Part shown: positions 1-35,590 of the stretch, piece by piece
Position numbering within the stretch: position 1 is the first letter of the stretch
Layout of the letters: the number at the start of each line of letters is the position of its first letter
Source of the DNA: Dehalococcoidia bacterium
Lineage (GTDB): Bacteria; Chloroflexota; Dehalococcoidia; SHYM01
Length of the DNA stretch: 35,590 nt
Assembly: GCA_009692805.1 (NCBI GenBank)
Contig: SHYM01000005.1
Span: 1-35,590, forward strand
Direction of reading: 5' to 3'
Translations under genes and position numbers: made by a program
Notes under the pieces: generated by a model
Told to the model about the DNA's origin: nothing
What the model saw: only the letters and a program-made list of their open reading frames with translations
Database searches by the model: none

Positions 1-270
1 CTCTTCGCCATCAGCCAGGCCGCCCGCCTGGCGGGCCTGCACGCCCAGACCCTCCGCCACTACGAGCGGGCGGGGCTCATCTCACCGCGCCGCTCCGCGG
101 GGAGATTGCGGTTTTATTCGGCCCGCGACATCGAGCAGGCGCGCCGCATCCGGGGCCTGATGGAGGACCTGGGGGTCAATCTGGCGGGCGTGGAGGTGAT
201 CCTGCGCCTGCGGGAGCGCATCAACGCCCTGGAGGGGCAAGTTGGGCGGCTTGGCAAGCGGAGGCGCTAG
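1..270 (+). CDS. MerR-family transcriptional regulator, HspR-like (5' truncated by window edge)
   Basis: Frame 1 reads LFAISQAARLAGLHAQTLRHYERAGLISPRRSAGRLRFYSARDIEQARRIRGLMEDLGVNLAGVEVILRLRERINALEGQ..., a MerR HTH with HspR-like 'YERAGLI.P.R..GR.R.YS..DI' and 'E..GVNLAGVEVIL', ending at TAG 268-270. Confidence 0.85.
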   Translation, partial: LFAISQAARLAGLHAQTLRHYERAGLISPRRSAGRLRFYSARDIEQARRIRGLMEDLGVNLAGVEVILRLRERINALEGQVGRLGKRRR

Positions 271-278
271 GGGGTTCC

Positions 279-1157
279 ATGGGGGCTTCCGGCCTGGAGA
301 TCGCCCGGGGCACTTTGCAGGTTGAAGGGCTCAGCGTGGCTTACCTGGCGGCGGGGCCCCTGGACGCGGCCCTCCCGTCGGTAGTGCTGGTCCACGGCTT
401 GGGGGCCGCGAAGTCTTGGTGGCGCCACACTATTCCCGCCCTGGCTGCCAGGTTTCGCGTCTATGCCCTCGACCTACCAGCCCATGGAGAAAGCGCCGTC
501 CCCCAGGCTGTGCCGGACGCCGGTTTCGGCGCGCGCTTTCTGCTAGCCGCCCTCGACGCTTTGGGCCTCCCCCGGGCGGCCCTGGTGGGCCAATCGCTGG
601 GCGGCTATATAGCTCTCCAGGTCGCCATCCAGGCGCGCCAGCGGGTCTCGCGCTTGGTCCTGGTAGACAGCGCGGGCCTGGGTCGAGACCTGAACTGGCT
701 GTTGAGGGTAGCGACTCTCCCTGGGTGGGGGGAGCTGCTGCTGGGCGTCCTGGGCCGCTACCGCTGGGAGATCCGGCGGGAGTACGGCGCTCTCTTTCAC
801 GACCCCTCCGTCTTGACGGAAGAGATGGCGGAGGAGATCAAGGCCAATCGCGACCGCCCGCGGGCCTCCGCCGTGCTGCTGGCGATGCTGCGGCGCGGTG
901 TCACCTGGCGGGGGGTGAAACGCAGCGTCCTGTTGCTGGACCAGCTGTCCCAGGTCCGGGCGCCGGCCCTCATGATCTGGGGCGATGGAGACCCCCTCTT
1001 CCCCCTCTCCCATGCTCGGAGCGCCCAGGAGGGGATGCCCGGCAGCCGCCTGGAGGTCTTCGCCGCCTGCGGCCACTGCCCCCAGTTGGAATACCCGGAG
1101 CGCTTCAATCGTTCGGTGACGGACTTCCTTGCTCGGCCCGCGCCCCTTGACGCCTAG
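279..1157 (+). CDS. alpha/beta hydrolase
   Basis: HGLG oxyanion motif, GQSLGG nucleophile elbow, C-terminal GHCPQLEYPERFN histidine motif. Confidence 0.9.
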   Translation: MGASGLEIARGTLQVEGLSVAYLAAGPLDAALPSVVLVHGLGAAKSWWRHTIPALAARFRVYALDLPAHGESAVPQAVPDAGFGARFLLAALDALGLPRAALVGQSLGGYIALQVAIQARQRVSRLVLVDSAGLGRDLNWLLRVATLPGWGELLLGVLGRYRWEIRREYGALFHDPSVLTEEMAEEIKANRDRPRASAVLLAMLRRGVTWRGVKRSVLLLDQLSQVRAPALMIWGDGDPLFPLSHARSAQEGMPGSRLEVFAACGHCPQLEYPERFNRSVTDFLARPAPLDA

Positions 1158-1252
1158 CGGCCCTCTCTCTAGGCTAGGCGTAAGCCCCACCGCTCTTTAG
1201 GTCACTGGGGCTAGGCGATGCCTCGGCCGGCGGTTGTTGGGGCGGGTGCGGG

Positions 1253-1865
1253 ATGGTTGATACTTCTGAGACCTCTAGGGGAAGGTTGCGCCGGGAGTTG
1301 CTCCTGGGTACTCGTTTCTTACTCTCCGCAGACCAGCGGTTAGGGACCCTCCGCAACCTGCCGCGGCTGCTCCTAATCGTCGCGGTAGTGGGCCTGGTTA
1401 TCGGCTCCTACTTCTTCCGGGGCGAGATCGCCGCCCAGGCCAGCGAAGAATCCCTGCGGAAGCTGGGCTACCTGCCGGTGTTCCGCATCTCCCTCATGAG
1501 CAGCGCCAGCGTGCTCCTGCCCCTGCCGGGCGCGGCCGTCATCTTCCTGGGCGGGGCGCTCCTCGTGCCGCTGTTTGTAGGGCTGGTCGCGGGGGCTGGC
1601 GAGGCCCTCGGCGAGCTCGTCGGCTACGGCGCTGGCTACGGCGCGGGCGCGGTGGTTGAGCGCGGCCGCCGCTACCCGGTGGTCGCGGGCTGGATGCGCC
1701 GCCACGGCATGGCGCGGGCGCCCTGCGGTTCCCGCTTGGTCGCTTCCTGCTGGTCGTCCTGGCAGGCAAGGTCATTAGGGGGACAGGCTTGGCGCTGGCG
1801 GAGTCTGGGGCGCGCGCAGCGTCGCTGATTGGCTGGAGCCCATCATGCGGCGGCTCATGGAGTAA
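1253..1865 (+). pseudogene. VTT/DedA-family (SNARE-associated) membrane protein, internally deleted and frameshifted
   Basis: N-terminal part LPVFRISLMSSASVLLPLPGAAVIFLGGALL...GELVGYGAGYGAG...VAGWMRRHG is VTT-like. Continuation is only recovered in other frames: GALRFPLGRFLLVVLAGKVIRGTGLALA, then GVWGARSVADWLEPIMRRLME* ending at 1865. Confidence 0.7.
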
Positions 1866-1868
1866 TGC

Positions 1869-2573
1869 ATGGCGGAGCTGGTGGGCGCTGTGGTCCCCGC
1901 TGGGGGTAGCGGGCGCCGGATGGAGGGCCGCGATAAGACGTTCGCGCCCCTCCTGGGGGTACCCCTGGTGGCCTATGCGGTAGAGGCCTTGCTAGCCTGT
2001 CCTCTGGTGGCCTGCGTGGTGCTGGTGCTTCCGCCGAGTTCGCTGGGCGCTGGCGAGGCCCTCTCCCGCGCCCGGGCCTGGGGGCCCCGCGTGCGCCTGT
2101 GCCGCGGCGGAGCGCGCCGCCAGGACTCGGTGCGCCTGGGGGTGCAAGCCCTGGGCCCTTGCGATTGGGTGGTGGTCCACGATGGCGCGCGCCCCTGTCT
2201 GACCGCGGAGCTGGTCGCCGCCGGGCTGCAGGCCGCCCGGGAGACAGGCGCTGCCATCGCCGCTATCCCCCTGAACGACACGGTCAAGGAGGTGGACCAG
2301 GCGGGCACGGTGGTGCGCACCCCCCCGCGCGCGGCGCTGCGGGCGGCCCAGACCCCCCAGGTGTTTCGCTATGATCTGTTGTTGGAGGCCCACCGCCGGG
2401 CAGCCGCCGACGTGACCGACGATGCGGCGCTGGTGGAGGCCATCGGCGGCCGCGTGCGCACCTTCCTCGGCGACTCTGATAACATAAAGGTCACCGTGCC
2501 TGCCGACCTGGCCCTGGCGGAGGCGGTCTTGCGCCGACGGGCCCAGAGCCTCGCCCAGAGACCTGGTGGCTAG
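1869..2573 (+). CDS. ispD: 2-C-methyl-D-erythritol 4-phosphate cytidylyltransferase
   Basis: VVPAGGSGRRMEGRDKTFAPLLGVPLVAYA, VVVHDGARPCL, AAIPLNDTVKEV, R.AQTPQVFRYDLLLEAH, TDDAALVEAIG motifs of IspD. Confidence 0.95.
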   Translation: MAELVGAVVPAGGSGRRMEGRDKTFAPLLGVPLVAYAVEALLACPLVACVVLVLPPSSLGAGEALSRARAWGPRVRLCRGGARRQDSVRLGVQALGPCDWVVVHDGARPCLTAELVAAGLQAARETGAAIAAIPLNDTVKEVDQAGTVVRTPPRAALRAAQTPQVFRYDLLLEAHRRAAADVTDDAALVEAIGGRVRTFLGDSDNIKVTVPADLALAEAVLRRRAQSLAQRPGG

Positions 2574-2593
2574 CGAACCAACAAGGAGGGCCC

Positions 2594-3049
2594 ATGAGCC
2601 CGGTCATTATCAGGCAAGCCACAATCAAGCGGCCAGTCGACGAGGTATGGGACGCCTTGGTCAACGCCCGCAGCATCGCGGCTTGGCAGGGCGGCGGCAA
2701 GGCCAGGAGCGACGCCCGCGTGGGTGGCCGCTACGCTATCTTCGATGGCGCCACCACGGGCCGGTATCTCACGGTCCAGCGGCCGACGCGCCTCGCCTAG
2801 TCCTGGCGGCAGGACAACTGGGACACCGCCTGGCCTGATTCGGTGGTGAGCTGGCGCCTGGAGGCCACAAGCGGGGCGACCGTCGTGCGGCTGCGCCATC
2901 GGGGCCTGCCCAACCAAGCGGAGTTCGAGGGCCACGCCCAGGGCTGGCGCGAGTACTTCCTGGCGCCGATGAAAGCGTGGCTGGAGTCGCGGCCGCGCCG
3001 GGCGAAGCGGGACGGCGGCCCGCGGACGGGACGCCGCGCCACTAAATAG
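2594..3049 (+). pseudogene. SRPBCC/AHSA1-domain protein interrupted by a single in-frame TAG
   Basis: ORFs 2594..2800 and 2843..3049 are in the same frame, separated only by TAG at 2798-2800: ...YLTVQRPTRLA*SWRQDNWDTAWPDSVVSWRLEA...GWREYFLAPMKAWLE. RBS AAGGAGG upstream of 2594. Confidence 0.75.
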
Positions 3050-3069
3050 ACCAGACCAGTGGGGAGACG

Positions 3070-3549
3070 ATGGTGCAGCGGGTTGGCTTTGGCTACGATG
3101 TCCACCGCTTCGTCGGCGGGCGCCGCCTGGTGCTGGGCGGCATCGAGATTCCCCACGAGTTGGGGCTCCACGGCTTTAGCGACGCCGACGTGGTTACGCA
3201 TGCCGTCATCGACGCGCTCCTGGGCGCTGCCGCTCTGGGCGACATCGGCAGCCACTTCCCATCCTCCGATCCCCAGTACGAGGGCATCTCCAGCCTGGAG
3301 CTGCTGCGACGGACGGCCAAGCTGCTTGAACAAGAGGGCTGGGTGCCCGTCAACGTCGATGTAACGGCGGTCCTGGAGCGGCCGCGGCTGGCCCCCTTCG
3401 CCGAGCGGATGCGCTCCTCCCTTGCGAAGGCCCTCGGCGCGGCCAAGGACCAGGTTAGCGTGAAGGCCAAGACCACGGACGGGCTGGGCTTCAGCGGCCG
3501 CGGAGAAGGGATCGCGGCCTACGCGGTGGCGATGGTGGAGCGCCCTTAG
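3070..3549 (+). CDS. ispF: 2-C-methyl-D-erythritol 2,4-cyclodiphosphate synthase
   Basis: RVGFGYDVHRF, LHGFSDADVVTHAVIDALLGAAALGDIGSHFP, VSVKAKTTDGLGFSGRGEGIAAYAV. Confidence 0.96.
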   Translation: MVQRVGFGYDVHRFVGGRRLVLGGIEIPHELGLHGFSDADVVTHAVIDALLGAAALGDIGSHFPSSDPQYEGISSLELLRRTAKLLEQEGWVPVNVDVTAVLERPRLAPFAERMRSSLAKALGAAKDQVSVKAKTTDGLGFSGRGEGIAAYAVAMVERP

Positions 3550-3610
3550 CCCTCGGCGAGGGAGGCTCCCTCTGCACTCCCTGGCAACCAGGGCACTCAT
3601 TACGATGCCC

Positions 3611-3745
3611 CATGAGTATGCGCGCGACCATCCCCCTGGCCCCCTTCCTAGCCAGGAAGGCGGTAGTCTCAAAGGGAAAGAATCCCGAGGGTCGGGACTT
3701 CGACCCCCGGCAGAGTCCCGACACGTCGGGATCTGCACTCCCTCT
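3611..3745 (+). repeat. Dispersed intergenic repeat family R1, copy A
   Basis: catgagtatgcgcgcgaccatccccctggcccccttcctagccaggaaggcgg...cgacccccggcaga...ctgcactccctc; matches the reverse complement of 32328..32460 end to end, and parts of 13579..13686 and 17519..17584. Confidence 0.75.
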
Positions 3746-3774
3746 TTTCATCACCCTGTTAGCCTCGTTTGGGG

Positions 3775-3780
3775 TATACT
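3775..3780 (+). promoter_or_regulatory. Putative -10 box (TATACT) for the cysteine leader/cysE-cysS transcript
   Basis: gtttggggTATACTaagaacgctcATG; 10 nt between hexamer and the leader ATG. No good -35 hexamer seen. Confidence 0.55.
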
Positions 3781-3790
3781 AAGAACGCTC

Positions 3791-3844
3791 ATGAGCAGCC
3801 GGCGGTTTCTCCTCCGAAAGTTGTGCTGTTGCACATGTCCCTAG
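3791..3844 (+). CDS. Putative cysteine-rich leader peptide (MSSRRFLLRKLCCCTCP), probably leaderless
   Basis: ATG AGC AGC CGG CGG TTT CTC CTC CGA AAG TTG TGC TGT TGC ACA TGT CCC TAG; four Cys in five consecutive codons immediately before the stop; located 57 nt upstream of cysE. Confidence 0.7.
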   Translation: MSSRRFLLRKLCCCTCP

Positions 3845-3869
3845 GGGCAGGTCCCAGGGGTCCTGTCCC
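3844..3869 (+). promoter_or_regulatory. Hairpin at the leader stop codon, between leader peptide and cysE
   Basis: ggggcagg (3844-3851) pairs with cctgtccc (3862-3869), 8 bp with one G:U, 10-nt loop. A competing GGGCA (3845-3849)/TGCCC (3871-3875) pairing is followed by GTTTT. Confidence 0.5.
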
Positions 3870-3901
3870 GTGCCCGTTTTAGCCCCGTTCAGGAGGAGCC
3901 G

Positions 3902-4621
3902 ATGTTCCGGCTGTGGCGTAGCCTAAGACGCGATATTGGGGTCTGCTTCGAGCGCGATCCCGCGTGCGTGAGCACCCTGGAGGTGCTCCTGGTCTACCCA
4001 GGCTTCCAGGCCCGCGAGCTCCATCGCCTGGCGCACACCCTCTGCCGCTGGCGCATCCCCCTCCTCCCCCGGCTCATCTCCCACTTCAGTCGCTTCGTGA
4101 CGGGGATCGAGATCCATCCGGGCGCGCAGATCGGCGAGGGGTTCTTCATCGACCATGGCATGGGGGTGGTCATCGGGGAGACCACCATCATCGGGGATAA
4201 CTGCACCCTCTATCAGGGCGTGACCCTGGGGGGGACCAGCCACCTGCGCACCAAGCGCCACCCCACGCTGGGCAATAACGTCATCGTGGGCGCCGGCGCG
4301 GGCATCATCGGCGCCGTCAGCATCGGCGACAACGTGAAGGTGGGCGCCGGCTCTGTAGTCGTAACCGATGTCCCCAGCAACGCCACCGTGGTGGGCGTGC
4401 CCGGCCGCGCCGTCGCCGTGCGCAACCCCGATACGGGCACTATCGAGTTCCTGCCCGACCCCGAGTGGGACACCATCGAGGCCCTGAGCGGGCGGGTTAA
4501 GGAGCTGGAGCAGCGACTCCTGCTATTGGAGGCCAATGGCAGGGGCGGCATCCCGCAGAGTCATGGGGCTCCGGCGTCTGGCGAGGCCCTCCCCCAGCAG
4601 CCCCGGCCGGAGCGTGGCTGA
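3902..4621 (+). CDS. cysE: Serine O-acetyltransferase
   Basis: [77 protein letters not shown], left-handed beta-helix hexapeptides; SD AGGAGG at 3891-3896. Confidence 0.96.
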
Positions 4622-6000
4622 TGCGCCTTACCAACACCCTCAGCGGCCAGAAGGAGGAGCTCGTCCCCCGGGGAGACAGCGTCACCCTCTACGTCTGCGG
4701 CGTGACCCCCTACGACGACGTGCACGTCGGCCACGCCATGAGCTACATCATCTTCGACGCGCTGCGCCGCTATCTGGAGCACCGCGGACACAAGGTCAGG
4801 CACGTCCAGAACTTCACCGACATCGACGACAAGATGATCGCCCGCGCCGCCCAGCGCGGCGTGCCCGTCGCCGACCTCGCCCGGCATTACATCGCCGCCT
4901 ATTTCCAGGATATGGACAGCCTCAATATCCAGCGGGCCCACCTCTATCCCCTGGCCACGGAGGAGGTCCCCCACATCCTGGAGCTCATCGGGCGTCTGGT
5001 CCAGAAGGGCTACGCCTACCAGACACCCGACGGGGTCTACTTCAGGGTGCAGCGTTCCCCGGAGTACGGCAAGCTCTCCCACCGCACCCTCGAGGGGATG
5101 ATGGCGGGCGCTCGCGTGAAGGTGGACGAGGCCAAAGAGCACCCCATGGACTTCGCCCTCTGGAAGGCCGCCAAGCCCGGCGAGCCCTCCTGGGAGAGCC
5201 CCTGGGGCCCCGGCCGCCCCGGCTGGCACATCGAGTGCTCCGCCATGGCCACCAAGTACCTGGGCGCGCCCCTGGACATCCACGGCGGCGGCCCCGACCT
5301 CATCTTCCCCCATCACGAGAACGAGATCGCCCAGTCGGAGGCGGTCGGCGCGGCGCCCTTCGCGCGCTGCTGGGTGCACCATGGAATGCTCCAGATTTCG
5401 GGCGAGAAGATGAGCAAGAGCCTGGGCAACATGGTGAACGTCAAGGAGCTGCGGCGTCGCTTCAGCGCCGACGCTCTGCGGCTCTTCGTTTTGTCCTCTC
5501 ATTACCGCAGCCCGCTGACCTTCAGCGACGAGGGGCTGGTCGCCTCCGAGCGCGGCGCGGAGCGCCTCCGCCACGCCGCCCAGCCCGACGGACCCGCCGG
5601 CTTCTCCCGACTCGACAGCGCCAGCTACGAGGCCCGCTTCCACGAGGCCATGGACGACGACCTGAACACCCCGCAAGCCCTGGCCGCCCTCTTCGACCTG
5701 GCGCGGGAGATCAACGCCCGCCGCGCCGCCGGCGAGCCGGTGGACCTGGGCGTGGGCGTGTTGCGAGCCCTGGGCAGCGTCCTGGGGATGACGTTTGCAC
5801 CGGCGTCGGCGCCGGAGGGCGACCACCGTCCCGACGTGTCGGGATTCATCGCGCTCCTGGTGACGACCCGCACCGAGTTGCGAGCGGCCAAGCAGTTCGC
5901 CGCCGCCGATGGCATCCGCGACCGCCTCGCCGAGCTGGGCGTCGTCCTGGAGGACGGCCCGCAAGGCACAAGCTGGAAGCTGAAGGGGATAGCGGAGTAA
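4621..6000 (+). CDS. cysS: Cysteinyl-tRNA synthetase
   Basis: [16 protein letters not shown]...YVCGVTPYDDVHVGHAMSYIIFDALRRYL, WHIECSAMA, KMSKSLGN. ATG overlaps the cysE stop codon by 1 nt. Confidence 0.97.
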   Translation: MRLTNTLSGQKEELVPRGDSVTLYVCGVTPYDDVHVGHAMSYIIFDALRRYLEHRGHKVRHVQNFTDIDDKMIARAAQRGVPVADLARHYIAAYFQDMDSLNIQRAHLYPLATEEVPHILELIGRLVQKGYAYQTPDGVYFRVQRSPEYGKLSHRTLEGMMAGARVKVDEAKEHPMDFALWKAAKPGEPSWESPWGPGRPGWHIECSAMATKYLGAPLDIHGGGPDLIFPHHENEIAQSEAVGAAPFARCWVHHGMLQISGEKMSKSLGNMVNVKELRRRFSADALRLFVLSSHYRSPLTFSDEGLVASERGAERLRHAAQPDGPAGFSRLDSASYEARFHEAMDDDLNTPQALAALFDLAREINARRAAGEPVDLGVGVLRALGSVLGMTFAPASAPEGDHRPDVSGFIALLVTTRTELRAAKQFAAADGIRDRLAELGVVLEDGPQGTSWKLKGIAE

Positions 6001-6019
6001 GCTTGTCCCGCTGTTAGAG

Positions 6020-6448
6020 GTGCCAATGGCACGTCTTGATGGTCAGCTCACTGGATTAGCCGGAGAGTTCTTCGTCGCAGCCGAACTCCTGCGACGTGGC
6101 CTCCAAGTGTCCGTGACCTTCGGCAACGCAAAGGCAATCGATCTCTTCGCTAACGAGCCTCTAACCAACCGCACCTTCACTATTCAGGTCAAGGCTCTTC
6201 GGAGGAAGACCTACTTTCCAATCTCAGCCGATAAGATTCGGAAAGCTCATGTATACGTGTTCGTTCTACTTAACAAGCCACCGACCCCGCCAGAGTACTT
6301 CATCGTGCCGGGGAATGACCTTGCGGATCACGCCGACAAGTTCGGCAAATGGTTCAAGGATTATAAGAAGTTTCCTGGGATTCACCCAAAGGATCTCGAG
6401 GAGTACCGAGACGGCTGGGAATTGTTCATGGGTGACGGGCCTCGGTAA
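6020..6448 (+). CDS. Small PD-(D/E)XK-like nuclease-fold / hypothetical protein
   Basis: GLAGEFFVAAELLRRG...VSVTFGNAKAIDLFANEPLTNRTFTIQVKALRRKTYFPI: candidate E...D...QVK core. GTG start at 6020 or ATG at 6026. Composition visibly less GC-rich than neighbours. Confidence 0.7.
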   Translation: MPMARLDGQLTGLAGEFFVAAELLRRGLQVSVTFGNAKAIDLFANEPLTNRTFTIQVKALRRKTYFPISADKIRKAHVYVFVLLNKPPTPPEYFIVPGNDLADHADKFGKWFKDYKKFPGIHPKDLEEYRDGWELFMGDGPR

Positions 6449-6577
6449 AGCTGATTCTGGCCTTAGGTAAGGGTTGTTGGGGGGCTGCCCGCTACGGGGT
6501 GAGAAGCTGCTTTCTTTTCTGACTTACTCTCACCCTGGGTGTTTAGGCGGCAAGGTCTAGCTAGGAGAGAGCGATAC

Positions 6578-7144
6578 ATGGGAAACGCGTCGCTTTTCAG
6601 ACTCGCAGCCGCCTCCGCTTGGTTAGCCATACCAGCGCTCTTACTCGCCGGGCTCTTCTTGGCGTTGTTCTTTGGTGGTCGCGGCGAGCCCTACGGTCCC
6701 CTGAACGACATTTTCACCGCCCTGAGTTTGCTCCTTCTCATCTTGCCAGCTATCGCTGTTTATCTGAGCTCCCAGGCAGCTGCGGGCTCCTGGCTCACAG
6801 TGGTCACTTGGCTGGCTGTGGCAGGCATGGTCATAGGGGCAGCGGGCCAGGTTCTCTTGGTAATAGGCGTCATCAACCTGCAGACCTCCTTCGTCACGGG
6901 TAGTATTGGGATTCTGCCAGTCCTGGCCTGGGCAATTTCCATAGCCGTGCTCTCCCTAGGGTTGAGACAGTTGTCGGCATCTCTCGGTTGGTTGATGGTC
7001 GCGGTCTTGCTGCTAGCGCTATTCCTCACGCTAGCCTCGAGTTTGCACTGGAAGCTCGCCACCTGGCTCTTCGCGGGTGGGCTGATCACCGCCCTAGTCG
7101 CCTGGCTCGGTAGCTTAGGGAGGGACTTGATCCGCCTGGCTTGA
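6578..7144 (+). CDS. Multi-pass integral membrane protein, unknown function
   Basis: MGNASLFRLAAASAWLAIPALLLAGLFLALFFGG... several hydrophobic segments; RBS aggagaga upstream of ATG 6578. Confidence 0.75.
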   Translation: MGNASLFRLAAASAWLAIPALLLAGLFLALFFGGRGEPYGPLNDIFTALSLLLLILPAIAVYLSSQAAAGSWLTVVTWLAVAGMVIGAAGQVLLVIGVINLQTSFVTGSIGILPVLAWAISIAVLSLGLRQLSASLGWLMVAVLLLALFLTLASSLHWKLATWLFAGGLITALVAWLGSLGRDLIRLA

Positions 7145-8098
7145 TTTCCCTGTGGGGACTATACGCCTACTCTCGCTAACGACCACCACCACCGCACCAC
7201 TCCCCACACCCAGGCGCGACGCGGCGCTGCCGTTGCGCAGGGCGATCTCGATGCGGCCGCTGCTGCCGACGATGGCCAGCAGGTCGTCGGACGCGTCGGC
7301 GTAGGAGGGGCTGAGGCCGCGGATGGTGGCGGCCCTCACCCCTACCTCTCCCAGTGGGAGAGGAGAAGCGCTACCCTCTCCTTTTGGGAGAGAGCCTGCC
7401 CTGAGCTTGCCGAAGGGGCGCAGGGTGAGGGTGAACACGGGATTGCCGCCGGGGGGAAGGTCTGCGGCACGCAGGTTGGTGATGAGGTTGCCGAAGCGGT
7501 CCACGTGGATGATCTGACCCCGGACGCTGCCGCCGGGCCACCGGTAAGGCGTCGGCAGGCGGTAGGCTAGCAGTTCACTCAGGCGGCGGCCCACCCGAGC
7601 GAGGGGCGTCTCCAGAGAGAGGTAGGCGGCTACGGGCGCGAAGATGTCGCGGCCGTGAAAGGTCGGGCTGACGGGCTGGCGCCAGAACCGCTCCGCAGTC
7701 AGTTCCACGGCCCGCACGCCGCGAGGCAGGGGGACTGGCGCCGGCCCTTCGACAGGCTCAGGGCGAGCGGAAAAGTCCGCCAGGACGTAGCTGAACAGCC
7801 CGTTGTCCGGGCCCACGAAGGTATGGCCCCCCGCCTGCAAGGCGATGGCCCGCCGCGCCGACCCCACTCCGGGGTCCACCACCGCCAGATGGACCGTGCC
7901 CGGCGGGAAGTCGCGGTAGGCGCAGCCCAACAGGTAGGCCCCCTCCCTGAGGTCCTGGGGCGACACGGCGTGGCTCAGGTCCACCAGGGTCGCCTCAGGG
8001 TTGATGCCCAGCATGACCCCCTTCAGGGAGGCGACGTAGGTGTCGTCCAGGCCGAAGTCGGTGAGCAGGGTGATGATGATCGTCGGCGCTCCGCTCAC
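7115..8098 (-). CDS. SAM hydroxide adenosyltransferase family protein (DUF62) carrying repeat-derived insertions
   Basis: IITLLTDFGLDDTYVASLKGVMLGINPEATLVDLSHAVSPQDLREGAYLL, GTVHLAVVDPGVGSARR, FVGPDNGLF, GRDIFAPVAAYLS, HVDRFGNLITNL. Confidence 0.92.
   Translation of the reverse strand: MSGAPTIIITLLTDFGLDDTYVASLKGVMLGINPEATLVDLSHAVSPQDLREGAYLLGCAYRDFPPGTVHLAVVDPGVGSARRAIALQAGGHTFVGPDNGLFSYVLADFSARPEPVEGPAPVPLPRGVRAVELTAERFWRQPVSPTFHGRDIFAPVAAYLSLETPLARVGRRLSELLAYRLPTPYRWPGGSVRGQIIHVDRFGNLITNLRAADLPPGGNPVFTLTLRPFGKLRAGSLPKGEGSASPLPLGEVGVRAATIRGLSPSYADASDDLLAIVGSSGRIEIALRNGSAASRLGVGSGAVVVVVSESRRIVPTGKSSQADQVPP
7332..7430. repeat. Palindromic repeat block inserted in frame inside the DUF62 gene
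   Basis: cctacctctcccagtgggagagg, ctctccttttgggagag and ccctgagcttgccgaagggg; encodes RPFGKLRAGSLPKGEGSASPLPLGEVGVRAA. Confidence 0.7.
7745..7765. repeat. cccttcgacaggctcagggcg repeat inside the DUF62 gene
   Basis: Encodes RPEPVEG in the - strand protein; related to 33771..33793 and 7399..7418. Confidence 0.7.
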
Positions 8099-8130
8099 CT
8101 GACGAGGTATCTGGTGCCGAGGGGAGCGTG

Positions 8131-9078
8131 CTATAGCCTGCGCAGCTTCCGCAGGCTCTTCATCTCGCGGGGCGGGCTCAGGTTCCGGCCCCGGATAGTG
8201 AAGGAGACCTCACCTACGTAGATGTCCCCGCGGGAGTCCACGGCTATGCCGTGGGGCGCGATGAACTTCCCTGGCTCCTCGCCCTCCTCGGGATGGCCGA
8301 AGCGCGCCAGCAGTTGCCCCTTGCGGTCCAGGATGCTGACCCTGTGGCCCAGCCCCGGCGCGTCGTCGACGCCGGGCATGCCGTTGAGCTCGCCGATGTA
8401 GATGTTGCCATCGGGCCCCATGGTCATGCCATCGGGGCGATGGATGTTGTTCCACATGGTGAGGAACTTACCCTCGGCGTCAAACACCTGCACGCGGTGG
8501 TTCTCGCGGTCGGCGATGTAGACCTTGTCGTCGGCGTCCACCACGACGTTGTGGGGGCGGATGAACTGTCCCGGGTCTACGCCGGGCTCGCCCCAGGACA
8601 GCAGGTGCCGGCCTTCGGCGGTGAACTTGTGCACGCGGGAGTTCCCGTAGCCATCGGAGATGTAGATGGCCCCTGTGCGGGGCGAGACGGCCGCGAAGGT
8701 GGGACGGTTGAAGGGCTTGCCTCCCCACTTGGGCGCCGGCTTCCCGGACGTGCCGATGGTCATGAGGAGCTTGCCCTCGGGGGTGAACTTGGTGACCGTG
8801 TGGATGCCGTCGTCGGCGCAGTACACCGCGTCATCGGGGCCGATGAAGATGCCGTGGGTCCGTTCGCCGAAGATCCCCTGGCCAAAGGAACGCAGGAAGT
8901 TACCATCGCGGTCGAAGACCATCACCGGATGCGCGGCATTCCTGGTGAAGGCGTAGAGGTGGTCCTTAGAGTTGACGGCCACCCCTGGCGTCTCCTGCAG
9001 ATGTACGCCCGTGGGCAGCTTCTCCCAGTGGTCCAGGGCCTCGTAGGTGAATTTGCCGCTCCCCAGTCTAACGCTCAT
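8131..9078 (-). CDS. NHL-repeat / six-bladed beta-propeller protein
   Basis: Repeated 'G.F...FG..G...G.F..PHGIAVDS.GDIYVGE' and 'FIRPHNVVVDADDKVYIADRENHRVQVFDAEGKFL' blades; SD aaggagaa upstream. Confidence 0.9.
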   Translation of the reverse strand: MSVRLGSGKFTYEALDHWEKLPTGVHLQETPGVAVNSKDHLYAFTRNAAHPVMVFDRDGNFLRSFGQGIFGERTHGIFIGPDDAVYCADDGIHTVTKFTPEGKLLMTIGTSGKPAPKWGGKPFNRPTFAAVSPRTGAIYISDGYGNSRVHKFTAEGRHLLSWGEPGVDPGQFIRPHNVVVDADDKVYIADRENHRVQVFDAEGKFLTMWNNIHRPDGMTMGPDGNIYIGELNGMPGVDDAPGLGHRVSILDRKGQLLARFGHPEEGEEPGKFIAPHGIAVDSRGDIYVGEVSFTIRGRNLSPPREMKSLRKLRRL

Positions 9079-9092
9079 AGCCCTTCTCCTTG

Positions 9093-9175
9093 TAGCATCC
9101 CGTCCCTGTAGTTCGTTGCCAAAGCACCCAGGTTTGCAGCACGGCGCGCTAGTGAATGCAGATATCTCACCCCCT
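9093..9175. repeat. Upstream repeat family R2, copy A
   Basis: atcccgtccctg...cagcacggcgcgctagtgaatgcagatatctcacccc; near-identical blocks at 26252..26310. Confidence 0.7.
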
Positions 9176-9244
9176 GGGGGGCAGCACCAAACCCCTGTCT
9201 GGGGCTGTCGGGACCTGCGCTCCCTTTATTGTCGGCAGGATCCC

Positions 9245-9466
9245 TCAGCGGCCGAGGCGGGCCATCGCCAGGCTGAGGCCGACGAAGATCACTACCAGGG
9301 CGACGGTGCCCTGGAATAGGGTCTTCTCCAGCCCCCGCTTGGTTTTGAAGACGGATGTCTGCTGCCCGAAGATGCCGCTCAGACCCTGGCCCTTGGCCTG
9401 CAGCAGGATGGTGCCGATGAGGGCGGTCGCGATGATTATCTGGATGATGGCGAGGGCGCTTTTCAC
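9245..9466 (-). CDS. secG: Preprotein translocase subunit SecG
   Basis: [69 protein letters not shown] start overlaps gatB stop by 4 nt. Confidence 0.93.
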
Positions 9467-10944
9467 TGCACACTTTCCTTTGCCAGCCGCTCTCGCAGGA
9501 GCTGCTGGACCACGGTGGGGTTAGCCCGACCCTTGGTAGCCCGCATGACCTGGCCCGTCAGGAAACCCAGGGCTGTATCCTTGCCTGCGGCGTAGTCCGC
9601 CACGGCCTTGGCGTTGGCGGCGATGGTCTGCTGGACGAGGCTCCCTAGCTCGTCGGCGCCGCTGATCTGGGCCAGGCCCTTCTCTTGCATGATCTCGCGG
9701 GGGGCGCGGCCGCTGCGGAACATGGCCTCGAAGATCTCCTTGGCGGCGGTCTGATTGATCCCGCCGGCCTCCAGCAGGTCGAGGAGCTCTGCCAGGCCTG
9801 CGGGCGTTATCTTGACCTCGGACACGTCGGTCCCCGTGACGTTGAGCAGCCGCGACAGCTCGCCCAGCAGCCAGTTGGCCGCGGCTTTGTAGCGTTTGGA
9901 GTCGGCGCCGGCTACGCAGCGCTCGTAGAGGTCGGCCAGGGCTCGGGAGGCCGTCAGCAGGCCAGCGTCGTAGGGCGGCAAGCTGTACTGGCGCATAAAG
10001 CGCTCGCGGCGCGCGTCAGGCAGCTCCGGCAGCCGCCGGCGTAGGGCCTCTATCCACTCCGGCGTGAACGCCATGGGAGGCAGGTCCGGTTCGGGGAAGT
10101 AGCGGTAGTCGTGGGCCTGCTCCTTGGAGCGGTGCGCCACCGTTTCGCCCCGTTCCTCCACCCAGCCCCTGGTCTCCTGGACGACACGCCCGCCTTCCTG
10201 GACCGCCTGCCGCTGGCGCTGGGCCTCGAACTCCAGGGCCCGGTAGACCGAGCGCAGGGAGTTCATGTTCTTGACCTCAACCCTGGACATCAGGGTGGGG
10301 GAGCCCCGCGGCCGGATCGAGATATTAGCGTCGCAGCGGAAGTTGCCCTTCTCCATGTCCGCCTGGGAGACGCCCAGATAGCGCAGGATGGACTGCAGCT
10401 TGATCAGGTACTGGCGCGCCTCCTCCGGCGAGCGCAGGTCCGGCTCCCCTACGATCTCCATGAGGGGGACCCCGGAGCGGTTCACGTCCACCAGGGAATA
10501 GGCCTCGCCCGACACCGGGTCGCGCCGATGGAAGAGCTTGGCGACGTCCTCCTCGAGGTGGATGCGGGTGAGGGCAGCCCTCTTCGTCTGGCCGTCCACA
10601 TCTATGGCCAGCCACCCCTGGGCACAGATGGGAGCGTCGTACTGGCTGATCTGGTAGCCCTTCATCAGGTCGGGGTAGGGGTAGTTCTTGCGGTCGAACT
10701 TGGACCGCTCCGCGATGGTGCTGTGAAGGGCCAGGCCCGTCATGGCCACGTACTCCAGAGCCTGCTGGTTGATGACGGGGAGGGCGCCGGGGAGCCCCAG
10801 GCAAACTGGGCAGACCAGGGTGTTGGGCGGCGCGCCGTAGTAGTCCACGCTGCAAGGGCAGAACATCTTCGACTTGGTGGTGAGCTGGGCGTGGACCTCC
10901 AGGCCGATGATGGTCTCGAAATCAGTGGTGGCGGGCGCGCTCAT
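9463..10944 (-). CDS. gatB: Aspartyl/glutamyl-tRNA(Asn/Gln) amidotransferase subunit B
   Basis: [23 protein letters not shown]...[57 protein letters not shown]. Confidence 0.97.
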
Positions 10945-10954
10945 GGCGTGACCC

Positions 10955-10960
10955 AGTATA
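10955..10960 (-). promoter_or_regulatory. Putative -10 box of gatB (TATACT, 10 nt from ATG)
   Basis: Minus strand: tctgcTATACTgggtcacgccATG. Confidence 0.5.
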
Positions 10961-11049
10961 GCAGACGCTGCCCCTGGCCTGCCTCCTCCTGGCGCCCCGG
11001 GGAACCACCGCCCCCCGCCAGAACAGGCACCGTTGCGCGGGGAATTACA

Positions 11050-11520
11050 ATGGCCTTGGGGGTGGCCATGCCAGAGGTCGATTTCGACCGCACCGTCATC
11101 GGGGTGGAGTACCCTGTCATCGAGGCCTTGCCGGTGACGGCGCAGTTGATGATTGATTTCGCCCGGGTCTTGGGGGAGGACCCCATCTACTGGGACGAAG
11201 AGGCTGCCAGGAGAGGGCGCTACGGCGGCCTGGTGGCCGTCCCTACCTTCTGCACCCTGTTCAACTTTCGCTTCGTCTCCGGCGGGGGCCCAGATTTGAA
11301 GTTCCCCTACGGCACCCAGACCTTGGAGGGGGGCCAGTCCGTGGAGAACTACGTCCCCATCCGCCCGGGCGACACCCTAAGGGCGACCACCAAGATCAAG
11401 GATGTCTTCGCCAAGACGGGGAGGGCAGGGACCATGCTTTTCATCATGCACGAGGATTCCTTTTATAATCAGCGGGGTGAGAAGGTCTCCACCGTCATTA
11501 GGACACTTATCCGTCGCTAG
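11050..11520 (+). CDS. MaoC family / FAS1-like dehydratase domain protein
   Basis: [56 protein letters not shown]...[35 protein letters not shown] 11050 or 11068. Confidence 0.88.
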
Positions 11521-11529
11521 GGGTGAGCC

Positions 11530-11970
11530 GTGGGCAAGACCCTGTTTTTTGAAGACGTCAACCTGGGCGATGCCCTGCCGAGCCTCGTCCGGCAGGCCTC
11601 GAACGACACCGTCAAGGCCTTCGTCAAGGTGTGGACGCCGGACCGCGGCGGCAGCCGCTTCACCGACGAGGGGCAAGCCAAGCGCGATGGCTTCCCTGGG
11701 CCCATCGTGCCTGGCATCCTCAGCATGTCGTACCTGTCCCAGGTGGTGCTGACCTGGGCTGATAACATCGAGCTGGAGAAGCTCGACGTCATCTACCGGG
11801 GGCTTATCCTCCACGGCGAGCGGCTCACCTGCAGGGGCGTGGTCACGGACAAAGGACTGGACGGCGGGCGACCCCTGGTGCACGTCGATCTATTCATGGA
11901 GCGGGACGGCGGCGAGCGCCCCTTGACCGGCAGCGCAAGGGTGCTGGTCCCCCAGCGGCTGGCCCATTGA
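11530..11970 (+). CDS. MaoC-like dehydratase domain protein (partner subunit)
   Basis: LFFEDVNLGDALPSLVRQASNDTVKAFVKVWTP...DGFPGPIVPGILSMSYLSQVVLTWADNIELEKLDVIYRGLILHGERLTCRGVVTDK, hot-dog fold arrangement. Confidence 0.85.
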   Translation: MGKTLFFEDVNLGDALPSLVRQASNDTVKAFVKVWTPDRGGSRFTDEGQAKRDGFPGPIVPGILSMSYLSQVVLTWADNIELEKLDVIYRGLILHGERLTCRGVVTDKGLDGGRPLVHVDLFMERDGGERPLTGSARVLVPQRLAH

Positions 11971-11990
11971 TTGGACGCCCGTAGTCCCGC
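11935..11990. repeat. Short duplicated segment R3, copy A (overlaps 3' end of MaoC gene)
   Basis: gcaagggtgctggtcccccagcggctggcccattgattggacgcccgtagtcccgc, similar to 13485..13540. Confidence 0.5.
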
Positions 11991-12051
11991 AAGGGCCCCC
12001 ACTATCACGTAACTGGCGCCCTGGCCCTGGCAAGCGCCCTGGAGGGAGAGG

Positions 12052-12516
12052 ATGGCAGAGGAAGAGTTCAAGCTGGAGTACGATCGCAGCGTGGTGGGCG
12101 TGGAATACGAGCTGGGTACTGTAACCATCACCCAGGAGCTCCTGGTCAGCTACGCCCAGTCCGTGGGAGAGCCCAACCCCATCTACTGGGACCCCGAGGC
12201 GGCCAGGAGAGGGCCCCACGGGGGCCTGGTCGCCCTCCCGACGCTCTGCTCCATCTACAGCTTCAACGCCATGAATGCTACGGGGCCAGACCTCAAAATG
12301 AACTTTGGGACCACGGGGATGGACGCGGGCGCGGCGGTGGAGACATTTTTGCCCATCCGCCCTGGGGACGTGCTGCGCGTGACCACCAAGGTGAAGGATG
12401 TCTATGCCAAGACCGGGCGCAGCGGCCCCATGGTGTTCACGATCAACGAGGAGACCTTCTACGACCAGCAGGGGCGCAAGGTGGCCGCGGTGACCCGCTC
12501 GGGCGTGCGCCGGTAG
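12052..12516 (+). CDS. MaoC family / FAS1-like dehydratase domain protein, paralogue of 11050..11520
   Basis: VVGVEYELGTVTITQELLVSYAQSVGEPNPIYWDPEAARRGPHGGLVALPTLCSIYSF...FLPIRPGDVLRVTTKVKDVYAKTGRSGPMVF. Confidence 0.88.
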   Translation: MAEEEFKLEYDRSVVGVEYELGTVTITQELLVSYAQSVGEPNPIYWDPEAARRGPHGGLVALPTLCSIYSFNAMNATGPDLKMNFGTTGMDAGAAVETFLPIRPGDVLRVTTKVKDVYAKTGRSGPMVFTINEETFYDQQGRKVAAVTRSGVRR

Positions 12517-12526
12517 CCTGGTCCCA

Positions 12527-13471
12527 TCAACTCTCGTTCTCGGTGGGCGGGAAGAGCAGCAGGGGTTCCTGGTCCTCGACCAGCTCTGCCAGAGCCTCCT
12601 TGGCGGCCTCGCTAAGGCGCTCGTCCTCGTGGCGTAGCGCCCCTTGCAAGGCTGCCTTGGCCTCGGGCCCGCCGATCTGGCCCAGCGCCTGGATGGCGCC
12701 CAGCTGCACCTGGAAGTCCTCGTCGTCCAGGGCGCGCGTCAGGGGCTCCACGGCCTCCTCCAGGGCCATCTCGCCCAGGGCGGTGGACGCCTCGTAGCGG
12801 AACTCGGGGTTGGCGCTCTCCAGCTCTTCGAGGAGGAGGGGGCCCCATTCGGGGTCCAGGTTACGGCCCATGGCGTGGAGGGCGCTGGCCTTCTCCTTCT
12901 CCTCGCCCTCGTAGTAGGCCTGGCGAATCAGGGACTTCACCTCGGCGCCAGCGATGGCGGCCACGGACTCCAGGGCCCGGCGGCGGACCTCCAGGGGTTC
13001 TTTGGTGCTGCGCGCGGCGGCCAGCAGCGCCCCTGCCAGCTGCTCCGCTCGTGCGGGCCGCAGCTCGCCCAGCGCCGCCATCAAGGCGAAGGTGCCCAGC
13101 GCTTGTGCCGCTGCCGCCCGCACCTCTTCCTCGGGGTCCTGGGACAGCAGGCGGAGCAGGAGTTCCAGGGTGCCCCGCTCCCGGTTGTCCGTCAGCCCCT
13201 CGATGGCCCCCAAGCGGATGTCCTTGTCGGCGTCCCCCAGGGCTAGCAGAAAGATGGGGTCGAAGATAAGCTCGGGGCTATCCTCCGCCAGCTCCTCGAG
13301 CCGCTGGAGCAGGTCGCGACGCTGCTCGACGGCCAGCCCCTCCCAGGTGCTGCGAAAGAGCAGCAGGTCGGGCCCTGCCAGCCCGGAAAGCTGGGCGATG
13401 CGCGAAGCCGGCGTACGCTTCTTGGCGTCCCTCAGCTCGGCGAGGAGGTCCGGCAACGGCATCGGTGGCAC
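12527..13471 (-). CDS. HEAT-repeat protein
   Basis: Serial helical repeats: 'DKDIRLGAIEGLTDNRERGTLELLLRLLSQDPEEEVRAAAAQALG', 'EFRYEASTALGEMALEEAVEPLTRALDDEDFQVQLGAIQALGQIGGPEAKAAL'. Confidence 0.9.
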   Translation of the reverse strand: MPPMPLPDLLAELRDAKKRTPASRIAQLSGLAGPDLLLFRSTWEGLAVEQRRDLLQRLEELAEDSPELIFDPIFLLALGDADKDIRLGAIEGLTDNRERGTLELLLRLLSQDPEEEVRAAAAQALGTFALMAALGELRPARAEQLAGALLAAARSTKEPLEVRRRALESVAAIAGAEVKSLIRQAYYEGEEKEKASALHAMGRNLDPEWGPLLLEELESANPEFRYEASTALGEMALEEAVEPLTRALDDEDFQVQLGAIQALGQIGGPEAKAALQGALRHEDERLSEAAKEALAELVEDQEPLLLFPPTENES

Positions 13472-13484
13472 GCCTTCCTTGAAT

Positions 13485-13540
13485 GCAAGGGTGCTGGTTC
13501 CCCAACGGCCCGGCCCGGTGATGGACCCCAGTAGTCCTGC
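13485..13540. repeat. Short duplicated segment R3, copy B
   Basis: gcaagggtgctggttccccaacggcccggcccggtgatggaccccagtagtcctgc. Confidence 0.5.
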
Positions 13541-13578
13541 GCCTCCAGTCTAGCAGGATGCTGCAAAGGTCCCTCGAA

Positions 13579-13686
13579 CCATCCCCCCCGACCCCCTTCC
13601 TGTCCGGGAAGGGGGAGTTTGAAAGAGATTGAAGGGGGACACCCCCTTCAACCCCCGGCGGAGGGCTGGCTGCCCTCTGCACTCCC
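13579..13686 (+). repeat. Dispersed intergenic repeat family R1, copy B
   Basis: ccatcccccccgacccccttcctgtccgggaagggggag...gggggacacccccttcaacccccggcggag...ctctgcactccc. Confidence 0.7.
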
Positions 13687-13782
13687 GTTAAAACTGGCTG
13701 ACTTCTCGTGCAAGGCGCTCCGAGGTGAGGACACCTGACGCCAGAAGCGCAGCCGGTGGCCGCGCGCGGCCTGCTAGCCCTG

Positions 13783-15111
13783 CTAACCCTTGCTGGCGAT
13801 GCTGACCTTGGGGGCGTACAGGTGGGGGACGCATAGCCCGCCGCCTACCCATTGCGCCTCCTTGCCGATCCCGGCCAGCGCCTCCAGCACCCGGTAGACG
13901 TTCCCGGAGATCATGGTGTCCTTCACGCGGCCCACGATCCTGCCGTTCTGGACGCGGAAGCCCAGGAGCACGTTGCCGGAGAAGTCGCCACCCAGCATGT
14001 TCCCCTGCCCCGCCCCGATGAGCTGCTCCACCACCAGGCCGTCCTTGATATCAGCTACCATCTCCTCGAAGGTCGCTTCGCCGGTGGAGAAGACCAGGGT
14101 GCTGGTGGAGGGCGCCGGCAGAGAGCCCACTCCGCGGGAGGCCGAGCCGGTGCTCTGGGTCCCGGCCTGTCCCGCCGTCTGCAGGTCGTAGAGGAATGTC
14201 CCCACCACGCCGTGGTCGACCAGGGCCAGCCGCCGCGTCGGCACCCCCTCCCCATCGAAAGGCCGGGCGCCGGGCCGCCAGGCCAGGTGGGGCTCATCCG
14301 AGATCGAAAGGCGCGCGTCGAAGACCCGTTGCCCCAGCTTCTTGCCCAGGGGGGAGACACCCTGTAGGACGGTCTTGCCGCTGAAGGCGCCGAAGAGTGG
14401 GCCCAGGAGCGTCCCCGCTACCCCGTGGGGGGTGAAGATGACCGGCAGCTCGCCCGTGGGGGCGGGGACCAGCTCCCGCGCCAGCTCCAGCTGTTCCAGG
14501 GTCCGTCGCACCACCTTGGAAGTGTCCTTGTCCGCCCGGCAGGAGCTGGTGCTATCCCCCACGAAGAGCATATCGGTGCCCCGGATAAGGGTGCCTTCCA
14601 GCCCCAGCGCCAGGTAGCTCTTGCGGTACTCCACGTCGAGCCCCGCGGAGTTCAGGATGCGCACCCGTGTGACGCCCTTGGAAACACCCCCGTCGCACTG
14701 GACCTCGGGCCAATCCCGCCGGATCTGGTCTATGGCCCCTTGGCCCAGCTCCACCATCTCCTCCACTGTTACCCGTTCCACGGCGGGGTCGTACACCTCC
14801 ACCGTCTGCGGCTTCGCCGGCCCCGGCAGGTGGAACCTGGCCTCGGCGCCAAAGGGCGCCGTCTCCAGGGCGCTCTCCAGCAGGGAAGAGAAGCCTCCCG
14901 AGCGATAGGTGGCAGCGAAGCCTAGGCGTCCCTTCACGATCAGGCGCAGGGAGGCCCCGGTGCTCTCCTCGCTTTCCAGCATTTTGAGGCGGTTGGCCTC
15001 GAATTTCACCGGTGTGTCTTCGCTGGAGGCGTAGAATATCTCGGCCTCGTCGGCCACCTTCATTGCCCTTTTCAACAGGGCTTGGAGTTGCTCGCTAACA
15101 GATGCAGGCAT
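13783..15111 (-). CDS. TldD/PmbA family protease-like protein
   Basis: PVKFEANRLKMLESEESTGASLRLIVKGRLGFAATYR...LPVIFTPHGVAGTLLGPLFGAFSGKTVLQGVSPL...GVPTRRLALVDHGVVGTFLYDLQTA...MLGGDFSGNVLLGFRVQNGRIVGRVKDTMISGNVYRVL. Confidence 0.93.
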   Translation of the reverse strand: MPASVSEQLQALLKRAMKVADEAEIFYASSEDTPVKFEANRLKMLESEESTGASLRLIVKGRLGFAATYRSGGFSSLLESALETAPFGAEARFHLPGPAKPQTVEVYDPAVERVTVEEMVELGQGAIDQIRRDWPEVQCDGGVSKGVTRVRILNSAGLDVEYRKSYLALGLEGTLIRGTDMLFVGDSTSSCRADKDTSKVVRRTLEQLELARELVPAPTGELPVIFTPHGVAGTLLGPLFGAFSGKTVLQGVSPLGKKLGQRVFDARLSISDEPHLAWRPGARPFDGEGVPTRRLALVDHGVVGTFLYDLQTAGQAGTQSTGSASRGVGSLPAPSTSTLVFSTGEATFEEMVADIKDGLVVEQLIGAGQGNMLGGDFSGNVLLGFRVQNGRIVGRVKDTMISGNVYRVLEALAGIGKEAQWVGGGLCVPHLYAPKVSIASKG

Positions 15112-15152
15112 CGTCTACCCTCGATTCTTTCCGCAGCGCCGCAGTCAAGATG

Positions 15153-16343
15153 TTACACCGTCCGCAGGCGGGGCTGGAAGGCCAGCGCCCAGAGCGCCAT
15201 GAGCACCACCAGGGAGCCCCCGATGGTCACGGCCAGGGGCGCGCCGAAGAAATTAGCTATCGTCCCCGATTGCATACCGCCCAAGGGCATCAGGCTCCAG
15301 GTCAGAGAATACACCCCCATCACGCGCCCCCGTAGCTGGTCGGGCACCGCCGCCTGCAGGACGGTGTTGATCGTGATCATGTAGAGGGAGGAGGCGGCGC
15401 CCATCAGGCCCAGCAGCGGCAGGGAGAGCCAGAACCACGGCGACTGCGAAAAGGCAATGAGCAGCAGGCCGAAGACCGCCGCCGCGACCCCCACCAGCAG
15501 GCCCTTGCGGCGGACCCCTCCCAGGGTGGAGACGATGATGGTGCCGGTCAGGGCGCCGATGCCCGAGGCGCTCAGCAGGTACCCCAGGCCCTGAGAGCCG
15601 ACGCCCAGCACGTCCTTGGCGAAGACCGGCATCAGGATCACGTAGGACATGCCGAAGAGGCTGTTGAAGAAGGTCATGCCGATGAGCAACAGGAAGAGCC
15701 GGTTCCCCCGGATATAGCCCAAGCCCTCTTTCAGGTCGCCCAGCATGCCGCCGCGGCTTGCCGCCGTGGCCTGCCCGCCCAGGCGCAGGCTAGAGAGCGC
15801 GGCGACCATGACCAGGAAGCCTACGGAGGTCACGTAGAAGCAGGCCGCTGTACCCACGAAGGCCAGGAGCAGCCCCGCCACCGTGGGGCCGATGATGCGG
15901 CTGCTCTGCCATACGGCCGACCCCAGGGCGATGGCGTTCATCAGTTGCGGCCGCTCCACCAGATGGGGTATCAGCGCTTGGCGGCTGGGCTGGTCGAAGG
16001 CCTGGAGGGAGCCGAACAGGAACGCTATCAAGAGCAGGTGCCAGAGCTGGACCACATCGAAGAACACGAGGCTGGCGATAGCGAAGGAGCAGAGGAAAGC
16101 GCCCAGCTGGGTGAAGATCAGGAGGCGCCGTCGGTCTACCCGGTCGGCGATCACCCCTCCCAGCAGCGAGAGGCTAATGGTCGCCACCGCCTGGCTCATG
16201 CTCACCAGCCCCAGGTATAGAGGTGAGTGGGTGCGCTCCAGCACCAGCCAGCCCAGGGCCACAGCCTGGATCTGCCAGCCGATGATAGAGGTGAGGAACC
16301 CGGCCCAGTAGTTGCGATAGTTACGGGAGCGGAACGCCCCCAT
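15153..16343 (-). CDS. MFS transporter (EntS-like)
   Basis: RNYRNYWAGFLTSIIGWQIQAVALGWLVLERTHSPLYLGLVSMSQAVATISLSLLGGVIADRVDRRRLLIFTQ..., about 12 hydrophobic segments. Confidence 0.92.
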   Translation of the reverse strand: MGAFRSRNYRNYWAGFLTSIIGWQIQAVALGWLVLERTHSPLYLGLVSMSQAVATISLSLLGGVIADRVDRRRLLIFTQLGAFLCSFAIASLVFFDVVQLWHLLLIAFLFGSLQAFDQPSRQALIPHLVERPQLMNAIALGSAVWQSSRIIGPTVAGLLLAFVGTAACFYVTSVGFLVMVAALSSLRLGGQATAASRGGMLGDLKEGLGYIRGNRLFLLLIGMTFFNSLFGMSYVILMPVFAKDVLGVGSQGLGYLLSASGIGALTGTIIVSTLGGVRRKGLLVGVAAAVFGLLLIAFSQSPWFWLSLPLLGLMGAASSLYMITINTVLQAAVPDQLRGRVMGVYSLTWSLMPLGGMQSGTIANFFGAPLAVTIGGSLVVLMALWALAFQPRLRTV

Positions 16344-16655
16344 GACCTGGAGCTTGGGAGCGGCGCGGGCGACTAGGTTGGCGATCTGGACGGCGATGGC
16401 GACCTTCTTCCAGGCTTGCTGCGGGCTTCTAGGCTTGCGCGGGACCGGCGCTAGCGCAGTTCTACGGGGCGAGGGACCATGATATCTGGCATCATAGCGC
16501 CTGCCGCGAAGGTGTCAATTTGGGCTTCCGTTGACAGGCGACCTCCAGACGGCAATACTCTCTTGAGCAGGGACTTTCGATCACTCTGGCTCTAGTGCCT
16601 TCTCTCGCCGACGGGGGAGGGTTAAGATGGGAGCGTCCCCCCCAAGGAGGGCGTC

Positions 16656-17519
16656 TTGCAGCTCGGCGTCATCTTCCCCCAGACCGAGATCGGCAGCGAT
16701 CCCGGGGCCATCCGCGACTACGCCCAGGCGGCGGAGGGCCTAGGCTATGCTCACCTGCTCGCCTACGAGCACGTCCTGGGCGCGAACATCGCCACCCGGC
16801 CGGGGTGGCGCGGCCCTTACACCCAGCGCCACACCTTTCACGAGCCCTTCGTGCTCTTCGGGTACCTGGCGGGGCTGACCAAGACGTTGGAGCTGGTCAC
16901 CGGCATCCTGATCCTGCCCCAGCGCCAGACGGTCCTGGTAGCCAAGCAGGCGGCTGAGGTGGATGTGCTGGCCGGGGGACGCCTGCGACTGGGCATCGGC
17001 ATCGGCTGGAACGAGGTGGAGTACGAGGCGTTGGGCGAAGACTTCCACACCCGTGGGCGGCGCTGCGAGGAGCAGATGGCGGTCCTGCGCGCCCTCTGGG
17101 CCCAGGAGGCGGTGAGCTTCACGGGCCGCTGGCACCATATCACCGACGCGGGCATCAACCCCCTGCCGCCGCGGCGACGCATCCCCATCTGGATCGGGGG
17201 CGGGGCGGCGCCGGTGCTGCAGCGCATCGCCCGGCTGGCCGACGGCTGGTTCCCCCAGTTCCGCCCCGATGACGCAGGCAAGAAGCTCTTGGCCCAGGTC
17301 CACGAGTATGCCCGCCAGGCCGGGCGCGACCCCGCCGCCATCGGGATCGAGGGCCGCGTCAGCATCGGCACGCGCACACCCGACGACTGGGCTAAGGAAC
17401 TGCAAGCCTGGCGCCAGCTGGGGGCCACCCATTGTGCAGTCAACACCATGAACGCCGGCCTTGACTCCCCCGCCAAACACATCGACGCCATACGCCGGTT
17501 CAAGGAGGCGGTGGGCTAA
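16656..17519 (+). CDS. LLM class (probably F420-dependent) oxidoreductase
   Basis: MQLGVIFPQTEIGSDPGAIRDYAQAAEGLGYAHLLAYEHVLG...LVTGILILPQRQTVLVAKQAAEVDVLAGGRLRLGIGIGWNEVEYEALGEDFHTRGRR; TTG start preceded by aaggagg. Confidence 0.92.
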   Translation: MQLGVIFPQTEIGSDPGAIRDYAQAAEGLGYAHLLAYEHVLGANIATRPGWRGPYTQRHTFHEPFVLFGYLAGLTKTLELVTGILILPQRQTVLVAKQAAEVDVLAGGRLRLGIGIGWNEVEYEALGEDFHTRGRRCEEQMAVLRALWAQEAVSFTGRWHHITDAGINPLPPRRRIPIWIGGGAAPVLQRIARLADGWFPQFRPDDAGKKLLAQVHEYARQAGRDPAAIGIEGRVSIGTRTPDDWAKELQAWRQLGATHCAVNTMNAGLDSPAKHIDAIRRFKEAVG

Positions 17520-17584
17520 GGGGGGCACCACCCTTCGACCCCCGGCAGAGGGGCTGCGTCCCTCTGGACTCCCCATTCTTCATC
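17519..17584 (+). repeat. Dispersed intergenic repeat family R1, copy C (partial)
   Basis: aggggggcaccacccttcgacccccggcagaggggctgcgtccctctggactccccattcttcat. Confidence 0.6.
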
Positions 17585-17723
17585 AGCTTGCTGGTTCCGT
17601 CCCCTACACGGCGGAAGGTCAGGATGGGGGAATGCTGTATCCTGAATTGAATGGCTAATTTGGGCTAGCGCCCTGGCGCGTAGCCCGGTTGGACTCGCGC
17701 ACCACCTTAGCCTGGGGGAGAAG

Positions 17724-20700
17724 ATGGTCCAGAGCACACCACCGCGGCACACCAACCGCCTGATTCACGAGACCTCGCCCTACCTGCTCCAGCACGCCCA
17801 CAACCCGGTGGACTGGTACCCCTGGGGCCCAGAGGCGCTCAAGCGGGCCCAGGCGGAGGACAAGCCGCTCCTCGTCAGCATCGGCTACTCGGCGTGCCAT
17901 TGGTGCCACGTCATGGAGCGCGAGAGCTTCGAGGACGAGGCGATCGCGGCGCTGATGAACGAGCACTTTGTTTGCATCAAGGTAGACCGCGAGGAGCGGC
18001 CGGACCTGGACCAGATTTACATGGCGGCGACCACTGCCCTTAACCAGGGACAGGGCGGCTGGCCCATGACGGTGTTCTTGACGCCGCAGCAGACGCCCTT
18101 CTATGCGGGCACCTACTTCCCCCCCGAGGATGGCCACGGTCGCCCCGGTTTTCCCACCTTGCTCCGGCGCCTGGCTGAGCTCTGGAAGAGCGAGCGCCCC
18201 AACCTGGAGGGCGCCGCCGCCGACCTGGCCCGCCGCCTGCAACAGCAAGCGCATGGCAGCGCCCGGCTGGCGGTGGGCGAGCGCGAGCTTAGGTTGGCGA
18301 CGGAGCAGTTCGCCGAGACCTTCGACCCCATCTACGGCGGCTTCGGCCGCGCCCCCAAGTTTCCCGCCGCCACGGGCCTATCTTTGCTGCTGCGCTGTCA
18401 CCGCCGCTCGGGCGACGCGCGCATCCTGGATATGGTCCGCAAGACGCTGGACGGCATGGCCCGGGGCGGCATGTACGACCAGATCGGCGGCGGCTTTGCC
18501 CGCTACTCCACCGACGAGCGCTGGCTGGTGCCCCACTTCGAGAAGATGCTCTACGATAACGCTCTCCTGGCGAAGGTCTATCTGGATGGCTGGCAAGCCA
18601 CGGGCAATCGCCTCTACCGTCGCATCGCCGCCGAGACCCTGGACTACGTCCTGCGCGAAATGACCTCGCCGGAAGGGGGATTCTATTCCGCTACCGACGC
18701 CGACTCCGAGGGGCACGAGGGGCGGTTCTTCGTCTGGAGCCCGGCCCAGCTCCGCCCAGTCTTGGGCGAGGACGGGGCGCGCTGGTTCTGCGCCTACTAC
18801 GACATCACGCCCACCGGCAACTGGGAGGGCTGGAACATCCCCAACACCCCTCGGAAGCTGGAGGACGTAGCGCGGGAGCTGGGCTGCCCGCCCCAGGATC
18901 TCCAGCAGTCTCTGGACCAGGCCCGCCCCAAGGTCTACGAGGCCCGTCGCCAGCGGGTGCCGCCCGCCACCGACGACAAGGTCCTCACGGCCTGGAACGG
19001 CATGATGATCGGCGCCTTGGCCGAGGGGTACCGCGTCCTGGGGGAGCCCCGCTATCTGGAGGGCGCGGAGCGGGCGGCGGACTTCATCCTGAGCCGCCTG
19101 GCCTCCCCGGACGGGCGCCTGCTACGCACCTATCGCGCCGGCGTGGCGCACCTGGATGCCTACCTGGAGGACTACGCCTGCCTGGCGGAGGGGCTCCTGG
19201 ACCTCTATGAGGCGGGCGGACGGCGCCGCTACCTGGACCAGGCGACCCGGCTGGCGGAGCTTATCCTGGCCGATTTCAAAGACGCGGACGGCGCTGCGTT
19301 CTACGAGACGGCGCGGGGCCACGAGCCGCTCATCGTACGGCCGCGGGAGGGCCAAGACGGCGCTACCCCCAGCGCCAACGCCGTGGCGGCCCACGTCCTG
19401 GCGCGGCTGTCCTGCCATCTGGGACTGCCCGAGCTACGCAGCGCGGCCATCGCCGCCATCCGGGAGTATGGCCGCATGATCGCCCAATACCCCAGGGCCT
19501 TCGCCAAAAGCCTGATTGTGGTGGACTTCCTGCTGGATGGCCCCGTGGAGCTGGCCCTGGTCGGGCGGCTGCAAGAGCCGGGCTTCGAGGCCCTGCGCCG
19601 GGAGCTGGGCGTACACTATCTCCCCAACCGTATCCAGGCGCTCCACGACCCCTCAGCAGGGCAGGCCCAGGGGCTTCCCCTTCTCGAAGGCAAGGCGCTG
19701 ATGGGGGGCAGAGCCGCCCTCTATGTCTGTCGGGACTTCGCCTGCGCCGCGCCCGTGACCGAGGCCGTCCAGGTCGCCGCGGCCCTGAGCGCCGAGCGGG
19801 GCAGCCGTCCCTCTGGCCCCATAACCCTGATCGACCAGCTAACCGCCGGCCACGCTACACCCGAAGGCACCGCCGCCTACGCCCAGCGTTTTAGCGCCAT
19901 GCGCCCTTATGGATACGGTCCCCTGGGCTCCACGGGGCTCGCCATCAGCCGGCTGGGCTTCGGCGGCTATCGCATCGAGGCGGAGACGCCGGAGCACCGG
20001 CAGGCGTTGGAGCTGGCGCTGCTGAGCGGCTGCAACCTCATCGATACCTCCACCAACTACACCGATGGCGGCAGCGAGCGCCTCGTCGGCGAGGCGCTCG
20101 CCAGCCTGACGCGTGCGGGCAAGCTGCGGCGGGAAGAGGTCGTCGTCGTCTCCAAGGTCGGTTATGTGCAGGGCGAGAACCTGGAGTTGGCGCAATCGCG
20201 GGAGGCGGCCGGCAGACCCTTCCCGGAGATGGTCAAGTACATGGAGGGCTGCTGGCACTGCGTCCACCCCGACTTCCTGCAAGACCAGTTGACCCGCTCC
20301 TTGGAGCGGCTGCAACTGGAGGCCCTGGACGTCTGCCTGTTGCATAACCCGGAGTACTACCTGTCGGACGCCGCCCACCGGGGTGCCGGACCTTTGGACA
20401 AGGTGCGCGACGACTTCTACCGCCGCCTCCAGGATGCCTTCGCCTTTTTCGAGGAGCAGGTATCCGCCGGCAAGCTGCGCTGGTACGGAGTCTCGTCGAA
20501 TACGGCGGTCTCCCCCGCCGGCGACCCGGAGGCGACCTCGCTGACGCGCATGCTGGAGGCGGCCCGCCGGGCCGGTGGCGATGCCCACCACTTCCGCGTC
20601 CTCCAGATACCCATGAACCTTCTGGAATCGGGAGGCGCCACGGAGCCCAACAACGGTCTGGACGGTCGCCAGACGGCCCTGGCCCTCGCCCTGGCGCAAA

Positions 20701-21371
20701 ACCTCGGCGTCCTCGTCAACCGCCCCCTGAACGCGATCCACGGGCCCGGAATGCTGCGGCTGGCGGACGCGCCGGTAGCGCGCGGCGAAGTCTCCTTCAT
20801 CACCCAGATCCCGGCGGTGGGCCGGCTGGAGGAGGAGTTCCGGGGCCAGCTCGCCCCCCAAATCCGGGCGGCGCCCAATACCCTGGCGCCCGCCCAGTAT
20901 TTCCGCTGGGCCGAACAGCTCCAGGGCCTGGTCCCCAGGCTGCAGGGACGGGAGCATTGGGAGCAGATCGAGGCCCAGATAGTCGGCCGGACGCTGCAGT
21001 TGGCGGAGGGGCTGGGCGAGCACCTGACCGGCCCGCTAGGGCAGCGTTGGGCTGCCTGGTGGGAGCGCTACCTGCCGGAGCTCCAGAAACTGCTGGGGGC
21101 CTTTCGGTACGTGGCTGCCAGCAAGGGCCAGGAGCAGGCGGCTGCCGTGGCGTCGGTCCTAGACCTTGCCCTGCCCGAGGAGCGCCGCCGGGAGGGCCTC
21201 TCCCGCAAGGCCCTCTGGGTGCTGGCCAGCACATCGGGGGTGAGCTGCGTGCTGAACGGGATGCGCCGGCCCGCGTACGTAAGCGATGCCTTGGGCGTGC
21301 TGGCGTGGTCGCCGCTGCCGGACGCCCTGCCCGTCTACTCCGCGCTGCGCGGCTTCCGGGCACCCGCGTAG
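17724..21371 (+). CDS. Two-domain fusion: DUF255/YyaL (SSP411, thioredoxin-like + six-hairpin) N-terminal, aldo/keto reductase C-terminal
   Basis: N-term [61 protein letters not shown]. From codon ~726 (19899) [67 protein letters not shown]. No stop between them. Confidence 0.9.
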
Positions 21372-21558
21372 GGGATTGGGCGAGCTCAAGGTTCCTTGGT
21401 TGCGACCGAATCGGCTCGGCTTTCAAAGGTGTCTTATATGGCTCGCACAACAGTATTTGGAGTATGATCGGGATCGATATAAATAATGGGAGACCGCTGG
21501 AGGAAGAAACCAAATGGTCCACGAACCTGAACCAACGAGCGCTTCACCTAGCTTTCCG

Positions 21559-21753
21559 GGGATAGCGCCGAGTACTGCCCAGCCCCAGGTCCGGCTGGCC
21601 CAGGGTGCTGGCCGAGATGCCGGAGCCGGTCATGTAGACAGCGGCGAAGCCGGCGCGCTCCACCAAGCGCGCTAGCAGGGCATCGTAGGCCCCCGGCGCC
21701 ACGACGATGCCGGGCTGCGCGAGAAGCTGGCGAAGACGCATGGTAGCGCGCAT
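21559..21753 (-). pseudogene. Isocitrate lyase/PEP mutase family protein, N-terminal fragment only
   Basis: [59 protein letters not shown], then unrelated sequence and stop (ORF runs to 21544). Confidence 0.7.
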
Positions 21754-21804
21754 GCCGGGCTCCTTTCAGGGCGACAAGAGGGTCTAGTCGACGGCTTGAC
21801 CGGT

Positions 21805-22725
21805 CTAAGCTGGCGTCAGGCGTTGCCAGGCTTGCTGCGGCTTGCGCCGGGGGAAGAGCTCCGGATGGATGATCTCGGCCAGGATTTCAAGGCCGTCTAC
21901 GATGCGGGGGCCGGGACGGTTGAAATAGGCCGAGCCATCCACCACATACACCTGCCCCGAGCGCACGGCGGCCAGGCCCTTCCATACCTCTGAGAGCGCG
22001 ACCCGGCTCAGCGCCTCGATGCTCTGGGCCAGGTTGAACCCGCAGGGCATGAGGACGATGACTTCAGGGTCGTAGGCGGCGACGTCGGGCCAGGATATCT
22101 GCGCCGACGGGTGGCCCTCCCGCCCCAAGCCCTCGCGGCCGCCCGCCAGGCGCACCATCTCCGGCACCCAGTGTCCCCCGCTGAAGGGAGGGTCCAGCCA
22201 CTCCAGGGCGAACACCCTGGGCCGCTGCTGGGCCCACCGCGCCGTGGTGGCCACCTGGTCGATGCGCCGCTTGAGCCTATGGACAACCTCGGCGGCGCGC
22301 TCGGGCGTCCCGGTCAGCTGCCCCACCTGTTCGATGCTTTGTAGGATGCCCTTCAGACCGGTGGGCTCCAGGGAGACGACCTGCCGCTCGCCCGGCAGCA
22401 GCCGAACGGCTTTACGCACCTCGCCATAGGAGACGGCGCACACCTGGCAGAGCTCCTGGGTGAGCAGGATGTCGGGGTCCAGCTTTTGCAACAGCTCCTG
22501 GTCCAGGTAGTAGATACTGCTGCCGCCGTGGAGGGAGGCGGTGACGTGGTTGTGTATCTCGCGGCTGGAGGAGTCCGCATGCTCCAGGGCGCTGCGGGTG
22601 ACGGCGGGCAGACGCGTCGCTTCGGGAGGGTAGTCGCACTCATGGGTGACCCCCACCAACTGGTCGCCCAGCCCCAGGGAAAACACGATCTCCGTGGCGC
22701 TGGGGAGAAGGGAGCAGATGCGCAT
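21805..22725 (-). CDS. Cobalamin/metal-chelate ABC transporter substrate-binding protein, BtuF-like
   Basis: MRICSLLPSATEIVFSLGLGDQLVGVTHECDYPPEATRLPAVTRS...DILLTQELCQVCAVSYGEV...SWPDVAAYDPEVIVLMPCGF...VVDGSAYFNRPGPRIVDGLEILAEIIHPE. Confidence 0.9.
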   Translation of the reverse strand: MRICSLLPSATEIVFSLGLGDQLVGVTHECDYPPEATRLPAVTRSALEHADSSSREIHNHVTASLHGGSSIYYLDQELLQKLDPDILLTQELCQVCAVSYGEVRKAVRLLPGERQVVSLEPTGLKGILQSIEQVGQLTGTPERAAEVVHRLKRRIDQVATTARWAQQRPRVFALEWLDPPFSGGHWVPEMVRLAGGREGLGREGHPSAQISWPDVAAYDPEVIVLMPCGFNLAQSIEALSRVALSEVWKGLAAVRSGQVYVVDGSAYFNRPGPRIVDGLEILAEIIHPELFPRRKPQQAWQRLTPA

Positions 22726-22736
22726 CGGGCCTCCTC

Positions 22737-22754
22737 GTCCCGACTTGTCGGGAC
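22737..22754. repeat. Perfect inverted repeat gtcccgac-tt-gtcgggac
   Basis: Same core (TCCCGAC-NN-GTCGGGA) at 3716-3731 and 5829-5844. Confidence 0.7.
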
Positions 22755-22766
22755 GGCATTGCCTCG

Positions 22767-22788
22767 AAACCCCGCCATGGCGGGGTTT
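22767..22788. repeat. Perfect 22-nt palindrome aaaccccgccatggcggggttt
   Basis: Self-reverse-complementary; lies upstream of the BtuF-like gene. Confidence 0.7.
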
Positions 22789-23028
22789 ACCTGGCCCCTT
22801 AGAGCGATGGTAGCCGCTGGCGCTGCCAGCCGTCAAATACAGGGCGTCAAATACAGGGATTGACAGGGAGTGAGGCCCTGACTACAGTGGCGCCATCACG
22901 ATGGGGTTCGCCCCGGCGTGTCCGCGGGAGAGCCGCATTATACATTGTGTGAGCGGCCTAACAGCGGCATGCAGCTCATGGCGCTCCGCGCCGCTGCTGA
23001 TGCCGAACGTTAAAGGGAGGCGCTGGCC

Positions 23029-23280
23029 ATGGCGGAGGGGGCCCTAAGCGACCTGCTGGTCCTGGACCTTAGCGAATCCATAGCGGGCGGTTTCTGCACC
23101 AGGTTTCTGGCTGGCTGCGGCGCCGAGGTGATCAAGGTGGAGCCCCCGGGCACGGGGGACCCCACCCGTGGCGTGCCCCCCTTCCAGGGGGGTGAGCCTC
23201 ATTTGGAGAAGGGGGCGCTGCATCACTTCCTGCACGGCGGCAAGAAAAGCATCACCGTTCGTTACAACGACGGACGCTAA
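23029..23280 (+). pseudogene. CoA transferase family III (CaiB/BaiF-like), N-terminal fragment
   Basis: LSDLLVLDLSESIAGGFCTRFLAGCGAEVIKVEPPGTGDPTRGVPPF...LEKGALHHFLHGGKKSITV then abrupt stop after ~83 codons. Confidence 0.75.
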
Positions 23281-23515
23281 CGGGAATCCCCTCAGCTTCT
23301 ATGAGACCGATTCGTTGATGTACGCTGGATCGTCCGGGTGCCCAGGCTTTATTGAATCTGGGGAGGTCTTCGGCATGCACAACCAGTCAGTTGTGGATCC
23401 GAAGAAGGGTGAGTCAGTTACGGGTGAGGCGGCACCCACGCGACTAGCTATTGCCATGTGGGTAACTTCCATGGACATCATTGATTTTGCCTCAGCAAAT
23501 GGAATCACACTCTAG
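23270..23515 (+). pseudogene. C-terminal fragment of an unrelated gene, possibly creatininase family
   Basis: In a different frame: NPLSFYETDSLMYAGSSGCPGFIESGEVFGMHNQSVVDPKKGESVTGEAAPTRLAIAMWVTSMDIIDFA*; resembles the creatininase C-terminal 'GVFGDPT.A..EKGE'. Confidence 0.35.
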
Positions 23516-23620
23516 TGGTGAACTGCCTAACCCGCGCCTGCACCGTCGGTTTCCCATCTTCGCGGCTATGGCGGCCCGATGTAGACCCAGGGGAATGCAC
23601 CCGGGCGGCGCCCGCTCCCG

Positions 23621-25282
<1,662 letters not shown>

Positions 25283-25313
25283 CTAGGGCGCTGTCACTGT
25301 GGGAGCTTGGGGG

Positions 25314-26231
25314 CTAGAAAAGGGCGATGGGGTTGACCGGCGACCCCGTGCCGCCTGGCACCCTGAGCGGCGCGATCGTCAGCATGAATTCGTAGCGGCC
25401 TTCCTGGGCGCAGGCCTCGGCGAGAGGCTGGAGCAAGGAGTTGTCGACCAGCGCCACGCCGTAGGCGAAGATGGCGCCATGGACGGTCCAGGGGAGGTCG
25501 TAGTCGTGGGGCGCGGCGTCCATCAGGTCCCAGACCAGGAGCGCCACGTCGTGGTCGCGCAAGAAGGGCAGGCAGGAGGCGTGTAGGCCGGGGCTAGGGG
25601 GCTGATATCCGCTCCAGCCGGGATTGGCGGCCTGCCAGGCCTCGCGGCCGCTATAGACCACCAGGGCGTCGCCAGGCTCCAGCTTGACCCCCTGAGCGCT
25701 GGCGATCTCCTCCAGCTCCCAGCCGTGGACCGGGCGCTCCAGGGTAACGGATGGCACGCCGCGATGCCGGGGGACGTCTAACAGCACGCCGCGAGTGATG
25801 ATGCCGTCGTGCCAGCCCTCCACGGACCCAAAGTGGGCGCCGTCGCCCGCAATCTCAACCTTGGGATCGCGCCCGTTCCACATGCCGCCGCTGTCCCAGA
25901 CGTGGCAGAGGGCGTCGATGTGGGTGGCGGCGTAGCCGTGATAGGCGATGCCGTAATAGTCGACGGCAGCGCCGCCGCCATTGGGGCGCTGGAAGCTCCG
26001 CATCCAGTGTTGCGCCGGGTTGGGGTTGCCGGGCCCCGGCAGCTTGGGGAAGTCGCGGCTGAGGGATACGGCGCGGCCGCTGCGCACGAGCTTGGCGGCG
26101 GCGGCACGCTTGGCCGGCGTGATCAGATTGATGGCGCCCACCTGGTCGTCTTTGCCCCAGCGTCCCCAGTTTCGGCGCTCCCGAAGATACCCCACCACTT
26201 GATCGCGGGTCGGCAGGCGATGCTCAGCCAT
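25314..26231 (-). CDS. Cyclase family protein (kynurenine formamidase-like)
   Basis: NWGRWGKDDQVGAINLITPAKRAAAAKLVRSGRAVSLSRDF...HIDALCHVWDSGGMWNG...GVLLDVPRHRGV; start MAEHRLPTRDQ. Confidence 0.92.
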   Translation of the reverse strand: MAEHRLPTRDQVVGYLRERRNWGRWGKDDQVGAINLITPAKRAAAAKLVRSGRAVSLSRDFPKLPGPGNPNPAQHWMRSFQRPNGGGAAVDYYGIAYHGYAATHIDALCHVWDSGGMWNGRDPKVEIAGDGAHFGSVEGWHDGIITRGVLLDVPRHRGVPSVTLERPVHGWELEEIASAQGVKLEPGDALVVYSGREAWQAANPGWSGYQPPSPGLHASCLPFLRDHDVALLVWDLMDAAPHDYDLPWTVHGAIFAYGVALVDNSLLQPLAEACAQEGRYEFMLTIAPLRVPGGTGSPVNPIALF

Positions 26232-26251
26232 AGCGCACTTCCCCCTGGCTA

Positions 26252-26310
26252 CTAGTATCCCGTCCCTGGTTGGCAGCACGGCACGCTAGTGAATGCCGAT
26301 ACCTCACCCC
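26252..26310. repeat. Upstream repeat family R2, copy B
   Basis: tagtatcccgtccctggttggcagcacggcacgctagtgaatgccgatacctcacccc. Confidence 0.7.
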
Positions 26311-26471
26311 CGACAGTGGCTTCCCCCCGCACCCCGTTATTCAAGATTCTCTAGGGCAGGCCACTGGGGGTTATGACGCTTCCGCAAGCCCCTAACCTCC
26401 CTCCCTGCACCGTAATCGCTAGCCGATACTACCATGGCGGCAGGAGTTGGCAACATGCTGGGGCTAAAGGC

Positions 26472-26498
26472 GGGGGGGCCACCCTTGGTGGCCCCCCC
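26472..26498 (-). terminator. Strong hairpin downstream of the DUF35 gene
   Basis: gggggggccacc-ctt-ggtggccccccc, 12-bp perfect stem, followed on the - strand by GCCTTTAG. Confidence 0.6.
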
Positions 26499-26524
26499 GT
26501 TCAGGTTCGCCTAGGTGCAGGGTG

Positions 26525-27112
26525 TCAGGCGGCGCCTCTGGTCTTGGGGGGCGCAGTCTTGGGGGGCGCAGCCTTGGTGTGGCGCTCGGCAGCGGCGAGC
26601 GCCTCCGGGTCGGTGGAGGGGCAGAAGAGGGGCAGGGTAACGTCCTCGTGGTCCTCCCACACCACCTCCACGGGCATCCCGATACGGATGCTCTTGGGAT
26701 CAAGCTCGAACGCCGGCACCTTGGCGGGGTTGTTCCAGCGGGCGACCTGGCTCACTGGCTCCTTGCCGTTGGGGTTCATGTCCACCAGGTTGGTGGCCAG
26801 CCTGACGCCGCCTGCGCGAGACAGTTCGACGACGGCGACGTTGAAGGGGGGACGCCCCACCAGGGCGGGGTGGGCCGGCGCCCGTACTATGGTGAAGGTA
26901 TAGACCACGCCGATGGGCGGCACCTGGTCTACCCACAGGTAGTCCAGCGACCGGCATTTGAAACAGTGGGGTATGGGGTTATGACGAAAGGTGCCGCACT
27001 TGGTGCAGCGCTGGATCATGAGGCGATGCCGCTTGGTCCAGGCCCAATACTCTTGGTCGTGCATCCCACCCTGGGGCAGGGGCATGCCTTTGGGGAAATA
27101 GCTGTCAGCCAC
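26525..27112 (-). CDS. DUF35 OB-fold/zinc-ribbon protein (acyl-CoA-associated)
   Basis: VADSYFPKGMPLPQGGMHDQEYWAWTKRHRLMIQRCTKCGTFRHNPIPHCFKCRSLDYLWVDQVPPIGVVYTFTIVRAPAHPALVGRPPFNVAVVEL; C-x2-C-x10-C-x2-C. Confidence 0.92.
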   Translation of the reverse strand: MADSYFPKGMPLPQGGMHDQEYWAWTKRHRLMIQRCTKCGTFRHNPIPHCFKCRSLDYLWVDQVPPIGVVYTFTIVRAPAHPALVGRPPFNVAVVELSRAGGVRLATNLVDMNPNGKEPVSQVARWNNPAKVPAFELDPKSIRIGMPVEVVWEDHEDVTLPLFCPSTDPEALAAAERHTKAAPPKTAPPKTRGAA

Positions 27113-27114
27113 GG

Positions 27115-28290
27115 CTACCTCCTCACGATCAGGTCGCTTACCGGCGCCACACCCGGCCCGGAAGCGACCAGGCAGATCTCGGCGCCCTCCACCTGGCAAG
27201 TGGAGGTGCCCCGCATCTGGCGCACGGCTTCCGTGACCAGCTCTAGACCATGGATGTAGGCCTCCGCCAGGTTGCCGCCGCTGGTATTCATGGGCAGTTT
27301 GCCGGCATGAGGAGCGCCGGGATCGGCTACTAACTTATGCTCCAAGCGGCCGCCGTCGCTGAAGGGCCCGCCCTCGCCGCGCTTGCAGAAGCCATGCTCC
27401 TCGATGGACATGAGCACCATGGAGGTCATGTTCTCGTAGATCTGCATGACCTGAATATCCTTAGGCTCGATGCCGGAGCGCGCCCAGAGGTCTTTGGCCA
27501 CGCTGTTGAAGTTGGAGGTGGGGTACTCGGGGCTGGCGTAACCGCCCTCGTGGGGGCCCGTCCCCTGGGCGGCGGCCATCAGGAAGGTCGGCTTCTGCTT
27601 CAGGTCACGCGCTCGCTCCGGAGTCGTTACCAGCACCGCCGCCGCCCCATCGTTCTCCTGGCAGCAGTCGTAGAGGTGGAGCGGCTCGGATATGTAGCGC
27701 GACTTGTGGTAGAGCTCGCGGGTGATGGGACGCCCGTACATGACCGCCCGGGGGTTGCGCTGCGCATGTTTGTAGCTGGCCAGGGAGAGGTTGCATAGGT
27801 GGTCTTCGGTGGTTCCGAACTCATGCATGTGCCGGCGGGCGTGGAGAGCGTAACGGTGCACCGGATTCATGAGGCCGAAGGGCGACGAATGGGCGCCTTC
27901 GCCCTGGACGCGCTCGGCCGCGCGGGACTGGCCAAAGCGCCCGAACTGCCCCTGCGCCAGGGAGCGGAAGGCGATGGCGTAGTTGCACACTCCGCTGTAG
28001 ACGGCCATCATGGCGTTGCATACGGCCCCGGAGCCGCCGCCCCCGCCGCCGCCCCAGAACATGTTATTAATCCGCAGCTGGGGGATACCCAGGGCGCGGG
28101 CGATCCAGGGCCCGTTGTTGCGGTCGTCGGCGTAGCTGAAGATGCCGTCCACCTGCTCGACGGGCAGGCCCGCGTCCTCGCAGGTCGTGATGATGGCCTC
28201 GCAGGCCATCTGGAACTCGCTGCGTCGCGCTTGCCCCCAGGGGAGGAACTCCGTCTCGCCGATGCCGGCTATGCAGGTCTTATCACGCAT
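27115..28290 (-). CDS. Thiolase-fold protein (lipid-transfer/acetyl-CoA acetyltransferase family)
   Basis: MRDKTCIAGIGETEFLPWG...NNMFWGGGGGGGSGAVCNAMMAVYSGVCNYAIAFRS...CQENDGAAAVLVTTPERA...QIYENMTSMVLMSIEEHGFCKRGEGGPF. Confidence 0.9.
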   Translation of the reverse strand: MRDKTCIAGIGETEFLPWGQARRSEFQMACEAIITTCEDAGLPVEQVDGIFSYADDRNNGPWIARALGIPQLRINNMFWGGGGGGGSGAVCNAMMAVYSGVCNYAIAFRSLAQGQFGRFGQSRAAERVQGEGAHSSPFGLMNPVHRYALHARRHMHEFGTTEDHLCNLSLASYKHAQRNPRAVMYGRPITRELYHKSRYISEPLHLYDCCQENDGAAAVLVTTPERARDLKQKPTFLMAAAQGTGPHEGGYASPEYPTSNFNSVAKDLWARSGIEPKDIQVMQIYENMTSMVLMSIEEHGFCKRGEGGPFSDGGRLEHKLVADPGAPHAGKLPMNTSGGNLAEAYIHGLELVTEAVRQMRGTSTCQVEGAEICLVASGPGVAPVSDLIVRR

Positions 28291-28316
28291 TGACCAAGGC
28301 AAGGTCGTCTCCTTTC

Positions 28317-29402
28317 TTAGCGCTTCTGCCCGACCGCTTGTGGCTTGCTGGGCAGTACTACCCAGGCGCGGCAGGGCGTCGTGACCCCCTCCCGGGCGTT
28401 CTCGGCCCATACCTCGCACTCCACCAGGTGCTCCCCTTTCTCCACATATTTGCGCAGCACCTTCCCGGTGCAGACCATCACGTCCCCCGGGCGATTCATG
28501 CGCCGCATCTCCATGCGAAACTTGCGCAGCCAGCCCTCGTCGCCCATCCAGTCCGTAACCACTCGTCCCAAAGTGCCGCGCATGAAGCCGGTGTTGACGA
28601 AGATGTCGGGGTGGCCAGCCGCCTTGGCGAAGGGGCGGTCGTGGTGGACTGCGTAGAAGTCCTGAGAGCCGCTGACCTGCTCCGCGATACAGGTCTCGGT
28701 GATCGGGTGTTCCTCGATAGGGAGGAGGTCGCCCTCTTTTACCTCTTCCCAGTAAATCTGGCCCGCGGGCGTACTGCTGGTAGGCCGTCGCGAACCCAGC
28801 GGTTCCGGCATTGCGGGGGGTGTGGCTACCGGTCCGGTGGGCGCTCCTTTTTGTCCAGCGGGCACTGTGTCGGTCGCCCGGTGTCGCAGCCCCAGGTTGC
28901 TCTCGATGGCCACCGTCTCTCCCTGGGGGTTCATGATTATGTTCTGGGTGGTGGTCCACACCGCGCACCAGTCGAGGCGAATGGAGAGGAAGTACATGTC
29001 CGCGTAGCGGCTCTTCACGCTCAGGCGCTCGCCTACCTTCACCGGCAGGAGCCACTCCGCCTCCACGGTCAGGTTGATGTTGCGGTCGCCTGGGCTAGGG
29101 ATGGCTGGCAACCGAGGCGCTTCCTCGCCGCGGGGCCAGATCCCGGGACCGGCGAAGTAGCTTACAAAAGGCGGAGGCACGATGACGGCGCCATACTTGC
29201 TCTTGGCGGCATATGCGGGATCGAGAAACAGACGGTTGGTATCGCCCGTCATGTGGCAATGGCGCCGTATAGGGTCGTACTCTACGGGGTAGCGGCCCTG
29301 GACGGGCTTGGTCTCTAGTCCAATGAACTTTTTCCGCATCGCCTCCAAGTCGAAGTCGAAACCGGGTATGTTTTGACGCTGGGGTTCCGGAAGCCAGTTC
29401 AT
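28317..29402 (-). CDS. Two-domain MaoC-like acyl-CoA hydratase (FAS1-like N + MaoC-like C)
   Basis: FIGLETKPVQGRYPVEYDPIRRHCHMTGDTNRLFLDPAYAAKSKYGAVIVPPPFVSYFAG...HPITETCIAEQVSGSQDFYAVHHDRPFAKAAGHPDIFVNTGFMRGTLGRVVTDWMG. Confidence 0.9.
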   Translation of the reverse strand: MNWLPEPQRQNIPGFDFDLEAMRKKFIGLETKPVQGRYPVEYDPIRRHCHMTGDTNRLFLDPAYAAKSKYGAVIVPPPFVSYFAGPGIWPRGEEAPRLPAIPSPGDRNINLTVEAEWLLPVKVGERLSVKSRYADMYFLSIRLDWCAVWTTTQNIIMNPQGETVAIESNLGLRHRATDTVPAGQKGAPTGPVATPPAMPEPLGSRRPTSSTPAGQIYWEEVKEGDLLPIEEHPITETCIAEQVSGSQDFYAVHHDRPFAKAAGHPDIFVNTGFMRGTLGRVVTDWMGDEGWLRKFRMEMRRMNRPGDVMVCTGKVLRKYVEKGEHLVECEVWAENAREGVTTPCRAWVVLPSKPQAVGQKR

Positions 29403-29452
29403 TTAATAGGTGGTCTCCTTTCTTAAGGGTTAGCTGTCATCTCAGGAGCGGT

Positions 29453-30523
29453 TCAGGAGCGTGTCGGCAGGACCACCGTGGCCTGGCAGACGGTGGCGAT
29501 GCCCTCGCGGGCTTGCTCGATCCAGACCTGGCAGTCCACCAGGTGGTCGCCCTTCTCCACGTATTTGCGCTGCACCTTCCCGGTAAGGACCATCACGTCT
29601 CCCGGGCGGTTCATGCGCCGCATGTCCACGCGGAACTTGCGCAGCCAGCCCTCGTCGCCCATCCAATCGGTGACCACGCGGGCCGCGCAGCCGCGCGTGA
29701 AGCCGTTGTTGACGAAGATGTCAGCGTGTCCGGCGCTCTTGGCAACGCCCCGGTCATGGTGGACCGGCTGGAAGTCCTGAGAACCGCTGACCTGCTCCGC
29801 GATACAGGTCTCGGTGATGGGATGCTCCAGCAGCGGCAGGGCGTCGCCCTCCTTGACGTCCTCCCAGTAGAGCCGCACATTTCGCCCCTTGCTGACTGGC
29901 GGCCTGTGCTCGCCCAAAGCCTGGGGCATCGGCGGCGCCGCCGCGGGCGCTACGTTGGGCGGGCCCTTTTGGCCCTCGGGCACCTGGTCCGCGGCGCGGT
30001 GCCGGAGGCCCAGGTTCGTTACGATAGCCACCGTCTCGCCACGCTGGTTCGTTATGATGTTCTGCGTGGTGCTCCACACCGCGCACCAGTCGAGACGGAT
30101 GGAAAGGAAGTAAAGGTCGGAGTAGCGGCTCTTTACGCTGAGGCGGTCTCCCACCTTCACCGGTATGGGCCACTCGGTGTCCACCGACATGGCGATGGGG
30201 CGTAGCCCCGGCGTCGGTATGGAAGGAAGCGTGGGCTCCTGCTCTGACCGGGGAGGCCAGTTGCCACGCCCCGCGAAGTAGATGACGAGGGGCGGCGGCA
30301 CGATCACGGCGCCGTACTTGCTCTTGGCGGCGTACTCCGGGTCCAGATAGAGGGGGTTGAGGTCCTTGGTCATGTGAGAGTGCCGGCGGATCGCGTCGTA
30401 CTCCACCGGGTAACTCCCCTGGACGGGAGTAGTCTCCACCCCGATGTATTTCTTCCGCATCGCCTCTAGGTCGTAGTCGAAGCCCGGGATGTTCTGCCTG
30501 TAGGGCAGTGGGAGCCAGTCCAT
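29453..30523 (-). CDS. Two-domain MaoC-like acyl-CoA hydratase, close paralogue of 28317..29402
   Basis: YIGVETTPVQGSYPVEYDAIRRHSHMTKDLNPLYLDPEYAAKSKYGAVIVPPPLVIYFAG...HPITETCIAEQVSGSQDFQPVHHDRGVAKSAGHADIFVNNGFTRGCAARVVTDWMG. Confidence 0.9.
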   Translation of the reverse strand: MDWLPLPYRQNIPGFDYDLEAMRKKYIGVETTPVQGSYPVEYDAIRRHSHMTKDLNPLYLDPEYAAKSKYGAVIVPPPLVIYFAGRGNWPPRSEQEPTLPSIPTPGLRPIAMSVDTEWPIPVKVGDRLSVKSRYSDLYFLSIRLDWCAVWSTTQNIITNQRGETVAIVTNLGLRHRAADQVPEGQKGPPNVAPAAAPPMPQALGEHRPPVSKGRNVRLYWEDVKEGDALPLLEHPITETCIAEQVSGSQDFQPVHHDRGVAKSAGHADIFVNNGFTRGCAARVVTDWMGDEGWLRKFRVDMRRMNRPGDVMVLTGKVQRKYVEKGDHLVDCQVWIEQAREGIATVCQATVVLPTRS

Positions 30524-30642
30524 AGCCCTCTAGACCTCCTTACCCAAGTGTTGTGCGCCCGAGGGCCAATGCTAGACCAGTGGATGGCAGCTTGTCCATA
30601 GCCCCGCGCGGCGGGCCGGGGGGAGCGCCTGCCCAGGCCTCG

Positions 30643-30969
30643 TCAAGGAGGGGGGCGCTGTTTCCCCAGGGAGAGTAGAAAGTGGCCTAGGATATCGAGA
30701 CTCCGCCGCTCCAGCACCAGGGTGAAGAGTTGTTCCTTCACCTCGCGGGGCAACAGCTCGATGGTGTTGGTGGTGGCGGTGTCGCATTTCGCCGCTGGGA
30801 AGCGGTCCAGCAGAACGTCTTTCTGCTGGTCATCGGCGGGGATGGAGATCACCTTCAAGCCGGCGAGGACCTCCCTGGCTGTCGCGGCCAGACCGGCCTC
30901 CCGCAGCCGGGTCTCGCGCTCCTCGTTGATCCAGATGTTGATGGGATATACGGGCCGGTTGGTGCTCAC
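30643..30969 (-). CDS. Conserved-looking hypothetical protein overlapping sat
   Basis: 108 aa MSTNRPVYPINIWINEERETRLREAGLAATAREVLAGLKVISIPADDQQKDVLLDRFPAAKCDTATTNTIELLPREVKEQLFTLVLERRSLDILGHFLLSLGKQ; ATG overlaps the sat stop by 4 nt. Confidence 0.7.
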   Translation of the reverse strand: MSTNRPVYPINIWINEERETRLREAGLAATAREVLAGLKVISIPADDQQKDVLLDRFPAAKCDTATTNTIELLPREVKEQLFTLVLERRSLDILGHFLLSLGKQRPPP

Positions 30970-32219
30970 GGGCTTGGGCGGCTGACCTCCTTGGAAGCGA
31001 GTGAGAACACGGGGTTTCTATCCCGCAGGTACCGCTCCGCGACGAAGGCCGATCCGAAGCCGTAGCGCTCGGCGCACTCCATCACCACGTCGAAGACCTC
31101 GGGACGGAAGATGAGGCGCGTCGGCTTGACGCCGTCCTGCAGGATGCCGCGGATCAGCGTGCCGCTGAACTGCTGGGCCTGCTCCTTGTGCCCGCAGAGC
31201 TCCTCGGAGGCGATGCCCGCGCAGAGCGGGCAATAGTACCACTCGCGGGCCAGCACTGGCTGGATCCCCAGGTCGGGCAGCTGGGCGAAGACCTCGTGGG
31301 CCGCGTAGGGTGAGTAGTAGGTGCCCACGCCGGCGTGGTCGCGCCCGAACATGTGGTGGGTGCAGCCCAGGTTTTTCCGGACCAGGGCGTGGAACACCGC
31401 CTCGCGGGGACCGGCGTAGCGCATGTCCCAGAGGAGGATGGAGGTGAGGTGGATCTCAGGCCTGAAGTACCCCGTCTCCCGCAGCCGGTCGTGGGCCAGC
31501 ACAATCGCCTCGTCGATGTAGTCCCCGGGCCGCTTCTCGCCGATGACCGCGCTCACCAGGATGCCATCGGCGTTGGCCGCGAAGTAGGCGCCCTTCATCA
31601 GCCACTCGTGCCCGGTATGGGGCACGTTCCGGGTCTGGTGGGCCACCACCCGCTTCCACCCGCGCCGGGCAATCTCGGCCCTCAGCTCGCGCGGGGTGTA
31701 CCAGAACGGCGTGAAGGGTGGGTGGACCACCAGGGGGCGCAGCAGGTTTACCTTCCCCCCCACGAACCTATCTTTGTAGGAGTACGTCCGGCGCACGCCG
31801 GGGTGCCTCTCGTCGCTGGTGCCGTAGACCTGGCGGGCCAGGGCCTCTTTGTCGTAGGAGTAGACCTCCTCCACTTCGAGGGTCGCGTAAGGCTGGTCCT
31901 GATAGAGAAGGAGGACGGTCTTGCCCTCCTTCACCCCGAAGCGCTTGATCTCCTCCTCCGCTAGGTCGAAGACTATGGGCATGCTCCACACATAGCCGTT
32001 GGCCAGCCTCATCTCCGCGGTCACCGAGCGCAGGTCGGCGGCGCCCAGGAAGCCCTCCAGGGGGGAGAAGAAGCCGTAGGCGATGCCCAGGCACTCCCGG
32101 GCGATCTGGTCCCGGATGGGGATAGCTGGCAGCCCGTGGGTTACATGCGCGGCCTGCGCAGGTGGAAGTACCCTCTCCACCAGCTTTCCGCCGTGGGGCG
32201 AAAGGGAGTTGTCAACCAT
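30966..32219 (-). CDS. sat: Sulfate adenylyltransferase (ATP sulfurylase)
   Basis: GFFSPLEGFLGAADLRSV, VAHQTRNVPHTGHEWLMK, NLGCTHHMFGRDHAGVGTYYSPYAAHEVF, HKEQAQQFSGTLIRGILQDGVKPTRLIFRPEV. Confidence 0.97.
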   Translation of the reverse strand: MVDNSLSPHGGKLVERVLPPAQAAHVTHGLPAIPIRDQIARECLGIAYGFFSPLEGFLGAADLRSVTAEMRLANGYVWSMPIVFDLAEEEIKRFGVKEGKTVLLLYQDQPYATLEVEEVYSYDKEALARQVYGTSDERHPGVRRTYSYKDRFVGGKVNLLRPLVVHPPFTPFWYTPRELRAEIARRGWKRVVAHQTRNVPHTGHEWLMKGAYFAANADGILVSAVIGEKRPGDYIDEAIVLAHDRLRETGYFRPEIHLTSILLWDMRYAGPREAVFHALVRKNLGCTHHMFGRDHAGVGTYYSPYAAHEVFAQLPDLGIQPVLAREWYYCPLCAGIASEELCGHKEQAQQFSGTLIRGILQDGVKPTRLIFRPEVFDVVMECAERYGFGSAFVAERYLRDRNPVFSLASKEVSRPSP

Positions 32220-32327
32220 GGACCTGCTCCCAAGAGACGCTGTTCACGGCCACTGTAGCGGCGCGGCCGCCGAGAGTCAACGGCTCGCTCAGCTTCGCAC
32301 TAAAAGGGTATCCCGCCAGCAATTGAG

Positions 32328-32460
32328 GGAGTGCAGAGGGGTTCTCCCCTCTGCCGGGGGTCCAAGGGGGTGTCCCCCTTCTCTCCCTTTCAGACTAGCC
32401 CCCTTCCTGGCTAGGAAGGGGGCTAGGGGGATAGTCGCTGGCATGCTCATGGAGAAAGCC
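32328..32460 (-). repeat. Dispersed intergenic repeat family R1, copy D
   Basis: ggagtgcagaggggttctcccctctgccgggggtcc...agcccccttcctggctaggaagggggctagggggatagtcgctggcatgctcatgg; reverse complement matches copy A at both ends. Confidence 0.75.
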
Positions 32461-32608
32461 TGATAGGAGACATGCGGCCTTTCGTGCAAAGCCAGCTCTC
32501 CCGAGCCCAGGGACTTGCCGTCGGCGGCGCTCGCCGTTAGAATTCGGTGGCAATCCAGAGCCCGTATCGCCCGTGTGGCTGTGTCGCCCGCGTGCATGGA
32601 GGAAGACT

Positions 32609-32917
32609 ATGCCCGTATACGAGTTCCGCTGCCGCAAGTGTGGAAAAGAATTCGAGGTGCGGCGCCTCTTTTCGGAATCGGAGAAGCCCGCCGCTTGTCC
32701 CGCCTGTCGCGGCCCCGGCGAGAAGCTGATTTCGGGCTACGCGTTCAAGATGGGGTTCTATACGCGCCCGACCGAAAATCCGTTGCGCGGTGAGGGCAGC
32801 ACCTGGTCGGGCAGGGCCGTCGCCGGCGCGGCCAAGGGCAAGGCCCCCGTCAAACCGGCGAAGAGCGCCCCAGGGAAGTCCCCTCGGCCCGCCGCCAAGG
32901 CCAAGCGGCGTAAGTGA
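32609..32917 (+). CDS. FmdB-type zinc ribbon protein
   Basis: MPVYEFRCRKCGKEFEVRRLFSESEKPAACPACRGPGEKLISG, basic Ala/Lys/Pro-rich tail. Confidence 0.93.
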   Translation: MPVYEFRCRKCGKEFEVRRLFSESEKPAACPACRGPGEKLISGYAFKMGFYTRPTENPLRGEGSTWSGRAVAGAAKGKAPVKPAKSAPGKSPRPAAKAKRRK

Positions 32918-33732
32918 CGGCCGCCTATCGCCTGGACCGGGTCTTCGTCGCCACCCCAAGCCTGGACGGCGCTTTGGTCACCTTCCAGCGGCTCTTGCAG
33001 GCCACCATCGTGGCCCGGCGCCACGACTCGCTGCTAAGGGCCAAGCGCGCCACCCTCCAGGCCGGCAGCGCGCAACTGGAGCTCTTGCAGCCAGCCGACG
33101 GCGTCAGCCCCATCCGTACTCACCTGGACCGCTACGGCGAGGGGGTCTATGCGATAAGCCTCCAGGCGGCCTCCTTCGATGGGCTTGTCGCTGGACTCTC
33201 ACCCCAAGCTGTGCCCCACACCCGCTATCCCAACGAGGCCTGGATCGCGCCCGAGGCCGGGCTGGGCGTGCGCCTGCGGCTGGCGCGCTGGCAAGAGGCG
33301 ACGCCGGCGGCTCCCGGGCCCGTGGCTGGCATCTGGGAGGTTTCCCTGGCCGTGGGAGACCTGGACGGCGTGGCCAGTCGCTGGAAGTCCCTGGTCGGTC
33401 TGCCTGGCGACGAGCGCTTCAACGCCGGGCCCCCGCTGTCCTACCAGGGGGCCGGCTTGCTGTTCGGCGACGACAGGAGCGAGGGCCGCATCGAGCTCTG
33501 CCGTCCCACCGATCCCCAGGGCGCCATGGCCCGGTTTCTGAGGAAGCGCGTGGACGCTATTTACTCCCTGACGATAGTGGCGCGGGACCTGGCCGCCTTC
33601 GAGGCGCACGTTCAAAGCCTGGGCCTCAGGCATCACCGTTTCCCCAACGGTTCCTTCACCATCCACCCCTCCCAGTGCCACGGAATGCTCCTTTTCGTAA
33701 CCCCAGGTGATCAGGTCTGGCCGGCAGCGTAG
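32914..33732 (+). CDS. VOC/glyoxalase-like domain protein
   Basis: GTG start overlapping FmdB stop by 4 nt; TAAYRLDRVFVATPSLDGALVTFQRLL...QLELLQPADGVSPIRTHLDRYGEGVYAISLQ; second half repeats the fold (IWEVSLAVGDLDGVASRWKSLVGLPGDERF). Confidence 0.8.
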   Translation: MTAAYRLDRVFVATPSLDGALVTFQRLLQATIVARRHDSLLRAKRATLQAGSAQLELLQPADGVSPIRTHLDRYGEGVYAISLQAASFDGLVAGLSPQAVPHTRYPNEAWIAPEAGLGVRLRLARWQEATPAAPGPVAGIWEVSLAVGDLDGVASRWKSLVGLPGDERFNAGPPLSYQGAGLLFGDDRSEGRIELCRPTDPQGAMARFLRKRVDAIYSLTIVARDLAAFEAHVQSLGLRHHRFPNGSFTIHPSQCHGMLLFVTPGDQVWPAA

Positions 33733-33770
33733 CGAGGCAACGTGGCTGGCTTTGAATGTCATTCTGAGGC

Positions 33771-33793
33771 GCCCTTCGGCAGGCTCAGGGTAG
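33771..33793. repeat. gcccttcggcaggctcagggtag repeat at the truncation point of an FAD-oxidoreductase remnant
   Basis: Reads YPEPAEGR on the - strand; same family as 7399..7418 and 7745..7765. Confidence 0.6.
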
Positions 33794-34157
33794 ACCAGCC
33801 GCACCGGGACCCCCAGGGAGCGCTGGAGCTCGCACTCCTGGCGTAACTCGGCGGCTTCCTGGGGCGTGGAGGCCAGGAAGAGATAGCCATACTGGTGGAA
33901 GTCTGGGCTGGCCCCGAACTCCTCCTCAAAGTGCTCGAACACCTTGAGGCTTATCTGGGAGAGCCGGATGTTGACCGCCGAGGAGAACTGCTGCCGTATA
34001 CCCCCCCCCCCGCCGCTTTGCTCGTGGCCCCGGAGCCCAGGGCGTCTTGCTCCAGCAGGACCACATTGCGGAGGCCGCGCCGGCCGAGGTAATACGCGAT
34101 GCTGGCGCCGGTGACTCCGGCGCCGATGACCACCACCTCGGCGCTGCGTGGCAGCAT
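33794..34157 (-). pseudogene. FAD-dependent oxidoreductase (DAO/sarcosine-oxidase-like), frameshifted and 3'-truncated
   Basis: MLPRSAEVVVIGAGVTGASIAYYLGRRGLRNVVLLEQDALGSGATSKAAGG then, after an 11-nt G run (+ strand C 34001-34011), IRQQFSSAVNIRLSQISLKVFEHFEEEFGASPDFHQYGYLFLASTPQEAAELRQECELQRSLGVPVRLV in another frame. Confidence 0.8.
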
Positions 34158-34302
34158 CTAGGTCGCCTCTGCCTGGGGCCGGGTGCCAGGCCCGCTGCCC
34201 TAGGTTCAGCCATGCCTGGCACCCCTCTGAATCAGTCTAGCGCCGGGCTGCGGGCGCCACAAGGATGAGCAGAGGCGCGCAGAGGCCGCGGCTGGAGGTG
34301 GG

Positions 34303-34662
34303 TTAGCGTAAGAAGAAAGAGACGACGACTATCAGCAGGGACATCGCCAGCGTGAGCACCATGATGTTGCGGAACTCGTGGCCCAGATACTTGGCCTCTG
34401 GGGTGAGGTAGACATGGCTTCTGGCGGTCTGGGCAGCGCTGGTGTTGCGCAAGGGCGGTCTACTGGCGACAGCCGCGGGCCTCTCCTGCAAAGGTGGACG
34501 CTCCTCCGCGGCAGGAGCCGCCTCGAGGCCTGGGGGAGACTGCAGGGCCGCGCCGCCCGGTGGAACGCCTACGCCCGTGTCTGGCGGCGCCGGCGTAGGA
34601 TGGAGCCGCCGCTCCCGGCGGCTGGCGGTACCCTTAGATAGGGGATGATACTTCCTGGGCAT
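34303..34662 (-). CDS. Small Pro-rich, C-terminally membrane-anchored protein
   Basis: MPRKYHPLSKGTASRRERRLHPTP...YLTPEAKYLGHEFRNIMVLTLAMSLLIVVVSFFLR; TATAAT 9 nt upstream of ATG on the - strand. Confidence 0.65.
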   Translation of the reverse strand: MPRKYHPLSKGTASRRERRLHPTPAPPDTGVGVPPGGAALQSPPGLEAAPAAEERPPLQERPAAVASRPPLRNTSAAQTARSHVYLTPEAKYLGHEFRNIMVLTLAMSLLIVVVSFFLR

Positions 34663-34713
34663 AGCGCTGGCATTATAGGGGAGCGAGACCCCGGAGGACA
34701 AGGAGGCAGCGCC

Positions 34714-35454
34714 CTAAACAGCGAAGAGCCTTTCCTTGGCGCGGGCAGCCTCGGCGACAATCTGAGCAGCGCTCTTGATCGGGAGCAGGCCCGTGTTGAC
34801 GACCATGTCGTACAGGTACGGATCATCCACGTCCGACTTGAAGTATTTCTTGACCCAAGCCCGGCGGCTCTCGTCGGACTCCTTGGCGATGCGCTGCGCG
34901 GTGGGCCTGTCTACCTTCTCGGCCTCCATCAGGCGCCGGAGGCGCGCCTCCAGGGGAGCGATGGCGTAGGTCCGCGTGGCGTGAGGCACGTCGCGCAGGA
35001 TCAACTGGCCCCCGCCGCCCACGATGACAACATTTCCCGCAACCGCCACCGCCTTGGTGACCATGGTCAGGACGTCCAGGTAGTGCTTGTCATCTAGTTC
35101 TTGTTTCGCCGAGGTGGTGGGCGTGGCTGCCTCTTGCACGGAGCGGGACAGCAGGATCTCGACGCCCGTGGGCCCCAGGAAGGGGTCGCCCGCGGAGCCC
35201 GCGGTAGCGGAGCGCTCCAGGAAGGCCTTGATGCCCCGCGCGACTCGGCCCCCGGCGGGGCCTTGCTCGAAACGCTGCGCCATCTCCTCCCGAGGCGCTC
35301 CCGCCAGTCGCTGCGCCTCCCGGGCCATGGCGTCCCGGTCCAGCAGCTCTGCCCCCAGGAGCCGGGCGACCTCTTCGGCCAGCTCTTCCCGCCCACCTCC
35401 TCGCGGACCTCCAACCGTGACTACTGCCAGCGGAAGCCTCCTAGCCGTGCTCAT
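34714..35454 (-). CDS. Cytidylate kinase-like family protein
   Basis: LAVVTVGGPRGGGREELAEEVARLLGAELLDRDAMAREAQRLAG...VVIVGGGGQLILRDVPHATRTYAIAPLEARLRRLMEAEKVDRPTAQRIAKESDESRRAWVKKYFKSDVDDPYLYDMVVNTG. Confidence 0.9.
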   Translation of the reverse strand: MSTARRLPLAVVTVGGPRGGGREELAEEVARLLGAELLDRDAMAREAQRLAGAPREEMAQRFEQGPAGGRVARGIKAFLERSATAGSAGDPFLGPTGVEILLSRSVQEAATPTTSAKQELDDKHYLDVLTMVTKAVAVAGNVVIVGGGGQLILRDVPHATRTYAIAPLEARLRRLMEAEKVDRPTAQRIAKESDESRRAWVKKYFKSDVDDPYLYDMVVNTGLLPIKSAAQIVAEAARAKERLFAV

Positions 35455-35537
35455 CTCGCTGCCCCTCCTACATCACTGGACATAACCTTGTACACCCGAC
35501 CGCTGCTCTCAGGGAAGAGTCAAGTGGTGCCTGGCCC

Positions 35538-35590
35538 CTAGTGGGCCCTGGGGTGGGCCTTCTCGTACTCGCGGCGCACATGCTCGTCCG
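35538..35590 (-). CDS. C-terminal end of an unidentified protein (truncated by window edge)
   Basis: Minus strand ...DEHVRREYEKAHPRAH* ; too short to assign. Confidence 0.3.
   Translation of the reverse strand, partial: DEHVRREYEKAHPRAH

Follow-up and report, generated by a model that had tools for sequence, protein, structure and literature searches.

Thiolase-fold retro-aldol cleavage of β-hydroxyacyl-CoAs has been characterised, in the literature surveyed, only for steroid side chains. The ChsH1-ChsH2-Ltp2 machinery of actinobacterial cholesterol degradation (the igr operon of M. tuberculosis and the T. curvata complex 6OK1) and ORF40-44 of C. testosteroni follow one plan, in which an inert/active pair of MaoC domains, DUF35 and an Ltp2 aldolase are encoded together, and the locus described here has this plan in common with them. 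As a rule, the MaoC domain of ChsH2 carries a His-to-Tyr replacement, and ChsH1 carries the His/Asp dyad (PMC11321319). The aldolase cannot do without DUF35, and the MaoC and DUF35 parts of ChsH2 are functional as separately expressed proteins (PMC12502768); the stand-alone DUF35 protein ChsH4 partners the aldolase Atf1 (PMC10398937). The catalytic residues of TcLtp2 used below for reference are Tyr294 as the catalytic base and Tyr344 as the catalytic acid, while replacement of its His lowers the activity only about 14-fold (PMC12329534).

The operon under study lies in a 35,590-nucleotide stretch of a Dehalococcoidia-class metagenome-assembled genome, the whole of which is referred to as the window. 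The first-pass annotation had described four tandem minus-strand genes, and their coordinates, strands and Pfam domains all agree with that description. MaoC1 (29453..30523, 356 aa) is a fused two-hot-dog enoyl-CoA hydratase and MaoC2 (28317..29402, 361 aa) is its tandem paralogue, both with FAS1_DH_region and MaoC domains; the third gene, assigned to Thiolase_C_1, ends at 27115, and the fourth (26525..27112), with zf-ChsH2 and OB_ChsH2_C domains, encodes a DUF35 protein of 195 aa that is indeed stand-alone, in an ORF of its own. The genes form one tight operon on the minus strand, with intergenic gaps of 50, 26 and 2 bp and GGAG-type Shine-Dalgarno-like sequences upstream of the ORFs. Just 3′ of the DUF35 gene, a strong GC hairpin (26471..26499, minus strand; −34.6 kcal/mol over a 58-nt stretch, z = −3.2) is the probable end of the operon; it has no clear T run, and a scan for consensus terminators found none on the operon strand. 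Within the operon itself there is no gene for an acyl-CoA dehydrogenase, ligase or CoA-transferase. The arrangement is not a chance one, since the pair of aldolase and directly downstream DUF35 gene recurs in 74 of 86 sampled members of the aldolase clade, and the MaoC pair adjoins such a pair in three further Dehalococcoidia-class genomes.

The third gene probably starts at TTG 28302 (27115..28302) rather than at ATG 28290, the start taken previously, because AAGGAG stands at the right distance from the TTG and a sister gene of 82% identity has an ATG at the equivalent position; residue numbers are nevertheless counted from ATG 28290. The translation contains the glycine loop that had been noticed before, GGGGGGGSGAVCNAM (GGGGGGG, residues 80–86, 28033..28053), at the position of the nucleophilic-Cys motif of thiolases, where the true thiolases of the same genome read ACAT/ACAS. 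The catalytic His of thiolases (GHxxG) is absent, its site being occupied by Tyr345, and the position of the second thiolase Cys reads Glu-Asn. In contrast, the genome also encodes six true thiolases with both the nucleophilic Cys and the catalytic His in place. The protein thus has no full Cys-His-His-Cys site of the kind that would have spoken against the first-pass reading. Both Ltp2 tyrosines are kept: in the alignment, Tyr285 (codon 27436..27438) and Tyr345 (codon 27256..27258) correspond to Tyr294 and Tyr344 of TcLtp2, respectively. The best PDB sequence match is TcLtp2 itself (6ok1_A, E 3e-78), and the predicted fold (pLDDT 85) has 6ok1 as its top match (TM 0.87–0.89, E 1.7e-41), with thiolases ranking behind. 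Judged from its sequence, the protein is an Ltp2-type thiolase-fold aldolase in the broad sense and not a thiolase. It differs from Ltp2 in the motif Tyr-Glu-Asn-Met, which replaces Tyr-Asp-His-Phe; the exchange of Asp-His, including the oxyanion His296, for Glu-Asn implies a different geometry or a different substrate.

How close to Ltp2 does the protein stand? Its best NCBIfam match is the lipid-transfer protein family NF005892, with 389.7 bits, which is under the curated cut-off of 469 bits (NF005892/PRK07855), so it does not belong to the Ltp2 subfamily proper. Proteins above this cut-off occur in 19 of 199 genomes of the actinobacterial phylum, and in actinobacteria they sit beside MaoC/DUF35 genes. 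In the tree, the window aldolase falls in a clade of its own (UFBoot/SH-aLRT 100/100), outside the Ltp2 clade that contains TcLtp2; the two together make up a clade of 36 rows (100/99) from which Sal and the SCP2 thiolases are excluded. The kinship to the ChsH1-ChsH2-Ltp2 machinery proposed in the first-pass annotation is therefore borne out by the tree, by the catalytic tyrosines and by the inert and active hydratase halves described below, yet the aldolase itself lies outside the Ltp2 subfamily. Among the 87 rows of the clade sampled for motifs, the equivalent of Tyr285 is found in all 87 and that of Tyr345 in 85, and the clade motif is Tyr-Glu-Asn-Phe/Met instead of Tyr-Asp-His-Phe. The clade spans Chloroflexota, Pseudomonadota, Actinomycetota and others, and is a separate, widespread branch alongside the cholesterol side-chain machinery.

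The two MaoC proteins are about 73–75% identical. That they are paralogous two-domain hydratases holds, with the refinement that the N-terminal half of each is of the inert type and the C-terminal half of the active type. In MaoC1, the N-half has Asp54 and, at the catalytic His position, Tyr59, while the C-half has the dyad Asp250-x4-His255; in MaoC2, Phe59 takes the place of the His and the dyad is Asp248-x4-His253. The same pattern is common to both paralogues and their relatives, and the C-half matches ChsH1 chains in the PDB. By these residues and matches, each MaoC protein is a fusion of an inert half resembling the MaoC domain of ChsH2 with an active ChsH1-like half. In relatives the halves are separate adjacent genes, whereas in the window they are fused and tandemly duplicated. 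A frame break in the MaoC gene of one relative (G001) was considered as an assembly error and rejected, given two clean genes with a stop, a ribosome-binding site and a GTG start. Only a few aldolases of the clade have the MaoC pair beside them, and most homologues of the pair in the class are located elsewhere. For MaoC1, AlphaFold with an alignment of 6 rows gave a model too poor for fold comparison (pLDDT 54).

For the DUF35 protein, the closest PDB sequence is 6ok1_B, which is the DUF35 domain of ChsH2 in its complex with Ltp2, and the Cys4 of the zinc ribbon is retained beside the OB fold. Together with its adjacency, these features make it the putative partner of the aldolase. The loci retrieved contained no ORF in which the lipid-transfer protein is fused to DUF35.

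From the computed homology, active-site residues, clade, operon and domain fusion, we infer the complex, its reaction and its substrate, and consider it likely that the operon encodes a β-oxidation-like hydratase-retroaldolase module acting on a branched or alicyclic acyl-CoA that is not a steroid of the 9,10-seco route. MaoC1 and MaoC2 would each be a single-chain pseudo-heterodimer, in which the inert N-half provides the space that a bulky acyl group needs, and the Asp/His pair of the C-half hydrates the 2-enoyl-CoA to a β-hydroxyacyl-CoA. With the DUF35 protein holding it, the Ltp2-like protein would then cleave the Cα–Cβ bond in a retro-aldol reaction, with Tyr285 abstracting the proton of the β-hydroxyl and Tyr345 giving a proton to the acyl-CoA enolate; this would release an acyl-CoA of the acetyl or propionyl type together with a ketone or aldehyde. 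Such a route would bypass the oxidation and thiolysis of ordinary β-oxidation, as would be needed when the β-carbon is quaternary after hydration (a branched or ring carbon).

Two questions follow from this proposal, namely what the substrate is and in which direction the reaction runs. The nearest characterised enzymes are all steroid enzymes, and one Chloroflexota genome (G286) has a canonical ChsH2-ChsH1-Ltp2 cluster (L233), so that steroid side-chain degradation as by ChsH1-ChsH2-Ltp2, meaning true steroid catabolism in Chloroflexota, deserves attention. However, targeted family searches for the steroid-ring degradation markers KshA (PF19298) and HsaC (TIGR03213, HsaC-like) found neither in four module-carrying Dehalococcoidia genomes (G000, G001, G022 and G495), whereas both were found in the actinobacterial control G195 (in G227, HsaC only). 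G495 is 97% complete; G000 is 71% complete, which makes the absence in G000 weak by itself. As the aldolase also lies outside the Ltp2 clade, with Glu-Asn for Asp-His, we regard steroid side-chain degradation as improbable. Since the markers were not found in the four genomes, a steroid broken down by the 9,10-seco route is an unlikely substrate, and what the module cuts is probably a different branched or cyclic compound.

As for the direction, an aldol reaction can in principle run either way, and the two halves of the MaoC proteins bear some resemblance to the HadA/HadB dehydratases as well; the Ltp2-like protein might thus carry out an aldol addition between an acyl-CoA and a ketone or aldehyde, with MaoC dehydrating the product to branched enoyl-CoAs. 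This synthetic direction appears a little less probable still than a steroid substrate, because the clade loci (n = 80) carry genes of catabolic type (CaiB CoA-transferases 33, acyl-CoA dehydrogenases 23, ligases 13) and because, in steroid systems, cleavage pulls the unfavourable hydration forward (PMC11321319). A degradative or condensing enzyme on a DUF35 scaffold, either an SCP2 thiolase or a PhlC-like acyltransferase, would account for the thiolase fold, and DUF35 also partners true thiolases and PhlABC (PMC12329534). Both candidates are rejected because of the missing nucleophile and the tree: the exchanges to the Gly loop, Tyr345 and Glu-Asn remove the thiolase residues, and the clade stands apart from the thiolases at 100/100. 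This reading is accordingly given hardly any weight, and cleavage of a branched or alicyclic acyl-CoA by the hydratase-retroaldolase module is preferred.

A sister clade of Ltp2, in tested genomes without detectable steroid-ring pathways, suggests that the reaction serves more widely in the degradation of branched or ring-bearing carbon. The chances seem about even that Ltp2 and Sal are joined by a third class of thiolase-fold acyl-CoA aldolases, represented by the window aldolase and marked by the Gly loop, Tyr-Glu-Asn-Phe/Met and the second Tyr, accompanied nearly always by DUF35 and by MaoC hydratases that vary from bacterium to bacterium, and offering Chloroflexota and Proteobacteria that do not degrade steroids a general means of cleaving branched or alicyclic carbon where it has quaternary centres. 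Such carbon is the kind of recalcitrant organic matter linked to SAR202, a Chloroflexota clade proposed to oxidise it (PMC5395668). No papers turned up in literature searches that combined SAR202 with MaoC and thiolase, or lipid-transfer protein and DUF35 with MaoC in Chloroflexi. Proteins for which 'lipid-transfer protein' is at present the best family name thus gain a definite set of active-site residues and partner proteins that can be tested.

Among the known systems, the (3R)-hydroxyacyl-ACP dehydratase HadAB offers a HadA/HadB-like hot-dog pair, with NCBIfam scores of the window proteins far under the cut-off. HadAB works on ACP-bound mycolate precursors, and we know of no DUF35 or aldolase partner for it. 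Atf1-ChsH4 of Mycolicibacterium neoaurum and Sal-Shy of Proteobacteria also combine a thiolase-fold aldolase with a DUF35 partner, and ChsH4 is a stand-alone DUF35 protein like that of the window (PMC10398937); CtSal, by contrast, has Tyr-Asp-Cys-Tyr without the second Tyr (PMC12329534) and belongs to a different branch of the tree. The likeness to ChsH1-ChsH2-Ltp2 lies in both catalytic tyrosines, the Cys4 DUF35 protein and the best sequence and fold matches. Known ChsH2 unites MaoC and DUF35 in one chain, with ChsH1 separate, whereas in the window the MaoC halves are fused and duplicated and DUF35 is a separate protein; the aldolase has Tyr-Glu-Asn-Met and a long Gly loop, the operon, different from the cholesterol system, comes without ChsE dehydrogenases, and no steroid-ring genes (KshA/HsaC) were found in the four Dehalococcoidia genomes. 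ChsH3, CasD and CasQ likewise have two MaoC domains per chain and no DUF35 domain (PMC11321319). They act on C5 steroid side chains, whereas the fused hydratases of the window share their operon with an Ltp2-like aldolase and a DUF35 protein and derive from a split pair that persists in relatives.

All four minus-strand ORFs named by the first-pass annotation are present at its coordinates. Both MaoC1 (29453–30523) and MaoC2 (28317–29402) match Pfam FAS1_DH_region and MaoC, the thiolase-fold gene (27115–28290, with the start chosen in that annotation) matches Thiolase_C_1, and the DUF35 gene (26525–27112) matches zf-ChsH2 and OB_ChsH2_C. The genes are separated by 50, 26 and 2 bp, and GGAG motifs resembling ribosome-binding sites are present. 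TTG 28302 is a more likely start of the thiolase-fold gene than ATG 28290, because the ortholog in the sister genome G001 (82% identical) has an ATG at the equivalent place; residues are nevertheless numbered here from ATG 28290. A strong GC hairpin (26471–26499) lies 3′ of the DUF35 gene, the last of the operon, and lacks the T run demanded by the consensus terminator scan. The stretch of some 440 bp that separates MaoC1 from the ATP sulfurylase gene (30523–30966) apparently codes for a small unannotated protein that follows a GTG near 30968. Elsewhere in the window, a single plus-strand ORF of 1215 residues (17724–21371) joins a DsbH/DUF255 thioredoxin-like part (YyaL type) to an aldo/keto reductase.

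The top PDB sequence match of the thiolase-fold protein is the steroid side-chain aldolase Ltp2 of T. curvata (6ok1_A, E 3e-78), with all thiolases far behind. Its AlphaFold model, built from 35 sequences (pLDDT 85, pTM 0.89), also retrieves 6ok1 first in Foldseek (TM 0.87–0.89, E 1.7e-41). In TcLtp2 the catalytic base is Tyr294 of the YDHF motif and the acid is Tyr344 (PMC12329534); in the alignment these correspond to Tyr285 and Tyr345. The thiolase residues are replaced: a Gly loop occupies the site of the nucleophilic Cys, Tyr345 stands at the catalytic-His site (GHxxG), and HDCF/HDAF becomes YENM. At the oxyanion position Glu-Asn takes the place of Asp-His, which suggests that the substrate or the geometry is different. 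The genome also has six paralogues that are ordinary thiolases, with intact Cys, His and HDCF-type residues. Two further thiolase-fold proteins of this genome lack the nucleophilic Cys and are located beside DUF35 genes (loci L052 on contig C85 and L053 on C72); one, of a YDCY type, shares its contig with a distant MaoC pair, and the other is of a YDSY type.

Phylogeny places the protein with Ltp2 rather than with true thiolases. In a 57-row bootstrap tree its own clade has 100/100 support and the wider clade that also includes Ltp2 has 100/99, with the SCP2 thiolases (100/100) and Sal both outside. In a 175-row tree it falls in an 87-row clade (SH-aLRT 100) whose neighbour is the actinobacterial Ltp2s (112-row clade, SH-aLRT 94). 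Tyr285 is invariant across the 87 rows and Tyr345 is kept in 85; the motif is YENF in 84 and YENM in 3, and GGGGGG is present in 82. With the tyrosine pair conserved and a clade of its own in the trees, the group is therefore, as judged from sequence, a separate lineage retaining the Ltp2 catalytic pair.

The closest PDB chain to the DUF35 protein is 6ok1_B, the ChsH2 DUF35 domain of the Ltp2 complex (E 3e-17). Its zinc-ribbon Cys4 is retained, as in 78 of 81 aligned family members. Of the 86 clade members whose downstream sequence is long enough, 74 have a DUF35 gene directly 3′ of the aldolase, and several of the others have it two genes downstream. The C. testosteroni aldolase needs DUF35 for its activity, and the MaoC and DUF35 domains of ChsH2 are functional when expressed separately (PMC12502768). 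Since a stand-alone DUF35 partner is also known in ChsH4 with Atf1 (PMC10398937), separation of DUF35 in the window operon is functionally plausible. At an actinobacterial-phylum Ltp2 locus (L231, 3858–7540 of G141 contig C7), separate genes encode the ChsH2-type MaoC and the DUF35 protein, which gives a natural precedent for DUF35 standing alone beside a true Ltp2.

In the steroid hydratase, ChsH1 alone bears the His/Asp dyad and ChsH2 has Tyr for His, giving room for the steroid; the hydratases ChsH3, CasD and CasQ have two fused MaoC domains and no DUF35 (PMC11321319). The N-half motifs, D-L-N-P-L-Y in MaoC1 and D-T-N-R-L-F in MaoC2, have both lost the His, and the C-halves keep an intact dyad (D-F-Q-P-V-H and D-F-Y-A-V-H). 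This pattern is common to the close class-wide relatives examined and the actinobacterial controls. ChsH1 chains are among the PDB matches of the C-half. A MaoC1 homologue occurs in 223 of 294 genomes of the class (E 1e-15); in most of the closest ones the halves are encoded by two neighbouring genes. G001 likewise has one gene for each half, present once and immediately upstream of the aldolase, and each gene has a start and a ribosome-binding site to itself. MaoC1 pairs with MaoC2 to the exclusion of G001 (UFBoot 93, SH-aLRT 91). The simplest history would be fusion, then tandem duplication in the window's lineage; the fusion indirectly supports the two halves working together. MaoC1 is evolving faster than MaoC2 (branch 0.30 vs 0.087). 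A second, split MaoC pair lies on the plus strand at 11530–11970 (weak MaoC match) and 12052–12516 (FAS1_DH_region).

In the window, G001, G022 and G495 (L057/L235), the MaoC pair adjoins a YENF/M aldolase and DUF35. G022 and G021 belong to the same class as the window's genome, and the G021 aldolase is almost identical to one from a named Dehalococcoidia MAG. Of 80 clade loci, 21 have some MaoC within 6 kb; CaiB-type CoA-transferases (33 of the 80), acyl-CoA dehydrogenases (23) and ligases (13), as labelled from their sequences, are frequent. Such neighbours fit a catabolic acyl-CoA pathway and point to no single substrate. Clade loci of Roseomonas relatives have a mesaconyl-CoA-hydratase-like MaoC and an MFE2-type double MaoC nearby (names from sequence reading). 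Roseomonas-type Acetobacteraceae (L086, L089, L096, L097, L105, L111, L116) carry MaoC, a CitE-like lyase and CaiB near the YENF aldolase and DUF35; judging from these neighbourhoods, the substrate there may be a small branched dicarboxylyl-CoA. KshA_C (PF19298) and the HsaC-like extradiol dioxygenase (TIGR03213) had no match in the window's genome, G001, G022 or G495; G495 is 97% complete, and the window's assembly (1.35 Mb) is 71% complete, its absence of steroid genes being weak taken alone. The actinobacterial control G195 matched both, and G227 TIGR03213 only. On this gene content, the pathway is not obviously a steroid-degrading one. In the window's phylum, locus L233 (G286, contig C28) holds a canonical cluster of ChsH2 (MaoC-DUF35), ChsH1 and Ltp2, resembling that of actinobacterial cholesterol degraders.

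The first-pass reading of a hydratase-aldolase module is borne out by the Ltp2 homology with its catalytic Tyr pair, the ChsH2/ChsH1-type MaoC halves and the adjacent DUF35. We infer its reaction, complex and substrate from residues and homologies. The C-half dyad would hydrate a 2-enoyl-CoA, with the inert N-half accommodating a bulky acyl group; the aldolase-DUF35 pair, in which Tyr285 would act as the base and Tyr345 as the acid, would then cleave the β-hydroxyacyl-CoA so formed into an acyl-CoA plus a ketone or aldehyde. The wider interest of the module lies in the uncharacterised aldolase clade. MaoC1 and MaoC2 are like ChsH1/ChsH2 in having one half without the catalytic His and the other with the Asp/His dyad; the thiolase-fold protein probably works like Ltp2, yet lies outside the Ltp2 subfamily as delimited by the tree and by NCBIfam, whose top model, NF005892 'lipid-transfer protein', it matches at 389 bits, below the cut-off of 469.
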